Both the position numbers and the translations under genes were made by a program. The notes beneath the pieces were generated by a model. The model did no database searches, was not told the origin of the DNA, and saw only the letters and a list, made by a program, of their open reading frames with translations. A DNA stretch of 64,000 bases, taken from positions 1 to 64,000 of the forward strand of contig JACPKR010000003.1 in assembly GCA_016186945.1 (NCBI GenBank). Reading direction: 5' to 3'. Source of the stretch: Deltaproteobacteria bacterium. Lineage in GTDB: Bacteria; Bdellovibrionota_B; Oligoflexia; Oligoflexales; Bog-1112. Position 1 is the stretch's first letter. Every line of letters starts with the position of its first letter. Positions 1 through 64,000 of this stretch are shown here, piece by piece.

Positions 1-298
1 TGTTCAAGATAATCAAAAAAAAATTCTACGAGTCTGTCATCCCGCGGCTTGACCGCGGTATCCAACTTTTCGAGAGAGGCTGCCGTTGGTTCCCGCGGTC
101 AAGCCGCGGGATGACTGTGGATTCCCTAGTATATAGTGTGTTCAAGATAATCAAAAAAAAATTCTACGAGTCTGTCATCCCGCGGCTTGACCGCGGGATC
201 CAACTTTTCGAGAGAGGCTGCCGTTGGTTCCCGCGGTCAAGCCGCGGGATGACTGTGGATGATTCTCTCCACAAATTCTTTTTCTCCAAATACTGTTG
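1..298. repeat. Tandem 138-bp repeat units, families B and C composite
   Basis: Two direct units of 138 bp start at 1 and 139 and are nearly identical over their first 122 bases (one G/T difference seen). Each begins with the left end of family B (TGTTCAAGATAATCAA), then carries an inverted pair of family C palindromes (CCCGCGGCTTGACCGCGG and its complement) able to fold into a hairpin of about 86 nt. The array closes at about 261-298 with the right end of family B (CTCTCCACAAATTC through CAAATACT). No gene is seen in this first 300 bases; a short open frame here is only a translation of the repeat. Confidence 0.85.
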
Positions 299-306
299 AT
301 TCCCTC

Positions 307-1620
307 TTAACGAAGGATTTGGATGAGTTCTTTCTTGTAGACTTCCACACCAGGCTGGTCGAACGGATTGACACCGAGGAGGGCGCCACTGAGGGCACAG
401 ACGGTTTCAAAAAAAGCAAATAGATAGCCTAGAGAAAATTCGTCAAAGCGCGGAACGCTGAGACTTACGCACGGAAGTCCTCGTGCCGCATGTGCTCTTA
501 GAGATGCCTGCATTGCTGCGGCGTTGACTTCCTCCACATATTTCCCCTGCAAGAATCCGAATCGGTCGTGTTCTGCTCCCAAAACATCCCCTGGGATTTT
601 GACACGTTTCTCAATCTGATGAGACCGTCCTATCTCTCGTGCTTGAAGGAAGGTTTCCAGTATGTTCGCAGGTCCTTCTTGAAGATATTGACCGAGCGAG
701 TGCAAGTCGGTCGAATACATCATCCCAGCCGGAAAAAGTCCCTTTCCTTCTTTTCCTTCCGACTCACCGAACAGTTGTTTCCACCATTCAACGAACCCCG
801 CAAGTTTCGGCTCACTGTATGAGAGAATGTCGATGGCAGACCCCTTTTCCCATGCCGTGTGTCGAGCCGCTGCCAGATGCAAGACGGGGTGTCTTTCCGA
901 GACCTCTTCCCTCAACTCAGAGAAAAGCAGTTCGGCCCCGGACAGAAGTTGCTCGCAATCATGCCCAGCCAAGGTCAAGGGAAGGAGGCCCACTGCTGTC
1001 AGGACTGAGTAGCGCCCTCCCACATCGGGAGGAAGATCAAACGTTTTATACCCCCGTTTCAGCGCGAGGTCGTGAAGATAGCTTCCTTCGTTCTGTGTCG
1101 TGACGAGGATGCGTTGCCTCGCTTCTTTCCCGTATCGTCTCCACAAACTTTGCTCGATAACACGGAAAGCGATATTGGGTTCCAGCGTCGTCCCCGACTT
1201 GCTGATGACATTGACGATGGGTTCACGCGTTTCCAGAAGTTCCAGAATTTCAATCAAGGCTCGTTCGGAAACATTATGCCCGACATAAAAAAGGGGGACT
1301 AAGCGGTGGTCTGCCGGCAAGCACTGCGAAAAACTGTGCTTGAGCGCATCATCGACGGCTTTTGTGCCCGCGTAGGAACCACCGATGCCAACGACAAGCA
1401 CCATATCGTACGGGACAGGGAGTTCCGAAACTTCTTGCTGAATTTCCTTCAAGGTAGAGAAGCCTTTTAGAGAAGGCCAATCGAACCACCCCGTATATTC
1501 ACAACCGCGACACGTCTTTTCCGCAAGTTTGCGAAGCTGCTGTTTAGCACTAGTCAATTTCCCCTCAATTTCCGCACGGAAGGAATCCGTCAGGTGGCTT
1601 AAATCCAATTCCACAGTCAT
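307..1620 (-). CDS. pgi: Glucose-6-phosphate isomerase (short form)
   Basis: Cytosolic glycolysis/gluconeogenesis enzyme interconverting glucose-6-phosphate and fructose-6-phosphate. The product is 437 aa, matching the short bacterial form rather than the 550-aa enterobacterial type. Visible landmarks are the SIS-fold phosphate-binding stretch VVGIGGSYAGTK near residue 77, NVISKSGTTLEPN near 140, and the PGI signature core GFVEWWKQLFGESEGK near 275, with the conserved Glu and Lys of the family. The ATG start overlaps the hflX stop by 4 bp (ATGA), so the two are co-transcribed and probably translationally coupled. The 3' end abuts the repeat array at 1-298, which may act as terminator. Assignment is secure. 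Confidence 0.95.
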   Translation of the reverse strand: MTVELDLSHLTDSFRAEIEGKLTSAKQQLRKLAEKTCRGCEYTGWFDWPSLKGFSTLKEIQQEVSELPVPYDMVLVVGIGGSYAGTKAVDDALKHSFSQCLPADHRLVPLFYVGHNVSERALIEILELLETREPIVNVISKSGTTLEPNIAFRVIEQSLWRRYGKEARQRILVTTQNEGSYLHDLALKRGYKTFDLPPDVGGRYSVLTAVGLLPLTLAGHDCEQLLSGAELLFSELREEVSERHPVLHLAAARHTAWEKGSAIDILSYSEPKLAGFVEWWKQLFGESEGKEGKGLFPAGMMYSTDLHSLGQYLQEGPANILETFLQAREIGRSHQIEKRVKIPGDVLGAEHDRFGFLQGKYVEEVNAAAMQASLRAHAARGLPCVSLSVPRFDEFSLGYLFAFFETVCALSGALLGVNPFDQPGVEVYKKELIQILR

Positions 1621-2888
1621 ATCAATTTCCTTAACACAGCGGGGGCGGCTCTTAGATGAAAATGCACAACACCATCCTCTTCATAGTTGGCATCGAGGAT
1701 AACACAAGACCGGTACACGAGAGAAATGCGCTCCGCATCGTCATAGGCGACGCTTATTTCGGCTTCCGAAAATCTTTCCTCGAAGAAATTGAAAATGTGA
1801 GAGCGGAGTGTCTTCGTATCTTCCCTATTTAAGGCAGAGATCACCATACACCCTTTATATTTTTTCCTCAGAATACGAGCAAGGAAGGGATCATCGACGA
1901 GGTCGATCTTATTAAAAACAAGGATAATGGGAATTTCACTCGCCCCGATTTCCCTGAGAACGGCTTCGGTTGTGGCCATTTGCGCTTCATAATTGCGTGA
2001 CGAAACGTCGACAATGTGCAAGAGAAGGTTGGCATTGAGAACCTCCTCCAGTGTCGATTTGAAAGATGCCACCAAGCTTGGAGGTAAATTCTGAATGAAA
2101 CCGACGGTATCACTCAGAAGGATCTTGGGTCGGGTATTGGGGTCGATCGGCTTAATAGACGCATCGAGGGTGGCAAAGAGGCGATCCTCGGGCCTTACGT
2201 CTGAGAGAGTCAGGGCACCCATGACCGTAGTTTTCCCACTGTTTGTGTAACCGACGACAGACACTTTCAACTCATTGCGTCGCAACTTGCGTTGAGTGTC
2301 GCGTTCCCTGCGAATGGCGTCTAATTTCTTGTGAAGTCTGCCGATGCGTTCACGAGCGCGACGACGGTCGATCTCGATCTGCTTCTCACCCATACCGCGG
2401 ACGTAGACGCCCCCACCTGCTTGCCGCTCAAAGTGGGTCCAGGCTCCGACCATACGAGGAAGCAGGTACTCAAGCCGTGCGATTTCCACCTGCGTTTTTG
2501 CTTCTTTCGTTTTCGCATGCTTTGCGAATATATCAAGGATAACTGCTGAGCGATCGAGCACCTGACAGGACGTCAATTCCTCCAGGTTTTTGATCTGCGT
2601 CCCCGTCAGTGGGTGGTCTATGATGATAAGAGAGGCGTGTTTAGCGCCGGCCAGGGCTGTAAGTTCTTGAATTTTCCCTAGGCCAAGGAGGTGCCCGGGA
2701 GAAAGCTTCTGCCGTCTCTGGATAATTCTACCCCGCGCCTCTACGCCCAGCGTCTCGAGAAGGCGCTCCATTTCCAAGAGGTCGTCGGCAACTTGCTCGA
2801 TATCAACACCTTGTTTCTGAATTCCTACAACGATGGCTGCAGGAACTTCCTTGACGGGCAACAAAAGTTCCGCCTGGCTTCTATTCAT
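1617..2888 (-). CDS. hflX: GTPase HflX, ribosome-associated
   Basis: GTPase of the Obg/HflX superfamily that binds the 50S subunit and helps rescue stalled or heat-damaged ribosomes. The 423-aa product has the glycine-rich HflX N-terminal domain (SPGHLLGLGKIQEL), a basic coiled linker near residue 180-210, the G1 loop GYTNSGKTT near 214, the G3 motif DTVGFIQNLPP, NKID for G4 and SALN for G5. Usual family G1 is GYTNAGKST, so Thr replaces Ser here, which is conservative. It is first in a two-gene operon with pgi; the pairing is not an obvious functional one. The divergent family B remnant at 2931-2999 lies just upstream. Confidence 0.95.
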   Translation of the reverse strand: MNRSQAELLLPVKEVPAAIVVGIQKQGVDIEQVADDLLEMERLLETLGVEARGRIIQRRQKLSPGHLLGLGKIQELTALAGAKHASLIIIDHPLTGTQIKNLEELTSCQVLDRSAVILDIFAKHAKTKEAKTQVEIARLEYLLPRMVGAWTHFERQAGGGVYVRGMGEKQIEIDRRRARERIGRLHKKLDAIRRERDTQRKLRRNELKVSVVGYTNSGKTTVMGALTLSDVRPEDRLFATLDASIKPIDPNTRPKILLSDTVGFIQNLPPSLVASFKSTLEEVLNANLLLHIVDVSSRNYEAQMATTEAVLREIGASEIPIILVFNKIDLVDDPFLARILRKKYKGCMVISALNREDTKTLRSHIFNFFEERFSEAEISVAYDDAERISLVYRSCVILDANYEEDGVVHFHLRAAPAVLRKLI

Positions 2889-2930
2889 ATAGCCTCATTT
2901 GAAACGTGAATGGTTGGGGATGTTTTACAA

Positions 2931-2999
2931 CTATAGTATTTGGGAAAACGAATTTGTGGAGAGGACCTTTTTTGAAAAAAAGTTCCCCTCCACACCCCA
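2931..2999 (-). repeat. Family B partial copy (3' half, reverse orientation)
   Basis: The stretch starts ACTATAGTATTTGGG and runs through GTGGAGAGGACC, TTTTTTG and AAAGTTCCCCTCCAC, the reverse complement of the right-hand hairpin of family B. It lies between hflX and the 77-aa gene, so it may serve as the terminator of the latter and sits within the hflX promoter region. Confidence 0.8.
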
Positions 3000-3025
3000 T
3001 AAAAATCAAAGTGTTCTCGCTCCTT

Positions 3026-3259
3026 TTATCGTAGAGCCTCCCTTGACGCACTAGGTTTATCCAGACTTAAGCTGCTTTTCAACAACTTATCCCCTGCTAC
3101 TCTTAGATTTCGGCTCATTTCCACAAAATCTAAAAGCTCGCCAACAAGATTCTGCAAATGATCTTCCGTTAAAAAATAGCCATATTTCGATTCCTTAGCG
3201 TGTTTTCGAACGATATCGTCGAGGGCGACCCGCGCGGCACTTAAGAAGGGTGATTTCAT
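3026..3259 (-). CDS. Small hypothetical protein (77 aa)
   Basis: The gene is not recognised. It is preceded by a good Shine-Dalgarno (GAGGAAAAGGCT then ATG), which supports it as a real gene. The product is soluble, mostly charged and predicted helical (DDIVRKHAKESKYGYF, VGELLDFVEMSRNLRV), with no signal peptide or membrane segment. It is a single gene between hflX and the divergently oriented sulfatase, and codon use looks like its neighbours. Confidence 0.55.
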   Translation of the reverse strand: MKSPFLSAARVALDDIVRKHAKESKYGYFLTEDHLQNLVGELLDFVEMSRNLRVAGDKLLKSSLSLDKPSASREALR

Positions 3260-3550
3260 AGCCTTTTCCTCAATTCCGTAGGGATGATCTCAAGCATCTT
3301 ATCTATTGTCCCACGAAAAGCCGCCAGGTCAAAAAAAATCTACCCCGCCCTCTTAAGTCCTAGGCGCTACCGCCGAAACCTTGGTGGATTTTAAAGAGAA
3401 ACTTTACAAAGTTGAAAGAAATGCTCAAATCCGCCATCATCGTCTGCCTAGATTTAGGTTTCCTCATTTTGGTATATTTCTACCTTCACGGTCCTTTTAT
3501 CAGTTAAAACGCGGCACGAGGCGTGTACTCCTTTGAATATGAGATGAGCA
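3260..3550. other. Intergenic region between divergent genes
   Basis: About 290 bases separate the 77-aa gene (minus) and the sulfatase (plus), so promoters for both are expected here. I see no convincing sigma-70 pair, operator, tRNA or repeat of families A to C. Confidence 0.4.
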
Positions 3551-5455
3551 ATGTTTTCCTTTCCTATTAAGCTTTACGACCGGCTTTGGTATTTAGTCCG
3601 GCAAACTTTCATACTTATGCTTGCCTTGACAGCTCTACGGTTCTTTTTCCTTTTCTGGAACTGGCAAGTGTACTCTGTGGAAACTCCTCTCAGTTTGATC
3701 AATTCCCTCGTTGTGGGTTGGCGTTTCGACGCTTCAGCTCTTGCCATTTTGCTCAGCCCTTTGATTCTCTTGCGTTTGTTACCCTTCACAGAGGGACGAC
3801 TGGAAAGAGGTGGCTTCCTGTTCTTCCACCGCTTTTGGCTTTGCTTCAGCGTCCTGCTTTTGTTAGTTCCCAACATTTCCGACACGGAACATTTTCACTT
3901 CATTCATCGTCGCTCGACGCTTGACCTTTTCGCCAATCCGAAAGATTTCCGGGCCCTTCTTCTTCCCATCATGGCACAGTATTGGTGGCTCATCCTGGGA
4001 GCTTTTCTATTTATCGGTGGCGTCCTTCGTGTGAGTTTGAAGCTAAGGGAAAAACCTCTGCCTCTCAGGTTTGGCCCCCTGGGGTGGTCGCTGCACTTCA
4101 TCGTTTTGTTAGCGGCGACGGTTCTCATAGCAAGAGGTGGTTTGCAGAGGCGACCGATGAACGCTTCCCATGCTTTTCTTGCGAACCCTTCTGCCAACCT
4201 TGCCGCATTATCTCTCAACTCGACTTACACCCTGTTGCGCAGCATGAAAGCAAGGCACATTGAACCCTTGCACTATTTCCCTGACAATCAGGAATTGGGG
4301 GATTCGCTGCGAGCCATGCAGACTTTTGTTGAACGACCCGTGCAGCTTTCCAACGTCATCATACTCATTATGGAAAGCATGGGAACCGAGTTTATGGGAA
4401 TTCCCAATCATCAAGAATCTCGGATTCCCTTCGTAGAGAGTTTCGAGCACAAGGGTCTTCTCTTCGAAAATAATTTCGCAAACGGTGGAGAAACAGGCTT
4501 TGTCTTTGACAGCGTGCTTGCCAGCTTACCGCAGATGATGCCAGGCTCCATCATTGGTTCAGCTTACGAGACCAACAAGATTATCGGGCTAGGATCGATT
4601 CTCAAGGGATATGGCTACCAGACGTTCTTCTTCCACGGAGGGCCTCGTGGGCTTTTTTACTTCGACATTCGCGCGCGACGCTTGGGCTTCGATCAGCATT
4701 TTACAATGGCCGACTACGGAGACAAAGATTTCGATGGCGAGTGGGGCATTTTTGACGAACCTTTCCTGCAGTTTATGGCAAGCAAACTGGAACAGGCCCG
4801 CGAACCCTTCGCTGCCGCTTTTCTGTCGCTCAGCAACCATCCTCCGTACAAGCTTCCTCAGGGATATAAGCCACCGCATAGCGAGTGGACACCAAAGGAA
4901 CAGACAGCCTTATATGCAGATCAGGCCATCGAGACATTCTTCGCTCGTGTGCGGGAATTTTCGTGGTTCAAAAACACCTTGTTCGTGATCACCGGAGATC
5001 ACGCACCGTTCGAGAAGCACGCTCGCTATGTAGCTGACCCACTGGGCGGCAACCGGGTGCCCCTGGTGTTCTATCACCCAAAAGAAACGCTTCCACAAAT
5101 GGGACGCTCTCTTCGCATTACCCAGCAGGCTGATATCATCCCCAGCGTACTTGACTTGCTAGGCCTCGCAGCAAAAGAAAGGGACAAGATCACACCGTTT
5201 GGCCGCAGCGTCTTTACGGACCAGAAACCAGGTCTTGCCTTGGTCTACCATTTCGGAAGCCACGGGCTTATTTCTGGTGGAGATTACTCAGTGCTGACGG
5301 CTGATGGTCAGTGGCAGCAAAATTCGATTGACCCCCTATTTTTCAATCTTGAACCATCTTTGCCTCATGTAGAACTTGAAAAGCACGACAACCTTTTAAA
5401 AGCCTTTGTCCAGTTTTATCATTTTGCGCTGATTGAAAATCGGTTATATCCTTGA
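3551..5455 (+). CDS. LTA synthase-like membrane sulfatase/phosphoglycerol transferase
   Basis: The 634-aa product has about five N-terminal membrane segments (residues 15-190) followed by an exported alkaline-phosphatase/sulfatase-fold domain, the plan of LtaS/MdoB/OpgB enzymes that move phosphoglycerol or similar groups onto envelope glycans. Metal-site residues visible are Glu275 in MESMGTEF, the likely nucleophile Thr315 in NGGETGF, and Asp483-His484 in ITGDHAP; FFHGGP and SNHPPY also match the family. In a diderm the likely acceptor is a periplasmic glucan or an envelope polysaccharide, not lipoteichoic acid. It is monocistronic and convergent with the cyclase gene. The specific substrate cannot be read from the sequence. 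Confidence 0.85.
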   Translation: MFSFPIKLYDRLWYLVRQTFILMLALTALRFFFLFWNWQVYSVETPLSLINSLVVGWRFDASALAILLSPLILLRLLPFTEGRLERGGFLFFHRFWLCFSVLLLLVPNISDTEHFHFIHRRSTLDLFANPKDFRALLLPIMAQYWWLILGAFLFIGGVLRVSLKLREKPLPLRFGPLGWSLHFIVLLAATVLIARGGLQRRPMNASHAFLANPSANLAALSLNSTYTLLRSMKARHIEPLHYFPDNQELGDSLRAMQTFVERPVQLSNVIILIMESMGTEFMGIPNHQESRIPFVESFEHKGLLFENNFANGGETGFVFDSVLASLPQMMPGSIIGSAYETNKIIGLGSILKGYGYQTFFFHGGPRGLFYFDIRARRLGFDQHFTMADYGDKDFDGEWGIFDEPFLQFMASKLEQAREPFAAAFLSLSNHPPYKLPQGYKPPHSEWTPKEQTALYADQAIETFFARVREFSWFKNTLFVITGDHAPFEKHARYVADPLGGNRVPLVFYHPKETLPQMGRSLRITQQADIIPSVLDLLGLAAKERDKITPFGRSVFTDQKPGLALVYHFGSHGLISGGDYSVLTADGQWQQNSIDPLFFNLEPSLPHVELEKHDNLLKAFVQFYHFALIENRLYP

Positions 5456-5458
5456 GGG

Positions 5459-5560
5459 AAACCAGCTGCGCAGTTTTCCCTCAAACTCCCTTCCTTGCAG
5501 GTGTCTAGGCGCAGTTTTCCCTCAAACTCCCTTCCTTGCTACTCCGGAGAAGCGCCTAGG
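5459..5560. repeat. Divergent family A remnant with 31-bp direct repeat
   Basis: A 31-bp sequence starting GCGCAGTTTTCCCTCAAAC occurs at 5468-5498 and again at 5509-5539, a 41-bp period. It is a diverged version of the family A core (CTGCGCAGTTTCCTCCAAAC). The second copy is enclosed by an 8-bp inverted repeat CTAGGCGC/GCGCCTAG at 5505-5512 and 5552-5559. It fills the gap between two convergent genes and could fold into a bidirectional terminator. Confidence 0.65.
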
Positions 5561-7861
5561 CTATTTGGAAGTCATGTGCCAGACGCCATCCCAAGATCCT
5601 TCGGGAGGGTTTTCCTGTAAATGTTGGCACCTTTTCACGTACATCTGTGAGCAGTAGTCATTCGGGTTGAGGGTGAGAACTTTTTCAAACGTCCTGATTG
5701 CCTGCTCCCATTTTCCTTGGTGGTAGAGAGACGTTCCGTCGTTGAAATGGCCGAGCGCTTCTATCATATTGGGAAATGTGTTTTCAGACATGAAGTCAAG
5801 CACTTCGTAAACACTGACGGGAGCTGTTTTGCCCTTCACGATCACCTTGTCCACAAGTCGGGTGCGGTATGTTGCTTTCAAGCTTTTGAAGGTATATTCA
5901 CTGATAAGGATGTTGGCACCGTATTGTTTACATGCGCTTTCGAGTCGCGAGGCTAGGTTGACCCCGTCTCCGATGACGGTGTAGTCCATTCGTTTGGGAG
6001 ACCCGATATTTCCCGAGACAACTTTGTCGGTATTCAGTCCCACACCGTGTCGGATCGGAGGATTGCCTTTTTTTTCTCTCTTCTCGTTAAACTCTCGCAG
6101 TTGAACCATCATTTTGATGGCGGCGCGCACTCCCCGATCTGGGTCATCATCATGGGGAAACGGGGTTCCGAAGATCACCATCATGGCATCTCCGATAAAC
6201 TTATCCAGCATTCCTCCCTCACCCTGAACACACTCCACCATTACGGAAAAATACTCGTTGAGAAGTGTTACTGTCCCTTCAGCTCCCAGCTCTTCCGTCA
6301 ACGTAGTGAAGCTACGTATATCGGAAAAAAGAATCGTGGCTACACTATTCACTCCGCCCAGGACATCTTCCCCGCCTGCCAGTAATTTATCTGCAAGGCC
6401 CGAGTCCATATAGCGTGACATTGTGGACTTCATCCTTTTCTCTGAACTTATATCTTCGATCATGACCAGAATGCCCAGCTTCTGCGTACCTCTGATCAAG
6501 GGTTGGAGGGTCACGTTGACAGAACGTGCTTCCCCATTTACATGCAGTGCTTGATCCAGGAAGGTGTCCGACTCGTGCTCCTTCTCGAATTTTTTCGCCT
6601 TCTCGAGTTTTTCAAGAAGCCAAGCGTTTGCTCCCGCAAAGAAATCCTCTGCCTTCTTGCCTACTATAGCTTCAACCGAGTCAAGTTTGAGAATCCTCAC
6701 GCCCGCTTCGTTGCAGGTTGCCACCAACCCTTCTTCATTCACGGTGATCACACCGTTTGACATACTTTCAAGCATGCTTTCGTTGTAATTCTTCATCGCT
6801 TGGATGTCGTCAAAGAGCTTTGCATTTTCTATGCCCATGGAAATTTGAGAGGTGAAGGCTTCCAGTTTAGCCTCATCGTCTTTTGTAAACGGTCCCCCTC
6901 GCTTGTTAAGCACTTGGGTCACACCGATCGCTTTCCCCTGCTTATTAAACACCGGGCAACAGAGGATCGAGCGCGTAAAAAAGCCTGTCTTCTTATCAAA
7001 GGACGGATTGAACCGGAGATCGGCGTAGGGGTGGGGGATATTGATCGACTTCCGAGTCGTAAAAACAGTCCCGGCGATACCCACGTTGTTAGGGAGTCGG
7101 ATTTGAGTTTTCCCCAGACCTTCTCCTACCTCGGTATAAAGCGTTTTTGTTTTTTCATCATTGATAAAGAGGGTAGAACGCTCGGCATCGAGCATTTTCG
7201 TGATCGTGTGGATGATTTTGTTCAGCAAGGCACTGAGATTGAGTTCCGTGGAGACCTGCGTAACTACATTAAGAAATTCCAACTCCTGCTGCCTTGCCGC
7301 TTCCATCTTCTCGATGACTATGTTGTTTTGAATTGCGACGGCCGCCTGTTGGCTCATAGCCTCAAGGAGTTCCAGATCTATTTGGGTAAATTCCCCGTCA
7401 ATTTTATTGAGAATTTGCGTCACGCCGAGATTTTCATTTTTCAGAGAAATCAAGGGGACGCAAAGTATTCCTTTCGTTTTGAATCCTGTTCGCTCATCTA
7501 TGGCTTTGTTAAAGCGTTTGTCTTTGTAGGGATCGGAGATGATAACACCTTTCTTGTTGGTGAAGACCCAGCCTGCGATACCCACTGAATTTAGGATGCG
7601 AATCTCGCGCCTGAGATTCCCTTGCGCAACGCGAGAATAAAGTTCTCCTGTCAGAGGATCGTTGAGAAAAATCGTCCCTCTCTCGGCCCCAATTGTTGAC
7701 GTCGTAATTTCGACAAGTGTATTGAGTGCTTCCTCCAAACCTTTGGAGGTCGCCATTTTGTTCGTAACGTTGAGCAACATCTGGGCGAAACGTTGCGTGC
7801 GCTTAAAGCGCTCAGTCAGCGCTCGCTTCTCTTTATTCTCATCGTTCTTTGCTTTGGTCAC
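5561..7861 (-). CDS. Class III adenylate cyclase with GAF-GAF-PAS sensors and TPR tail
   Basis: Cytosolic signalling enzyme of 766 aa. Order: short coiled N-terminus, GAF domain (about 40-180), second GAF (about 205-350), PAS (about 375-480), class III nucleotidyl cyclase domain (about 505-690) and a C-terminal TPR-like pair (about 700-755). Catalytic features include FSDIRSFT and FIGDAMM (metal Asp residues), MLDKFIGD (Lys typical of ATP selection), DYTVIGD and NLASRLES (transition-state Asn/Arg). This points to cAMP rather than cGMP. The GAF pair resembles the phosphodiesterase/CyaB type and may bind a cyclic nucleotide. The GTG start overlaps the upstream stop (GTGA), so it is translationally coupled to the coiled-coil gene. 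Confidence 0.9.
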   Translation of the reverse strand: MTKAKNDENKEKRALTERFKRTQRFAQMLLNVTNKMATSKGLEEALNTLVEITTSTIGAERGTIFLNDPLTGELYSRVAQGNLRREIRILNSVGIAGWVFTNKKGVIISDPYKDKRFNKAIDERTGFKTKGILCVPLISLKNENLGVTQILNKIDGEFTQIDLELLEAMSQQAAVAIQNNIVIEKMEAARQQELEFLNVVTQVSTELNLSALLNKIIHTITKMLDAERSTLFINDEKTKTLYTEVGEGLGKTQIRLPNNVGIAGTVFTTRKSINIPHPYADLRFNPSFDKKTGFFTRSILCCPVFNKQGKAIGVTQVLNKRGGPFTKDDEAKLEAFTSQISMGIENAKLFDDIQAMKNYNESMLESMSNGVITVNEEGLVATCNEAGVRILKLDSVEAIVGKKAEDFFAGANAWLLEKLEKAKKFEKEHESDTFLDQALHVNGEARSVNVTLQPLIRGTQKLGILVMIEDISSEKRMKSTMSRYMDSGLADKLLAGGEDVLGGVNSVATILFSDIRSFTTLTEELGAEGTVTLLNEYFSVMVECVQGEGGMLDKFIGDAMMVIFGTPFPHDDDPDRGVRAAIKMMVQLREFNEKREKKGNPPIRHGVGLNTDKVVSGNIGSPKRMDYTVIGDGVNLASRLESACKQYGANILISEYTFKSLKATYRTRLVDKVIVKGKTAPVSVYEVLDFMSENTFPNMIEALGHFNDGTSLYHQGKWEQAIRTFEKVLTLNPNDYCSQMYVKRCQHLQENPPEGSWDGVWHMTSK

Positions 7862-8259
7862 GTTCGTCCCTCAAGTTGTTGGCGGAGCTGAAAAACTGTC
7901 TCCTTCAATTGAGCGATTTCATCCCGTGATGTGACGACGGCTTTTTGCACTTCCTCCTCCCGAAGTGAGAACGCTTTCTCCAACTCATCCCTCAAGTTCT
8001 GAACAGTCGTTTTAAGTTGCCTAATTTCATCTGCCGCTAAAGCTAGAGCTTTTTGTCTTCGTTCTTCTTCTCCAATTCTAAATTTCTCCAACTCTTCCCG
8101 AAGCGTTTCTATCGTGACCTGCAGTTGCTTGTTCTCGTCTCTCTTTTTAACAAGGACCTCTTGAATTTTCTGCTCAGTTTCAGCCTGCTTCCCATCCAAG
8201 GTCTCTCGGAGAGCGCGAACCGTGTCTTCCAAATGCTGGATCTTGTGTTCAGAGGTCAT
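7858..8259 (-). CDS. Coiled-coil protein coupled to adenylate cyclase
   Basis: The 133-aa product is almost entirely heptad-repeat coiled coil. Four related blocks recur every 35-37 residues (LEDTVRALRETLDG, LQVTIETLREELEKF, LKTTVQNLRDELEKAF, LKETVFQLRQQLEG), showing internal duplication. No signal peptide or membrane segment is seen. Its TGA stop overlaps the GTG start of the cyclase, so the two are made together; it may be a scaffold or dimerisation partner for the cyclase (inference). No family name is recognised. Confidence 0.75.
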   Translation of the reverse strand: MTSEHKIQHLEDTVRALRETLDGKQAETEQKIQEVLVKKRDENKQLQVTIETLREELEKFRIGEEERRQKALALAADEIRQLKTTVQNLRDELEKAFSLREEEVQKAVVTSRDEIAQLKETVFQLRQQLEGRT

Positions 8260-8491
8260 ATCTATCCTTGCTCATGAGTCATCGGCTGTTTGGACTTATG
8301 CCTTGAAAAGGCTATTTGGGTGGACTACAAACTTTTACGAATTTTCAAATAAAATTATGGCATCTGAAAATGTAAATCATGCTCAATTAAACGTTCTTTT
8401 TTTGTTTTTTGTGTTGGAAATTTTTTCGCAATACAATTATGGTAACGGTAATTTTCTGTTCTCCTGTTCTGTACAATAAGGGGGCATGAGC

Positions 8492-9925
8492 ATGAAACGC
8501 ACTTGGTTATACAATCTCTTGTTGTGTAGTGGCTTGACCTTCAACATATCCTCCTTTGCCTTCATCTCGGAATTCAGCAAGGAAAGTCAGGAGTGCATGA
8601 CCTGTCACAAAAAGGAGAGCCTCGGTATCTATCAGCAGTGGGGGGCTTCGAAGCACTACCGCGCGAAGGTGGGCTGTTTCGAGTGTCACGAGGCCAAGGT
8701 GGGAGACAAGGATGGCTTCCTTCATCACAAGCAACGTATTTCTGTGATCGTCAGTCCTAGTGATTGTGGGCGATGCCATGAAAAAGAAGTGAAGGAATTT
8801 GCTGGCAGTCATCATGCCCAGGCTGCTCGCATCCTCGGCTCGCTTGACAATACCCTTGCAGAAGTCGTTGAGGGGAACAGAGGCTTTAAGACTCCTGGCT
8901 TTCCGCATGGTGTTTCTGCCGCCGCTGTCAATGGCTGTTGGCAATGTCACGGAGCTGAAGTGAAGGTGCACGCTGACGGCAAACTCGACCCTGCCACGTG
9001 GCCAAACACGGGCATAGGACGCATCAACCCTGACGGTTCCAGCGGATCCTGCTCCGCCTGCCATAGTCGCCATGTGTTCTCCGTTGCCCAGGCGAGGCAG
9101 CCTGACAATTGCGGAAAATGCCATATGGGTCCGGATCATCCGCAAATTGAAATTTACAACGAATCTAAGCACGGTATAGCTTTCCACGCAAATGTAGACA
9201 AAATGAATCTGGAAAATTCCAAATGGGTTGTGGGACAGGATTACAACGCTGCTCCTACATGTGCGACCTGTCACATGTCGGCAACAAGCAAGCAGGGGGT
9301 CACACACGACGTAGGCATGAGGATTTCCTGGAACAACCGACCTGCCAAATCTGTCAGGCCAGAAATTTCAGACAAAAAGCTCGGCTTGCCTGGTGCCTTG
9401 GTCACCTGGCAGACGAGACGTAAGAACATGGAAGACGTTTGCCTAAACTGTCACAATCAGAACTATATCGACGCGTTTTACCTTCAATACGATGGGTTGA
9501 TCGATCTGTACCATGAAAAATTCGCCGACCCAGGGCTAAAACTCATGGCAAGTGCGAAACCTCTGCTCAAACCGGTGGAGTTCAGTAATAAAGTCGACTT
9601 CGTCTGGTTCGAACTCTGGCATCATGAAGGACGACGCGCCCGCCACGCTGCCTCCATGATGGCACCAGACTATACACACTGGCACGGTACCTACGAAATC
9701 GCTCGCAACTTTTATTCGGAATTCATCCCTGAACTTGAGGAGCTTGCAGAAAGAAATCTGCATTCCCCAGACGCTGTTAAAAAAGCAGCTGCAGAAAAAC
9801 TTAAGAAAGAAATAGATGAAACCCTCAATACAGGGAATCATCAATGGTACTTGGGGAAAATGTCGAAAGAAGATAAAGAAGAAAGGGAAAAGCGAACAAA
9901 AGAGTTCAACAGTCGCTATAAATAG
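8492..9925 (+). CDS. Octaheme cytochrome c of the hydroxylamine oxidoreductase (HAO) type
   Basis: Periplasmic 477-aa multiheme cytochrome. A signal peptide (about 1-24) is followed by eight CXXCH motifs at about 35, 62, 92, 149, 187, 207, 257 and 317; none is CXXCK, which separates it from octaheme nitrite reductases. HAO-family features include the GSHHAQAARILGSL block, PGFPHGVS before heme 4 (CWQCH, the active-site heme of HAO), THDVGMRISWNNRP after heme 7, and a C-terminal DYTHWHGTYE at 393-402. Tyr394 and Tyr401 are candidates for the cross-linking Tyr of true HAO, but alignment is needed. I chose ATG 8492 over 8486 because the AAGGGGG Shine-Dalgarno is correctly spaced only for 8492. 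It is first of a four-gene operon; oxidative or reductive direction is unknown. Confidence 0.85.
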   Translation: MKRTWLYNLLLCSGLTFNISSFAFISEFSKESQECMTCHKKESLGIYQQWGASKHYRAKVGCFECHEAKVGDKDGFLHHKQRISVIVSPSDCGRCHEKEVKEFAGSHHAQAARILGSLDNTLAEVVEGNRGFKTPGFPHGVSAAAVNGCWQCHGAEVKVHADGKLDPATWPNTGIGRINPDGSSGSCSACHSRHVFSVAQARQPDNCGKCHMGPDHPQIEIYNESKHGIAFHANVDKMNLENSKWVVGQDYNAAPTCATCHMSATSKQGVTHDVGMRISWNNRPAKSVRPEISDKKLGLPGALVTWQTRRKNMEDVCLNCHNQNYIDAFYLQYDGLIDLYHEKFADPGLKLMASAKPLLKPVEFSNKVDFVWFELWHHEGRRARHAASMMAPDYTHWHGTYEIARNFYSEFIPELEELAERNLHSPDAVKKAAAEKLKKEIDETLNTGNHQWYLGKMSKEDKEEREKRTKEFNSRYK

Positions 9926-9946
9926 ACACAAGTTCGGCGGTTGGCT

Positions 9947-10453
9947 ATGAAGTTTAGAAAATCGTCTCTGCTGGCTTTCACTGTCATCTTCCCTGTTTGG
10001 CTATCAGCTGGAACGATCAGCACAACAGAAAGGGAAGGGCTGATAGAGTCTTTTCCCTGTCAGGACTGCCACGACAAAATCGGGTTGAAAAAAGAACGAA
10101 AGAAGGAAAGTCCCCCACCTTCCCACACTCGCATAGAATTCTCCCACATGCGGCAGGTGAAAGATTGCCAGCTTTGTCACAACCCAGAGAACCTTAACAC
10201 CCTCATCACACTCGATGGCAGGACGGTGTCGTTTAATCAATCGTATGAACAATGCGTAAACTGTCACGGGGAGAAGGGTCGAGATTGGGATCTTGGCATT
10301 CACGGCAAACAAGTGGGAAGCTGGCAAGGCGATAAGACACGTCTTAATTGCACTGACTGTCACAACCCCCATAAGCCAAAGTTCCCGGAGATGACGCCTC
10401 TTCCACCTCCGCCTTTTCCGAAGTTCGGAATTAGAAAGAAGCACGAACCATGA
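9947..10453 (+). CDS. Small tetraheme cytochrome c
   Basis: Exported 168-aa cytochrome with an N-terminal signal peptide (KFRKSSLLAFTVIFPVWLSA) and four CXXCH motifs: CQDCH, CQLCH, CVNCH and CTDCH. It starts 21 bp after the octaheme gene and its TGA overlaps the ATG of the FeS gene, so it lies inside the operon. By analogy with NrfB it probably shuttles electrons between the membrane FeS/NrfD pair and the octaheme enzyme. The ATG at 9947 is preferred over an in-frame TTG at 9941. The proline-rich C-terminus (TPLPPPPFPKF) is unusual. Confidence 0.8.
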   Translation: MKFRKSSLLAFTVIFPVWLSAGTISTTEREGLIESFPCQDCHDKIGLKKERKKESPPPSHTRIEFSHMRQVKDCQLCHNPENLNTLITLDGRTVSFNQSYEQCVNCHGEKGRDWDLGIHGKQVGSWQGDKTRLNCTDCHNPHKPKFPEMTPLPPPPFPKFGIRKKHEP

Positions 10454-11403
10454 ACTTACTAGCGCTTCTTAAATCCAAGCTTTTAGCAGGACGAGTGAAC
10501 AAAGCTGCGCCTGAGCTTAAACTTTCCCGGCGCAGTTTATTGAAAGGTTCTCTCGGTGGGGCTGCGGTAGCTGCCGCAGCGAGCAGTACCCTCACCTCAA
10601 AAGCGACAGCTTTTTCGTGGGACCAGTTTTTTCAAAAGCACTACAAGGAACTCACCCCAGAGGAAAAAAAGAAAGTCTTTGCCCGTATTGAAGGGGAACT
10701 CTCCCAAAAATACAAACGCAAGGTCACAGTCGACGACCCACAACCCATTGAAGGCACAAAGTTTGTCTACGCCCTCGACCTCTCCAAGTGCAACGGGAAC
10801 CGACGCTGCGTCGAAGCGTGTGTCAAAGAAAACAACCTCGATCCCAGTCTTGCTTACATAAAAGTTCTGGAAATGGACAGAGGCGGGCTTAAACTCGATG
10901 CTGGGGACCGCTACTACGATAGGGCCACCGTCCCCGCTAAAGATAAAATCTACCTGCCCGTGCAATGCAACCAATGCGACAACCCGCCCTGCGTAAAAGC
11001 CTGTCCGGTCGAAGCTACCTGGAAAGAAGATGACGGCATCGTCGTGATCGACTACGACTGGTGCATCGGCTGCCGCTACTGCCAGGTTGCGTGCCCCTAT
11101 GAAGCCCGGCATTTCAACTTCAAAACTCCCGAGGTGCCTGCAGAACGCCTGAATCCTAATCAGTCCTACCTGAGCAACAGAATCAGACAAAAAGGAGTCA
11201 TGGAAAAATGTACCTTCTGCTTGCATCGCACAAGGAAAGGCCAATACCCAGCATGCCTCGAAGCATGCCCCACTGGCGCTAGAAAATTTGGAAATATCCT
11301 TGATCCAGACAGTGAGGTTTCTCAAATTCTCAAGACAAAGGTCGTCTTCGTTCTCAAAGAAGAGTTGAATACGATTCCCAGTTTCTACTACTATTTTGGA
11401 TAA
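10450..11403 (+). CDS. Tat-exported iron-sulfur protein (NrfC/HybA-like)
   Basis: The 317-aa electron-transfer subunit has a Tat signal (SRRSLLKGSLGGAAVAAAAS, about 27-46) and a polyferredoxin-type domain with four Cys groups. Group II is CNQCDNPPCVKACP, group III CIGCRYCQVACP, group IV CTFC with CLEACP. Group I reads CNGNRRCVEAC (residues 114-124): the second Cys of the usual CxxCxxCxxxC is Asn117, so this site may hold a [3Fe-4S] cluster or none. In NrfC, HybA and PsrB-type proteins this subunit docks on an NrfD-like membrane protein, which is the next gene. Start and stop are tightly packed with both neighbours. Confidence 0.88.
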   Translation: MNLLALLKSKLLAGRVNKAAPELKLSRRSLLKGSLGGAAVAAAASSTLTSKATAFSWDQFFQKHYKELTPEEKKKVFARIEGELSQKYKRKVTVDDPQPIEGTKFVYALDLSKCNGNRRCVEACVKENNLDPSLAYIKVLEMDRGGLKLDAGDRYYDRATVPAKDKIYLPVQCNQCDNPPCVKACPVEATWKEDDGIVVIDYDWCIGCRYCQVACPYEARHFNFKTPEVPAERLNPNQSYLSNRIRQKGVMEKCTFCLHRTRKGQYPACLEACPTGARKFGNILDPDSEVSQILKTKVVFVLKEELNTIPSFYYYFG

Positions 11404-11409
11404 ATTGTC

Positions 11410-12624
11410 ATGCGTACATACATAAGATACTGGATAGAAATGCTGGCTTGCCTAGGGAAGGGAAATCGAACCTATTATCTCTGGATGGGGTTTCTTTCGG
11501 TTCTCATCCTTTCGGGCATTTATGCTTATTCTCATCAACTGCGTTTTGGCTTTATCGTTACGAATTTGTCCAATCAGGTTAGCTGGGGGGCCTATATTGC
11601 CAACTTTACGTTCCTTGTCGGCGTTGCTGCGGCAGCAGTTCTCTTAGTCGTCCCAACATACGTATACGAGCGACCAGAGATCAAAAAGGTAGTGATCATC
11701 GGTGAATTGCTAGCCCTTGCATCAATCGTTATGTGTCTGCTCTTTGTAACCGTTGACCTGGGCAATCCGCAGCGTTTCATTCACATGATTCCACCCTTTG
11801 GAAAGATAAACTTTCCTGAGTCCATCCTGGCATGGGATGTGATCGTTCTTACCGGGTATTTGCTGCTCAACCTTCACATACCCGGCTACCTGCTCTACCA
11901 GAAATATCGTAATCGTCCCGCATCCAAAAGATTCTATATGCCCTTTGTCTATGTTTCGATGATTTGGGCCATCAGTATCCACACAGTCACGGCCTTTCTC
12001 TTCAGTGGTTTCGGCAGCCGACCCTTCTGGAACAGCGCCATCCTGGCGCCACGCTTCCTTATCAGTGCCTTTGCTGCCGGTCCTGCGCTGATCATCATCA
12101 TCTTCCACTTCATGAACAAACTGTCTTCACAGAAGGTAGAAAAAAGTGCGACCGAGTTCTTCTCTCGCATCATTGCTTACACACTTCCCACTAACCTATT
12201 CCTGTTCATGTGTGAATTGTTCAAGGAATTCTATTCGGACACCTTGCATAATCTTTCGGCTCATTACCTGCTCTTTGGAATTCATGGGCACTTTATGATT
12301 GCCCCCTATGTCTGGGCTGCGATCGTTTTCCAAGTGTCGTCATCCTTTGTCTTTATCTTTCCTGCATTCAGGCGCAGGCACAACTTACTCCTGGCTGCCT
12401 GTGGTCTTGCCTTCCTCGGCATCTGGATAGAGAAAGGCATGGGCTTGATAGTGCCCGGCTTCCTTCCCACGCCCCTTGGCGATCTCGTTGAGTACACGCC
12501 GTCTCTCGTGGAATTCTTCGTTTGCTTGGGAATCTGGTCTGTCGGGGCCTTTCTCTTCACCGCCTTTTCCAAGGTGGCCATCGCCATAAACACGGGAAAA
12601 CTTGCCAAGAAAAATCTGCCTTAG
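11410..12624 (+). CDS. NrfD/HybB-like quinone-interacting membrane subunit
   Basis: The 404-aa polytopic membrane protein has about ten predicted helices, the NrfD/PsrC/HybB superfamily plan. It lacks cofactor-binding Cys/His motifs, as expected. The first helix begins at about residue 22 (YYLWMGFLSVLILSGIYAY); the GNPQRFIHMI loop and the HGHFMIAPYVWA helix are typical. It exchanges electrons between the quinone pool and the FeS subunit encoded just upstream. It is last in the octaheme operon, with a 126-bp gap before the lipoprotein genes and no strong terminator visible there. Confidence 0.88.
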   Translation: MRTYIRYWIEMLACLGKGNRTYYLWMGFLSVLILSGIYAYSHQLRFGFIVTNLSNQVSWGAYIANFTFLVGVAAAAVLLVVPTYVYERPEIKKVVIIGELLALASIVMCLLFVTVDLGNPQRFIHMIPPFGKINFPESILAWDVIVLTGYLLLNLHIPGYLLYQKYRNRPASKRFYMPFVYVSMIWAISIHTVTAFLFSGFGSRPFWNSAILAPRFLISAFAAGPALIIIIFHFMNKLSSQKVEKSATEFFSRIIAYTLPTNLFLFMCELFKEFYSDTLHNLSAHYLLFGIHGHFMIAPYVWAAIVFQVSSSFVFIFPAFRRRHNLLLAACGLAFLGIWIEKGMGLIVPGFLPTPLGDLVEYTPSLVEFFVCLGIWSVGAFLFTAFSKVAIAINTGKLAKKNLP

Positions 12625-12750
12625 ACCCTTTCCGTTGAAAATTGACCATCGCAAGGCCCTGATATCGCTAAGCTAAAAAAATATATTTAAGCTTCTCTCA
12701 AGTTAAACCGTTATAAAAAATGGTTGTTTGATATTTGAGAGGAGAAGGTC

Positions 12751-13809
12751 ATGAAACGCAAGCATTCAAAAGAACACCTACTTGGGGCTCTTCTAGCGTT
12801 ACTGATGATATCTTGTGGCCAGCAACAAGAAGAGTTTGACAACAATCGGTCTGAATCTGCCAATTCAAACAGTGCCAGTGTGGTTTCGGAAAGAAGCTCC
12901 AAGGAGTTTGCATACATTCCCGTAACTGTTGCGGAAAGCCCTGACAGTGCTATCGGCCTCTATGATGGCTTCTTTCTCGCTGCCAATGCAACGAGTTATT
13001 CCATCTCTCTAGCGGGTTGCGCATCAGGTTTTACCTCAACAGCTAACGAAGCGAGCACGAACCTGCAAGTTTACAAGTATGATAAGAGCTGCCTCGCCAA
13101 GCTGACGCAATTTGCTATCAACGGTATCACATACTCTGCCACGGCAACAGGTGCCACAAACTTCACAACCTGGGCTGCCAACGATACCGCGACCTTTGCG
13201 AATACAGTGAGTTCCACAGACACGGTTGGGGTTAAAGTTGTAGCACAGCTTGCCAACCCTATCACGGGAACAGAGGCTGTCACCTACCTCTTCTACGACA
13301 TAGAGAAAGGAGCCGACAACTCCAGCTTGACCCAAGCCGTTGTTGGTGCAGGGCACACTATGACTGTATCTGGTCAGGCTGCACCGTCCTTCACTGTCAA
13401 TAACGTCAGATACGTTGGTATGACGGCAGGTGGTGCCGGACAGTTTGAATTTTCTCTCGAATGTTCAGTCAACTTGACGAATGCCAACACCACCTGTAAA
13501 GACGTGACGCTGACAGATATCGACTATAAACTCGTTGAAGATACCTACACCAGTACACTCACGCTCGCTAACGCAAATACGATCTTCGGTACCGCTGGCA
13601 CCTCGGTCGCAGGTGGTGAAGTGGTGGCTGTAGGAGGCACAGATGCGGATAGTAACACTCTTACCAAGGGGGGTTACTATACGAACAATACGACTCCATT
13701 AGACGGACCAGCGACGATTCATTCCAAACCGAATATGATTTTCATCATGAGAGCGGGAAGTTCCTATCAGTATTTCAACGTGGACGTTACGATCTTGACT
13801 CAAGACTAA
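12751..13809 (+). CDS. Lipoprotein, paralogue of the next gene
   Basis: The 352-aa product is a predicted lipoprotein: KRKHSKEHLLGALLALLMISC ends in a lipobox with Cys at about 24. The mature part is low-complexity, Thr/Asn/Ser-rich and predicted beta. It shares with the following gene the block GCASGFTSTA..NLQVYKYDKSCLAKL and the downstream pattern DTATF, YFN.DV.I. Function unknown; the composition suits an outer-membrane or surface-exposed protein. The start is supported by a strong GAGAGGAGAAGG site. It is followed by a perfect 15-bp inverted repeat at 13830-13874. Confidence 0.8.
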   Translation: MKRKHSKEHLLGALLALLMISCGQQQEEFDNNRSESANSNSASVVSERSSKEFAYIPVTVAESPDSAIGLYDGFFLAANATSYSISLAGCASGFTSTANEASTNLQVYKYDKSCLAKLTQFAINGITYSATATGATNFTTWAANDTATFANTVSSTDTVGVKVVAQLANPITGTEAVTYLFYDIEKGADNSSLTQAVVGAGHTMTVSGQAAPSFTVNNVRYVGMTAGGAGQFEFSLECSVNLTNANTTCKDVTLTDIDYKLVEDTYTSTLTLANANTIFGTAGTSVAGGEVVAVGGTDADSNTLTKGGYYTNNTTPLDGPATIHSKPNMIFIMRAGSSYQYFNVDVTILTQD

Positions 13810-13829
13810 ACTTTTACTCTAGGAGAGGT

Positions 13830-13874
13830 GAAAACCCTTCGTCTGGTCGATGCTGACATAGACGAAGGGTTTTC
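13830..13874 (+). terminator. Perfect 15-bp inverted repeat between paralogous lipoproteins
   Basis: GAAAACCCTTCGTCT at 13830-13844 and its exact reverse complement at 13860-13874 are separated by a 15-nt loop. There is no U-tract after the stem, so it may be an mRNA-stabilising or attenuating hairpin rather than a classical terminator. It ends 9 bp before the start codon of the next lipoprotein. Confidence 0.65.
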
Positions 13875-13883
13875 GACATAAGG

Positions 13884-14867
13884 ATGAAAGAAGGATCGAA
13901 CATTGTACTGATTTTTGGACTGCTTGCCTTGGGTTGTGGAGACCTTTCTGACTTTCTTGCTCAACGTACACAGAACCAGACTCAAGCACATACAGCGTCG
14001 TCTGATGAGGAATCTCCTTTCCTCAGCATCAGCGTGGGAATAGCTAGAAAAGGCGCGAGCCTGAGCTTTTCTCTTGCCGCTAATGCAAGCAGCTTTACAG
14101 TAAACATGGCAAATTGCGCGTCAGGGTTCACCTCGACTGCTGATGCGCAAAGCCTGAATCTACAGGTCTACAGAGATGATGAAAGCTGCCTCGCCAAGCT
14201 CACGACCTTTACCTTGAATGGATTCACATATGTTCCTTCCTCTGGTGATCCCTTTACAACTTGGAGCCAGGGAGATACAGCGACTTTCGAAGTATCTGCT
14301 GATCCCAGCAATAATCTTCTTGTAAGCGTAACTTCAACTCTGAGCAATCCCATCCAGGTTACAGATACGGTGTATTATGAATTTTCCAAGATTGGTGCGG
14401 GTGCGAACAAAGGTATTCTGAGTAGCGTTGTTGGTTTTACGGAAACCTTAATTGACCAAGGACAAACACCACCCCCCTTTACAATTTTGAAAACTCAGTT
14501 GCTCGGTGAAACAGCCGGCAAGGGCGGACAGTGGGTTTACACCCTGGAATGTACCGCGATGATGTCCGGCACTGACTGCGGGGGGGTAGACCTTTCCGTC
14601 ATCCGTTACAAGCTTGTGCAGGACACTTACAACAGTGACCTCACTTTGGTTGAGGCTGCGGCTATTTTCGCTTCGGGGTCCTCATCTATTGCCATCGGGA
14701 CTGAAGACCTGGCGCCAGGCGCAGGAGGTACGACAAATGGTGGCTTTTTCACCAAGACCCTCTCCGGCCCTGACAATCTGCATACGAACAACACCATGAT
14801 CCTCATTTTGGTATCCAATGTACTTTCCTACAAGTATTTCAATGTCGACGTGGTGATATCTAACTAG
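13884..14867 (+). CDS. Lipoprotein, paralogue of the preceding gene
   Basis: The 327-aa predicted lipoprotein has the signal KEGSNIVLIFGLLALGC with the lipobox Cys at about 18. It matches the upstream gene through most of its length: CASGFTSTADAQSLNLQVY, DDESCLAKLTTFTLNGF, GDTATF and KYFNVDVVIS. The conserved Cys residues suggest a disulfide. The two arose by tandem duplication and have since diverged substantially. Function is not recognised. The start has only a weak AAGG site immediately behind a strong hairpin, so translation may depend on that structure. Confidence 0.8.
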   Translation: MKEGSNIVLIFGLLALGCGDLSDFLAQRTQNQTQAHTASSDEESPFLSISVGIARKGASLSFSLAANASSFTVNMANCASGFTSTADAQSLNLQVYRDDESCLAKLTTFTLNGFTYVPSSGDPFTTWSQGDTATFEVSADPSNNLLVSVTSTLSNPIQVTDTVYYEFSKIGAGANKGILSSVVGFTETLIDQGQTPPPFTILKTQLLGETAGKGGQWVYTLECTAMMSGTDCGGVDLSVIRYKLVQDTYNSDLTLVEAAAIFASGSSSIAIGTEDLAPGAGGTTNGGFFTKTLSGPDNLHTNNTMILILVSNVLSYKYFNVDVVISN

Positions 14868-14877
14868 GGAAGGAAGC

Positions 14878-16269
14878 ATGAGAGGCCTTTTACAAATCGT
14901 TGTTCTGACAGGTTTCCTTTTCTCCTGTGGGGACCAGGCTGTGAATAGCGGCTCAAGTTTTGACATTCAGTATTACGTCGATCGTTCCTATACAGGTATA
15001 GACACGAATAGCCTGGTGATTAAGTTGAAGGATGCTGCAGGCTACAAATTCTCTATCTCTGGAGAAGGCTTCGATGCTGATGTGCCCAAAAACTCCTCGC
15101 TTCCTGTGCAGGAGCAAACAAACCTGAGCTATTTTGACGAGGGCTTCTACTCCCTAAGGATTACCATCACGAGACCGGATGGAATCGTCTATGTCGAAGA
15201 CTACCTGACATGGGACTATAGCAAGGAAGTACCACCACGCCCGGATATTTCATTTTCAGAGGCAGCGACTGCTGATGATATCGTTGACTTTTTAATGCCT
15301 GGCAATCTCGACCCCGCGATTGCTGAATTGTGGATAGAGGGCGATCTTGCGTCGTCAGGGGGCGCCTGGCATAAAATAGGGTCCGATCTCAAAATAACGA
15401 AGTCGGTCACACTCGCGGACGGAGTCAAGAATTTCAGGGTAAAATACCGCAACATCTACGGGAACATTGGCGATTCCGTAGATATGAGCATCTTGAAGAA
15501 GAGCGTAGGCCCGCAAAACTGCCAGGCAAAATTAGCCAGCACAAGCTCCGCTTCTTCCCGTATACGGCTCTTTCTTTCTGTAGAAAATGACGGGGAGATG
15601 TCCTACCAGATTACAGGGGATGTCAACCCTACGCCTTGGGAAACATTCGAAGATGAAGGGGAAGTGGTCGCGATATTGGCAGGCGACCCAGGCGTGAAAC
15701 AGTTAGTCGTCTCGATGAAAGACGTGGCCGGTAATGCATGTCCTGACATTCCCCTTACGGTCACCCTGGATCCATCCTACGAACCCTATTCCGTTACCAT
15801 AAAAGATGATCTTCTCTGGACTGACGAGCTAAATGTTACGGCCGTACTCAAATTTGATCGTCTTCCCAGCGACGTGATTGAAATGTATATCAGCGGAGGA
15901 ATCAGCGCAGGAGAGAAGATTGAAAGCTGGATTCCCTTTGAAGAAGAACTCGAAATCCGCCTTTCTCCCGTGGACGGTAACCGCTTCGTCTATGCGCAAT
16001 ATCGCGACGAGGACGGAAACCTGTCAGAGAAGGTTTACGCGGCCATCTTCCTCAAACCCTTCGTCTATCTCAACTCCTTCGGCTCCTCCTATTACGTTGC
16101 GGTCAGTAATTTTGTTCCCATCGTGGACCTGAGCATCAGCGGCTGCTCCCAAACTTACAACCATGTTGCTTACCAAGAGAACTACATTTGCAATTTATCT
16201 GCCAGTCAGGTAGAGGTAAGCTATTTCCTCAGCGATGGAAGTTCGGTTACGCGATCGGCTAGCCCCTGA
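14878..16269 (+). CDS. Lipoprotein with repeated beta (Ig-like) segments
   Basis: The 463-aa product has a lipoprotein signal RGLLQIVVLTGFLFSC (Cys at about 17) and a good AGGGAAGGAAGC ribosome site. The mature protein is all-beta in character with repeated units of about 90 residues containing patterns such as VKNFRVKYRNIYGNIGDSVD, VKQLVVSMKDVAGNACP and NRFVYAQYRDEDGNLSEKV, which look like bacterial Ig-like/Ig-3-type modules. Function unknown; surface location inferred. It is third of the lipoprotein run and its end overlaps the longest reading of the glycosyltransferase frame, so the cluster is likely one transcript. Confidence 0.75.
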   Translation: MRGLLQIVVLTGFLFSCGDQAVNSGSSFDIQYYVDRSYTGIDTNSLVIKLKDAAGYKFSISGEGFDADVPKNSSLPVQEQTNLSYFDEGFYSLRITITRPDGIVYVEDYLTWDYSKEVPPRPDISFSEAATADDIVDFLMPGNLDPAIAELWIEGDLASSGGAWHKIGSDLKITKSVTLADGVKNFRVKYRNIYGNIGDSVDMSILKKSVGPQNCQAKLASTSSASSRIRLFLSVENDGEMSYQITGDVNPTPWETFEDEGEVVAILAGDPGVKQLVVSMKDVAGNACPDIPLTVTLDPSYEPYSVTIKDDLLWTDELNVTAVLKFDRLPSDVIEMYISGGISAGEKIESWIPFEEELEIRLSPVDGNRFVYAQYRDEDGNLSEKVYAAIFLKPFVYLNSFGSSYYVAVSNFVPIVDLSISGCSQTYNHVAYQENYICNLSASQVEVSYFLSDGSSVTRSASP

Positions 16270-16282
16270 AACCGGTGCTATA

Positions 16283-17272
16283 ATGGTTATAATGAATGTG
16301 AATCAAAAGATTGCCGTAGTTATACCAAGTTATAAGGTACAAAGTCACATCCTGCTTGGCCTAATCAAGGCGATTGGCCCTGAGGTGTGTCGCATTTACG
16401 TGGTCGATGACTGCTGTCCCCTTGGCTCCGGGTCCTCCGTGAAAGAGAACAACAATGACGCCCGCGTGGTAGTCATACGCCACGATGAGAATCAAGGTGT
16501 AGGCGGAGCCGTGATGTCGGGATATCTGGCAGCTATCGACGAAGGTATGGATGTCATCGTCAAAGTTGACGGCGATGGACAGATGGACCCGACACTGATT
16601 CCTGAATTTGTTCGCCCCATTATTGACGGGGAAGCGGACTACACCAAGGGCAACCGCTTCTTCGATTGGGAAGCGGTAAAAGCAATGCCGCGGGTTCGCT
16701 TGTTTGGTAACGCGGTGCTCTCGTTTATGACCAAGCTGTCCTCGGGCTACTGGAATCTTTTCGACCCGAGCAATGGTTACACCGCGATAGATGCGAATGT
16801 CGCCAGGCTATTGCCCTTTAAAAAAATCAGCAAGCGTTATTTCTTTGAAACCGACATGATGTTTCGGTTGAATACGCTCAATGCGGTGGTTCTGGATGTC
16901 CCCATGAACGCAAAGTACGGCGACGAAGTCAGTAACTTGAAGATAACGAAAATCGTCGGCGAGTTCATGACGAAGCATCTTAGGAACTTCCTGAAACGCT
17001 TATTCTACAGGTACTACCTTCGTGACCTCTCGTTAGCCTCGATTGAATTGCCGCTCGGCGTCATGCTTTTTCTTTTCGGCACGATTTTTGGTGCCTATCA
17101 CTGGATCGTCTCCTCGCGGGGCGATGTGCTAACACCAACGGGTACCATCATGTTAGCCGCTCTACCCATCTTGATGGGTTTGCAGTTGGTTCTTGCCTTC
17201 CTTGGAAGTGACATCTCTTCGGTACCCGTCAGACCCATCGGGCGCCGTCTTCGAGGTCGATCAGGCCAATGA
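16283..17272 (+). CDS. Family 2 glycosyltransferase, polyprenyl-phosphate type
   Basis: The 329-aa GT2 enzyme resembles DPM1/GtrB proteins, which load a sugar from a nucleotide donor onto polyprenyl phosphate at the inner face of the membrane. Visible: IAVVIPSYK at the N-terminus, VVDDCCPLGSG, the GVGGAVMSGY loop, metal-binding DGDGQMD, a GYTAI acceptor motif, and two C-terminal membrane segments (LPLGVMLFLFGTIFGAYHWI and a second at the end). The frame stays open back to 16235 inside the previous gene; I prefer ATG 16283, where similarity to the family begins, though no strong ribosome site is seen. The stop overlaps the next start (ATGA). Confidence 0.85.
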   Translation: MVIMNVNQKIAVVIPSYKVQSHILLGLIKAIGPEVCRIYVVDDCCPLGSGSSVKENNNDARVVVIRHDENQGVGGAVMSGYLAAIDEGMDVIVKVDGDGQMDPTLIPEFVRPIIDGEADYTKGNRFFDWEAVKAMPRVRLFGNAVLSFMTKLSSGYWNLFDPSNGYTAIDANVARLLPFKKISKRYFFETDMMFRLNTLNAVVLDVPMNAKYGDEVSNLKITKIVGEFMTKHLRNFLKRLFYRYYLRDLSLASIELPLGVMLFLFGTIFGAYHWIVSSRGDVLTPTGTIMLAALPILMGLQLVLAFLGSDISSVPVRPIGRRLRGRSGQ

Positions 17273-18738
17273 CGTATTTGAACAAACGACTCGCGGTCTT
17301 CAAGAAAGTCCCAAGAATGGAAGTGGGATACGTTTTTGTTGTCGCCCTATTTTTATCCTCTCTTTATACAGCAACAAAGATCCCTCCGTTTCAGTCGCCA
17401 GACGAATTCGACCACATCAAACGCGCATACCTTCTATCAAAAGGGACTCTGATTCTCGATTCACCGGAAGGAATGTCATCAGGCGGAATGATAGATTCAG
17501 GGCTTGCCTCTTACTTTGCTGCTTATGATAAGTACCCGTTCGCGCCTGACCGAAAGGTTTCGCAGGAGGAGATTGATCTTGCAAGTGGTATCCAATGGAT
17601 GGGTGTCAAGCAATTTAGCACTGCTCCCGGGACAGGATATTACTTTCCCATCATTTATGCACCGCAGGCCACTGGCCTTGCGGTTGGAGAGTTTCTTGGC
17701 ATGTCTGTCGATGCTTCCTACAGACTGGCACGCTTATTGACGTTACTTGCGGTGTGTTTTTTGTTGCTGCTGGCCTTCAAGCTTTATTCGCCGCCAATAA
17801 TTATTATGGCTCTTCTCATCATTCCGATGAGTCTCTTTCAAATATCATCAGCAAGTCTGGATGGAATCTCAACCGCATTTACGATTTTAGCCCTCTCGGT
17901 GTTTTTAAGAATTGCTATCGACAAAGAACGGTCTAACCCATGGCTCCTGCTCCTACTGTCAATAAGTGTATTTATAATTGCTTCGGCTAGGGTGCATTTG
18001 GCTCTCATGGTTTTACTTGTTTACGGCTCATTTTTTTACACGAAAGACAAAAAGAATCTTCTTGCCGGGTTAGCGGTAACTGTTCCTTTGCTGATTTGGA
18101 TGCTTGTCGCTATCAAAACAACGCATGACACGAGAATTACGACTGGGCTTTCAACGACGAGCATTGTTTCATATTATTTTTCCCATCCGCTGACGTTTCT
18201 CCAGGTGTTTTTGGATACGTTGACTAATGGTTCTAACCAGTTGTTTTATGCACACTCCTTTGTCGGAATTCTAGGCTGGCTTGACACCACGTTCCCGAAT
18301 CACGTCTACACGTATTTCTATACCCTTCTGTTTCTGGCCTGCGTCTGTTCTTTTTCTCTGAAGCCATTTCACTGGTCAGTTCGAACCTTGCTCTTAGTAT
18401 GCGCAGCTGGGTCGGTGCTTGTCATATTCTTGGCCCTGCTCGTTACTTGGACTCCTCATCCGGCAACGATCATTCATGGTGTCCAAGGTCGCTATTTTTT
18501 GATTCCCGCAATCATTTTTGCCTATACCATCTCTTTTAGAGAGGGCCCCATCGCAAAGTTTGTTTTTTATAGAGTATTTGGCATAATTATTTTAACTTTT
18601 CTATTTTTCTTTTCAACCCACCGCACCACGCAACTTTTGCAAAAAAGATATTATCCGTCTACGAAAGAAATGCACGAGTCACAAGCAGTCCCACGCGGAT
18701 CCGAACTCGTTGCCCTCAAGGACAGGGCCCAGCAATAA
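17269..18738 (+). CDS. Polytopic membrane protein, DUF2142-like
   Basis: The 489-aa protein has about ten to twelve hydrophobic segments and a large first periplasmic loop containing PPFQSPDEFDHIKRAYLL, the kind of acidic Asp-Glu motif seen in DUF2142 and GT-C type polyprenyl-sugar-dependent glycosyltransferases. Coupled (ATGA) to the GT2 gene, it may flip or transfer the polyprenyl-linked sugar to an envelope acceptor. This pairing of a DPM1-like enzyme with a multi-spanning partner is common in cell-surface glycosylation loci. The acceptor is unknown; the lipoproteins upstream are possible clients (inference). Confidence 0.75.
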   Translation: MTYLNKRLAVFKKVPRMEVGYVFVVALFLSSLYTATKIPPFQSPDEFDHIKRAYLLSKGTLILDSPEGMSSGGMIDSGLASYFAAYDKYPFAPDRKVSQEEIDLASGIQWMGVKQFSTAPGTGYYFPIIYAPQATGLAVGEFLGMSVDASYRLARLLTLLAVCFLLLLAFKLYSPPIIIMALLIIPMSLFQISSASLDGISTAFTILALSVFLRIAIDKERSNPWLLLLLSISVFIIASARVHLALMVLLVYGSFFYTKDKKNLLAGLAVTVPLLIWMLVAIKTTHDTRITTGLSTTSIVSYYFSHPLTFLQVFLDTLTNGSNQLFYAHSFVGILGWLDTTFPNHVYTYFYTLLFLACVCSFSLKPFHWSVRTLLLVCAAGSVLVIFLALLVTWTPHPATIIHGVQGRYFLIPAIIFAYTISFREGPIAKFVFYRVFGIIILTFLFFFSTHRTTQLLQKRYYPSTKEMHESQAVPRGSELVALKDRAQQ

Positions 18739-18747
18739 CCTTTTCCC

Positions 18748-19452
18748 CTAAAACACGAACCCAACCAAGAAATTGAGGCTTAGCAGGGAAAGCGAATAAC
18801 TAACAGCTGTTTGAGTCTTCTCCCCTGGAAAAACGCTAGCGTTACTCGTCCTGACATCGGTATTTTGCAAATCAAAGGGCTGATGCAAATAGTCCAGACT
18901 CAGGCCAAAGCGCATGAATTGCCTTTTATTGAACTGCCCCCCCTTTATGTCACTTATTAGCCCCACTCTTCCCAGCACACCCAACTTTGACGGCTGGCTG
19001 TTTTTGTAAGTGACGACCGTCGCATGCTGGAACTCCTGCCCATTCACAACTGTAAACGTTCGGTTCTTCGCGGAAAGCTGCCCGAGGAAAAGGCCCTCAC
19101 CTTGAAACATCAAAATGTTGTCTACACCAAATCTTGTACCAAAGGAGAGATTTAACCCGACAGCGTTATATACCCCGCTATATTTGATCCCCTCACGCGC
19201 GTAGAAAAGTTGAGTGAAATAGGTAGAAGCCCCCACTCCCCATACGAAAGACTCCGATTCGTCCGCTTGAATGGATACCGTACCGACAACGGGAACCCCT
19301 CTGGTAGAAACAGACGTCTCTACGTTCAAGCTTCCGATAGGGGAATACCCCGTTTGTACTTCTACGGCAATGCCACCAAAAGCAATAGAAGATAGAAAGA
19401 CTCCTAGAACATACAGTGTAAAACAAGGCACGAGGTGGAGCGACTTCCACAT
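18748..19452 (-). CDS. Putative outer-membrane beta-barrel protein
   Basis: The 234-aa product has a signal peptide (WKSLHLVPCFTLYVLGVFLSSIAFG) and alternating-residue strands ending in an aromatic C-terminus, SLLSLNFLVGFVF, the classical OMP end. The start is ATG 19452, which has an AAGGAG site 9 bp upstream; an in-frame TTG at 19476 overlaps the actF stop and is less likely. It lies directly downstream of actF in the same direction, so it may ride on the alternative complex III transcript, although a functional link is unclear. Convergent with the DUF2142 gene at a 9-bp gap. Confidence 0.7.
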   Translation of the reverse strand: MWKSLHLVPCFTLYVLGVFLSSIAFGGIAVEVQTGYSPIGSLNVETSVSTRGVPVVGTVSIQADESESFVWGVGASTYFTQLFYAREGIKYSGVYNAVGLNLSFGTRFGVDNILMFQGEGLFLGQLSAKNRTFTVVNGQEFQHATVVTYKNSQPSKLGVLGRVGLISDIKGGQFNKRQFMRFGLSLDYLHQPFDLQNTDVRTSNASVFPGEKTQTAVSYSLSLLSLNFLVGFVF

Positions 19453-19472
19453 GGGCGCCAGCTCCTTAGGGA

Positions 19473-20717
19473 TCAATGCTTGGATAGCGCTGTTAAAAGA
19501 AGAGGGTCACCAATGCATAGGAGAGGAACTTTCCTGGATGAGCGCGCAAACATGAGGAAAAATACTCCGACAAATCCTAACATCACCCCAAATTCAATCC
19601 ACGGAAAGATCCAGGTCGCCGCATCAGCTAGCTCAGGAATGACGAATAGAAGATAGTTCACCCACTGAGCAGCAAGCACCAAACAACACACCGGGATCGT
19701 TAAATAAGCCGTCCATTTGGCTGGCTTTGCCACAAGAAGGCTGAAAGGGACAAGAAAACTTACAAAGGGTGCTGCTACCAACAATTTCAACCAAGGCTGC
19801 TCCATGCGCGTCAGGAAAAAGGATGTTTCCTCAGGAATGTTCGTATACCAATACGTCAAAACGTGAGAGTACGCCAGGTAGGCATAAAAAGCCGTAAATC
19901 CGAACAGCAACTTACCAATATCATGAAACTGTTGCCTCTGTATAAACTGCCCGAGCGGACCGCCCTTAAAAGCAAACATAAGAATCATAGTCAGGGCAAA
20001 AAGCGTCTGCATCATGATGGAAAATGAGAGTCCTCCCCAAAGAGTTGAAAACCATGTGGGTGACAAGGACATGACAAGATCGAAGGATAGAAGGGAATAC
20101 AAAAAAGCATAAGCTACTAGAACGGGTGCGGACCAATGCCGCAAAGCTTTCCGAGACTGTTCGCCAACGATGGCCGCCTTTTCAAGTTCCCCTGAAAGGA
20201 CAACGGTGTCCGCTGCCGTCGTCTTCTTCCAGTGCCAACGAGCAAGCGTCAGAATCACAAGCAGCGCGATGACATCTCTGACAATCATGAAGTCTGCTTG
20301 TAACCAGACATTCTTTCCATGGTACGCCGCAATCATCTGAGGGTCCGCGATCCACTTATAGACTTTCCCTGCCTGGAAGAGGTCCAGTTTGATGCACGCA
20401 AAAAAGGCAATGAAAAGGACGACCGCTACAGGAAGAAAAGCGACAAACGACTCGTGAATCCTTTTTATCGGCCTTCCCCAACTTGCTCCTATGAGGTCCT
20501 GCATATTTCCAAACGCCACACCTCCAAGGGCTATGGAGAAAAAGAACATCAGATTGAAGAGTAAACTTCCCCAAGTTCTTGTTTCTTCACCCACGACCAT
20601 CCCCGCAATAAAGGTGAGAACACCTGCGAGGACAAGAAAAATCAGTCCCCCCCGTGCTGTGGAGGGCATGTCCCAATAGAAGCTTTTTCGCTGATTATAC
20701 AATTCGCTAAGTTTCAT
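19473..20717 (-). CDS. actF: Alternative complex III subunit ActF
   Basis: The 414-aa integral membrane subunit has about ten helices. ActF is a shorter homologue of ActC in quinol:electron acceptor oxidoreductase (ACIII). Seen: an N-terminal cytosolic helix (KLSELYNQRKSFYWDMP), many hydrophobic segments, LMSLSPTWFSTLWG, and the VNYLLFVIPELADAATWIFP region. In known complexes it packs against ActC and may contribute a proton path. It is the last act gene, 9 bp after actE. In many genomes cytochrome oxidase genes follow; here an outer-membrane protein follows instead. Confidence 0.9.
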   Translation of the reverse strand: MKLSELYNQRKSFYWDMPSTARGGLIFLVLAGVLTFIAGMVVGEETRTWGSLLFNLMFFFSIALGGVAFGNMQDLIGASWGRPIKRIHESFVAFLPVAVVLFIAFFACIKLDLFQAGKVYKWIADPQMIAAYHGKNVWLQADFMIVRDVIALLVILTLARWHWKKTTAADTVVLSGELEKAAIVGEQSRKALRHWSAPVLVAYAFLYSLLSFDLVMSLSPTWFSTLWGGLSFSIMMQTLFALTMILMFAFKGGPLGQFIQRQQFHDIGKLLFGFTAFYAYLAYSHVLTYWYTNIPEETSFFLTRMEQPWLKLLVAAPFVSFLVPFSLLVAKPAKWTAYLTIPVCCLVLAAQWVNYLLFVIPELADAATWIFPWIEFGVMLGFVGVFFLMFARSSRKVPLLCIGDPLLLTALSKH

Positions 20718-20726
20718 AAAATGCTC

Positions 20727-21248
20727 TTACCCCTCTTGCAAGGAACGTAGATAAAGGACGATTTGCCAACGTTCGACAGCCGACGTATTGTGGCCCTGTT
20801 CTGGCATAATGGCGCCACCGAATGTTATGCGATGGAAGAAAAATCCATCCTTTCGATTCTTGTATAGATCAAGTGTCAGATCAGGAGGGCGAACAAATCT
20901 ATCGACAATAGCTCCCCCACCCTTTGCATCAAGCCCATGGCAGGCGGCTCCGCAGAATGTTTCAAACAAATGTTTCCCCTGCGCAACATGTTCAGCCTGG
21001 TTGGATGCTCCCCTAAGTGGGTTTTCCATCACACTTTCCGCCTCTTCCGCAGTCGCTGGATAGAGAATGGCATCCCGAGCGACCGAACCCTCGGGTGGGT
21101 CCAGGTAATTTCCTTGTGTTTTTATCCCTGGAGTGTCTGCCATGTCGGGGAAATACTGCAATTTAGTCTGACTCGGGTCTCCCTTACAGTTCCACAAGTT
21201 CAAGATCAGTCCTAGGAAAAATATATTGCGAATCATCGGAGTCCTCAT
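20727..21248 (-). CDS. actE: Alternative complex III monoheme cytochrome c ActE (CXXXCH heme site)
   Basis: The 173-aa protein has a lipoprotein signal (LGLILNLWNC, Cys21), suiting the membrane-tethered periplasmic monoheme subunit that hands electrons on to an oxidase or soluble carrier. The heme motif is Cys99-Gly-Ala-Ala-Cys103-His104: three residues separate the cysteines instead of the usual two. Met147 in GGAIMPEQGH is the probable sixth ligand. It overlaps nothing but lies 1 bp after actD, within the operon. Confidence 0.88.
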   Translation of the reverse strand: MRTPMIRNIFFLGLILNLWNCKGDPSQTKLQYFPDMADTPGIKTQGNYLDPPEGSVARDAILYPATAEEAESVMENPLRGASNQAEHVAQGKHLFETFCGAACHGLDAKGGGAIVDRFVRPPDLTLDLYKNRKDGFFFHRITFGGAIMPEQGHNTSAVERWQIVLYLRSLQEG

Positions 21249-21249
21249 A

Positions 21250-21780
21250 CTATTCGGAATGGTGAACCTCGTCCGCTCCCCACTGCCTTAACAAATGCGC
21301 CTGTTCACTATCTACGCCCACACCTGGGACGAAAACCACAAACCGATCGTTCGTTATCGCATTATGTCTGATTTTTCCTCGTGGGTCGGGCAATCTTCCC
21401 ATGATGATCATGCCAATAATCGTAGCAAGTGCTCCGAATAAAACCATCAGCTCAAAACCAAACACAAAGTAGGCGGGCAGTGAATAGAAGCCCCCCATTT
21501 TGCCACCCACAACGATAGGCCAATCCCAATCCATTCCTATGGGCATACCAAAACCTGTTGCTATCCCGGCCAACGCTCCTACAAGTGTGAACCAGCGCAC
21601 TTCGCTAAAGCCATAGACCTTCTCCCCATGTTCCATGAGTTCATGATAGGACGTTGGTGAATAAATCACATGGTCGCGAAACTGCTTATTCCTGTGCATA
21701 TGTTTGACCGCGTCGCTTACTTTGTCCAGATAACGAAAGACAGCAACGATTCCCTTACGTTCTTTTTTTGGATTAGCCAT
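21250..21780 (-). CDS. actD: Alternative complex III subunit ActD
   Basis: The 176-aa DUF3341-type protein has two transmembrane helices in a hairpin (WFTLVGALAGIATGFGMPI and YFVFGFELMVLFGALATIIG). ActD sits beside ActC in the complex; its exact role is structural or unresolved. The conserved CPY-like region is represented here by VIYSPTSYHELMEHGEKVYGF at the N-terminal side, following a basic tract. Its start overlaps the actC stop by 8 bp. Confidence 0.88.
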   Translation of the reverse strand: MANPKKERKGIVAVFRYLDKVSDAVKHMHRNKQFRDHVIYSPTSYHELMEHGEKVYGFSEVRWFTLVGALAGIATGFGMPIGMDWDWPIVVGGKMGGFYSLPAYFVFGFELMVLFGALATIIGMIIMGRLPDPRGKIRHNAITNDRFVVFVPGVGVDSEQAHLLRQWGADEVHHSE

Positions 21781-23257
21781 GAGCCTCTCCTTCTTTCAGA
21801 GACTTCAATTTATCACCGCTCAAAGGTTTCGGCATAATCAGTTTAAGCTCCGACATCGAGACCAGAGGGAAGAAACGTGCGAAAATCAACATCCAGGTAA
21901 AGAACCAACCAAAGCTTCCCACCGTTATGGTAATTTCAACTAAAGATGGCTCGTAATGGCCCCAAGAGCCTGGCACGAAATCTTCAACCAGACTGGAGAT
22001 GATAATGTTATACCTTTCAAACCACATACCCACGTTGATCAAGACAGTGACAACGAAAGCGACAGCAATATTGTTGCGAATCCTTTTCGACCAGAAAGCT
22101 AGAGGAAAGACACAGTTGCAAAACACCATCGTCCAAAAATAGAACGCGTAAGGTCCACTGGCTCGTTTGACAAAGATAGCCCACTCATATTCGTTCCCAC
22201 TATACCAAGCTATGAAAAATTCAATACTATAAGCGTAGGATACGATCGTGGACGTAAGAAGGGTCAACTTAATAAGAGCTTCCAGATGTTCCTTCCTTAT
22301 GAATTGCTCTAACTGGAACATTTTCCTGAAGGGGACCACCAAGGTGTACACCATCGCACAACCGGAAAGGATCGCTCCCGCAACGAAATAGGGCGGGAAA
22401 ATGGTTGAGTGCCATCCCGGTTGTGCAGACATAGCAAAGTCCCAAGACACGATGGAGTGAACAGACAAGACGAGGGGTGTAGCCAGAGCGGCCAGAAGAG
22501 CATACCCCACCTCGTAATGATGCCACTGCCGTACCGTCCCCGTCCAACCAAAGGACATCATGCCATAGATCAAACGTCTGATACCTTTCACCCGGTCACG
22601 GATGGAAGCCAAGTCTGGGACCAAGCCCATGTACCAGAAAAGAAGTGAGACAGTTAAATATGTCGAAATAGCGAAGACGTCCCAAATCAGCGGAGAACGA
22701 AAATTGACCCACAGATTGTTCGTGTTGGGAAGCGGTAACATCCAATACGCTGCCAGCCAAACACGACCCACGTGTATGAGTGGGAAAAGGCCCGCAGTCA
22801 TGACAGCGAAAACGGTCATGGCTTCCGCACTTCGGTTTATGCTGTTCCTCCACTTGGCGCGGAAGAGAAATAAAATCGCTGAAATCAGGGTCCCGGCGTG
22901 ACCAATACCGACCCAGAAAACGAAGTTTGTAATGAACACGCCCCAATAAACGGGGCTGTTCAGTCCGCTAACACCCATGCCGACATTGATCATATAAACC
23001 CAAGCAGCAATACCAATTGCCATACACAGTACGGAAAACGCAAGGGCTATATAGTAGGTCTTCGAAGGCTTGTCGATCCCCAGAAGAATGCTATCGTTCA
23101 CATCAGAAATCGACCTCTGCCAAACGATCTCGTCACTCATCAAGTCCTTACCACCTTTCTCAGTCACTGTTCTCATTTCCTTCGTTGTCAGAGATTCGCC
23201 TCGACCATCTGGACCCTCCGTCACTAAACGGGGGGCCTGCTCTTCTTTCCTATCCAT
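21773..23257 (-). CDS. actC: Alternative complex III subunit ActC (NrfD-like)
   Basis: The 494-aa integral membrane subunit has about ten helices and is the NrfD-family protein carrying the quinol-binding site of ACIII. An N-terminal soluble stretch (1-60) precedes the first helix. Typical features: NSPVYWGVFITNFVFWVGIGH, HVGRVWLAAYWMLPLPN, SIVSWDFAMSAQPGWHSTIF and NIIISSLVEDFVPGSWG. The start overlaps the actB stop by 8 bp. Electrons pass from quinol here to the FeS domain of ActB. Confidence 0.93.
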   Translation of the reverse strand: MDRKEEQAPRLVTEGPDGRGESLTTKEMRTVTEKGGKDLMSDEIVWQRSISDVNDSILLGIDKPSKTYYIALAFSVLCMAIGIAAWVYMINVGMGVSGLNSPVYWGVFITNFVFWVGIGHAGTLISAILFLFRAKWRNSINRSAEAMTVFAVMTAGLFPLIHVGRVWLAAYWMLPLPNTNNLWVNFRSPLIWDVFAISTYLTVSLLFWYMGLVPDLASIRDRVKGIRRLIYGMMSFGWTGTVRQWHHYEVGYALLAALATPLVLSVHSIVSWDFAMSAQPGWHSTIFPPYFVAGAILSGCAMVYTLVVPFRKMFQLEQFIRKEHLEALIKLTLLTSTIVSYAYSIEFFIAWYSGNEYEWAIFVKRASGPYAFYFWTMVFCNCVFPLAFWSKRIRNNIAVAFVVTVLINVGMWFERYNIIISSLVEDFVPGSWGHYEPSLVEITITVGSFGWFFTWMLIFARFFPLVSMSELKLIMPKPLSGDKLKSLKEGEAHG

Positions 23258-26200
23258 GGTGACCGTGTTCCTCTTGCGTTCCTTCTTCCAGCGTTACTTC
23301 CGCCAGATAGCTAACGTTGGGGAGGGTCTTCAACCCGAAGTGGTCGTGCTCTGGCGCACCGCCTAACATGAGATAGGCACGCCCATCATCCCTAAGTTGC
23401 GCAACACGGCTTGTCGGATCTTTTAGATTCCCGAAGACAATAGCGTTCATCGGACAGGTCTGTTGACAAGCTGTCTGAACTTCACCGTCACGGACCTCAC
23501 GATTCTGGCCCTTGGCGTTATGCTTCGCATCTGTAATGCGTTGCAGGCAGAACGAACACTTTTCCATCACTCCTTTGGTGCGCACGGTCACGTCGGGATT
23601 CGTAGCACGAGGATTGCGATCCTGCAGGCGCTCGCCCATTTCCCCCCAACGATGAGTCCACCAGTTGAAGCGCCTGACTTTGTATGGGCAGGCGTTCGCA
23701 CAATAGCGGGTACCTACACACCTATTGTAAGTCATCGCATTGAGGCCTTCCGGGTCATGCGTCGTTGCATAGACCGGACAGACACCCTCGCATGGCGCAT
23801 GATTGCAATGCTGACACATGACGGGCTGTACGCTGACCTGCGGATTGTTGAGATCCCCACGGAAGTAGCGATCGAGCCTAATCCAGTGCATTTCACGTCC
23901 CAAAAGGATCTGCTCACGTCCGGCTTGAGGAACGTTATTCTCAATACCACATGCGGCCATGCAGGCCCCACATCCGTTACAACGATCGAGGTCGATTGAC
24001 ATACCCCATCGGTGCTTGGACTCTTCGTCCAGTTTGGGGAAGAGGTCAGGAACGTCATCCAGTCCCCTTTTATGCGTCGCCTTTTTCAGGACTTCCTTCA
24101 TCGGCATAGTTTTGATGATGTCAGCTCGTCCCTCCATATCGTGAACCAACTTCTGCATGGCCGCCAGTCGGAACCACTTTCCTGTCGCTTTGATTTCGAC
24201 GGGAAACACGCTCGTGACGGGTTGTCCAGAAAGAGGATCGGAAGCTTTCTCCACGAGAGTCAGTGGATTGACGCCGTTAAGGTAGCTGATCGTGCTTCTT
24301 TTATCTTCATGACCATTTCCACGAGGAATAACGACCGTATCAGGATGCAGTCCGGGAAGAGGATAAACTGCCAGCTCCACACTTCCACCAGGCCCCGTCA
24401 CGCTCACAAGTTGATTTCGCTGCCATCCGAACTTCTTCGCAGTATGGGGATTGACGGCAAGCCAAGTATCCCAGGCAATGGACGTAAGTGCGTCCCCGAT
24501 TTCCTGAAGAATAGGAAGATGCGCCCCCCTTCCCTCCACAAGGCGATGGTCCAGAGGAGCGGCCAGTACAAATTTACCCACACTCGGGGCCTTCAAAGTA
24601 CGGAAATGCTGCTGCACGTCTTTAACATCATTCGCAGCACGTATCGACATCTTGCCTGTAAAACCCCGCCTTATAACTGCCTTGAAAAACGTTTCGTAAG
24701 CAATCGACGGTCTGATGAGTTCATAGATCGCATGCCACTTCTTTTTTAAATAAGCCCTGTAGTCCTGATAAGGGAGGTTTTTCTCAACACTAGCGAGGAC
24801 CCACAGGAGGATGTCTTCCGCCTGCCGGCTATTTTTCGTCGGACGTACCGCCGGCTGACGCATCGACCAGAAACCAGCTATAGATTGCTCATCACCCCAG
24901 GACTCTAAATTATGGTTACCCGGCAATACGACATGGGCAACTCGGTCTGTCTCAACAGGAAAGGACTGAATGGAAACGATGAGAGGAATTTTGGAAAACA
25001 AGTCACCTAATTTCCAGCTCTGCGGTACCGAAAAGAGAGGGTCGCTGTCGATAACGAAGAGAACATCGAGCTTGCCAGCCTCTTCGAAACGCACAAGGTC
25101 ACCGTTTCGCACGGGTGACTTCGCCCAACCCTCATCAAAAAAGATCGTCTTTCCAAAGGCACCGCTGAGCGTGTTTGCCATGATCGCGGCCAACTGCAGA
25201 AGCGTTGCGTTCTGATCGAAATTGGCACCACTGCCCGCCATTACGATAGAAGGTTTTTCGATCAGTTCTTGCGCAATCCCGTCGAAGACGTCTCGCCCTA
25301 CACCGATCGTTTCATAGGCATTGAGTAGGACGGCTTCCTGCGCTTGCAAAGTTGCGGCTACATCGCTACGAAATTTCTGAGTACCCTTTGACGCAGGATT
25401 TTCATAAAGCGCTTTGACAAGAAGAAGAGCAACGACACTTTCGTTGCCGGCGGGGATGACATGACGCTCATCTGCGGTTGAACCTGTCAAAGTCAAGTTG
25501 GATTCAAACTGCACGAATTTGTTGCGTCGCCCCCTTCTTACGGAACGGCCCTGAGAGAATCCTTTCGAATGCGAGACAGGAGAAAGTCCGGATACCTGAA
25601 AGTCGGTCCCAACTCCTACGATGAAAGCCGCCTCGCTAAGTTCCATCCTTGGCAAGTCAGCATGTCCAAAGCTAAGGCGATACGCTTCAGAAACAGAACT
25701 ATAAAGAGAGTTCGCCTCCCAAGTGTAAAGCTCCTTCTCGGAAGAACCTAGACGCTTGAGAACCTCCTCGAAGAACTCATGACGATGGCCTGTCGCTCCT
25801 CCTGTGAAGATACCCACTTTTTTAGCATTCTTCACCCCCGCTATAACTTTCGCCAAGGCCTCGTCCCATGTGACATCGCCCCACTTATCCCCATCTCGGA
25901 ACTGAGGAGACTGCAAGCGTTCAGGATGATAAAGCCCCTGTATTTCCGCCTGGCCTAAAGCACAGAGACCTCCCTGGTTGAGGGGATGTTCGGAGTTCCC
26001 TTCTAACTTTACAGGACGACCTTCTCTGGTTTTGACAGAGATGCCACAACCTGCCGGACAACTTCCACACGTCGAAGCGTAGTGTGTCGCCACCCCAGGG
26101 ACCTGGTCGATCGGCTGCTTGACGTAGGCGATAGCCTTTTCCGCAGGTCGACGTACGCAGGATGCCGCACCAGCAACCGCACTTAAACTAAACAAGCGCA

Positions 26201-26363
26201 TAAAGTCACGCCTGTCGACGGGAAGGATTTCCCCCTCTTTTTTCCCACTGGAGGAATCTTTTCCTTCCGCAATTTCGGGAAGGACTTCCTCGGCAGCCAT
26301 ATAATGGGGGGATCGGGAAGATTGAGACACTTGGTTTACGTTTGTTTCTAATCTCTCGGTCAT
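23250..26363 (-). CDS. actB: Alternative complex III ActB (fused molybdopterin-type and FeS domains)
   Basis: The 1037-aa periplasmic subunit is translocated by Tat (Arg51-Arg52 in DRRDFMRLFSLSAVAGAASC). Residues about 90-740 form a complex-iron-sulfur molybdoenzyme fold (ActB1) that in ACIII lacks molybdenum cofactor; residues about 780-1030 form the polyferredoxin domain (ActB2) with CNGCGACMAAC near 795, CQHCNHAPCEGVCP, CVGTRYCANACP (one Cys replaced by Thr, typical of the [3Fe-4S] site) and CSFC. Some genomes encode B1 and B2 separately; here they are fused. The gap to actA (168 bp) holds a family B repeat, an unusual break in an otherwise overlapping operon. Confidence 0.95.
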   Translation of the reverse strand: MTERLETNVNQVSQSSRSPHYMAAEEVLPEIAEGKDSSSGKKEGEILPVDRRDFMRLFSLSAVAGAASCVRRPAEKAIAYVKQPIDQVPGVATHYASTCGSCPAGCGISVKTREGRPVKLEGNSEHPLNQGGLCALGQAEIQGLYHPERLQSPQFRDGDKWGDVTWDEALAKVIAGVKNAKKVGIFTGGATGHRHEFFEEVLKRLGSSEKELYTWEANSLYSSVSEAYRLSFGHADLPRMELSEAAFIVGVGTDFQVSGLSPVSHSKGFSQGRSVRRGRRNKFVQFESNLTLTGSTADERHVIPAGNESVVALLLVKALYENPASKGTQKFRSDVAATLQAQEAVLLNAYETIGVGRDVFDGIAQELIEKPSIVMAGSGANFDQNATLLQLAAIMANTLSGAFGKTIFFDEGWAKSPVRNGDLVRFEEAGKLDVLFVIDSDPLFSVPQSWKLGDLFSKIPLIVSIQSFPVETDRVAHVVLPGNHNLESWGDEQSIAGFWSMRQPAVRPTKNSRQAEDILLWVLASVEKNLPYQDYRAYLKKKWHAIYELIRPSIAYETFFKAVIRRGFTGKMSIRAANDVKDVQQHFRTLKAPSVGKFVLAAPLDHRLVEGRGAHLPILQEIGDALTSIAWDTWLAVNPHTAKKFGWQRNQLVSVTGPGGSVELAVYPLPGLHPDTVVIPRGNGHEDKRSTISYLNGVNPLTLVEKASDPLSGQPVTSVFPVEIKATGKWFRLAAMQKLVHDMEGRADIIKTMPMKEVLKKATHKRGLDDVPDLFPKLDEESKHRWGMSIDLDRCNGCGACMAACGIENNVPQAGREQILLGREMHWIRLDRYFRGDLNNPQVSVQPVMCQHCNHAPCEGVCPVYATTHDPEGLNAMTYNRCVGTRYCANACPYKVRRFNWWTHRWGEMGERLQDRNPRATNPDVTVRTKGVMEKCSFCLQRITDAKHNAKGQNREVRDGEVQTACQQTCPMNAIVFGNLKDPTSRVAQLRDDGRAYLMLGGAPEHDHFGLKTLPNVSYLAEVTLEEGTQEEHGHHG

Positions 26364-26392
26364 GGTTAACTATCAAACTCCCAGGTTTGAAG

Positions 26393-26501
26393 CCCCTTTT
26401 CAAAAAACTTCAATATCTAAAGTTTTTTGGGGGGAGGCGTGGAGGGGAACTTTTTTTCAAAAAAGGTCCTCTCCACAAATTCTTTTTCTCAAATACTATA
26501 G
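26393..26501 (+). repeat. Family B copy (right two-thirds) inside the act operon
   Basis: The stretch contains CCCCTTTTCAAAAAACTTC, AAAGTTTTTTGGGGGG, the hairpin GTGGAGGGGAAC.../...GGTCCTCTCCAC and the right end AAATACTATAG. It lies between actA and actB, which are transcribed through it on the minus strand, so its hairpins appear in the operon mRNA. Confidence 0.85.
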
Positions 26502-26531
26502 CTGCGCAAAAGACCTTGCTTTTCGCAGACG

Positions 26532-27122
26532 TTAGAAATGACAAGTATTACAAGTCACCGGAGCGGTGGTCAAAGCAGGCTTCCCCTCTTTCGCCGGTTC
26601 CTTTACATTATTATGACAGTCGACACACCAGCCCATCTGGAGGGGCGCCCACTGTTCTGCTGTAAACATGCCCTGGACTTGCCCATGGCAGGATTGACAC
26701 TCCAACACTGCTTTGCCATCTTTGTCCTTTGCCAAAACATGCACCCTGTGGCTGAACCTTACAAAGTCAGGAAGGTCGTGGACCTTCACCCACTTGATGG
26801 GTTCATTGTTGTCGAACATTTCTTTCATCTTTTTGATAGGCTCAGCACTCGTGTTAACAATCTTGTGGCACCCCATGCAGGTGTTGAGAGGAGGCAGCCC
26901 AGCTGTCTTCGACCTGCGTGCGGCCGAGTGACAATACTCGCAAGGAATCTTGCGGTCCGTCGCATGCATACGATGGTTGAAGTCAATGGGTTGCTTAGGA
27001 TGGTATCCTGTACCAAAAAGGCTTTGAGTCGAATTGTCAACCGAGTCTCCGGGAGTATAGCCCCACCAAGAGTAGGCCGATGAACTTAGAAAACAACTTA
27101 AGACAAGAATGCGCAGGAACAA
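26532..27122 (-). CDS. actA: Alternative complex III pentaheme cytochrome c ActA
   Basis: The 196-aa periplasmic multiheme subunit has an N-terminal signal/anchor (FLRILVLSCFLSSSAYSWWG) and five CXXCH motifs: CEYCH, CMGCH, CQSCH, CVDCH and CNTCH. It accepts electrons from the ActB FeS chain. The frame stays open to 27368, but that extension translates a family A repeat. I set the start at TTG 27122 because an AAGGAGG site lies 7 bp upstream and the signal peptide begins immediately. First gene of actABCDEF. Confidence 0.9.
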   Translation of the reverse strand: MFLRILVLSCFLSSSAYSWWGYTPGDSVDNSTQSLFGTGYHPKQPIDFNHRMHATDRKIPCEYCHSAARRSKTAGLPPLNTCMGCHKIVNTSAEPIKKMKEMFDNNEPIKWVKVHDLPDFVRFSHRVHVLAKDKDGKAVLECQSCHGQVQGMFTAEQWAPLQMGWCVDCHNNVKEPAKEGKPALTTAPVTCNTCHF

Positions 27123-27129
27123 ATGTAAG

Positions 27130-27136
27130 CCTCCTT
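27130..27136 (-). promoter_or_regulatory. Shine-Dalgarno deciding the actA TTG start
   Basis: AAGGAGG on the minus strand is 7 bp upstream of TTG 27122. None of the upstream in-frame ATGs (27257, 27233, 27230, 27224) has such a site, so they are rejected as starts. Confidence 0.7.
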
Positions 27137-27239
27137 GCTGATTTCCACCACTTACTTGAAAATAAAATACGAGGCATAAAATCAAAGAATGAATTATCAC
27201 AATTGTTTTGCGTGAGCCAATCATTTTCATCATATGTTC

Positions 27240-27379
27240 GTGAGGCGTAAGCCGCATGTTGTGAAAAGGGAGAGGTGGGTTTGGGGGGGCAAGTGAAGCG
27301 TCGCCTCCCCCGGATTTCTGGGAGGAACCAGCTGCGCAGTTTCCTCCAAACCACCTCCTTGCAACCAAGGAAGGATCAC
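27240..27379 (+). repeat. Family A copy, right end degenerate, between actA and uvrB
   Basis: It begins GTGAGGCGTAAGCC, the left end form of family A, and contains the core GGAGGAACCAGCTGCGCAG with CCAAACCACCTCCTTGC. The right terminal repeat is degenerate (AACCAAGGAAGGATCAC) and no target duplication is visible. It ends 2 bp before the uvrB ATG, so the uvrB ribosome site (AAGGAAGG) lies in or against the element. Confidence 0.8.
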
Positions 27380-27381
27380 CG

Positions 27382-29388
27382 ATGACCGAGATTTATAGAA
27401 TAGAGTCCCCTTTTCAACCTGCTGGCGACCAACCACAGGCGATCGAAAACATAGTGAATTCGTTTTCTCGCGGAGACAAGCATCACGTCTTACTCGGCGT
27501 CACAGGGTCAGGAAAAACATTTTCCGTGGCCCATATCATCGCCCGACTGAATCGCTCCGCACTCGTGATCGCACCGAACAAAACTTTAGCCGCTCAACTT
27601 TACATCGAACTGAAGGGTTTGTTTCCCGATAATGCTGTAGGCTTTTTCATTAGCTACTACGATTATTTCCAGCCTGAAGCTTATGTCCCTTCCACAGACA
27701 CTTACATTGCCAAAGACAGTGCCATCAACGACGACATCGACAAAATGCGCCACAATGCGACGCAGCTTCTCTTTGAGGAGCCTGCCGCCATCATCGTCGC
27801 AAGTGTTAGCTGCATCTACGGCCTTGGTTCTCCAGACACTTACGCTAGCAAGGTAGTCAATGTTGCCAAGGGTGATACCTTGAGCAGAAACGATTTGCTC
27901 CGCTCACTTCTTGCCATCAACTACCAGCGTAACGACCACAACCTCCTACGTGGTCACCTACGCGTGAGAGGAGATATCGTCGATATCTTGCCGTCAAACC
28001 AGACAGACCGAGCTGTCCGTGTCTCCTTCCTGGAGACATCCGTAGAAAGCATCTCCCTCGTCGACCCGCTCACGGGCGAATGGCGAGAAGATCTTGAGGA
28101 AGTTTCGCTCTACCCGAACAGCCACTATGTAACGGACCGAAAAGATATGAAATCGGTCATAAACGAAATCCTCACCGATCTGGGAACCAAGCTGCGAGAG
28201 CTGAAGGATCAAAACAGACTGGTGGAAGCGCAACGGCTCGAACAACGAACCATGCAAGACGTGGAAGCCATGGAGCAGCTTGGCTTCTGTCCTGGGATTG
28301 AAAATTACTCTCGCTATCTTTCCGGAAAAAAACCAGGGGAAGCTCCCCCTTGCCTTTTAGATTACTTCCCCCCCGACTTCCTGGTTATCATCGACGAAAG
28401 CCACATCACCGTCCCGCAATTGAAAGGTATGTACCGGGGCGATCAGGCCAGAAAACAAACCCTCGTCCACTATGGTTTCCGCCTACCGTCCGCACTCGAC
28501 AACCGACCCCTGAACTTCAATGAATTCTTGGAACGCTGTCACCAGGTCCTTTTTGTTTCTGCCACACCCGGGCCTCTGGAATTAGCGATGGCCGATGGGC
28601 ACATTTCTGAGCAAATCATCCGCCCCACCGGCCTTGTCGATCCGAATATCATCGTGAAGCCTGCGAAATACCAAGTCGACGACCTACACACGGAGATCAA
28701 ACGCGCGGTGGATTTGAAAGGACGCGTGCTCGTCACCACACTTACAAAAAGAATGGCGGAAGATCTTACAGAGTACTACGCCGACCTCGGGGTTCGCGTG
28801 AAATACCTCCATGCTGATATCGACGCGTTGGAACGAGCATCACTTTTACGATCCCTTCGCCTGGGTGAATTCGACGTCCTCATCGGCATCAACCTTCTTC
28901 GCGAAGGTCTCGACCTTCCCGAAGTCCTCCTAGTCGCCGTCATGGACGCTGACAAGGAAGGCTTCCTGCGTTCGCACCGCTCCCTCATTCAAATTGTGGG
29001 ACGAGCTGCTCGCAATAGCCAGTCACAAGTGATCTTTTATGCAGACACCGAGACTGAGTCGATGAGGGAAGCCCTCCACGAAACAGAACGACGCCGACAG
29101 AAACAACTCGCCTACAACGAAGCTCATAACATTACCCCAAAAACCGTGGTCAAGGACATTCCCAAAGACTTACGAGCCATGTACGGGCTTTCTGAATCCC
29201 TCGAGGAAACTCCGGAAGACATCCTCGATACATTGAGGCTACAATTTAACTCAGCAAGCGACATAGAAACCGCTATCCGCAGAAAGACGAAAATTATGAA
29301 AGCCCATGCCGCACGAATGGAATTCGAACAGGCAGCGGAACTTCGAAACGAAGTCAGGAAACTGAAAGCCTTGCTCCTTGTTTTTTGA
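27382..29388 (+). CDS. uvrB: UvrABC excinuclease subunit B
   Basis: The 668-aa nucleotide-excision-repair helicase loads onto damage with UvrA and then recruits UvrC. Visible motifs: Walker A GVTGSGKTFSVAHI at about 40-53, the beta-hairpin region SYYDYFQPEAYVP, Walker B region DFLVIIDESH, LFVSATPGPLE, the helicase motif VGRAARN, and the C-terminal UvrC-binding UVR domain (RMEFEQAAELRNEVRKLK). Length is normal. It is followed at a short interval by uvrC, separated only by a family B repeat, so the two may be co-transcribed. Confidence 0.97.
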   Translation: MTEIYRIESPFQPAGDQPQAIENIVNSFSRGDKHHVLLGVTGSGKTFSVAHIIARLNRSALVIAPNKTLAAQLYIELKGLFPDNAVGFFISYYDYFQPEAYVPSTDTYIAKDSAINDDIDKMRHNATQLLFEEPAAIIVASVSCIYGLGSPDTYASKVVNVAKGDTLSRNDLLRSLLAINYQRNDHNLLRGHLRVRGDIVDILPSNQTDRAVRVSFLETSVESISLVDPLTGEWREDLEEVSLYPNSHYVTDRKDMKSVINEILTDLGTKLRELKDQNRLVEAQRLEQRTMQDVEAMEQLGFCPGIENYSRYLSGKKPGEAPPCLLDYFPPDFLVIIDESHITVPQLKGMYRGDQARKQTLVHYGFRLPSALDNRPLNFNEFLERCHQVLFVSATPGPLELAMADGHISEQIIRPTGLVDPNIIVKPAKYQVDDLHTEIKRAVDLKGRVLVTTLTKRMAEDLTEYYADLGVRVKYLHADIDALERASLLRSLRLGEFDVLIGINLLREGLDLPEVLLVAVMDADKEGFLRSHRSLIQIVGRAARNSQSQVIFYADTETESMREALHETERRRQKQLAYNEAHNITPKTVVKDIPKDLRAMYGLSESLEETPEDILDTLRLQFNSASDIETAIRRKTKIMKAHAARMEFEQAAELRNEVRKLKALLLVF

Positions 29389-29390
29389 CA

Positions 29391-29588
29391 CTATAGTGTT
29401 TAAGGAAATCAATTTGGGGAAAAACTTTTTGGAAAAAGTTCTTTCCCCAAGCCCCTTTTCAAAAACTTCAATAGTTAAAGTTTTTTGGGGGGAGGTGTGG
29501 AGGGGAACTTTGTCATCCCGCGGCTTGACCGCGGGATCCATTTTTCAAAAAAGGTCCTCTCCACAAATTCTTTTTCCCAATTACTATG
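29391..29588 (+). repeat. Family B full-length copy carrying a nested family C palindrome
   Basis: The left end CTATAGTGTTTAAGG at 29391, paired stretches GGGGAAAAACTTTTT/AAAAAGTTCTTTCCCC, and the right-hand stem GGAGGGGAAC.../...GGTCCTCTCCAC are all present. A 30-bp family C palindrome (29511-29540, CCCGCGGCTTGACCGCGGG) interrupts the right stem exactly at its loop side. The right end TTACTATGA contains the uvrC start codon. Confidence 0.88.
29511..29540. repeat. Family C palindrome nested in family B
   Basis: TGTCATCCCGCGGCTTGACC followed by GCGGGATCCA; the CCCGCGG/CCGCGGG arms form a hairpin. The same sequence, doubled and inverted, is in the array at 1-298. Its absence from the equivalent place in the other family B copies shows insertion after B. 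Confidence 0.85.
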
Positions 29589-31418
29589 AAAAAACTTCGT
29601 GAAAAACTAAAACGAGTCCCCTCCTCCCCAGGCAGCTACCTTATGAAAGATAAGGAGGGAGACATCATCTACGTTGGGAAAGCAAAGAATCTGAAGCACC
29701 GCCTGAGTTCCTATTTCGCCCGCACTTCGATCGAAGAGCCGAAGACACACGCCCTGGTGCAGGAGATCACGGACTTCGATATCATCCTCGTGAACAACGA
29801 AGTCGAAGCCCTGCTCCTCGAGCGGAGCCTTATCAAGGAGCACAAACCCCGCTTCAACGTCATCCTGCGCGATGATAAGGAATACCCTTACCTGCGTGTC
29901 GACTTGCAGAACCAATGGCCCCGCATCAAGAAAGTACGTCGGCGTAAAAACGATGGGGCCACCTACCTCGGCCCTTTTAGCCACGTCAGTCAATTGAACG
30001 CGATCCTTGACCTCACCTTCCGTATTTTCCCCCTTATCCGCTGTTCCGAACACTACTTTGCAAACACAACGCGGCCTTGCAACTATTACCATATGAAACG
30101 CTGCCTCGGCCCATGCACGCTTCCTGTAAAGGAGGACTTGTACAAGGGGATGGTGCGGGACGCGATCGCCTTCCTTCAGGGGAAGAACAAGGGGGTCATG
30201 AAAGCTCTCAAAGAAAAGCTGCTAGCTGCCTCCGAAAGTGAGGAATACGAATTGGCAGGGCGTTATCGCGACCAGCTCCATGCCCTGAGAACGATCACTC
30301 AGGAGCAAAACGTCGTCATTAAAAGTATCAAAGACTGCGACGCCTTTGGGATCGCCCACGACCAGGACACCTTGTCCCTTCATGTGTTGAAAATTCGCGA
30401 GGGAAAAATTACCGGCAAGGATCGCTTCATCGTTCCCATGCCCCTTCCCCATCTGGCAGAAGCTGTAAGTGATTTCCTGCTTCAATACTACGAAGCCCGG
30501 TTTATCCCGCAAGAAATCATCCTGCCTTATGACTTCGCAGATAGGGAAATTCTTGAACGCGCCCTGACCGAATGGTCCGAAAACAGGAAAGTTTCGCTGA
30601 CTGTCCCCTCGAAGGGGCAGAAAATGCGCTTGGTGGAACTTTCCCACAAGAACGCTCTCTACCACCTTGAGGAGTCGCTTAATAAAAGAGCAAAGGAGAA
30701 AATTCGTCTGCAAGCCTTGCAAGACAAATTTCAACTGGACGAATTTCCCCTCCGCATCGACTGCATCGACATTTCGAATATACAGGGGACAGCCATCGTT
30801 GCCTCGCAGGTCTGTTTTCTGGGCGGTCGACCGGCGAAGGACAAATACCGACTCTTCAATATCGAAGACTCACGAACAAGCCCCGACGACTACTGGGCCA
30901 TAGGGGAAGTGACCAAGCGATATTTCGCTAGGCTCCTGCATGAAAAGGAATGCCCCCAACTTCTCGTTATAGACGGAGGGAAAGGCCAGATGGCAGCCGC
31001 ATTGGCTACGCTCAATCATTTTCCCGATCTCAAAATTCCCATCGTAGGACTGGCAAAAAATCGAATACGCTACTCAGATGATGAAGAAGTAAGGACGGAG
31101 GAACGTGTTTTCTTCCCCGGGCAGCGAGACCCCTACATCCTGAAAGAAGGGTCTCCGGTCTACCAAATCCTTACACAAATCCGTGACGAAGCCCACCGCT
31201 TCGCCATCACCCACCACCGCAAACGACGAAAAGGTGTCCTCCAGAAATCCGTGCTGGACGAAATTCCCGGCATCGGCCCGTCGCTGAGAAAAAAATTGCT
31301 GGCTTACGCCGGAGATATAGAACAACTTAGAAATATGTCGTGGGAAGACCTTAGCAAAATCCCCGGCCTGCGAAAAAGCGTTGCGGAAGCCCTTTTCAAA
31401 AAATTATCTTCCTATTAG
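29586..31418 (+). CDS. uvrC: UvrABC excinuclease subunit C
   Basis: The 610-aa dual-incision nuclease of excision repair. Seen: the N-terminal GIY-YIG domain (SSPGSYLMKDKEGDIIYVGK, about 13-32), the UVR helix pair (LAASESEEYELAGRYRDQL near 215), the RNase H-like endonuclease domain (RIDCIDISNIQGT, LLVIDGGKGQ), and C-terminal helix-hairpin-helix repeats (LDEIPGIGPSLRKKLL, LSKIPGLRKSVAEALF). Length is normal. The ATG lies in the last bases of the family B element and has no Shine-Dalgarno, so initiation must rely on a weak or leaderless-like context, or on coupling from uvrB. Confidence 0.96.
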   Translation: MKKLREKLKRVPSSPGSYLMKDKEGDIIYVGKAKNLKHRLSSYFARTSIEEPKTHALVQEITDFDIILVNNEVEALLLERSLIKEHKPRFNVILRDDKEYPYLRVDLQNQWPRIKKVRRRKNDGATYLGPFSHVSQLNAILDLTFRIFPLIRCSEHYFANTTRPCNYYHMKRCLGPCTLPVKEDLYKGMVRDAIAFLQGKNKGVMKALKEKLLAASESEEYELAGRYRDQLHALRTITQEQNVVIKSIKDCDAFGIAHDQDTLSLHVLKIREGKITGKDRFIVPMPLPHLAEAVSDFLLQYYEARFIPQEIILPYDFADREILERALTEWSENRKVSLTVPSKGQKMRLVELSHKNALYHLEESLNKRAKEKIRLQALQDKFQLDEFPLRIDCIDISNIQGTAIVASQVCFLGGRPAKDKYRLFNIEDSRTSPDDYWAIGEVTKRYFARLLHEKECPQLLVIDGGKGQMAAALATLNHFPDLKIPIVGLAKNRIRYSDDEEVRTEERVFFPGQRDPYILKEGSPVYQILTQIRDEAHRFAITHHRKRRKGVLQKSVLDEIPGIGPSLRKKLLAYAGDIEQLRNMSWEDLSKIPGLRKSVAEALFKKLSSY

Positions 31419-31581
31419 TGTTCAAGATAATCAATTTGGGGACAAACTTTTTGAAAAAAGTTATTTCCCCAACCCCCTTTTCAAAAACTTCAGTATTTAA
31501 AGTTTTTTGGGGGGAGGCGTGGAGGGGAACTTTTTTTCAAAAAAGGTCCTCTCCACAAATTCTTTTTCCCAAATACTATAG
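31412..31581 (+). repeat. Family B full-length copy (reference copy, 170 bp)
   Basis: It runs from CTATTAGTGTTCAAG to CCCAAATACTATAG. It comprises hairpin 1 (GGGGACAAACTTTTTG with AAAAAAGTTATTTCCCC), a middle stem (CAAAAACTTCAG with TTTAAAGTTTTTTGGGG) and hairpin 3 (GTGGAGGGGAAC with GGTCCTCTCCAC). The TAG stop of uvrC (31416-31418) is inside the left end. It separates convergent uvrC and the small secreted gene and can terminate both. Confidence 0.88.
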
Positions 31582-31585
31582 TTCT

Positions 31586-32023
31586 TCAGAGATCCTTGAT
31601 GTCCATAACGATGATGGCCTTTCTTTCCTTTATTTCGACCCCCGTTAAGGTCGTCACATACCCAGTCACGGAAACGTTCTTCCCGTCAAGTGCTTTGACG
31701 CTCTTCCTTTCCTTCCTGCTTAGGATGAGGTCGAACGTTCCGCTGTCTGTAGTCAGGGTGGTCCCCGACGTTTCCCCTCCGATCGCCATCACATGAGTTC
31801 GAAGGACACCGACGAGCGAAACTTGCTTTTCGTTTTGGTCGTCCTTATGCACGCAAAGGCCGATCCTCTGGTTGTAACGATAGTTTTGCTCGGGACACGA
31901 GCACTTGGAAGGGTGTCCCCACGGATTAATATCGCGTGTACAAATCTTTGGATGCTGGTGGCGTAAAGAAAAGGCGTTTTGAGAAACAAAGAGGAAGAGC
32001 AGGGCGAATTTCACGATATTCAT
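31586..32023 (-). CDS. Small secreted Cys-containing protein
   Basis: The 145-aa protein has a clear signal peptide (NIVKFALLFLFVSQNAFS). The mature N-terminal part has four to five cysteines (CTRDINPWGHPSKCSCPEQ and LCVHK), then a compact beta domain (VSLVGVLRTHVMAIGGE, KNVSVTGYVTTLTGVEIKER) resembling an OB-fold of the kind often found in periplasmic small proteins. Start set at ATG 32023; the open frame upstream overlaps the leuS region and is not needed. Divergent from leuS with 85 bp between starts. Function unknown. Confidence 0.7.
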   Translation of the reverse strand: MNIVKFALLFLFVSQNAFSLRHQHPKICTRDINPWGHPSKCSCPEQNYRYNQRIGLCVHKDDQNEKQVSLVGVLRTHVMAIGGETSGTTLTTDSGTFDLILSRKERKSVKALDGKNVSVTGYVTTLTGVEIKERKAIIVMDIKDL

Positions 32024-32108
32024 GGGAAGCCTTTCTCTTGGTTTAAACTTGCACCAACCTGCGTTTACTGTCAGTCTATCGCTTTTAGTAACCGCGGGAG
32101 TTTTTCTC

Positions 32109-34553
32109 ATGAACGACAAGGGTGCGGCTCTTGGCTATGACTATAAAATCATTGAAAAAAAATGGCAACAATATTGGGCCGAGACAAAATCTTTCAAGGC
32201 GAACGATTTCGACAAACGTCCAAAGTTTTATGTACTCGACATGTTTCCCTACCCCTCCGGCGATGGTCTACACGTAGGACATATCGAAGGATATACGGCC
32301 AGTGATATCGTTGCGCGTTACAAACGGATGCAGGGTTTCAACGTCCTTCACCCGATGGGTTGGGATGCCTTCGGGCTTCCTGCCGAGCAGTATGCGATCA
32401 AGACGAACACCCATCCACGCCTGACCACGGAACGCAACATAGGGGTCTTTCGTTCGCAGATGAATCGCATGGGCTTCTCCTTCGATTGGGATCGCGAAGT
32501 CAACACAACAGACCCTCGCTATTATCGCTGGACACAATGGATCTTCCTCAAGCTTTTCGAACGCGGCCTCGCCTACCAGTCTTTTGAACCGGTCAACTGG
32601 TGCCCGGGTCTGGGGACTGTCCTTGCGGATGAGGAAGTGATCAACGGGCGCTCCGAAGTGGGAGACTTCCCCGTCGAGAAACGGACCATCAAACAGTGGG
32701 TGCTCAAGATCACCGCCTATGCGGAACGCCTTCTGGAAGACCTTGACGAACTCGACTGGCCAGAGTCTACGAAAGAAATGCAGCGAAACTGGATCGGAAA
32801 AAGTGAGGGGTGCTACATAGACTTCCTCATTGCGGGACCTTCCAACAAGAAATTTCGTGTCTTCACCACACGTCACGATACCTTGTTTGGATGCACGTTC
32901 TGCGTCCTTGCACCCGAGCATCCTTTGATCCGAGAAATCGTAACCCATGAACACAAAAACAATGTCGATGCGTATATAGAAAAGACACGCAACAAGTCAG
33001 ATTTGGAACGTATCTCCGACGGGAAAATCAAAACGGGTGTTTTCACAGGTGCCTATGCCGTCAATCCTGCGAACAACAAGAAGATCCCCATTTTCACCGC
33101 TGACTATGTGCTTTTCTCATACGGGACAGGTGCCGTGATGGGAGTTCCCGGCCACGACGAGCGTGACCATGCCTTCGCGTTGAAATATGGCTTGGAAATT
33201 GTTCGCGTTGTCGCAGGAGGAGACGGTGACATAAGCAACACTGCCCACACAGGTGATGGTCACATTATCAACTCAGACTTCCTTGACGGTCTCTCGGTGC
33301 CCGATGCCTGCGAGAAAATGGGGGAATGGTTGGAGCATAAAAATCTAGGGAAACGCGGGACGACTTTCCGCCTCCGTGACTGGATTTTCTCCCGACAACG
33401 CTACTGGGGGGAACCTTTCCCGCTAGCCTTTGACAAGGATGGGAGCGTTATCCCCCTTTCAGAAGATGACTTGCCAGTTCTCCTTCCTGAAATGGACAAC
33501 TACCAACCCACGGGTGGATTCGAACCCCCCTTAGCATCCGCACACGAATGGACACAGGTGACGAAAGACGGCGTCCCCTTTACCCGTGAAACTAACATCA
33601 TGCCTCAGTGGGCAGGCTCCTGCTGGTACTATCTACGCTTCCTAGATCCTTTGAACGATAAGGAACCATGGAACAAAGAGAAGGAAAAATATTGGATGCC
33701 CGTTGATCTTTACGTGGGAGGGGTCGAACACGCAAACCTTCACCTTCTCTACGCACGCTTCTGGCACAAGGTTCTCTACGACATCGGGGTGGTTTCCACC
33801 AAGGAACCGTTTAAAAAACTCGTCCACCAAGGCATCATCCTGGGGGAGAACGGAGAAAAGATGTCGAAGAGCAGGGGCAACGTCGTGAACCCAACTCAAG
33901 TCGTAGACGAATGGGGTGCCGACTCCCTGCGACTTTACGAAATGTTCCTGGGTCCCCTTGAACAGGTAAAACCCTGGCAAACCCAGGGCATTGCCGGCAT
34001 AAGCCGTTTCCTGAACCGAGTCTGGCGCCTGATCATTAACGAAAATGGGCATATCGCAGCAACCGCATCCCGTAAAACGTCCTCCCAGGAAATGGAAGCG
34101 GCACTCGCCCATACGGTGAAAAAAGTAAGCGATGACACGGAACATTACCGTTTCAACACTGCCATTTCCGCAATGATGGAATTCGTCAACCTGGCTTACA
34201 AAGAGGGTGGCTTAACCCATCAACAGGCAGAGACCTTGGTTCTTCTTTTGTCCCCTTTCGCTCCTCACTTAGCTGAAGAATGCTGGCAAAGGCTCGGCTT
34301 TCAGGAATCTCTCGCTTGCGAATCCTGGCCGCGAGTCGATGAATCCCTCCTTCTAAGGGAAAACATCGTCCTTCCTGTCATGATCAACGGAAAAACTCGG
34401 GGGACTATCACTGTGGCCAAAGATGCCGGGCAAGCAGAAGTCATCAGCGCTGCGCGAGAACAAGACTTCGTCAAACGTAATCTGGCAGGTAAAACTGTCA
34501 AAAAAGAAATCGTTGTCCCTGGACGCGTGATTAACTTCGTGATTGGAGAATAA
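32109..34553 (+). CDS. leuS: Leucyl-tRNA synthetase
   Basis: Class I aminoacyl-tRNA synthetase charging tRNA-Leu, 814 aa. Visible: the HIGH-type motif DGLHVGHIEG within PYPSGDGLHVGHIEGYT near 40-56, CP1 editing domain with the TGAVMGVPGHDERD stretch, the KMSKS motif GEKMSKSRGNVV near 580, the anticodon-binding helices and the C-terminal domain (VMINGKTRGTI). Start is ATG 32109, matching the usual LeuS N-terminus (DYKIIEKKWQQYW); the frame is open back to 32022 but that part overlaps the divergent gene's upstream region. Confidence 0.97.
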   Translation: MNDKGAALGYDYKIIEKKWQQYWAETKSFKANDFDKRPKFYVLDMFPYPSGDGLHVGHIEGYTASDIVARYKRMQGFNVLHPMGWDAFGLPAEQYAIKTNTHPRLTTERNIGVFRSQMNRMGFSFDWDREVNTTDPRYYRWTQWIFLKLFERGLAYQSFEPVNWCPGLGTVLADEEVINGRSEVGDFPVEKRTIKQWVLKITAYAERLLEDLDELDWPESTKEMQRNWIGKSEGCYIDFLIAGPSNKKFRVFTTRHDTLFGCTFCVLAPEHPLIREIVTHEHKNNVDAYIEKTRNKSDLERISDGKIKTGVFTGAYAVNPANNKKIPIFTADYVLFSYGTGAVMGVPGHDERDHAFALKYGLEIVRVVAGGDGDISNTAHTGDGHIINSDFLDGLSVPDACEKMGEWLEHKNLGKRGTTFRLRDWIFSRQRYWGEPFPLAFDKDGSVIPLSEDDLPVLLPEMDNYQPTGGFEPPLASAHEWTQVTKDGVPFTRETNIMPQWAGSCWYYLRFLDPLNDKEPWNKEKEKYWMPVDLYVGGVEHANLHLLYARFWHKVLYDIGVVSTKEPFKKLVHQGIILGENGEKMSKSRGNVVNPTQVVDEWGADSLRLYEMFLGPLEQVKPWQTQGIAGISRFLNRVWRLIINENGHIAATASRKTSSQEMEAALAHTVKKVSDDTEHYRFNTAISAMMEFVNLAYKEGGLTHQQAETLVLLLSPFAPHLAEECWQRLGFQESLACESWPRVDESLLLRENIVLPVMINGKTRGTITVAKDAGQAEVISAAREQDFVKRNLAGKTVKKEIVVPGRVINFVIGE

Positions 34554-34554
34554 A

Positions 34555-34986
34555 ATGGCTTACCTTACCTATAAATGGCTGCACATTGTGTCTGTCATAA
34601 GTTGGATGGCAGGGCTTCTCTATCTCTATAGACTTTTCGTCTACCATTCTGACTGGGGCAAGAAAAGCAGTGACAACCATGACATGCTTCTTGTGATGGA
34701 AAAGCGACTCCTGCACTTCATCACCCTTCCGGCCATGTTAGTCGCATGGGTGGCGGGTATAAGCTTGATTGTTCTCAATCCTGACCTGATGAAGGCTGGA
34801 TGGATGCACTCCAAACTTCTCCTCGTTGTGATCCTAACGGGAGTGACCCACTGGGGCATTCGCCTACATAAGAATTACAAGAACGGTAAAGCGTCTTACT
34901 CTTCTAAGACTCTACGCTTTGTCAACGAAATCCCTACCATTCTGATGCTCGTCATCGTCGCACTGGTGATTTTCAGACCGTTTTAG
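34555..34986 (+). CDS. hemJ: HemJ/CopD-family membrane protein, probable protoporphyrinogen oxidase
   Basis: The 143-aa protein has four membrane helices: YKWLHIVSVISWMAGLLYLY, ITLPAMLVAWVAGISLIVL, LLLVVILTGVTHWGIRLHK and IPTILMLVIVALVIF. The conserved His10 and the HxxR-like polar residues in helix 1-2 (RLFVYH) match UPF0093/HemJ, which oxidises protoporphyrinogen IX in bacteria without HemG or HemY. The heme demand of the multiheme cytochromes here fits. ATG 34555 follows the leuS stop by 1 bp. A CopD-like copper protein is the main alternative. Confidence 0.75.
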   Translation: MAYLTYKWLHIVSVISWMAGLLYLYRLFVYHSDWGKKSSDNHDMLLVMEKRLLHFITLPAMLVAWVAGISLIVLNPDLMKAGWMHSKLLLVVILTGVTHWGIRLHKNYKNGKASYSSKTLRFVNEIPTILMLVIVALVIFRPF

Positions 34987-35600
34987 ACAGTCGAGACCGC
35001 TCTCAACTCAGTTGCGGGACCTGGCGCCACCCTTCTAAAGCTAGGGAAGGTCGGGCATCGAGAAGGCCATTTGCATTTCGCTATGGCCAGTTTCGTGATG
35101 CCATACATAACCAAAGCACCCAACCCCAGGCTAGCGCCCCCTAACATGAGGTAAAACGGGTTTGTGGCAACCGCAAGGTACTGGTTGGTCCGTACCCATT
35201 CTTCGTTTATCTGGTCAGCAGCACCCCGAATGGAATCTAATTTTTCGTTGGACAATTTCCATTCCCTCAACATACGCGGGACTGTTTCGTTCAAAAAAAT
35301 GCCGAAGTAATTGTTGCTTTCCCGCCACTCTTCCAAAAAAGCCGGGGCTGTCTGATTGTATAGTTGATTGCTTTGATCCCATCTCTCTAAAAGAGCCTCA
35401 GTTGTGTTCTCGGTTCTTTTAAGAGTATTCGCCATGTCCTTTAGAATCGTGTTGGTCTCATTGAGGGAGCGGTCAATCTCATCGACTGATTTAGTCCCAT
35501 CGCCTTCCTTCCGCCGGGTTTCAGGAGCATCATAAGCATACAAGGTGCTTATATTTAAGGCAAAGAAGACGACCAGGCGAACGGCGATAGGCTGTCTCAT
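34983..35600 (-). CDS. Hypothetical exported membrane-anchored coiled-coil protein
   Basis: The 205-aa product has a signal peptide (RQPIAVRLVVFFALNISTLYA), a helical middle with coiled-coil character (SVDEIDRSLNETNTILKDM, LERWDQSNQL), and one C-terminal membrane span (FYLMLGGASLGLGALVMYGI) followed by a basic tail. Periplasmic helical region with a membrane anchor. Not recognised; it overlaps the end of hemJ by 4 bp at the convergent junction. Confidence 0.6.
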   Translation of the reverse strand: MRQPIAVRLVVFFALNISTLYAYDAPETRRKEGDGTKSVDEIDRSLNETNTILKDMANTLKRTENTTEALLERWDQSNQLYNQTAPAFLEEWRESNNYFGIFLNETVPRMLREWKLSNEKLDSIRGAADQINEEWVRTNQYLAVATNPFYLMLGGASLGLGALVMYGITKLAIAKCKWPSRCPTFPSFRRVAPGPATELRAVSTV

Positions 35601-35688
35601 TTAACCCCCTGTTTTTGCTCCCATTTCGTACGTTGCAAATTCACTATGTTTGACAAGTGGCCAATCGGTCAAGTCTTTTCCTGCTGGG

Positions 35689-35755
35689 GTAATGGGTAAG
35701 CCCACTTGGGGCAAGGAGGTGGTTTGGAGGAAACTGAGCAGCTGGTTCCTCCAGA
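35689..35755 (-). repeat. Family A half copy
   Basis: It begins GTAATGGGTAAGCCCACTTG, the perfect left end form of family A, and runs through GGCAAGGAGGTGGTTTGGAG and the core hairpin (CAGCTGGTTCCTCC); the right half is absent. It lies in the 180-bp gap downstream of the DUF4143 gene and upstream of the 205-aa gene. Confidence 0.8.
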
Positions 35756-35784
35756 AATGATACGACCAGGTTCCAAGGGTAGCT

Positions 35785-36939
35785 TTAAATGAAAAGAGGA
35801 TTATAGATTGAGTAATCCTTGAAGGAGATCAGTCCTTTTTCTTTTATCCGACAAGCGACTTGGCATTCAACGGGTTCGCTAAATAGTCTCGTTACTTTAG
35901 CAAAATTGAGCTTTCGATCATCGATGCGTTCGGTGTTCTTGGCTTCGATAAGCTCAATCTTGTTCTGATGATCCACGAGGAAGTCGATTTCAACCCCGTT
36001 TTGGTCGCGATAAAAGAACAAATCTCGTCCCGGCTTTAACTGACGTGACTTAACCAATTCCGTGAACACAAAATTTTCGAAAATCTGATCTTCGCGAATG
36101 TGGCCTTTTAGTTCTGACCCACTCTTAACGTTTAGGAAGTAACAAAGTAAGCCCTGATCGGAAAAATACAGTTTTGGGGATTTGACCAGCCTCTTGCCTA
36201 AGTTTTTAAAGAAGGGCTGCAACAGGACGATTAAACCGCTGGCCTCAAGTGCGGAGAGCCAGGCTTTTACAGTAACAGCGGTGACACCGATCTCCTTGGC
36301 AAGTTCGCTGAAATTGACAAGCTGCCCCACGCGAAAAGCACACGCAGCCACGAAGCGCTGATACTCGCGCAGATTCACTACATTTATCAGGACACGCAAA
36401 TCCCTCTCCAAGTAAGTATTCACATAGTCTTCGAAAAATTGCGTGGGTGCAATGCGGGGATGGGCCCATAACTCGGGAAATCCCCCACGCCAGAGAATAT
36501 CACCGAGATGAGGCGCCGTTGCTTCACAGTGTCTAAGCTCAGTAACCGAACAGGTTTCGAGATGAAGGATCCCGATTCGGCCCGCCAGGCTTTCACTGAC
36601 ATCCTTCATTAGATGAAATCTCTGGCTTCCCGTAAGAATCCATTGGCCCACAACATCGCGTTCTTGATCGACAAGGATTTTCAGCTCACGGAAAAGCGAG
36701 GGAGCATACTGAACTTCGTCAAGGATGACAGGCCTCTTTATAGAAGCGAGAAACTGCTCAGGCCGTTCCTCCGCCTCCCTGGCCCGAACCACCCTGTCTA
36801 AAGTTATGTAACTCGCTTCGGTGAAGCATCGCTGAAGTAAGGAACTCTTTCCCGCCTGCCGACACCCTGTCAAAAGAATGATAGGGCGAGTTTTTGCCAA
36901 TTGTAATAGGTCGTTAGAAATCGTTCGCTCAATCCACAT
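35785..36939 (-). CDS. AAA_14/DUF4143 ATPase
   Basis: The 384-aa cytosolic protein has Walker A LLTGCRQAGKSSLLQ near residue 22-36, Walker B RPVILDEVQYAP near 70, the arginine-sensor stretch ILTGSQRFHLM, a winged-helix segment (about 200-240), and a C-terminal DUF4143 domain with FYRDQNGVEIDFLVD and KIELIEAKN, reminiscent of a PD-(D/E)XK-like core. Proteins of this family are widespread, often laterally transferred and of unknown role. Single gene flanked by family A copies on both sides, which fits a movable region (inference). Confidence 0.88.
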   Translation of the reverse strand: MWIERTISNDLLQLAKTRPIILLTGCRQAGKSSLLQRCFTEASYITLDRVVRAREAEERPEQFLASIKRPVILDEVQYAPSLFRELKILVDQERDVVGQWILTGSQRFHLMKDVSESLAGRIGILHLETCSVTELRHCEATAPHLGDILWRGGFPELWAHPRIAPTQFFEDYVNTYLERDLRVLINVVNLREYQRFVAACAFRVGQLVNFSELAKEIGVTAVTVKAWLSALEASGLIVLLQPFFKNLGKRLVKSPKLYFSDQGLLCYFLNVKSGSELKGHIREDQIFENFVFTELVKSRQLKPGRDLFFYRDQNGVEIDFLVDHQNKIELIEAKNTERIDDRKLNFAKVTRLFSEPVECQVACRIKEKGLISFKDYSIYNPLFI

Positions 36940-37001
36940 GGAAGGCCCTTTTTAAGATAATCTAAAATCAGAGTTTAGACTATCTTAACAGATGATGGCA
37001 A

Positions 37002-37147
37002 GTAATGCGTAAGCCACTTGGGGCAAGGAGGTGGTTTGGAGGAAACTGCGCAGCTGGTTCCTCCAAGAAATCACTTGGGGGAGCGACGGTTCCCTCGCCC
37101 CCCCAAACCCCCCTCTCCCTATTTGCCCCAAGTGGCTTACGCATTAC
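37002..37147 (-). mobile_element. Family A MITE, intact 146-bp copy with 8-bp target duplication
   Basis: Perfect 25-bp terminal inverted repeats start GTAATGCGTAAGCCACTTGG at 37002-37026 and end with its complement at 37123-37147. Direct repeats GATGGCAA flank it at 36994-37001 and 37148-37155. The core hairpin GGAGGAAACTGCGCAG with TTCCTCC lies inside, next to a C/G-rich stretch. No transposase is encoded. GTAA ends with 8-bp duplications are the IS66-family pattern. Confidence 0.92.
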
Positions 37148-37252
37148 GATGGCAAGGAGGGGTTCAGGGGAAACTTCGCAGATGGTTCCCCCGAAGAAAG
37201 CCTTTCGCAGAAAGCACTGAATCTTTCTTCCCTGCCCCAAATGGCTTACACT
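37148..37252 (-). repeat. Degenerate family A copy, target of the intact MITE
   Basis: It reads GGCAAGGAGGGGTTCAGGGG, then GAAACTTCGCAGATGGTTCC and ends near GCCCCAAATGGCTTACAC, a decayed family A with its right terminal repeat. The duplicated GATGGCAA belongs to this older copy, so the newer element jumped into it. It lies 60 bp upstream of the lipoprotein gene. Confidence 0.7.
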
Positions 37253-37314
37253 TTTTATAGGGGATCGTCGTGTCACCACAGGACCGCTATTCTAATTTAA
37301 GAAGAGGTTTCGTC

Positions 37315-39078
37315 GTGAGAACAAAATTTTATTTGTTTTTACTTTGTATTATCACGGACATAGTCATCTTGTCCTGTAAAACCAGAACAGCCAGAAAACC
37401 ATCGGCCGCCGCAAAAGAAGCCGCGTTGGCGGAAAAAGGAGCTTGTCCCGAACCTGACGTGGGACTCTTCGGCCCACGAGAACCTATGAGCCTTGCTGGG
37501 CTACAACTCGCCTCTGGTGATGTCAAGGTTAGCTCAACCGATTATAAACCTAACGCATTTACCACCCGCATCACTGTCGATCCCTTCGCTCTTGGCCGTA
37601 AAAACAATGAAGGATTGGGCCTAAGCTTGGTCGAGGGAGGCGCTGGCATTGAAGTTCCTCCCGTCTTTGTCATGTGGAAAGCCTGTCAGAAAACAGGGCA
37701 ACAGTGTTCCAATAACGGCAATTGGGCAAAATCTTACGACTTCACGATAAACGACCTCAGCAAGCTTCCCACAGGTGTTCTGACTGTCAGCATCAGAGCA
37801 TGTGTGGAAGATCTTGCGTTGGTGGTTCCCCAAGAACAAAGTGCGCTAACCAATTCGTGCACATCCGAAGATCCTTGCTACTGCGGAAAAGAAGTCAAAG
37901 TTCCTTACCTGCAAAAAGACTTCGCTTCTTCCGATGCAGACCTGAACAAACTTGCACAAGATATCCAAAATGCCAAAGCAGTCATTTTCCAGAGAGCTAA
38001 CGCCTATATCCAAAGTGCCAAATCTTACCTGCGAAGTTGCTCTCAAGATGCCGGGACGACCCCGTATGAGTATGCGAGAAATATAGCGTCTTATACTTCT
38101 GACGAACTTGCATATCTTACGGATAGCCTCGGCTACGCGATGATCGATTTCACTAATTCTCTTATAAAGGAGGCTAGCACAGGTGGAGAACTTGGACTTG
38201 CTGAAGGAACGCCCTCTGCCTGCTTCAAAGGACTTCCTCCTCCGACGCCGGTCGCGGAACGAGGGGACTATTCCACCCCGAGCGGTGAAGCGGAACCGTT
38301 TTCTCCCGGAGAAACACCTGGAGAAACAGAAGTAACAGACATAACGAAACCCATCCCCGAGCCGCGAGAACCCAGCGGGGAAGAGAAAGAGCTCGTAACA
38401 GGTCAAACACCCGCACCAGTCGCTTCAAGCACTCAGCAGGCCCTCCAGCAAGTCTCCCAAGTCCTCTTCGGCTTCGGCGCCACAGCGATCGTCCTTGGAG
38501 CTGTGGTTTTGGTCACCTCTGTGGTAGTCGCAGGGACGGGAGTGGCGTTAGATGTAGCAGTAGCGGTTGAGGACATTGCGGCTGCGAGGTCGGCGGCGGT
38601 GGAGGCGGATGCGAGGGCGAGATCGGCGCCGATGGTGGCAGCACCGGCGGGTACGTCAGGAGGTAGGTCGGTGGAGGCGGATGCGAGGGCGAGATCGGCG
38701 CCGATGGTGGCAGCACCGGCGGGTACGTCAGGAGGTAGGTCGGTGGACAGGATAAGGGCGGAGCCAGCGGGGACGAAGGTGGTGGCAGGTGGAACGGCGT
38801 GGGAGCCGAGAAAGGCTGCACTGGAATCAAGCATGATTCTGGAAAAAGCAGGAATAAAGGGTGCGTTAGTGTCGCTTGCAATGATATTGAGCGGTGTGGC
38901 GGCGGTAGCTGTTGGTAGTATTGGTTATTCTGGTTTTGCTGCTGGTCTTGCAGAGGGGACGGTTTGTGGGAATTTTGCCAGTGTTGCTGTGCAGAACGAA
39001 ACGTCGCTCAAGCAGGCTGTGGACGTTTTGGTCGATATCGAGAATCAGTTTGACGCGCGTTTAGCGGTTCTTCGTTAA
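37315..39078 (+). CDS. Large lipoprotein with 24-aa tandem repeat
   Basis: The 587-aa product has a lipoprotein signal (RTKFYLFLLCIITDIVILSC, Cys21). A mature domain with paired Cys (CEED-like CTSEDPCYC near 190) is followed by a helical region, a Pro/Glu-rich linker, a hydrophobic segment (ATAIVLGAVVLVTSVVVAG), two copies of VEADARARSAPMVAAPAGTS plus GGRS, and a second hydrophobic segment near the C-terminus. The start is GTG 37315, supported by AAGAGG 8 bp upstream; the ATG frame from 37270 would lack a proper signal. Function unknown; the repeat region is distinctly GC-richer than its neighbours. Confidence 0.75.
   Translation: MRTKFYLFLLCIITDIVILSCKTRTARKPSAAAKEAALAEKGACPEPDVGLFGPREPMSLAGLQLASGDVKVSSTDYKPNAFTTRITVDPFALGRKNNEGLGLSLVEGGAGIEVPPVFVMWKACQKTGQQCSNNGNWAKSYDFTINDLSKLPTGVLTVSIRACVEDLALVVPQEQSALTNSCTSEDPCYCGKEVKVPYLQKDFASSDADLNKLAQDIQNAKAVIFQRANAYIQSAKSYLRSCSQDAGTTPYEYARNIASYTSDELAYLTDSLGYAMIDFTNSLIKEASTGGELGLAEGTPSACFKGLPPPTPVAERGDYSTPSGEAEPFSPGETPGETEVTDITKPIPEPREPSGEEKELVTGQTPAPVASSTQQALQQVSQVLFGFGATAIVLGAVVLVTSVVVAGTGVALDVAVAVEDIAAARSAAVEADARARSAPMVAAPAGTSGGRSVEADARARSAPMVAAPAGTSGGRSVDRIRAEPAGTKVVAGGTAWEPRKAALESSMILEKAGIKGALVSLAMILSGVAAVAVGSIGYSGFAAGLAEGTVCGNFASVAVQNETSLKQAVDVLVDIENQFDARLAVLR
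38599..38742 (+). repeat. Perfect 72-bp tandem duplication inside lipoprotein gene
   Basis: Units 38599-38670 and 38671-38742 appear identical (start GTGGAGGCGGATGCGAGGGC) and encode 24 residues each. A third unit begins (GTGGA) but breaks. Length polymorphism by slippage would keep the frame, because 72 is a multiple of 3. Confidence 0.9.
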
Positions 39079-39224
39079 TGGCGCGACTTATTGGGGACAA
39101 TGAGTCCAAGCTAAGACGAGGTAGACGTCTTTTTCATGACACTATCCGGAAAATCCGTCACTATTAGCTCAACGGCTTGTGAAAGCTAACGAGAAGCTTT
39201 TTATGGGCAAATGGGATGAGTAAC

Positions 39225-40172
39225 TCAGTTCAACCCAGGTTCTTCTTGTATCATGGCCTCATGTCGTAGAAGCCCATCCGTATCCCAGAATCGCATCTGC
39301 ATAGCATCCTTGGAAACTTCCAGTTCCAGGAAGCCGTGCTGAGGTGAGGAGAATCGAACGGTACCGTCCGTTCGCGAATCGGGGTCCAGGTCTCCTCCTC
39401 CTCCGCCGCTGATGAGTTGGTGCCCACAGGATGCTGCCTTGAGATGCTCCATGCGATGGCTATGCCCAGAAAGCCAGACGTCGAACTTATCGCAGAACAG
39501 CCAACGCATAAGCACCCCATAGGGCGTGTTACCCGTGTAGGAATACCCTCGCGCGTCCGAACTGAAAAGCGGGTGATGTGCGGTCACTATCTGCCAGCGA
39601 GTCGAACCGTCAAGTTGTTCCTGCAAGAAATCTACAGCACAGTGCTTACTGGAGAAACACCAGTCCGGAACGCTGGAATCGAAAGCGACCACTTTTAAGA
39701 GGTCTCCAAACTTTACAGAATAGAAGCGATGAGGGACGCTCCAGCGCTGGTTTTTCCGACTGTACTCTATGAACGCATTGACGTTTCCGCGATAGTCGTG
39801 GTTTCCAAACACGGGGAATATCTTTGCTTTTCCCAGACAAGGAAGACTATATGGCTTTTCAAGCTTCTCCTCCCATTGAGGATCTTCTGTGGAACTGACA
39901 CCCTCAAAGTAGAAATGATCTCCAAGGAACAGCAGACCGTCCAGCTTGTCCAGCTCCTTACAGCGCTTCTCCATTGCTTGCGCAACTTCGTACTGCCTCG
40001 CATCTCCACTTCCTGTATCCCCAATTGCAAAGAAGTGCAGCACGTCCTGCGCGGCTTGCTCCCTCACAATCGGATCAAAGCGGACCGACGGGACCATACG
40101 CTGACGTTTTACGAAGAGAAACGTCACGGTGCCCAGCAAAAGCAGAAAAATCAGGACGACGAATTTCTTCAT
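39225..40172 (-). CDS. Metallophosphoesterase, tartrate-resistant/purple acid phosphatase-like
   Basis: The 315-aa exported or membrane-anchored phosphatase has a hydrophobic N-terminus (KKFVVLIFLLLLGTVTFLFV). Metal-ligand motifs in order: FAIGDTGSGD near 50, LFLGDHFY near 80, VFGNHDYRG near 122, VTAHHPLFS near 200 and SGHSHRME near 235, the five calcineurin-fold blocks. Spacing and the FYFEGV and YSVKFGDLLKVVAFDSS blocks are closer to ACP5-type acid phosphatases than to phosphodiesterases. It lies 3 bp after argS, so it is likely co-transcribed with it. Confidence 0.85.
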   Translation of the reverse strand: MKKFVVLIFLLLLGTVTFLFVKRQRMVPSVRFDPIVREQAAQDVLHFFAIGDTGSGDARQYEVAQAMEKRCKELDKLDGLLFLGDHFYFEGVSSTEDPQWEEKLEKPYSLPCLGKAKIFPVFGNHDYRGNVNAFIEYSRKNQRWSVPHRFYSVKFGDLLKVVAFDSSVPDWCFSSKHCAVDFLQEQLDGSTRWQIVTAHHPLFSSDARGYSYTGNTPYGVLMRWLFCDKFDVWLSGHSHRMEHLKAASCGHQLISGGGGGDLDPDSRTDGTVRFSSPQHGFLELEVSKDAMQMRFWDTDGLLRHEAMIQEEPGLN

Positions 40173-40175
40173 GTG

Positions 40176-41966
40176 TTACATCCTTTCCGGTGGGTCAATT
40201 CCCAAAAGGAGCAATCCCTGCTTCAGAACCTTCGCAAACGTTTCCAGAAGGGCTATGAGCGCAGAGCGTTCTTCACTTGTAGGAGCTTTCAAGATCGGCA
40301 CATCAGCATAGAAACGATTATAAGCCTTACACATGTTGTAAAGGTGATTGGCAATGGTGGAAGGTTTATAGTTCTCGCATGCCTGCTTGACCATGTCGTT
40401 GAAGTCATAGAGGTAGCGCAGCAACTCTCGTGCTGAGGCTTGCTCCAAACAATCGCAGTGGTTAAGACTTGCCGTAAACCCTTTCTCTGCACATTTGGCA
40501 AGGATGGACTTCGTACGAGCATAGCTATACATAAGATAGGGTCCTGTGTTGCCTTCAAAGGAGGTCCAAGCTTGAAGATCAAAGATGATCTCTTTAACTG
40601 GGTCTGAACTCAACATACCGTACTTAATTGCTCCGACCGCTAGTCTGTCAGCTGTCATGTTCCTTTCACTTTCTCCCCACTGATCCTGATATTTTTCGAG
40701 ATAAGGAGAAAGTTCCTTGAGAAGGTTGTCGCGAAGAAAAGCGAAGGGCAGCATGGTTCCTGAACGTGAGGACATTTTACCTTCCGGAAGGCGAACGTGT
40801 GCATAGCTGAGGTGAAAGCAGTCCTTTGCCTGAGGGAAGCCCATCAGTTCCAAGGCTTTGAAAAGTTGCTCGAAGTGAAAGTTCTGTTCGCTCCCCACGA
40901 CATAGAGGGAACGGTCGACCTTGAAGTCATCGAATTTGCGTCGGGCCAAAACCAAGTCTTTTGTAATGTAGGGTGTAGTCCCATCTGATTTTCTAGCCAT
41001 AAAGAAGCCAAGTTTGTAGGGACTGAGGTCGACACCGATCGCACCATCTGATTCCGAGAAAAGACCTTTCGCAATGAATTCATCGACAATCTTCTGGGCT
41101 TCCTCCGTCAATTCGGACTCGAAGAAGTAGTGGTCGAAATGAACGTCAAGCCACTTGTAAATGTTCTTGAAGTCTGCCAGGCATTCTTCCCTGCTTTGTT
41201 TCCAAACTTCATAATAGGGGCCGTTCTTGCTTTCCAGTTGGGAGAGGATTGAGGAAATTTTCTGCATGGCAGTTTTTTTTCCCTCATGGTCGGCGCTTTC
41301 CAAAACCTTCGAGGCTCTGACATAATTTTGTCCGTACCAGTGTGCCTTGTTCACGTTTAGGTCGCTGGGCGGTCCTCCCTGTTCGACCACCTGCCATAGG
41401 CACTTGGCAACGTGTGTTCCCTCATCTCCGATGTAGTTGGCTGCGATGACGTCGTAACCGAGGTAGCCAAAGATACGGCACAGGGAATCTCCAAGGCAGA
41501 CGTTCCTCGCGTGTCCGACGTGAAATTCCTTATGTGTATTGGGTTGAGAGAACTCGATCATAACGCGGGTTTTAGAAAAGGCTGCATGAGTCTGAGGTAG
41601 TTTGAAGTAGCTGCCATCCTGCACCTTAGCGAGAAGGTGTGAGGCCAGGAGTGTCTTTTCAATGAAGAAGTTGAGAAAGGCACCCTTTGATTCGATTCTT
41701 TCTACCCAAGGGTTTAGATTTTCCCTTGCAAATTCGTCGCGAAAGTCGTCGGCGATCTGTTGAGGGTTTCGTTTCATCACCTTTGCAAAACGAAAACAGG
41801 GTAACGCATAGTCCCCCAAGTGTGTTTCCGGTGGTTTTTCCAACATTTGAAAGATACTGGCTTCATCGAAAGCTCCCGACAGGTTTTTCTTCGCCAGAAG
41901 CGCGATCATACTTTCCGCAAGCTCACCTCGAATGGGGTCAGTTTCTTTCAAGATTTCAAGCTTCAT
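40176..41966 (-). CDS. argS: Arginyl-tRNA synthetase
   Basis: Class I synthetase of 596 aa charging tRNA-Arg. Motifs: the HIGH region SQPNTHKEFHVGHARN (HVGH), the N-terminal additional domain, a KMSKS-like LPEGKMSSRSGTM, and the DALR anticodon-binding domain at the C-terminus (ending LGIDPPERM). Start is ATG 41966 with GAAGGAA 9 bp upstream; the frame runs on to 42116 only because family A is open in this frame. The upstream promoter is displaced by the inserted element. Confidence 0.96.
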   Translation of the reverse strand: MKLEILKETDPIRGELAESMIALLAKKNLSGAFDEASIFQMLEKPPETHLGDYALPCFRFAKVMKRNPQQIADDFRDEFARENLNPWVERIESKGAFLNFFIEKTLLASHLLAKVQDGSYFKLPQTHAAFSKTRVMIEFSQPNTHKEFHVGHARNVCLGDSLCRIFGYLGYDVIAANYIGDEGTHVAKCLWQVVEQGGPPSDLNVNKAHWYGQNYVRASKVLESADHEGKKTAMQKISSILSQLESKNGPYYEVWKQSREECLADFKNIYKWLDVHFDHYFFESELTEEAQKIVDEFIAKGLFSESDGAIGVDLSPYKLGFFMARKSDGTTPYITKDLVLARRKFDDFKVDRSLYVVGSEQNFHFEQLFKALELMGFPQAKDCFHLSYAHVRLPEGKMSSRSGTMLPFAFLRDNLLKELSPYLEKYQDQWGESERNMTADRLAVGAIKYGMLSSDPVKEIIFDLQAWTSFEGNTGPYLMYSYARTKSILAKCAEKGFTASLNHCDCLEQASARELLRYLYDFNDMVKQACENYKPSTIANHLYNMCKAYNRFYADVPILKAPTSEERSALIALLETFAKVLKQGLLLLGIDPPERM

Positions 41967-41975
41967 CAAAACACA

Positions 41976-41982
41976 TTCCTTC
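41976..41982 (-). promoter_or_regulatory. argS ribosome binding site abutting family A insertion
   Basis: GAAGGAA on the minus strand precedes ATG 41966 by 9 bp. Its first bases are part of the left target duplication (TTCAAATG plus-strand, 41980-41987), so the element stopped just short of destroying the site. Confidence 0.75.
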
Positions 41983-41987
41983 AAATG

Positions 41988-42132
41988 GTCATGAGTAAGC
42001 CGCTTGGGGCAAGGAGGTGGTTTGGAGGAAACTGCGCAGCTGGTTCCTCCATGAATTCCTTGGGGAAGCGACGGTTCCCTCGCCCCCCCAAACCCCCCTC
42101 TCCCTTTTTTCCACAAGCAGCTTACAGGTTAC
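41988..42132 (-). mobile_element. Family A MITE with 8-bp target duplication upstream of argS
   Basis: The 145-bp element begins GTCATGAGTAAGCCGCTTGG and ends CAAGCAGCTTACAGGTTAC; these are imperfect inverted repeats of the same ends as the intact copy. TTCAAATG is duplicated at 41980-41987 and 42133-42140. The core hairpin and C-rich stretch are intact. Confidence 0.9.
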
Positions 42133-42225
42133 TTCAAATGTCATTGGCGGACATTCCTCATAGTGACTATTCGTATGCTAGGAAGTGAATTCCGTTTCAA
42201 CGATGGGAAGCAATGAGGTTGGCCC

Positions 42226-43836
42226 ATGAGCGTTACCGTTCATACCGCCCTATATGATGCGATGGAAAGTTCGATTCTACAAGTGGAATGTAGTTATACG
42301 CGGGGGTTTAGTGGTCTTCAATTAATAGGTAGCAATACGGATGTTTGCAAGGGGGGACTGGAGCGTGCGCGAGCGGTTCTGGAGGACTTAGGGGTAGCGG
42401 TTCCTCAGAAGCGGATTGTTCTCAACATTTCGCCTGCGCATACACGCAAGGACGGCAGTCACTTCGATTTGCCTTTTGCTGCTGGTTTGGCTGCCTTAAT
42501 AACGGGGCGGACGCCTGGGATTGATTTGGGCAAATGGATTTTCGCCGCTGAATTAGGTTTGGATGGCAGACTACGTCCGGTCAAGGGTGTGATTTCGTTT
42601 GCCCTTGCTGCCGTATCGAGTCAGTTCACGGGCGTTGTCGTGGCAGAGGAGAACCTTGAGGAAATTTCCGTGCTCAATCAATTGAAGGTGGTGAATACGA
42701 AGGATCTCTCGGCCTTGGCATTTCGACACTTCAAGGATGTGGTCGAGTGGATTTTCAGCGGTGAGGAAAAGGGAGCACTTTTTTCCTCGACTCACACCCG
42801 TCCTCAAGAGGCGAAATCTTCTGGCGAACCGAACTTCTGCGAACCGAACTTCGATGACATGATCCTCAGTCCAAGCACTCAGTCCGTCGCTTTGGTCGCA
42901 GCAACCGGCTTACACAGCATCCTTCTGCATGGTGCGCCAGGGACGGGGAAGTCGATGTTTTCCGCGCGCCTTACGAGCATCATGCCACCCATGAGCCGCG
43001 AGGATCATTTGGAGTCCCTGAAGATTCACAGTTCGGTACTGCAAAAGATGCCCGAGAGCCTTCTGGGGGGACGGCCCCCTTTTCGCTCCCCACACCATCA
43101 ATCTTCTGCTTCCGCGATTATGGGAATACCTGAGCAGCCTGGGGAAATTTCCCTCGCTCACGGAGGCATCCTCTTTCTCGACGAGTTCCCAGAGTTCAGA
43201 CGTGACATCATTGAAGCCTTAAGGGAACCGCTTGAGACGGGCTACGTGCGGGTCTCCCGAGCTAAAAAAAAGGTGGTCTGGAATTCGAAGATCACCCTTG
43301 TAGCTGCCTGCAACGCTTGCCCTTGCGGCTGGCTGGGAAGTTCGCTACGCCGCTGCACGTGTCCAACATCAAGAATACTCGCCTACAGGAGAAAACTGTC
43401 AGGCCCCATCCTTGATCGTATCGACCTGCACGTAAACATGCTCGACCAGTCCCTGGGCAAGGCAGAAATCTTCCTCCAACTTCAAGAAAAGAGTACTGAG
43501 TCCCTTACACAAAAACTAACAGAGAAAGTCATACACGCCCGCCATTTCGGCGCCAAAAGGAATGAAAAACTGGGGGTTCTCTACAACCGCGACTTGAAAG
43601 CAGATCATATGATCATTGCTTCGGGTCTGGACACACGCCAATTCAAGACACTCGTAGATTCCTGCACGCCTAAATATGCGACCCGACGTTCCCTTATCCG
43701 TTCCCTTCGTGTTGCTCGCACCTTAGCTGACCTCAGCAACAAGGACGAAATCGACCGAGGCCACCTTCTACAAGCGTGGAGTTGGCTCCCTAGCAGTGCC
43801 ACTGAGGATGGGATAAGCAGTTCCTATGGGACGTAA
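42226..43836 (+). CDS. comM: ComM/YifB Mg-chelatase-like AAA+ ATPase
   Basis: The 536-aa AAA+ protein of the ComM/YifB family: a bacterial helicase that promotes branch migration of donor DNA during natural transformation. Seen: N-terminal Lon-protease-like domain, Walker A LLHGAPGTGKSMFSARL near 232-248, Walker B ILFLDEFPEF near 320, the chelatase-type sensor LVAACNACPCG (four Cys around 365-377) and the C-terminal Mg-chelatase domain. A pilin gene follows, which fits a DNA-uptake context. The ATG is preceded by TGAGG. Confidence 0.92.
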   Translation: MSVTVHTALYDAMESSILQVECSYTRGFSGLQLIGSNTDVCKGGLERARAVLEDLGVAVPQKRIVLNISPAHTRKDGSHFDLPFAAGLAALITGRTPGIDLGKWIFAAELGLDGRLRPVKGVISFALAAVSSQFTGVVVAEENLEEISVLNQLKVVNTKDLSALAFRHFKDVVEWIFSGEEKGALFSSTHTRPQEAKSSGEPNFCEPNFDDMILSPSTQSVALVAATGLHSILLHGAPGTGKSMFSARLTSIMPPMSREDHLESLKIHSSVLQKMPESLLGGRPPFRSPHHQSSASAIMGIPEQPGEISLAHGGILFLDEFPEFRRDIIEALREPLETGYVRVSRAKKKVVWNSKITLVAACNACPCGWLGSSLRRCTCPTSRILAYRRKLSGPILDRIDLHVNMLDQSLGKAEIFLQLQEKSTESLTQKLTEKVIHARHFGAKRNEKLGVLYNRDLKADHMIIASGLDTRQFKTLVDSCTPKYATRRSLIRSLRVARTLADLSNKDEIDRGHLLQAWSWLPSSATEDGISSSYGT

Positions 43837-43953
43837 GGCATTCATTTAGAAGGATTATCTCGACACCCCCCTGGTATTTCCCGCTGGAATTGGTAAAGTT
43901 TTCCCATAGCCTGACGATACGAGAAGAGACGTCGGACTAAGGGAGAACGTTTC

Positions 43954-44427
43954 ATGCTTCTCAGGATTCCCAAAGGCTTTAGCTTAGTCGAGCTGATGGT
44001 GGTCGTTGCCATCATTTCCGTGCTCGCTGCGATTGCCATTCCACGCTTTCAAACCTTCCAAGCTAAAGCTCGCCAGGCAGAGGCGAAAATGAATCTGTCT
44101 CATATCTTTACTCTCGAGGAATCTTATCAAGCAGAAAATGATCAATACACCAACCTTGCGGAAGATGCTGCTTGCGGCGATTCCAATGAACTCGGCTTCT
44201 ACATTTCAAACTGTGCAAAGGCCCGCTACCATTATTCAGTGACCGATGCTTCCACTGTCGCCTTTTCGGGCCATGCGAAATCTGGCGAAGGCCCTGCTAA
44301 CAAAGTTACTCCCGGCTGCCAAATGGACTACTGGACGATAGACCAGGACAAAGTTCTAAGAGCTGTCTCCGACTCCGTCACCCGCTGTGGACAAGCCGGT
44401 GGCCGTGCTCCTGCTCCTGCCGAATAG
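43954..44427 (+). CDS. Type IV pilin-like protein
   Basis: The 157-aa prepilin has the leader LLRIPKG and a cleavage site Gly8|Phe9 in KGFSLVELMVVVAIISVL, with the conserved Glu at mature position 5 (Glu13). The hydrophobic helix continues to about residue 32. The globular domain contains two Cys pairs (CGDSNELGFYISNC; CQMDYW and TRCGQ) typical of a disulfide loop. Could be a major or minor pilin, or a pseudopilin; the lone position after comM favours type IV pili used in DNA uptake or twitching. A family A core sits 11 bp after the stop. Confidence 0.88.
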   Translation: MLLRIPKGFSLVELMVVVAIISVLAAIAIPRFQTFQAKARQAEAKMNLSHIFTLEESYQAENDQYTNLAEDAACGDSNELGFYISNCAKARYHYSVTDASTVAFSGHAKSGEGPANKVTPGCQMDYWTIDQDKVLRAVSDSVTRCGQAGGRAPAPAE

Positions 44428-44438
44428 ATAATTTCCTT

Positions 44439-44481
44439 GGAGGAACCAGCTGCGCAGTTTCCTCCAAACCACCTCCTTGCC
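44439..44481 (+). repeat. Family A core only (43 bp)
   Basis: GGAGGAACCAGCTGCGCAGT followed by TTCCTCC and CCAAACCACCTCCTTGCC. The terminal repeats are missing; the hairpin GGAGGAA/TTCCTCC around CTGCGCAG is intact. Located 3' of the pilin gene, where it could terminate transcription. Confidence 0.85.
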
Positions 44482-44578
44482 GTGGCGCCTCTCTGCCGCC
44501 GAGTTTAAGGTGGGTGTCTTGTAAATTCCCTGCTAAAGTTTTCCTGTGAAACAAACTTCATAAATTGGGAGTGTAGCT

Positions 44579-45619
44579 ATGGCTTTGATTCCTCTTCGCG
44601 TACTTCTTGATCATGCAGCGGAAAACAACTACGGCGTAGGTGCTTTTAACGTCAATAATATGGAGCAAATCCAGGCCATCATGGAGGCAGCACGGGAGAC
44701 GGAAAGTCCGGTGATCGTTCAAGCTTCCCGAGGCGCACGGACTTACTCGCAAGACAATTATTTACGGCATCTCATGCTGGCGGCTGTCGAACTCTATCCA
44801 GAAATTCCTGTCGTCATGCATCAGGATCACGGGAACAGTCCCGACACTTGCTTTTCAGCCATCAAGCAGGGTTTCACCTCGGTCATGATGGACGGGTCAC
44901 TTCATGAGGACGCTAAAACACCTGCCGACTTTACATACAACTGTAAGGTGACAAGGCAGGTCGTAGATGCCGCCCATAAACAAGGCGTTTCTGTAGAAGG
45001 CGAATTGGGTTGCCTCGGTTCCCTCGAAACAGGCAAGGGTGACAAAGAAGACGGCCATGGTGCGGAGGGGACACTATCCCGCCATCAACTTCTCACCGAC
45101 CCTGAGGAAGCAAGGGAATTCGTAACCCGCACTAAGGTTGATGCCCTGGCAGTCGCCGTGGGAACCTCACACGGGGCGTACAAATTTTCCCGTAAACCAG
45201 ATGGTGCCATACTTTCCATCGAGACGATCATGGACATCCACAGGAAATTACCAGACACCCACCTTGTGATGCACGGTTCTTCATCTGTGCCCCAACACTT
45301 ACAGGACTTGGTGAATGAGTATGGCGGGAAAATCAAGCAGACCTACGGGGTCCCTGTAGAAGAAATACAGAAGGCCATTCGGCATGGCGTGCGAAAAATT
45401 AATGTGGATACAGACAATCGCCTAGCTATGACAGGCATGATTCGCAAAATGCTATGGTCCAAACCTGAGGAGTTCGACCCACGCTATTACATGAAACCAG
45501 CCAGAGATGCGATGAAGGAAGTGGTAAAAGAAAGGATGTTGGCGTTTGGCCAGGCAGGTCACGCGCCGCAAATCCGACAGGTGACCTTATCCGAAATGGC
45601 CAAACGTTACCATTATTGA
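44579..45619 (+). CDS. fba: Class II fructose-bisphosphate aldolase
   Basis: The 346-aa zinc-dependent aldolase cleaves or forms fructose-1,6-bisphosphate. Length and sequence fit the Calvin-cycle/subtype B class II family. Seen: start [20 protein letters not shown], zinc-binding [15 protein letters not shown], the acidic [10 protein letters not shown], the [10 protein letters not shown] loop, HGSSSVP, and [13 protein letters not shown]. The start has a GGGAG site. It is monocistronic and convergent with a small secreted gene (7 bp overlap). This aldolase class is also common in non-autotrophs, so it does not by itself show carbon fixation. Confidence 0.95.
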
Positions 45620-45987
45620 GCTACTGGTTCCTCGGGACCACTCATGGGTTCCGTAGGAGCTGCTGGTGCTGCGGCAGCGTCAGCAGGAGCTGCATCTACC
45701 AACGCGCTTACTTTCTGACATTGGTAGCCAGATTGGCTCAGTTTATCGACCAAACCCTGAGCTTTCTGCTCACAATAGCCAGCCTCGCCGTTAGCCCAAT
45801 ACGTCTTTTGGGGACCTGCGGCATCCCTCTCGTACATGACCTGGCATGGAACATCCGTCATCTGCGGATACTGAACTTCAACAGTACGTGTGTAGTCCGC
45901 TCCTTTACATTGATATTTGACCGCATCGACGGCGAACGCTTGTCCAAAACCGACGCTCACCATTCCTAGTAAAAGCAACCTTTTCAT
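45613..45987 (-). CDS. Small secreted protein (124 aa)
   Basis: Signal peptide [18 protein letters not shown], then a short domain with three Cys ([30 protein letters not shown]) and a low-complexity Ala/Pro/Glu tail. A strong AGGAG 8 bp upstream supports ATG 45987. The maf reading frame overlaps its first 83 bp in another frame, an effect of the repeat. Function unknown; homologues are probably small periplasmic proteins. Confidence 0.7.
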
Positions 45988-46831
45988 CCCAATTACTCCT
46001 AAAAAAATTTTTTTTATTATACATTGAATTTCTGTCGTACTCTATAGTGTTCAAGATAATCAATGTAATGCGTAAGCCACTTGGGGCAAATAGGGAGAGG
46101 GGGGTTTGGGGGGGCGAGGGAACCGTCGCTCCCCCAAGGGATTTCTTGGAGGAACCAGCTGCGCAGTTTCCTCCAAACCACCTCCTTGCCCCAAGTGGCT
46201 TACCACGGAAAATTTCAGAGGCATTCTGCAACCATTCTACGGCATCGGAAAGTGGTAGGCCAATGACATTTGTGAAGGATCCGCGAATGCTCTTTATGAA
46301 GCATGTTCCCTTTCCTTGCAAGGCGTAAGCACCTGCCTTATCCATAGGCTCACCCGATTTCACATAGGAGCTGATTTCCTCATCCCCAAGGATTCTAAAC
46401 TGTACATCGGTTTCAAACAGCGCGCTAACGACTTTCCTCTTGAAAGGCTTTGCTTTAACGAAGTGAAAACACATAGCAGTCAGCACCTTATGCCACTTGC
46501 CGGAAAGTGCTTGCAACATTTGCACGGCTTCGTCCTGATCCCGCGGTTTTTCAAGAACCGAGGAACCGAGCAGCACAATAGTATCCGCGCTTATGATAAT
46601 GGTATTTTGCTTCAATCTCTTGCAAAAAGCCTTGTCGTCCAACAAGCATGCCCCCTTTAGGCGCGCATGCTGTTCAGCATAACGGCGTGGATCATTCAAA
46701 AGCCCGCGGTTGTTAGTTTCATCATAGCTGCTTGAGATGGTTTCAAAGACGATTCCTGCCTGGATTAGAAGTTCCTTGCGCCGCGGAGATGCGCTGGCGA
46801 GAAAAATTTGGGATGTGGCCGCCTGATTCAC
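45905..46831 (-). CDS. maf: Maf-family nucleotide pyrophosphatase with repeat-derived tail
   Basis: Septum-formation/house-cleaning nucleotide pyrophosphatase. The first about 209 residues carry the Maf features: FLASASPRRKELL at the N-terminus, IISADTIVLL and KPRDQDEAV, YALQGKGTCFIKSIRGS and VIGLPLSD at its usual end. It should stop near residue 210 as in other Maf proteins, but family A has inserted there; the frame continues through family A, the family B fragment and the first 83 bp of the next gene, giving 308 aa. The start is GTG 46831 overlapping the Sua5 stop. Whether the tail is made or trimmed is unknown. Confidence 0.85.
   Translation of the reverse strand: MNQAATSQIFLASASPRRKELLIQAGIVFETISSSYDETNNRGLLNDPRRYAEQHARLKGACLLDDKAFCKRLKQNTIIISADTIVLLGSSVLEKPRDQDEAVQMLQALSGKWHKVLTAMCFHFVKAKPFKRKVVSALFETDVQFRILGDEEISSYVKSGEPMDKAGAYALQGKGTCFIKSIRGSFTNVIGLPLSDAVEWLQNASEIFRGKPLGARRWFGGNCAAGSSKKSLGGATVPSPPQTPLSLFAPSGLRITLIILNTIEYDRNSMYNKKNFFRSNWDEKVAFTRNGERRFWTSVRRRCGQISM
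46042..46064 (+). repeat. Family B left-end fragment
   Basis: CTATAGTGTTCAAGATAATC and AAT match the first 23 bases of family B. The remainder of B is replaced by the family A copy that follows directly. Confidence 0.85.
46065..46210 (+). repeat. Family A copy at the end of maf
   Basis: It begins GTAATGCGTAAGCCACTTGG and contains the G-rich stretch and the core GGAGGAACCAGCTGCGCAG. The right end reads TTGCCCCAAGTGGCTTAC and then diverges (last 7 bases differ) and lacks a target duplication. It begins inside a family B remnant and ends at the maf coding region, so part of the locus has been lost or rearranged. Confidence 0.85.
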
Positions 46832-47490
46832 GCTGACCTCTTCAGTTGGTGTTCGATGCGGGCCTGGCTAAGCGCGCCTTTACGGATCCATGTGGCGACT
46901 CCTCCTGGCTTGATACGGATGATTGTGGAGGAGCGGCCTTCTTTCGCAGAGAAGAGGTCAAGTGGGGGTGTCCAAACGTCCTGGGCACCGCAGAATCGGG
47001 CTAAGTCATCTCCCCTAACGATAGGTTCTTCGCCTGCCTTGTTGACGCTCGTCGAAGGAAGGGGGAACGTGAGCGTCTTCAAAACTTCCGCAAGCCAAGC
47101 CTTCTCCTTCCCCAAAGAGGGACACCGCAGCGCCATCTCACCCGTCGTGGACACAAGACATGGCGGAGTGCCAGCCTTCGCTTTCCACACTACGGTTAGC
47201 GACCCTGGCCATAATTCCGCGAGGACTTCGTTCCAAGGAGCGGGAAGGGCTTGCCAAAATGTTATCGCGTTCGCCAACGACGAGACCAGGCCAAGCATAG
47301 GCCGTCGCTCGGCCCACCCTTTGACGTTTCCCAGTTTCTCAACAGCCTTTTCCTGAAACGGGTGGCAGGTCAAGCCTGGGATCGTATCAGTCGGGTGCAG
47401 GCAAATTTCACCGGCCTCCAAGTGCTGGATAAAAATGGATGAACGATCATTTATTGCGCTTGCCAAAAAAAAGATCCTCTCACAATGCAA
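46828..47490 (-). CDS. Sua5/YciO/YrdC-family protein
   Basis: The 220-aa protein belongs to the YrdC-like family, which forms threonylcarbamoyl-AMP in the tRNA t6A pathway. Seen: the CLHPTDTIPGLTC dsRNA-binding-type motif, RRPMLGLV, the WPGSLTVVWKA segment, MALRCPS and FPLPSTSVNKAGEE near 150. Compared with TsaC/YrdC the usual KxR and STVVD features are partly altered (K(G)WAERRP, GRSSTIIRI), so YciO is a possibility. The start is uncertain: TTG 47490 is the longest, and a TTG nearer GAGAGG is an alternative. Coupled (GTGA) to maf. Confidence 0.8.
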   Translation of the reverse strand: MHCERIFFLASAINDRSSIFIQHLEAGEICLHPTDTIPGLTCHPFQEKAVEKLGNVKGWAERRPMLGLVSSLANAITFWQALPAPWNEVLAELWPGSLTVVWKAKAGTPPCLVSTTGEMALRCPSLGKEKAWLAEVLKTLTFPLPSTSVNKAGEEPIVRGDDLARFCGAQDVWTPPLDLFSAKEGRSSTIIRIKPGGVATWIRKGALSQARIEHQLKRSA

Positions 47491-47655
47491 AAATTTCAGG
47501 GTTCAGGCCTTGCTAAACCTTCTCCAAGGAGCCTTGCAAGGCCCTGTATTTACGAAGGATTACCAGTTCAATGAAATGACAAAAAATTTAATAATGCTCG
47601 TGATTTATAATATAAGAGCAATCAAAAAACAATAATGTAGCAGTAACCCGTTCTT

Positions 47656-47698
47656 GGAGGAACCAGCTGCGCAGTTTCCTCCAAACCACCTCCTTGCC
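47656..47698 (+). repeat. Family A core only (43 bp)
   Basis: The same 43-bp core as at 44439-44481, GGAGGAACCAGCTGCGCAGT through CCACCTCCTTGCC, apparently identical. It sits 26 bp upstream of the next gene and lacks terminal repeats. Confidence 0.85.
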
Positions 47699-47724
47699 GT
47701 ACGTGCAACAAGCGAAGGGTCGTT

Positions 47725-48699
47725 GTGGAAATTCGAAAGCCTCTTTGGCCTAACCAGCATTGTATTCTAATCAGCCACAATACTGAGACCTTTTATCTCA
47801 TAAGAAAAATTGCTCTTACGACTCGATGGGAACTCGTGAAAATGACTCCTTTTGTTGAGGAGGCCATCACCGAGGTTTACGAGAATCGCGCCTTCTTGGT
47901 GATTGTTGATGATGAAGAGGCCTATCCTGCCCCCTTAACCATTCGACGCTTGTCACGAGAACCAAAACTCCTTGCCACGCCCATCCTTTGCACTCTTAAT
48001 CCCGCTCACCGCGGCGAGCAGAATATCCTCTCCGAGCTTGGCAACGTCGATGTCGTTCTCAAACCGGTCACACCCACGATTTTCCTTCCCCGACTCACCC
48101 ATCTCATCAAATTCTGGCAAGCGAGTCCCTACTACAATCTCAGGGTCGCTGCTAACAGTCTGGGACGCGACCCTTCGCGAGACGATTTCGACCGCTTGCT
48201 CACGCTGCTTCCCATTCACGAAACCCATCCTTTGCTCGTCTCTATCACTGCCTTACTACTGGCTAGCAAGCAATTCATAAGCCAGGCTGAAAAGCTTCTG
48301 CTGAGAGCGATCGAGAAAGATCCTTCTCGACCTTTGCCCATTATAAGCTTGGCACATATATATCTTCACCACGCAATGCCAGCAGAGGCGCTGAAATTGC
48401 TCAATGCGCTCTCCCGCAAATACGACGACACACTCTTTGCTTTTTGCGACCTGATTCAGGCGAATCTTATGGAAGGCGACATCTCAAATATATTGAAAGT
48501 CTTAATGCATGGACTCAAGCGTGAGTTTAGCATCCCCGTCCTCCCCTCACTGTTCGCAAGCTACGCAATCGCCGGTCGGCAAGATGAAACCCTGAAAAAG
48601 TATTTAAAACCCTACTGGGATCTGTATAAAAAAATGAAAGCGAGTTGGCTTCCTTGGGACAAGCCCGAAGGTCCCGGACTCGTCCAAACCAAAACATGA
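47725..48699 (+). CDS. Receiver-like plus TPR-type protein
   Basis: The 324-aa cytosolic protein has a GTG start. The N-terminal 120 residues have a response-regulator-like pattern (CILISHNTETFYLIRKI, AFLVIVDDEEAYP, LATPILCTL, VDVVLKPVTPTIFL, the last with a Lys-Pro typical of receivers). The likely phospho-Asp position is in VIVDDEE. The C-terminal half is a series of helical TPR-like repeats (LLLRAIEKDPSRPLPIISLA, LKLLNALSRKYDD). No DNA-binding domain is seen. Its stop overlaps the tamB start, so expression is coupled to the TamB/TamA pair. Confidence 0.6.
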   Translation: MEIRKPLWPNQHCILISHNTETFYLIRKIALTTRWELVKMTPFVEEAITEVYENRAFLVIVDDEEAYPAPLTIRRLSREPKLLATPILCTLNPAHRGEQNILSELGNVDVVLKPVTPTIFLPRLTHLIKFWQASPYYNLRVAANSLGRDPSRDDFDRLLTLLPIHETHPLLVSITALLLASKQFISQAEKLLLRAIEKDPSRPLPIISLAHIYLHHAMPAEALKLLNALSRKYDDTLFAFCDLIQANLMEGDISNILKVLMHGLKREFSIPVLPSLFASYAIAGRQDETLKKYLKPYWDLYKKMKASWLPWDKPEGPGLVQTKT

Positions 48700-51600
48700 T
48701 TTCTGTTTTCAAGAACATTTTTATCATTCTCATCTCCCTCTTTCTCATTTTAGTGGGCCTCGATTTTGTAATTGACAATCCTTACACTCAAAAATTCTTC
48801 AGGGCCTATATTTCTGATATCGTGGAAAAGGAGTCTAACTTAGCACTCGACTTTGAGGGTTTGGAAATTGGTTTAGTCCCGCTCCAACTCGATTTTTTTG
48901 GGCTTACCCTATCCGTGAAAACAGAACAACCTGCGCCTCCCCTTGCGACAGCTACACAATTGAAGGTGACCGTCTCGCTGATTTCTTTGTTCTTCGCACG
49001 TCCAAACTTCCTTGACATTGACATTGACGGGCTAAATCTGAAATGGCCTCCAGGGGCACCCCTTTCTCCTTTGCGAGGACCTGACGAAACTTCAGAACTG
49101 GCCCCGCTCATTCCGATCGGACAGGTTCATATTTCCAACTCACAGTTCCTTTTCGATTTTGCTCCCGGAGAAACAAGCGTCTCCAGCGTGAATCTGTCGG
49201 GAGTTAACATAGTGGGGTCTTTCGAGAGATGGGATGATTTTCAAGCATCACTCTCCGCCATGTCCGTCAATTTAACAGTCGATGATAAGGAAATTCTCTC
49301 CGGGACCAGGCTTCTCATCTCTCAACTTACATTTACCGGACATGAATTTGATCTGCGACACCTCCTTGTGAAGGACAATTCCTTCTCGCTTCAAGGAGGG
49401 ATCAACGGCTTCCTTGGCTTCGAACACGACAAGCTGAGAAGCGTCAAGCTCGACGCTAACCTTGACGCTGACGCTGATCTTAGGATTCTCGACCATTGGT
49501 TCGACATGAAAAAAACTTCTGGTGGCGCCAAGGCGAAGGTGCATTTTTATGCGCACGTTCCTGTGGATTATCCCGGCGACACAAGTTTCGTAGCGGAAGG
49601 TGAAGCAGAGGCTATTGACGCATATTTGGCAGGCAACCGTATCTACAACGCGCGCTCTTTTTTCAAATTGGATAACGAGAAAGTAGCGTTTGATAATCTA
49701 GAGTTAAAGGTCGGTGACAAAAATCACGCGAATTTAGTGGGAGAGATTGTCTTTAGCAAGCAGGTCGATTTCGAATTTCACGGCAAAGCATGGGACCTTC
49801 CCCTAACCCAGATTGTGTCATCCTTCGATGAAGACCTGACCGTTATTGACTTTATCGCGAATACGGACACGGTTCATTTCAAGGGGACTGGCTCCCCCTT
49901 TTCCATGGAGCTTTGGGCAGACGGTGAGTTAACTGATCTGCATTTCCCCGAACTTCCGATCAAACCTGACATCTATAGACGCCGGCCTTCATGTCGGGTT
50001 CAAGCCCATCTTTTTTTCACGGAGTACCTGCTCGACTTCAAGGACACGGAAGGCGTCTGTTACATTCCTCCCGAGAAACTTCACCCGCAAGCCAAGCCTG
50101 ATCGAATGCGTGCTCCTGAGGGAGCATTGTTTGCCAGCTCGGTCAGTGTGCGCGATATCATCCATTTTCGCGATGGTCCGAATATGAAGATTTTCGGGGT
50201 CAATGCCGACCTTGGTTTGAGCCAGAGCTTTTTTCAGGTCGATCTTAACGGAGTCGGTGATGTCGAGACGCATATTGTAGAAGAGAACAAAGAAGTTCGC
50301 GTCATTAATTCGTTCGATGTTCATTCACTTGCATTTCAAAAGGTCTTTCTTGGCGATGCAAAGGGAACTTTGACCGTCGTCAAGGACCATATGTTCTGGG
50401 ACGATGTTTCCATAGAGAAGGGGGACCGAACATTCTATGGGGAACATGGTCGCTATCTTTGGAAGGAGGATAGGCTCCAATTCTCGGTCGAGGGTGCCCA
50501 TCTTAGTGCGGCAGACATCGAACTGTTTTCCGCCATTGCTCGTGAGGAGGGCATTCAACCGTATTCCTTTGCCATCGACTCATTCCGTGGGACCTTCGAC
50601 ATACCGGTTAAGGATCCCTGGCATTCTCGAAACAGCCTAGAAATGAAACTGAGCGACGTCTTCTTCAAAGAGAATTTGTTGGCTACAGGTATCAATGCAA
50701 CGGTCCTCCATAACGGGAATGAATTTCGCATCCCCAAGTGGACTGTGAATTTTGGCTCTCTCTCCCTGACCGGTCAGGCCATTCTAAAGAAAGCCCGATT
50801 CGACTCCTTTTTGGCCGGAGATGACTTCCTTAACCTAACGTTTACCACAGCTAAAGTTGATGACCCCCGTGCCACAAACGGTTTGACTCAACTGGAGAAG
50901 ATTCAGCCAATAAAGACATACCTTGACCCGCTGAAAATTGCCGGAATGGTTGACGTGACAGGGGAGCTAAGAGGCGAGATTGCCTCACTGAGCGGCCACT
51001 GGGAGGGAAGATTCTCAAGTTTAAAAATCAATCGCTTTCCCGTTTACCCTGTCAACTTTCAGGGTTTTCTGAACACGTCCCACCTGCAAGTCTATCTTAG
51101 CCAAAGCGGGAACAATCTGGTGGGTCGAATGGACGTTGATATTTCCACGCCTGGTCAACCCTTTTCCTGGTACTTCAAACTGAAGCAATTCGACATGCGA
51201 CCTTTCACCAAGGACTTCTTTTACCAGGACGCGCGCAATTTTGCATACCTGACAGCGAGCTGGGCTTTGGAGGGAAAGCTAGATCAATGGTGGCAAGCCA
51301 ACGGGAAATTGATGATCGACGATCTGCGCATGAATATAGTCCCCCATGGTAGGGACCCTACCGTCAACCCTCTGGTGATTAGGAACACTGCCCCTGCTGT
51401 TTTGCTTTCATCATCGCGCGGGTGGGTGTTTGAAAATCCGGACGGTCTTGAAATCGAAGGAGACGGCGTAACAGCGAATTTGCAACTCTCCGAGATGAAT
51501 CGTCCTCCGGAATCCCTCGATATGCGTATCCATTCCGACCTCGACCTCCGTTTGTTGACACAGTTCTTTCCTGGCATACAATCAGCGACAGGCACCGTCA

Positions 51601-52880
51601 ACGCCCGCACAAGGATCAGTGGAAGCGTCATAAACCCTAACGTTGCAAGTAGCATTCGCAATGTTCCAGCGAAGGAAACAACGGGCACCCTACCCCTTTC
51701 ACTCAACATCCCCACAATAAGCCCAGCAATCCAGGATATCGAAATTGATGCCAACTACTTAAATGGCATTCTTACAGTTAAAAAAGTGAGTGGGAAAAAA
51801 GGAAAGGGAATGTTCAAGATTGAGGGCCTTGTCAATTTGTCCTCGGAGCAGCAAAAACCAATGACGCTTGTGAATATAAAACTGGACAAACTCTCCCTCA
51901 ATTATCCGCTTCCCTACCTGCGAATGATCCAGACTGTTCTTGACGGAGAGCTGACGGTCTCTGGTCTTGGAAAGCCCTTTGATGTTGCGGGAAACATCAA
52001 CATAGTGTCGGCGCAGACAGAGCGGACCCTTGACACCAAAGCGGAAAACATCCGAGAGATCCCTATTGGCGATATGGTTCGGGGATTTCGGGAAGACGAA
52101 ACGTCTTTTTTCAACTACAATATAGCTGTTGAGGGGACGCGAAGCATCCGCGTTCAGAACCCAGCAATGAATTTGATCATGTCGTCAGACATTGTCCTTA
52201 AGGGTACTAACGAGAAACCGATCATCGAAGGAATCTTTAAGGTAGATGAGGGAAAATTTAGATATCAGAGAGACTTCGTCATTTCCCGCGCCGAGCTTGT
52301 ATTTGACAATCCCTTGCAAAACGACCCCAAATTGGACATCCTGGCAAGATCTGAATTCAATCCTTACACCATCACGGTTTATATTTCTGGCGAAGGAACC
52401 AAACCTCTGATCGACATCCATGTCGACCCACCGACAAAGGAAGACGGTAGCATCATCACCCGCCTGGATGCCATCATCCTCCTGTCGCAGGGGAAGCTTC
52501 CCGCAGCAGAGAGTCGTACCCAAGACACTCGCAACGTCGGCGTCATGACAGCCTTCAATTTGTATGCCAGCCAACTGCCCTTTCACAAGTTCAACGAACT
52601 GACAGGCCAACGGTACATTTCGCCCTATGTAAATTACACAACAGACGAGCAGGGGAATCTTGTGCCTCAGCTCAACGTCCCCATTCACATTACAAATGTC
52701 ATAGAAGCGGTGGTTCGGCAGATTCCCAACACTACCCTTTTGACTGTGGAATTTCCAATTCACCACAATATTTCAGTATCTGGCAATGCTTCGTCTACAC
52801 AGAGACGAACTGACGTTATACAAGAGGAAAGTCAGTTTCAAAGTGGGATAGACATGCGATTCGCCTTCCCCTTCAAGTAG
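48696..52880 (+). CDS. tamB: TamB-like translocation/assembly protein
   Basis: The 1394-aa inner-membrane anchored protein spans the periplasm. N-terminal anchor ISVFKNIFIILISLFLILVG, then a long series of repeated beta-rich AsmA/TamB modules (patterns like LDFEGLEIGL, NLSGVNIVGSF, NVPAK) and the C-terminal DUF490/TamB domain (LTVSGLGKPFDVAGNINIVS, GEGTKPLIDIHVDPP, RLDAIILLSQGKLP, GNASSTQRRTDV). With TamA it assists outer-membrane protein assembly or lipid transport. Start is ATG 48696 within an ATGA overlap; the longer frame to 48645 is inside the preceding gene. The order tamB-tamA is the reverse of E. coli. Confidence 0.88.
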   Translation: MISVFKNIFIILISLFLILVGLDFVIDNPYTQKFFRAYISDIVEKESNLALDFEGLEIGLVPLQLDFFGLTLSVKTEQPAPPLATATQLKVTVSLISLFFARPNFLDIDIDGLNLKWPPGAPLSPLRGPDETSELAPLIPIGQVHISNSQFLFDFAPGETSVSSVNLSGVNIVGSFERWDDFQASLSAMSVNLTVDDKEILSGTRLLISQLTFTGHEFDLRHLLVKDNSFSLQGGINGFLGFEHDKLRSVKLDANLDADADLRILDHWFDMKKTSGGAKAKVHFYAHVPVDYPGDTSFVAEGEAEAIDAYLAGNRIYNARSFFKLDNEKVAFDNLELKVGDKNHANLVGEIVFSKQVDFEFHGKAWDLPLTQIVSSFDEDLTVIDFIANTDTVHFKGTGSPFSMELWADGELTDLHFPELPIKPDIYRRRPSCRVQAHLFFTEYLLDFKDTEGVCYIPPEKLHPQAKPDRMRAPEGALFASSVSVRDIIHFRDGPNMKIFGVNADLGLSQSFFQVDLNGVGDVETHIVEENKEVRVINSFDVHSLAFQKVFLGDAKGTLTVVKDHMFWDDVSIEKGDRTFYGEHGRYLWKEDRLQFSVEGAHLSAADIELFSAIAREEGIQPYSFAIDSFRGTFDIPVKDPWHSRNSLEMKLSDVFFKENLLATGINATVLHNGNEFRIPKWTVNFGSLSLTGQAILKKARFDSFLAGDDFLNLTFTTAKVDDPRATNGLTQLEKIQPIKTYLDPLKIAGMVDVTGELRGEIASLSGHWEGRFSSLKINRFPVYPVNFQGFLNTSHLQVYLSQSGNNLVGRMDVDISTPGQPFSWYFKLKQFDMRPFTKDFFYQDARNFAYLTASWALEGKLDQWWQANGKLMIDDLRMNIVPHGRDPTVNPLVIRNTAPAVLLSSSRGWVFENPDGLEIEGDGVTANLQLSEMNRPPESLDMRIHSDLDLRLLTQFFPGIQSATGTVNARTRISGSVINPNVASSIRNVPAKETTGTLPLSLNIPTISPAIQDIEIDANYLNGILTVKKVSGKKGKGMFKIEGLVNLSSEQQKPMTLVNIKLDKLSLNYPLPYLRMIQTVLDGELTVSGLGKPFDVAGNINIVSAQTERTLDTKAENIREIPIGDMVRGFREDETSFFNYNIAVEGTRSIRVQNPAMNLIMSSDIVLKGTNEKPIIEGIFKVDEGKFRYQRDFVISRAELVFDNPLQNDPKLDILARSEFNPYTITVYISGEGTKPLIDIHVDPPTKEDGSIITRLDAIILLSQGKLPAAESRTQDTRNVGVMTAFNLYASQLPFHKFNELTGQRYISPYVNYTTDEQGNLVPQLNVPIHITNVIEAVVRQIPNTTLLTVEFPIHHNISVSGNASSTQRRTDVIQEESQFQSGIDMRFAFPFK

Positions 52881-52886
52881 GGCTTG

Positions 52887-55800
52887 ATGAAACATATTGT
52901 ATCTATAGTGTTCAAGACAATCAATTTGGGGACAAACTTTTTGAAAAAAGTTATTTCCCCAAACCCCTTTTCAAAAACTTCAATATCTAAAGTTTTTTGG
53001 GTGCTCATGTTCGCAAACAACGCGATCGGAAGCGATCTCGTCAAATCGTTCCCCCTGGATGATTATAAGAACAAGAGCATTCTGGAACAGCGTTACAAAT
53101 CTGTCGCGACCCTTTCTGATCTGAGCCGACTATTCAAAGATATCGAAAAATCGAGCAACATTTCCAAACTCGAACTGCACCGTGAAGGTGATCAATTCCA
53201 CTGGGTTCACACACTCGCACATCCTATCCGCGACATAAAAATCAAAACAAGCATCCGATTTAGAGAATTCACTCAAATCATCCGTAACAAATATGTGGGA
53301 CGGATGAATTCGCTCCACCTCCAAGGCGTGCTCGTCTCGGAAATTTTGGAAAATTTTGAACGCATCGGATACCCCCATGCGCAGGCGAACTTATCCATCC
53401 TGGATGAAGATGGCTTTGCGGAATATGTTGTCGAAGTATGGCCAGGACTATCCTGCATCATTGCGGATGTTCAAGCTCCCGAGTCGCCCCATGCTGAAGT
53501 CTCCCTGGAGATCGGTCCCGGCGACCGTTGCGACATTAATCAAATCAAGGCTGCTGTCGAAAACTATGAACGCAAACTTATAGAGGAAGGATTTCAACAG
53601 GCTTCCCTTGAACTTGAGCCCCTCCAGTATTCCCGAAACAGAACCGTTCTCAACGTTCATATCCGAGGAGTCATCGGAAAAAAAATCGATTACCTGTTCA
53701 TCGACGAGTCGAAAATCTTTTTCGGCAGCGCTATAGAAGAAGATATGATCCAATATTTTCGAGAAAATTTTTCCGATCCCAGGCAGGTGCGGGTCACATT
53801 GATAGACTATTTCAAACGCAAAGGCTACGACTTTGTAAGTGTCAAAGGCCCGTACCTTCAAAAGGAAAGTGATGACTTTCTAACCTATATATTTCTTGTA
53901 AACCCAGGCATAGCGTTCAAAGTTTCCGACATGCAGATAGAAGGTAACAGCCACCTCTCGACGGAAGACATCAAGGCCGCCATTGATTTTCAGAGCTTCT
54001 GGGAAAGCCTACCGATCATCGGTAAGGAAAAGTCCTATGAGGACATTTCCAAAGACATCCAACATTTCTACCATTCGAAAGGCTTCTGGAAAGCGACTGT
54101 CCAGCATTCACACACATCCTTTGACAGAGTTTCCAAATCCGCAAGAATGAATATTCTGATAGACGAAGGACTGCCCCACATGTTCCGTTCCCTCACGATT
54201 ACGGGCAATCAAAATATTGATGAGGGTGATATCAGAAAACTGTTCCCTGCCCACGAGGGCGACCCACTCTTACAAAATCAATTGATCGACTTCGAATACT
54301 CTGTCCAGTCAAAATATTTCGAGCAAGGTTTCATTGAAAGTAAAGTTGCGACAAAGGTCGATACGTTCATTCAAAAAGAGACCGTCGCGACAGATGTAAC
54401 CCTGCTCATAACGGAAGGCCCCCTCGTCCGCATCGGCACGATCACTATCAAGGGATTGGTTGACACGAGGGAACCCGTCGTGCGAAGGGAGCTTCTCTTC
54501 AGTTCAGGTGACACTTTCAACCAAGAATTGATTAACCAAAGCAGAACAGCTTTAGTAAACCTAGGCATATTTTCTTCGGTTGCGATCGAGCGTTCCGAAA
54601 TCAAACAGCACGATTCAACTCATGAAATCGACATCGTCATTCGTGTCAAAGAAGGAGACCCTGGCCGTGTCAAATTCGGCCCCGGCTTCAATCTGACCCG
54701 AGGGCTTCAATACGTGGGGGAAATCTCCTATAACAATCTTGGAGGAACAGGACGAAGGGTTAACGTGCGCGCAGCCGTCAGCGAAGAAAGGCAGCAGCAG
54801 TCCATCAGCGATCTTACGGATAAAGAAGGCAAGACACTCTTGGGACGTAAAGTCGGGCTTGGTTTTACAGAACCATACCTTCTCAATCTTCCCGTGCATG
54901 GTAATATCTCACTCTACCACCAGGCTATCGCTGATGACGTCTGGAAGTTGAGCAACTCAATTGAATTGTCCCTTTCCCATCATTTTTCACCTGATATTTT
55001 TATCGGTTCAGTCACACCGTTTTATCGTTTCAGCAGATTGCGGGATGAAGGGACAAGGGAGCAAAGGGACAGCTTGATTACCACCGGCAGTTCCGACATT
55101 GGAGCGTTGGGGGTTCGCTACAGACTGGACCGTCGAGACAGCTTGCTGTGGCCTACAAAAGGTTTCCTTTTCAACATCGAGGCCAGTTGGGCCCGTTACA
55201 ACTTTTTCGGTCAGTACCGCTACTTCAAATGGCATCTCAGCTCAAGCCAGTATTTTGAACTCATGAATGACCTTGTCTTTGCATTCGGCATTGGCATTAC
55301 CTCTTACGAAAGGGTACTGAGAAGGGGAGCCAATGCGGAAACAGTCGACGTCTTGCCTGCAAACAATCGTTTGCTCGCAGGAGGCAGTAACGAAGTCAGG
55401 GGCTTCGACCACCAACTGGGACCTTATGTCCTAACCAAACGGACCGACCCTAGCAGCCAGACAGTCACGTATGATCGGGAGCCGCCCTTAGGTGGCTCAA
55501 AACGTCTCATTTTGAAATCGGAGTTACGACGTCAAGTCGTGCCGAACCTACTCGCGTTGTCCACCTTTCTCGACATTGGCAACAGCTTTTTCTCTCTTGA
55601 TGAGGAAGATAAATTTAATAAGCGTTTCAGCGAATCTAAAACTGCACAGACGGAACGAAGCATGGAAGACAATTTCAGCTACGACTTCTCCGAGCTTGTC
55701 ACGCACCCCGAATACATACTGCTCAAGAATTATCAGTCATACGGCCTCGCGCTTAACCTTCTCACCCCACTAGGTTCTTTCAATGCAGCCGTAGCACTTC

Positions 55801-55922
55801 CGCTGCGAGAACCTTCTAGCGATAGATGTCGTGGCGAAGGTATCTGCTTTCAGAGAGCGAAAGATAAAGAGCTGTGGTTTCAAAAATTCAAAGTTGAGTT
55901 GAACATAGGAGCAGAGTTTTAG
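52887..55922 (+). CDS. TamA/BamA-family outer-membrane barrel with POTRA domains
   Basis: The 1011-aa protein has about five POTRA-like modules between residues 60 and 620 (such as FKVSDMQIEGNSHLSTEDI, FRSLTITGNQNIDEGDI, VRIGTITIKGL) and an Omp85-type barrel from about 640 (VRYRLDRRDSLLWPTKGFLF, GGSNEVRGFDHQLGP, ending NIGAEF). It is about twice TamA size. The first 38 codons lie inside a family B repeat (52903-53001), so the signal peptide is partly made of repeat sequence (KVFWVLMFANNAIG). Partner of tamB just upstream. The TAG stop is in the duplicated target of the next MITE. Confidence 0.85.
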   Translation: MKHIVSIVFKTINLGTNFLKKVISPNPFSKTSISKVFWVLMFANNAIGSDLVKSFPLDDYKNKSILEQRYKSVATLSDLSRLFKDIEKSSNISKLELHREGDQFHWVHTLAHPIRDIKIKTSIRFREFTQIIRNKYVGRMNSLHLQGVLVSEILENFERIGYPHAQANLSILDEDGFAEYVVEVWPGLSCIIADVQAPESPHAEVSLEIGPGDRCDINQIKAAVENYERKLIEEGFQQASLELEPLQYSRNRTVLNVHIRGVIGKKIDYLFIDESKIFFGSAIEEDMIQYFRENFSDPRQVRVTLIDYFKRKGYDFVSVKGPYLQKESDDFLTYIFLVNPGIAFKVSDMQIEGNSHLSTEDIKAAIDFQSFWESLPIIGKEKSYEDISKDIQHFYHSKGFWKATVQHSHTSFDRVSKSARMNILIDEGLPHMFRSLTITGNQNIDEGDIRKLFPAHEGDPLLQNQLIDFEYSVQSKYFEQGFIESKVATKVDTFIQKETVATDVTLLITEGPLVRIGTITIKGLVDTREPVVRRELLFSSGDTFNQELINQSRTALVNLGIFSSVAIERSEIKQHDSTHEIDIVIRVKEGDPGRVKFGPGFNLTRGLQYVGEISYNNLGGTGRRVNVRAAVSEERQQQSISDLTDKEGKTLLGRKVGLGFTEPYLLNLPVHGNISLYHQAIADDVWKLSNSIELSLSHHFSPDIFIGSVTPFYRFSRLRDEGTREQRDSLITTGSSDIGALGVRYRLDRRDSLLWPTKGFLFNIEASWARYNFFGQYRYFKWHLSSSQYFELMNDLVFAFGIGITSYERVLRRGANAETVDVLPANNRLLAGGSNEVRGFDHQLGPYVLTKRTDPSSQTVTYDREPPLGGSKRLILKSELRRQVVPNLLALSTFLDIGNSFFSLDEEDKFNKRFSESKTAQTERSMEDNFSYDFSELVTHPEYILLKNYQSYGLALNLLTPLGSFNAAVALPLREPSSDRCRGEGICFQRAKDKELWFQKFKVELNIGAEF
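52903..53001 (+). repeat. Family B left part fused in frame to the TamA-like gene
   Basis: CTATAGTGTTCAAGACAATC through GGGGACAAACTTTTTG, CAAACCCCTTTTCAAAAACT, ending AAAGTTTTTTGGG. The right-hand hairpin and right end are missing. The reading frame of the TamA-like protein passes through it without a stop. Confidence 0.88.
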
Positions 55923-55924
55923 AC

Positions 55925-56068
55925 GTAATGCGTAAGCCACCTGGGGCAAATAGGGAGGGGGGGGTTTGGGGGGGCGAGGGAAGCGTCGCCTCCCCCGGAT
56001 TTCTTGGAGGAACCAGCTGCGCAGTTTCCTCCAAACCACCTCCTTGCCCCAAATGCCTTACGGGTTAC
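55925..56068 (+). mobile_element. Family A MITE with 8-bp target duplication after the TamA-like gene
   Basis: The 144-bp element begins GTAATGCGTAAGCCACCTGG and ends CCAAATGCCTTACGGGTTAC. TTTTAGAC is duplicated at 55917-55924 and 56069-56076. The core GGAGGAACCAGCTGCGCAG and the C-rich CCTCCCCC stretch are present. The TAG stop of the upstream gene is inside the duplicated target, so a second TAG copy remains after the element. Confidence 0.92.
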
Positions 56069-56076
56069 TTTTAGAC

Positions 56077-57027
56077 TCAGCGTCCCCACCAATCCTTCGC
56101 ATCCCAAACAAACACGGACGCGTTGTTGTAATCGTCTGGTTGCAGTGTGCTGACCCACAATCTGTTTTTCTCATCTACAAAAATGTCAGTCATTTTTTTA
56201 AGTTGTGACGGTAGGCTGATCTTTCCAACGGTCATCGAATCGAAGCAGCTATTAAACTTCACGACGCTGATCACATTGTTGACTTCGTTCCCCAGTAGGA
56301 TCAGCCGCAGATCTTCCCTGACGGCAAGTCCGCGAACATTCCCAGCACTACCCAACCCATCTACGAAACAGGCATGTTCGAGAGAGCACTGAGTGGGGTA
56401 GTCTTTATCACAGAGCAGTGAAAAAAGGGGGAACGAGTCCCAACGACCCGCGAGGAAGACGCGCAGTCCCTCCGCTTTCCACCATGTCTCCGGAACACGG
56501 GCGGCCCCTCCAAATTTTAGACCCCCACTTTTGAGGAAGACAGTCAAAAAACGTTTGCGAAGTTGGACGGTCTCGGTCCACGGGGCGGCCCCTCCTCGGT
56601 CTTTGGGGGGTGTTAGCAAATCCACAACGATCGAGCGTCGGGCAACAAGTTGGAACGTCTCATTGACTCCTGTCATTTCAACGGCATCGCCATCGAACAG
56701 CAAAAAACTGTGACCATTGGGAATGGGAAAGCTGTTCCCTAGGAGATAAGCTTCGAGAGGACCGGGTACCCTCTTCTGTTGTACAAGGGTTCCAAATCGC
56801 GCCTCTCTCGTCGTTCCCACCTCACGGACAGGGACCGTCACAAAATAGTCCCGATCTGGAAACGCAAAGAGGCGATCATCCAGCAGCATAAGGCTTCGAA
56901 TCGACTGTTCAATAGTTTCTATGGAATTTGCGCGATCCGGGAAAGGAATTAGCCTGCTCACCATCTTGGCAAAAGCACCTGATTCCCACAAGATGAATGA
57001 TAGGAAAAGGAAAAAACGGATGCTCAT
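56077..57027 (-). CDS. Hypothetical secreted protein, possibly beta-propeller-like
   Basis: The 316-aa protein has a signal peptide (IRFFLFLSFILWESGAFA). The later part has SMP-30/NHL-like strand patterns: NVRGLAVREDLRLILLGNE, NVISVVKF, VDEKNRLWVSTLQPD. Conserved cysteines (LLCDKDYPTQCSLEHACF) suggest disulfides. Its stop lies at the end of the family A element. Upstream gap to the next divergent gene is 97 bp. Function unknown; the first half matches nothing I recognise. Confidence 0.6.
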   Translation of the reverse strand: MSIRFFLFLSFILWESGAFAKMVSRLIPFPDRANSIETIEQSIRSLMLLDDRLFAFPDRDYFVTVPVREVGTTREARFGTLVQQKRVPGPLEAYLLGNSFPIPNGHSFLLFDGDAVEMTGVNETFQLVARRSIVVDLLTPPKDRGGAAPWTETVQLRKRFLTVFLKSGGLKFGGAARVPETWWKAEGLRVFLAGRWDSFPLFSLLCDKDYPTQCSLEHACFVDGLGSAGNVRGLAVREDLRLILLGNEVNNVISVVKFNSCFDSMTVGKISLPSQLKKMTDIFVDEKNRLWVSTLQPDDYNNASVFVWDAKDWWGR

Positions 57028-57123
57028 GAATCGGTGCCCCCCCTCCCTAACGTCCTCACCCGATCATTACTGATATAATATCGGAGTTCCCTTAATAAAT
57101 CTGAGTAGGAAAGGGGAAACAAG

Positions 57124-59520
57124 TTGGGCAATCTCAAAATCGCGACAAATTTGTCTCCTGTCAGCTCTGCTTACGAGGCAATAGCACTCTACTTGAATAC
57201 GAGCGAAAGCTTTGAAAGGCAGGGTAAACTTATCAGCATGCAGAAGAAAGGGGAGCGCCTGCCCTTCCTTCTTAGTCGTGACCTGATATGCCTCGAACTT
57301 GGACATTACGAACTGTCTTTGATTCTCAACTCATGCGATGTAGTCGACAAGTTAGCGTTTGAAATCTTCTTGATGGAGGGGATTCAGAATTGGGGACAGA
57401 ACCTTGCTTCCTCGGCATTGCGCACCTGGGTGGCTGCTACTGACCGTCTTTTATGGTTCGCAACTCTACCGCTCTTTAAGTCACCGTTAGCGACCCAACG
57501 AATGCAATACACACTCGTGGACATCAGTCTGAGTGTGGGAGGACGTTTCTTCGTTGAAAAGGTCCTCGTAGGTGATGGATGGGAGGAGTACTCTCCCGCT
57601 TTCCATGGCCTCTTACTGAACCGGGCTCAGCAGTTTCATGTGAACAGCCCGCGACTGGACACTCTCGCGCGAAGACGTTTGACTGAAATTTTGAAAAGCC
57701 CCGCATCGGACAACAAAGCCTTCCTGGCCTCGCTAAGTTGGCTTGCCGAAAAGGATACCGATTTCCTGACAAAACTTATAGTGGAGAAAGAACTAACCGA
57801 AATATGGAAAGACTTGATCAAACTTACTTTAGGACAAATTCGTGACGCAAAGTCCAGACTCACCCTAGTCCAAAAATCTCTCGAAGATAACGGTGTCAGC
57901 CTTGAAGACTTGAAATCAATATGGCCTCCCTTATGGCTTAAGCACAGGTTATCTTCCGCGAACACGTATTTGCTTCTGAAGCGTCTCACCCATTCCGCTC
58001 TGACTCATGAGGACGCAAGGGAGTTCCTGACGGGTATTCCGGCGGAAACTCTGATACGCGCCTCTCTCAAGCTTTCCGAAGAAGAGTTCACCACCATACT
58101 CCCTCTCCTTCAACCTTTTATACCCCCGTCGACAGCTCCTGAATTTGAAAAGAAGTTGCGCTCGCTCGCCACAGCGGAGCCAAGTGAGTTGTCCTCCCAG
58201 ATCGAAGCCGAAAGAAAGGCTTTTCTCGAACACGATGCCCAACACCTTTCTACAGCTTTTATACGACAGTATTTCGAAAAATCCCCTATGTTGACTCCCC
58301 TTAGTGAGGAAACATCTGCACGGTCGAGATTCTTTGATTTAGCCTGCAGGAACAAGAAAACATCACCGGACCGAGGGGATAACTTCTGGTCTCTCCTTAC
58401 CCAAAGTTGGCATTCCCGTGACAAGGAGCTTCTCGACCGACTTAGCAAGGAAGCCCGACAAATGCCCCTTCTTTTCGTTCCCTGTTATATAAAAGCACTC
58501 GGGCACTATAAAGGAGACGATGCGGCAGTTCTGAAAATCTTGGACTACGTCCGATCAGAAAACTCGCTCGTTATGTCCGAAATCATCAGCGCCTTGGCAT
58601 CAATAGGAACACAACGTGCCCTGTCTGAGTTGGTTCAGTGCCTCTCCCGTCCTAATTCCACCCCCCAATTGAAACTGGATATTTGCGCGCATCTGTCCAA
58701 GGCTGACGTCGGCCTTCTCCAACCGGAAATAAGAAATGCGATCAAGGACCTGGAAACCCCCGAAAACGAAGGATCAATCTGGGAATTGAAAGAGAGCCTT
58801 TACAATTTACTGAGACTTAGCCCCCCCGATCCCCAAGGGGAATGGAAGGGGAAGTCCAAACTTCAACTGGACGAACAACTGAAAAAGAAATTCTCTGCTT
58901 ACCCAAACTTGTCTGGTGAAATCAAGCGCTCCCTTCGTACCGCAGTGTTTTTTCATTCACAATCAGTCGCTCAAACAGGCATCGACTTAACGCCTGTGAT
59001 TGACATGCAATACAAATCGTTAGAACTACTCTTTCGCGAAAATTTTGAGGAATTCTGCGGGAAAGTGATCAAGCAGGGCCTTATCCAGAGAAAGCTCGAT
59101 ATCATCGGATATGCACGCCCTGTTCCCGAAGCCATGCAAGAGTTTGAGAATTACATCGCCTCTCTCCCCAATGTTCGCAATATCCCCTTTTTTAGTAGAT
59201 TCAAAATGAGAAAGTTGCTCCGTTCTCTCTGCCTTTTCCGCCCCGGCCGACGTTTCACATTGGATGGGATCAAGGCCTTTGCCATCTTTTTCTTATGTTT
59301 TTCGCGCAAACAGTGCCGTTACGGTTTGGCCAACCTTGCTCCTCTCAATTTCACGACTGACGAGGAGCTGACAAGCTTTTGTAAAAAACTTCATATATTC
59401 CAGGACATCCGCAATCGAGCTGCCCACGAAGGATTTCGCGCCGACCAAGAGAATGATATCGAAAGCATCTGGGAAAACACAACGTCCATCTTCGAAACGG
59501 TCCAGAAGCTCCGTTCCTGA
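57124..59520 (+). CDS. Large protein with HEAT-like middle and C-terminal HEPN-like motif
   Basis: The 798-aa protein, start TTG 57124 with GGAAAGGGG 8 bp upstream, has no signal or membrane segment. Most of it is helical; the middle has HEAT/armadillo-like pairs (SEIISALASIGTQRALSELV, LKLDICAHLSKADVGLL). The last 70 residues contain FQDIRNRAAHEGF, Arg763-Asn764-...-His768, the Rx4H pattern of HEPN domains, which act as RNases in toxins and defence proteins or as inactive partners. The following acidic helix (ENDIESIWENTTSIF) also fits. Function unknown; it is neither in a toxin-antitoxin pair nor near other defence genes. The HEPN call rests on one motif only. Confidence 0.6.
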   Translation: MGNLKIATNLSPVSSAYEAIALYLNTSESFERQGKLISMQKKGERLPFLLSRDLICLELGHYELSLILNSCDVVDKLAFEIFLMEGIQNWGQNLASSALRTWVAATDRLLWFATLPLFKSPLATQRMQYTLVDISLSVGGRFFVEKVLVGDGWEEYSPAFHGLLLNRAQQFHVNSPRLDTLARRRLTEILKSPASDNKAFLASLSWLAEKDTDFLTKLIVEKELTEIWKDLIKLTLGQIRDAKSRLTLVQKSLEDNGVSLEDLKSIWPPLWLKHRLSSANTYLLLKRLTHSALTHEDAREFLTGIPAETLIRASLKLSEEEFTTILPLLQPFIPPSTAPEFEKKLRSLATAEPSELSSQIEAERKAFLEHDAQHLSTAFIRQYFEKSPMLTPLSEETSARSRFFDLACRNKKTSPDRGDNFWSLLTQSWHSRDKELLDRLSKEARQMPLLFVPCYIKALGHYKGDDAAVLKILDYVRSENSLVMSEIISALASIGTQRALSELVQCLSRPNSTPQLKLDICAHLSKADVGLLQPEIRNAIKDLETPENEGSIWELKESLYNLLRLSPPDPQGEWKGKSKLQLDEQLKKKFSAYPNLSGEIKRSLRTAVFFHSQSVAQTGIDLTPVIDMQYKSLELLFRENFEEFCGKVIKQGLIQRKLDIIGYARPVPEAMQEFENYIASLPNVRNIPFFSRFKMRKLLRSLCLFRPGRRFTLDGIKAFAIFFLCFSRKQCRYGLANLAPLNFTTDEELTSFCKKLHIFQDIRNRAAHEGFRADQENDIESIWENTTSIFETVQKLRS

Positions 59521-59525
59521 GACAC

Positions 59526-59558
59526 GTTCCTCCAAACCACCTCCTTGCCCCAAACGCG
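59526..59558 (+). repeat. Family A right-end fragment
   Basis: GTTCCTCCAAACCACCTCCT followed by TGCCCCAAACGCGG matches the right part of family A after the core hairpin. It immediately follows the preceding stop codon. Confidence 0.75.
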
Positions 59559-59613
59559 GAATTTTGTTACACCGAAAGTCATAGTGCTACGGATTCTCAA
59601 AGAGGGGCCATTT

Positions 59614-60339
59614 ATGCAAAGAGTAGCCTTAGTAACGGGCGCGTCTCGTGGTATAGGGGCGGCATGTGCTCAACTGTTGGGGGCAGAGGGATTTCGCGTT
59701 GCTCTTCATTTCGGACGCAATGAGGAGCAGGCTCGCAAGGTCAGTGAAACTATTGGTGACGCTCACCTCTTCCCTTGCGACCTTGCTTCTGAAGAAGCGT
59801 GTCAAAAACTGGTCACAGATGTTAAAAATCATTTCGGTCGTATTGACCTACTTGTAAATAATGCGGGAATTAGCGTCGATCAGTTGGTTACCTTTGCAAA
59901 ACCGGAGGACTTCGACCACATGATTCATGTGAATTTGAAGTCCGTTTTCCTTCTTAGCAAATTTGCCTCCCGCCATATGATCAAGCAAAAATCCGGGTCC
60001 ATCATTAACATAACGTCGGTTGTAGGGTTCACCGGCAACGCGGGGCAATCTATCTATGCGGCAACAAAAGCGGCAATTGCTGGCTTCACAAAATCGATCG
60101 CCTGTGACTTGGCGTCCTTCGGTATCAGATGTAACTGTGTCGCTCCCGGGTTTATCGAGACCGACATGACTGCTGCACTGCCCCCGGATGTTCGAGAAGA
60201 GATTTTGCGAAAAGTCCCCTTGAAACGCCTGGGCACGACGCAGGAAGTCGCGCAGGTCGTTGCGTTCCTGGCGTCTGATAAAGCCTCCTACATTACGGGT
60301 TCGACCGTGCATGTAAACGGCGGACTCTATACCACTTAA
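59614..60339 (+). CDS. fabG: 3-oxoacyl-ACP reductase, SDR family
   Basis: The 241-aa NADPH-dependent short-chain dehydrogenase. Seen: Rossmann TGASRGIG at 8-15, NNAG near 85, catalytic Ser135, Tyr148 and Lys152 (YxxxK), the PGFIETDM loop near 180, and the C-terminal ITGSTVHVNGG. This is the FabG pattern of fatty acid elongation. Start ATG 59614 is the standard N-terminus; the frame is open further upstream to 59545 without a ribosome site. It is 11 bp before a fabH-like gene, so this is a dedicated reductase-synthase pair. Confidence 0.9.
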   Translation: MQRVALVTGASRGIGAACAQLLGAEGFRVALHFGRNEEQARKVSETIGDAHLFPCDLASEEACQKLVTDVKNHFGRIDLLVNNAGISVDQLVTFAKPEDFDHMIHVNLKSVFLLSKFASRHMIKQKSGSIINITSVVGFTGNAGQSIYAATKAAIAGFTKSIACDLASFGIRCNCVAPGFIETDMTAALPPDVREEILRKVPLKRLGTTQEVAQVVAFLASDKASYITGSTVHVNGGLYTT

Positions 60340-60350
60340 AGGACTCTTGT

Positions 60351-61358
60351 ATGGCAAAGATAGTCCTGACAGGAATCGGTCACAGCGTCCCACCGCACCT
60401 GATTTCCAACGAGTTTTTTGAAACACTTGACATCGAGTCCTCCTCCGAGTGGGTGAAAGAACGAACGGGCATAGAAAGCCGATATAGTGTTCTTCCAGAG
60501 GAAATTATCAGACGTCTGCGCTCAGGTGACTTGGAAAAGTCTGACTTATGGAAAGAAAAGCTCGCAACTCCTCTCGCAGAAATGACAGACGGAGCATGGG
60601 AACAGGCTTGCAATATGACAGGCAACGCAGCGTTTTCCCCCGACTTTCTGATTTGCGGAACATCCGTCCCTGACTTTTTCATCCCTGCAAACGCTTCGAA
60701 GATTGCCCAGAAACTTTGCTTATCTTCTCTTTCCTTCGACGTTAACACTGCTTGCAGCTCTTTTGTGACCAACCTTGCGGTTGCACGTGGGATGCTCTCG
60801 CAAGGGGAATACAGGAGCGCCGCGATTTTCAACGTTGAGCGTTATACGACGCAATTGGATTTTCGAGACAAGAAAACTTGTGTCCTTTTCGGTGACGGTG
60901 CAAGCTGTGCCCTTCTTCAGCAAACAGACGGAAGCCACGGCCTGGAACTCGTTGATGTAGTGTTGCACTCCGACCCGGCCGGGAGTGATCACGTGCAGAT
61001 CCCGATCCACGACACGTTTTCGCAGAACGGAGCTGCGGTTCAGAAGTTTGCTATTGGCAAAACTGTGCAGGTAGTTTCTGAAATCATGGACCGCAATAGG
61101 TTATCTTCTGGGGATCTAAGATTTTTTATTGGCCATCAAGCAAACTTACGCATGTTGCAGGCTACCATTAAAAAACTTGGCTTGAGTCCCGAGCAGCACC
61201 TATATAACGTCACCACCCATGGGAATCAAGGAGCTGCGGGAGCGCCTTCCGTCCTCGCTCAGAATTGGAAGCGTTATGTGCCTGGTGATTACATTGTTGT
61301 GGCGGTTGTAGGAAGTGGACTCACCTGGGGCGCTGCTCTCTTTCGTCGGGGGGTATGA
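60351..61358 (+). CDS. 3-oxoacyl-ACP synthase III (FabH-like)
   Basis: The 335-aa thiolase-fold condensing enzyme has the FabH-type triad Cys135 (TACSSF), His262 (FIGHQANLRML) and Asn292 (HGNQGAAGAPSVL), with the C-terminal VGSGLTWGAALFR. It condenses acyl-CoA or acyl-ACP with malonyl-ACP; a specialised role (for example a lipid or pigment starter) is possible because no other fab genes surround it and the N-terminal segment departs from canonical FabH. Coupled to fabG by an 11-bp gap. Substrate cannot be read directly. Confidence 0.85.
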   Translation: MAKIVLTGIGHSVPPHLISNEFFETLDIESSSEWVKERTGIESRYSVLPEEIIRRLRSGDLEKSDLWKEKLATPLAEMTDGAWEQACNMTGNAAFSPDFLICGTSVPDFFIPANASKIAQKLCLSSLSFDVNTACSSFVTNLAVARGMLSQGEYRSAAIFNVERYTTQLDFRDKKTCVLFGDGASCALLQQTDGSHGLELVDVVLHSDPAGSDHVQIPIHDTFSQNGAAVQKFAIGKTVQVVSEIMDRNRLSSGDLRFFIGHQANLRMLQATIKKLGLSPEQHLYNVTTHGNQGAAGAPSVLAQNWKRYVPGDYIVVAVVGSGLTWGAALFRRGV

Positions 61359-61374
61359 GCAGGAAAGCTGGTGA

Positions 61375-61418
61375 GCAAGGAGGTGGTTTGGAGGAAACTG
61401 CGCAGCTGGTTCCTCCAA
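61375..61418 (-). repeat. Family A core only, reverse orientation
   Basis: GCAAGGAGGTGGTTTGGAGG then AAACTGCGCAGCTGGTTCCT and CC, the complement of the 43-bp core. It lies between convergent genes (fabH-like and the 211-aa gene) where a bidirectional terminator is expected. Confidence 0.85.
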
Positions 61419-61435
61419 GAAGTCCCTTTAGCGTT

Positions 61436-62071
61436 TCATCCCACTTCCTCTAGCGCATTCTCGTTAGTGAGAACCGTCATCTGAAGGGCTGTGCTCTCTT
61501 TCGCGAGTTCCCGCAGGTAAGGCTCCAGTCGGGTGACGAGGACACGTGCTAGTTCCTGCCAATGAAGTGCGCTCATCTTTTCATGAAAAGCTTCATGGGC
61601 GGAGCGGATCAAGTGGGCGAGTCCGTTCACTGGCGCTAAATATGCATGGCTGTAGTCCAGAATGCCATTCATATGTTCGATCAGTTCCAAGAGGAGACTG
61701 ATGTCACTAGAGATCTCCTCAAGTTCACCACGCGGCTTGATGCTTCCGTCTTGCCAACAATGAACTGCCAGTCCTTTCAAGCGATTGCTAATCGCGCTGG
61801 CAAGGTCTCCGACAACGTCGAGCGTTTGTAACGATAGATCCTTAGGACTTTCGATCCTGATGTGTAGAGAAGAGTTTGCATTCAAGGGAATATTTCTGAC
61901 CTTCGTTTTTTTGAGTCCATCAACCATTTCCCGATCATCAAGGACCACGCTTGTCAGAATCGTGTCATGCTTGGCGAACAGCTTTTCCACCCAGCTTAGG
62001 GCTTCCCCGAGTGTTTTTATGGGGACGGGAACTGGGATTTCTTTGTGTTTAAGCTTGATCTTTTTCAGCAT
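61436..62071 (-). CDS. Hypothetical protein next to glycosyltransferase-TPR gene
   Basis: The 211-aa soluble protein, no signal or membrane segment, helix-rich with leucine-heavy segments (LQTLDVVGDLASAISNRLKG, SLLLELIEHMNGILDYSH, LARVLVTRLEPYLREL). It is 24 bp downstream of the glycosyltransferase-TPR gene and on the same strand, so they form an operon. Not recognised; a role in glycosylating or assembling a surface or flagellar structure is only a possibility from context. Confidence 0.6.
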   Translation of the reverse strand: MLKKIKLKHKEIPVPVPIKTLGEALSWVEKLFAKHDTILTSVVLDDREMVDGLKKTKVRNIPLNANSSLHIRIESPKDLSLQTLDVVGDLASAISNRLKGLAVHCWQDGSIKPRGELEEISSDISLLLELIEHMNGILDYSHAYLAPVNGLAHLIRSAHEAFHEKMSALHWQELARVLVTRLEPYLRELAKESTALQMTVLTNENALEEVG

Positions 62072-62095
62072 GGGCTTTCTCTTTTCAAGGGGGCG

Positions 62096-63937
62096 TTAAG
62101 CCAGCGAAGCCTCACTATTCCTCCCAAGCTCTGCCTGCGTCATACTCAAGAGGCGGTGGGCCCGATGATCGTTTTCGTCGTCATCCAGGATCCTGCGCAT
62201 ACTTTGCGCTGCTTCATCGAATTTTCCTTGCCGGTACAGGACGCCACCCAAGGAGTACAGGATCTCATGATTTTGAGGGTGCAAAGCAAGGTAGCGACGT
62301 AGGCAGGTTTCCACTCGTTCGTAATCGTCGGTTTCGTACCCGATCCTGACAAAACTATAGAGGGCTGACAAATTTTCAGCGTTAAGTTTCAAAGCTTCAT
62401 GTACCCATTTCGCGGCTTCTTTCAGCTGACCCAACGCTTGAAAAGCAAGTCCAAGGCCAAGATTAGCCATCTCGTCGTTAGGAGAGAGGGTGAGCGCTTT
62501 CTGGAAGTGCAGCACGGCAATTTCGTATTTCTTAGTCAGCAACGTGATTGTTCCCAAGCCTATGTATGGTTTGGCTGACAATTCATCAGCCTCCGTTGCT
62601 TTAATATAGGCATTTTTGCTTTCCTCGAAATTTCCAAGCTTTGCAAAACAGTCGCCCATAATTCTATAAAGACTCGAAAGGTGATAATGGGGAACCTCCT
62701 CTCCACCGAGCGCTGATTCAATGATTTCCACAGCATCGAGGTACTGCTTGGTGGCAAGTTTCTTCTCAGCCTCAGCGACTAGCTTGTCAATGTCACGCGC
62801 TTCGACGAGGACGTCTTTGGATGTGGTCTTGATTAGCAACGTCTTCAACGTTTTCAGCTCATTTTCCAAGGGGTAGAATCGGGTCACTTTCTCTTTATTC
62901 TTAGCCGCTATATCTTTTGCCAAAGCGGGGGAATGTGCCAGCTTCGTGATAGCCTTCGCAAGGCTGCTTGGTGATCCCATGCAAAAATCAATTCTATGTT
63001 TTCCCACAAACTCCTCAATTACAGGCAGACGACAGGCAAGGATGGGGATTTGGTAAACCATCGTCATCAGAACAAGGGACGGGTTGACGTAAAACGAATC
63101 GTGTGCGAATTTCGGTGCGCAATAGAGAGCCGAGCTAGCTTCAAGAGCTGTCGTCAGAGACACTTTGTTAGGAGGCGCAAAGACAACGTCGTTGTCGATC
63201 CCGATTTTGACCGCAAATTTCTTGATTTCCCCAACATAAGCACCTTTTCCATATACGAGGAGTTTGCCGCGACGATGGAGATAGGAATCACTATCTTTTG
63301 CAAACCGTATAGCATGAAGAAGGTCTACAAGGTTTTTTTCCCAGGCAATGTTTCCCACAGCAGCAATGACAAAATCACCGTCACATAGACCGAGGGACTC
63401 GCAAGCTTCTGCCTTTCGCCTACTGCTGATCGCTTTTCTGTCCGGAACAAGGGGAGGGACGTAAAGGATTTTTTCCTCCTTTTCCCCCTCCAGACGGAGA
63501 AGTTTCCTTGCCGCATCGGACTGTACGAGAAAATAGTCCGCAAGTCCTCCCACTTCATCGCGGATGACCCGGACGTTGGGAAGTTCCTCACCAGGAAAAG
63601 ACACCAGATTGTCGATCCATACGATCAAACGAAATAGATGCTTCGATTTCGCTTTGACGGCCTGATACGAGCAAAGGTTGGTTCGGTCTTTGACGATAAC
63701 AACGTCAAAACCTTTCAGTATATTCTCAAGGCCAGGAAGAAAGGTTGGGCTTGACTCATAGTATGGCAGGGTAAGCAGAGCAAGCTTTGAATCCCTGAGG
63801 CAAGGGACCACCGATTCTCCAATTTTTGAAGACGTGATGACACTGAGTTCGCACGTCTCCGCGAGCGGTATGAACTGCTCAATATCGAAGACATTGGGAT
63901 GGCACCCGAAAACAAGGGCTATTTTTGTCTTGTCCAC
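62096..63937 (-). CDS. Glycosyltransferase (GT4-like) fused to TPR repeats
   Basis: The 613-aa protein: residues about 1-345 have a GT-B fold of the group 1 type (LFRLIVWIDNLVSFPGEELP, EKILYVPPLVPDR, FVIAAVGNIAWEKNLVDLL, ALYCAPKFAHDSFYVNPSLV with acidic residues near the C-terminal Rossmann, ACRLPVIEEFV). Residues about 380-600 are tandem TPRs (KAYIGLGTITLLTKKYEIAV-like repeats, NDEMANLGLGLAFQALGQL, NHEILYSLGGVLYRQGKFDE). The fusion resembles protein-targeting glycosyltransferases where TPRs bind a client. The client is unknown; the 211-aa neighbour is a candidate. ATG start near 63937 with no strong site seen. Confidence 0.8.
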   Translation of the reverse strand: MDKTKIALVFGCHPNVFDIEQFIPLAETCELSVITSSKIGESVVPCLRDSKLALLTLPYYESSPTFLPGLENILKGFDVVIVKDRTNLCSYQAVKAKSKHLFRLIVWIDNLVSFPGEELPNVRVIRDEVGGLADYFLVQSDAARKLLRLEGEKEEKILYVPPLVPDRKAISSRRKAEACESLGLCDGDFVIAAVGNIAWEKNLVDLLHAIRFAKDSDSYLHRRGKLLVYGKGAYVGEIKKFAVKIGIDNDVVFAPPNKVSLTTALEASSALYCAPKFAHDSFYVNPSLVLMTMVYQIPILACRLPVIEEFVGKHRIDFCMGSPSSLAKAITKLAHSPALAKDIAAKNKEKVTRFYPLENELKTLKTLLIKTTSKDVLVEARDIDKLVAEAEKKLATKQYLDAVEIIESALGGEEVPHYHLSSLYRIMGDCFAKLGNFEESKNAYIKATEADELSAKPYIGLGTITLLTKKYEIAVLHFQKALTLSPNDEMANLGLGLAFQALGQLKEAAKWVHEALKLNAENLSALYSFVRIGYETDDYERVETCLRRYLALHPQNHEILYSLGGVLYRQGKFDEAAQSMRRILDDDENDHRAHRLLSMTQAELGRNSEASLA

Positions 63938-64000
63938 TATATCGTCCTAGTAAAGGAGTGAGCCTTTGCTTTTGCAGACTGATATTTCTTGTTTCGTGAT
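63938..64000. other. Window-end intergenic segment
   Basis: About 60 bases upstream of the glycosyltransferase start; nothing recognisable is visible and the window ends here. Confidence 0.3.

Follow-up and report, generated by a model that had tools for sequence, protein, structure and literature searches.

We describe a four-gene set, ABCD, in which the gene of an octaheme cytochrome of the HAO superfamily stands beside those of a tetraheme cytochrome, a Tat-exported FeS protein and an NrfD-superfamily membrane protein. Judged from its sequences, the set probably encodes a quinol:nitrite (and/or hydroxylamine) oxidoreductase that faces the periplasm and works reductively, and we put the probability of this reading at about 0.7. 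The product of nitrite reduction would most likely be ammonium, with hydroxylamine or NO as alternatives, and is held less firmly than the class of function.

The module is not wholly new, since brief mentions of its layout exist for Thermosulfurimonas and Dissulfuribacter (PMC4911364, PMC5276818). None of the open-licence papers searched described how widely it occurs, its placement by family or its DsrJOP-like composition, and the same literature yielded no biochemistry of the clade of A or of the ABCD module.

Gene layout and partner proteins

The window is the whole stretch of 64,000 nucleotides that was analysed. The four genes lie tightly packed on its + strand at 8492-12624, and the preliminary description was right about both the place and the four types of product. 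The features are as follows.

8492..9925, + strand: A, octaheme cytochrome c of the HAO superfamily, predicted to be the catalytic subunit (477 aa, eight CXXCH)
9035..9142, + strand: region of A spanning roughly residues 182-217, in which hemes 5 and 6 and the distal pair Asp215-His216 lie, from the alignment with NeHAO D267/H268
9644..9694, + strand: stretch of A at residues 385-401, HAASMMAPDYTHWHGTY, with the site of the P460 cross-link Tyr of oxidative HAOs, here Trp397, from the MAFFT alignment
9947..10453, + strand: B, periplasmic tetraheme cytochrome c, predicted to pass electrons from C on to A (168 aa, four CXXCH)
10450..11403, + strand: C, Tat-exported ferredoxin-type FeS subunit resembling DsrO, NrfC and TtrB (317 aa, 15 Cys, Tat motif RRSLLKG)
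11410..12624, + strand: D, DsrP-like integral membrane protein of the NrfD superfamily, predicted to act as the quinol dehydrogenase (404 aa)

A and B are 21 bp apart, the genes of B and C share 4 bp, and C and D are separated by 6 bp. A is predicted to be periplasmic and has a signal-like segment at its N-terminus; an alternative ATG at 8486, two codons upstream, is also a possible start. Promoter and terminator sites at the locus are no more numerous than in shuffled sequences. Downstream of the module, on the opposite strand, lies an Alternative Complex III-type cluster.

D matches the Pfam NrfD family with 132.7 bits (cut-off 25.8). Among the equivalog models it passes DsrP (396 bits, cut-off 350) and scores only 28 bits against NrfD (cut-off 347.6), and the DsrP model is matched by all 27 of the 27 D orthologues. 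The D model (pLDDT 79) has ten long helices and aligns with ActC of Alternative Complex III at Z 32.9 and an rmsd of 3.1 over 365 residues, and with PsrC at Z 19.2. C comes just under the DsrO cut-off (187 bits against 200) and far under that of NrfC (108 against 377.6), and its Tat arginines, RR27-28, are invariant in orthologues. The four CXXCH of B are invariant in 26 orthologues, and the PDB holds no close structural relative of it.

As D exceeds the DsrP cut-off and C is nearest to DsrO, 'DsrJOP-like' is nearer than 'NrfBCD-like', though the plan is equal. Hence, the earlier naming of an NrfBCD-like quinol module stands for the plan and for the quinol-module partners but not for the closer kinship, since C and D are nearer DsrO and DsrP, B carries four hemes and D folds like ActC.

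That C and D resemble sulfur-metabolism subunits counts against the nitrite reading. Since D exceeds the curated cut-off for DsrP and DsrO is the nearest match of C, the module could be a reductase of sulfite, tetrathionate or polysulfide in the manner of MccACD, the more so as the plan serves both kinds of substrate in MccACD and NrfABCD. The authors of the four-gene HaoA locus of Thermosulfurimonas and Dissulfuribacter also retained this option, proposing a role either in reducing nitrite or in metabolising sulfur (PMC5276818, PMC4911364). However, A is of the HAO type with all its eight sites CXXCH and without CX15CH, no MccA chain is among its PDB matches, and Nap-type genes are the recurrent neighbours. 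We regard a sulfur substrate as quite improbable.

The octaheme subunit and its cross-link site

A matches the Pfam family Multi-haem_cyto with 86 bits. Among PDB sequences its best match is 4QO5 (IhOCC of Ignicoccus hospitalis, E 1.8e-43), followed by 6H5L (the Kuenenia reducing HAO-like protein, 6.4e-19) and 1FGJ (NeHAO, 1.5e-18). The AlphaFold model of A is weak (pLDDT 64), probably from missing hemes and a shallow alignment, and supports the fold class only. At this level, both Foldseek and VIA-align are headed by HAO-family structures with IhOCC first, and the top eight rows of VIA-align are all HAO-family, from Z 9.0 down to 6.3.

The eight CXXCH of A follow the HAO order and are invariant in 40 aligned homologues and also in 69 aligned family members. 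The distal pair D267/H268 of NeHAO corresponds to Asp215/His216 of A, both invariant in the 40 homologues. By sequence and modelled fold, A is thus assigned to the HAO superfamily, because IhOCC and the HAO structures come first in both, with NrfA and ONR well below in the fold searches. The sequence, the fold, the eight hemes and the Asp-His pair all bear out the earlier claim of an HAO relative. We also considered A as an ONR- or NrfA-like enzyme and rejected it on the same ranking of structures; the NrfA models give only 15-20 bits to A, which has eight CXXCH and no pentaheme CXXCK pattern.

In a tree of 66 proteins, the HAO family divides into two halves (SH-aLRT 100). In one half NeHAO and HOX stand with the Scalindua HDH/HAOr types. 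The other half is made up of A's clade, the IhOCC-like proteins, the NapC-linked HAOs (from Desulfobaculum and Desulfosarcina plasmids) and a second Scalindua subfamily. The tree, which does not include named Campylobacterota epsilon-Hao sequences, comes from a quick search with a midpoint root and long branches, so we rely only on the main split and on the compactness of A's clade. Placement in the HAO clade thus holds at the superfamily level but not with NeHAO, HOX and HDH, as A belongs to the IhOCC/NapC-linked half.

By count along the printed sequence, Tyr467 of NeHAO sits in ...GGWTYTEGWG. The profile-profile alignment ended short of the C-terminal helices, leaving Tyr467 outside, so MAFFT with bridging sequences was used instead. 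In it the Tyr467 column holds Trp397 of A, within T395-H396-W397-H398-G399, a motif invariant in the 40 homologues. A shift of the alignment by one residue would yield His in A and still no Tyr. Tyr394 and Tyr401 had been named as candidate cross-link residues; neither qualifies, Tyr394 being variable among orthologues (Tyr, Ile or Trp) and Tyr401 lying four residues past the Trp397 site, off the column.

The alignment thus indicates that the P460 Tyr cross-link is missing in A. Scalindua HAOr-type proteins also have Trp in this column, and a recent phylogeny gives His at the site in reductive HAOs (PMC12758564). An absent cross-link Tyr is associated with reductive catalysis (PMC12758564, PMC8940962, PMC3701875).

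The preliminary description also allowed the reverse direction, a hydroxylamine (or hydrazine) dehydrogenase feeding the quinone pool. Membership of A in the HAO superfamily fits such an enzyme, and NrfD-type subunits can act as quinone reductases, as in Qrc and Hyd-2 (PMC8076601). However, no residue of A substitutes for the P460 Tyr, and Trp397 in its place disfavours oxidation. A has neither the cross-link Tyr of the oxidative HAO, HOX and HDH (alignment) nor a place in their half of the tree (SH-aLRT 100). We therefore find the reverse direction highly improbable.

Distribution and nitrogen-pathway context

A search of a genome collection with A gave 271 stretches that encode relatives, the best 80 of which share 63-77% identity with it. 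These 80 come from Bdellovibrionota, Myxococcota, Verrucomicrobiota, Planctomycetota (including Scalindua and Brocadiaceae), Gammaproteobacteria, Latescibacterota, Hydrogenedentota, Aminicenantes and others. All four genes are kept together in 50 of the 80 loci, 40 in the order BCDA and 10 in the order ABCD; 8 are partial, 9 have A alone despite ample flanks, and 13 have flanks too short for a call. The search of other genomes for the same four genes, proposed as a check, thus finds them together in many phyla. The set is no chance assembly, as the heme motifs are invariant in the 40 homologues and the linkage is kept across phyla.

In the tree, the ABCD order goes with a mainly Bdellovibrionota/Myxococcota clade that includes the A of the window. 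X163, a 163-aa neighbour, was tried as a fifth subunit and rejected, since neither the host nor any of the eight ABCD-order genomes inspected has it. No BCD genes stand beside the second Scalindua subfamily or beside the Scalindua IhOCC-like gene, so the BCD pairing is peculiar to A's clade; this also marks a difference from IhOCC (PDB 4QO5), the top sequence and structure match of A. More distant plasmid-borne relatives, at 38-40% identity, are paired with NapC.

A can evidently function with other donors, as judged from the 9 loci with A alone and from the lack of a D elsewhere in 20 of 23 genomes picked for showing no BCD beside A. In the host's phylum, a high-identity A occurs in only 1 of 58 genomes, the host itself, which suggests acquisition by horizontal transfer.

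NapA-like genes are present in 28 of the relatives' genomes. In 14 of these, from Verrucomicrobiota, Planctomycetota, Myxococcota and Gammaproteobacteria, the gene lies no more than about 6 kb from A. Most of the adjacent NapA-like genes score under the curated NapA cut-off and three above it, and NapB-, NapG- and porin-like genes recur close to A. In 50 carrier genomes, NapA-like or NarG genes are found in 34, a clear NrfA in 4 and Hcp in 16; the absences are soft, since the carriers are mostly MAGs of unstated completeness. The Nap linkage and the rarity of NrfA fit a nitrite reductase taking the place of NrfA, and the scarcity of Hcp argues against an obligatory route by way of hydroxylamine and Hcp. 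A search for amoA gave no match in the 50 carriers, but its controls were equally silent.

The proposal of a quinol-linked nitrite or hydroxylamine reductase is strengthened as to its reductive role, which is likely given the missing P460 Tyr, the Nap linkage and the rare NrfA. Counting against nitrite are the host without nitrate reductase genes, the NapA-like neighbours mostly under the cut-off and the loci with A alone.

In the host genome (91% complete), no NapA, NarG, NarI, NrfA or Hcp was found. Nitrite would then come from outside or the module would have a different role there, and it may serve external nitrite or detoxification in the host. As a general reading, detoxification means the quinol-fed removal of nitrite, NO or hydroxylamine, made by neighbours or chemically, with no role in respiratory growth. 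The host's lack of nitrate reductase, NrfA and Hcp agrees with it, as do the 1 of 58 genomes expected of an acquired accessory trait and a NapC-linked plasmid relative of A that adjoins norR and an NO reductase. A dedicated three-protein quinol module and Nap linkage in many phyla suit respiration better, and we consider pure detoxification unlikely.

Proposed electron path and related systems

We infer the electron path, the substrate, the product and a possible energy conservation by D. D would take up electrons from quinol at the inner membrane, and C would pass them through its FeS centres to the tetraheme B, which would hand them to A. A, as a reductive HAO-family octaheme whose catalytic heme lacks the Tyr cross-link, would then reduce nitrite. 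The order quinol-D-C-B-A would resemble the working of NrfABCD, with another catalytic protein and a DsrJOP-like input.

ABCD most likely functions like NrfABCD without belonging to that family. Both have a periplasmic multiheme reductase, a multiheme carrier, a Tat FeS protein, an NrfD-family quinol dehydrogenase and the same predicted path. They differ in the pentaheme NrfA with its CXXCK catalytic heme versus the octaheme HAO-type A, in the five hemes of NrfB versus four in B, and in C and D, which are far under the NrfC and NrfD cut-offs. The idea of an nrfABCD plan with a swapped catalytic protein holds as to the plan, but an octaheme joined to FeS and NrfD-type subunits is not new, because MccACD has it and the HAO version was already noted in Thermosulfurimonas and Dissulfuribacter.

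A published case of this layout is a locus in two heat-loving bacteria, Thermosulfurimonas dismutans and Dissulfuribacter thermophilus, with a HaoA homologue, an NrfD-family protein, a 4Fe4S protein and a multiheme cytochrome near nap, in organisms that lack NrfA and form ammonia from nitrate (PMC5276818, PMC4911364). We liken it (TDIS_0606-0609 in the former, DBT_2326-2329 in the latter) to ABCD by the published gene descriptions; in T. dismutans it follows the BCDA plan beside nap (PMC4911364, PMC5276818). One of these two papers reports no signal peptides, unlike the present module.

The reverse-HURM/epsilon-Hao systems with NapC-type CycB (Nautilia, Campylobacter) and the Hao of Caldithrix and Deferribacter likewise have a reductive, quinol-fed HAO without the Tyr, near Nap and proposed as nitrite reductase (PMC3701875, PMC5317091, PMC6896113). 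Their donor is a NapC/NrfH-family cytochrome or unassigned, whereas here it would be B-C-D, and no BCD-like partners are reported for the nap-linked Hao of Caldithrix and Deferribacter (PMC5317091, PMC6896113). The Nautilia proposal includes Hcp, unlike the host and most carriers. Octahemes of Phycisphaerae are also proposed as nitrite reductases, and the cultured Poriferisphaera corsica reportedly carries an octaheme hao relative (PMC11266412).

With the JOP half of DsrMKJOP the module shares a small multiheme cytochrome, a membrane protein like DsrP and an FeS protein like DsrO. DsrJ has three hemes versus four in B, and the output here goes to an octaheme; no DsrMK-like gene is among the flanking ORFs examined in the window. 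In MccACD/SirACD sulfite reductase, too, an FeS protein and an NrfD-type subunit supply an octaheme reductase, but MccA belongs to another octaheme family and the catalogue of NrfD-type complexes lists no extra multiheme carrier like B for it (PMC8076601). That catalogue includes MccACD and NrfABCD and omits the HAO type (PMC8076601).

More broadly and only tentatively, at somewhat less than an even chance, ABCD may be a widespread, horizontally spread respiratory complex that joins an HAO-type octaheme to a DsrJOP/ACIII-type, possibly proton-translocating module, and a major nitrite ammonification route in bacteria without NrfA (Planctomycetota, Verrucomicrobiota, Myxococcota, Bdellovibrionota and others). 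In environmental surveys such genes tend to be labelled just hao and taken to indicate nitrification or anammox, or else an unassigned nitrite reductase. A true quinol:nitrite reductase would offer a testable nitrite path for many hao-bearing genomes without NrfA, and would add to the HAO family a further type of electron-input partner besides NapC and c554-type cytochromes. It would also be a clean case of a DsrJOP/NrfBCD-type membrane module re-used with a different catalytic cytochrome.

FeS motif of the Tat-exported protein

The Tat-exported FeS protein of the module (C, 317 aa, DsrO/NrfC/TtrB-like; window 10450-11403, + strand) carries CNGNRRC as its first FeS motif (window 10789-10821, residues 114-124), with the second Cys missing. 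The same Cys is absent in the window, the orthologues of the clade with the window's gene order (ABCD) and a few others; most orthologues of the other order (BCDA) have CxGCRxC there. One cluster of C may be [3Fe-4S] or have a different ligand.

A conserved neighbour of the octaheme loci

A conserved protein of ~163 aa lies close to the octaheme gene, frequently next to Nap genes, at L070:15145-15636 and 23 further loci. It is present in 22 of the 50 octaheme-carrying genomes but was not found in the host, and searches of Pfam and NCBIfam gave no match to it.

HAO-family octahemes in other settings

In a Scalindua genome (G002, contig C28), a single 843-aa frame (L092:127-2655) joins an N-terminal Cu-oxidase_3 (multicopper oxidase) region to an HAO-family octaheme, possibly a copper enzyme-HAO fusion. 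NapC/NirT and HAO-family octaheme pairs occur on plasmids of Desulfosarcina ovata (L109:7281-14256) and Desulfobaculum (L108:7302-9299), and norR and a nitric oxide reductase gene adjoin one of the two. In G026, of the host's order, an octaheme relative of 36% identity with a hydrophobic N-terminal segment is followed by a 275-aa membrane protein (L138:6938-8987), and the two could possibly form another electron-input arrangement.

Other features of the window

19473-27368: gene cluster of the Alternative Complex III type on the - strand, with molybdopterin/FeS, NrfD-family, cytochrome and multiheme subunits
37270-39078: predicted protein with two near-identical copies of the repeated segment EADARARSAPMVAAPAGTSGGRSV
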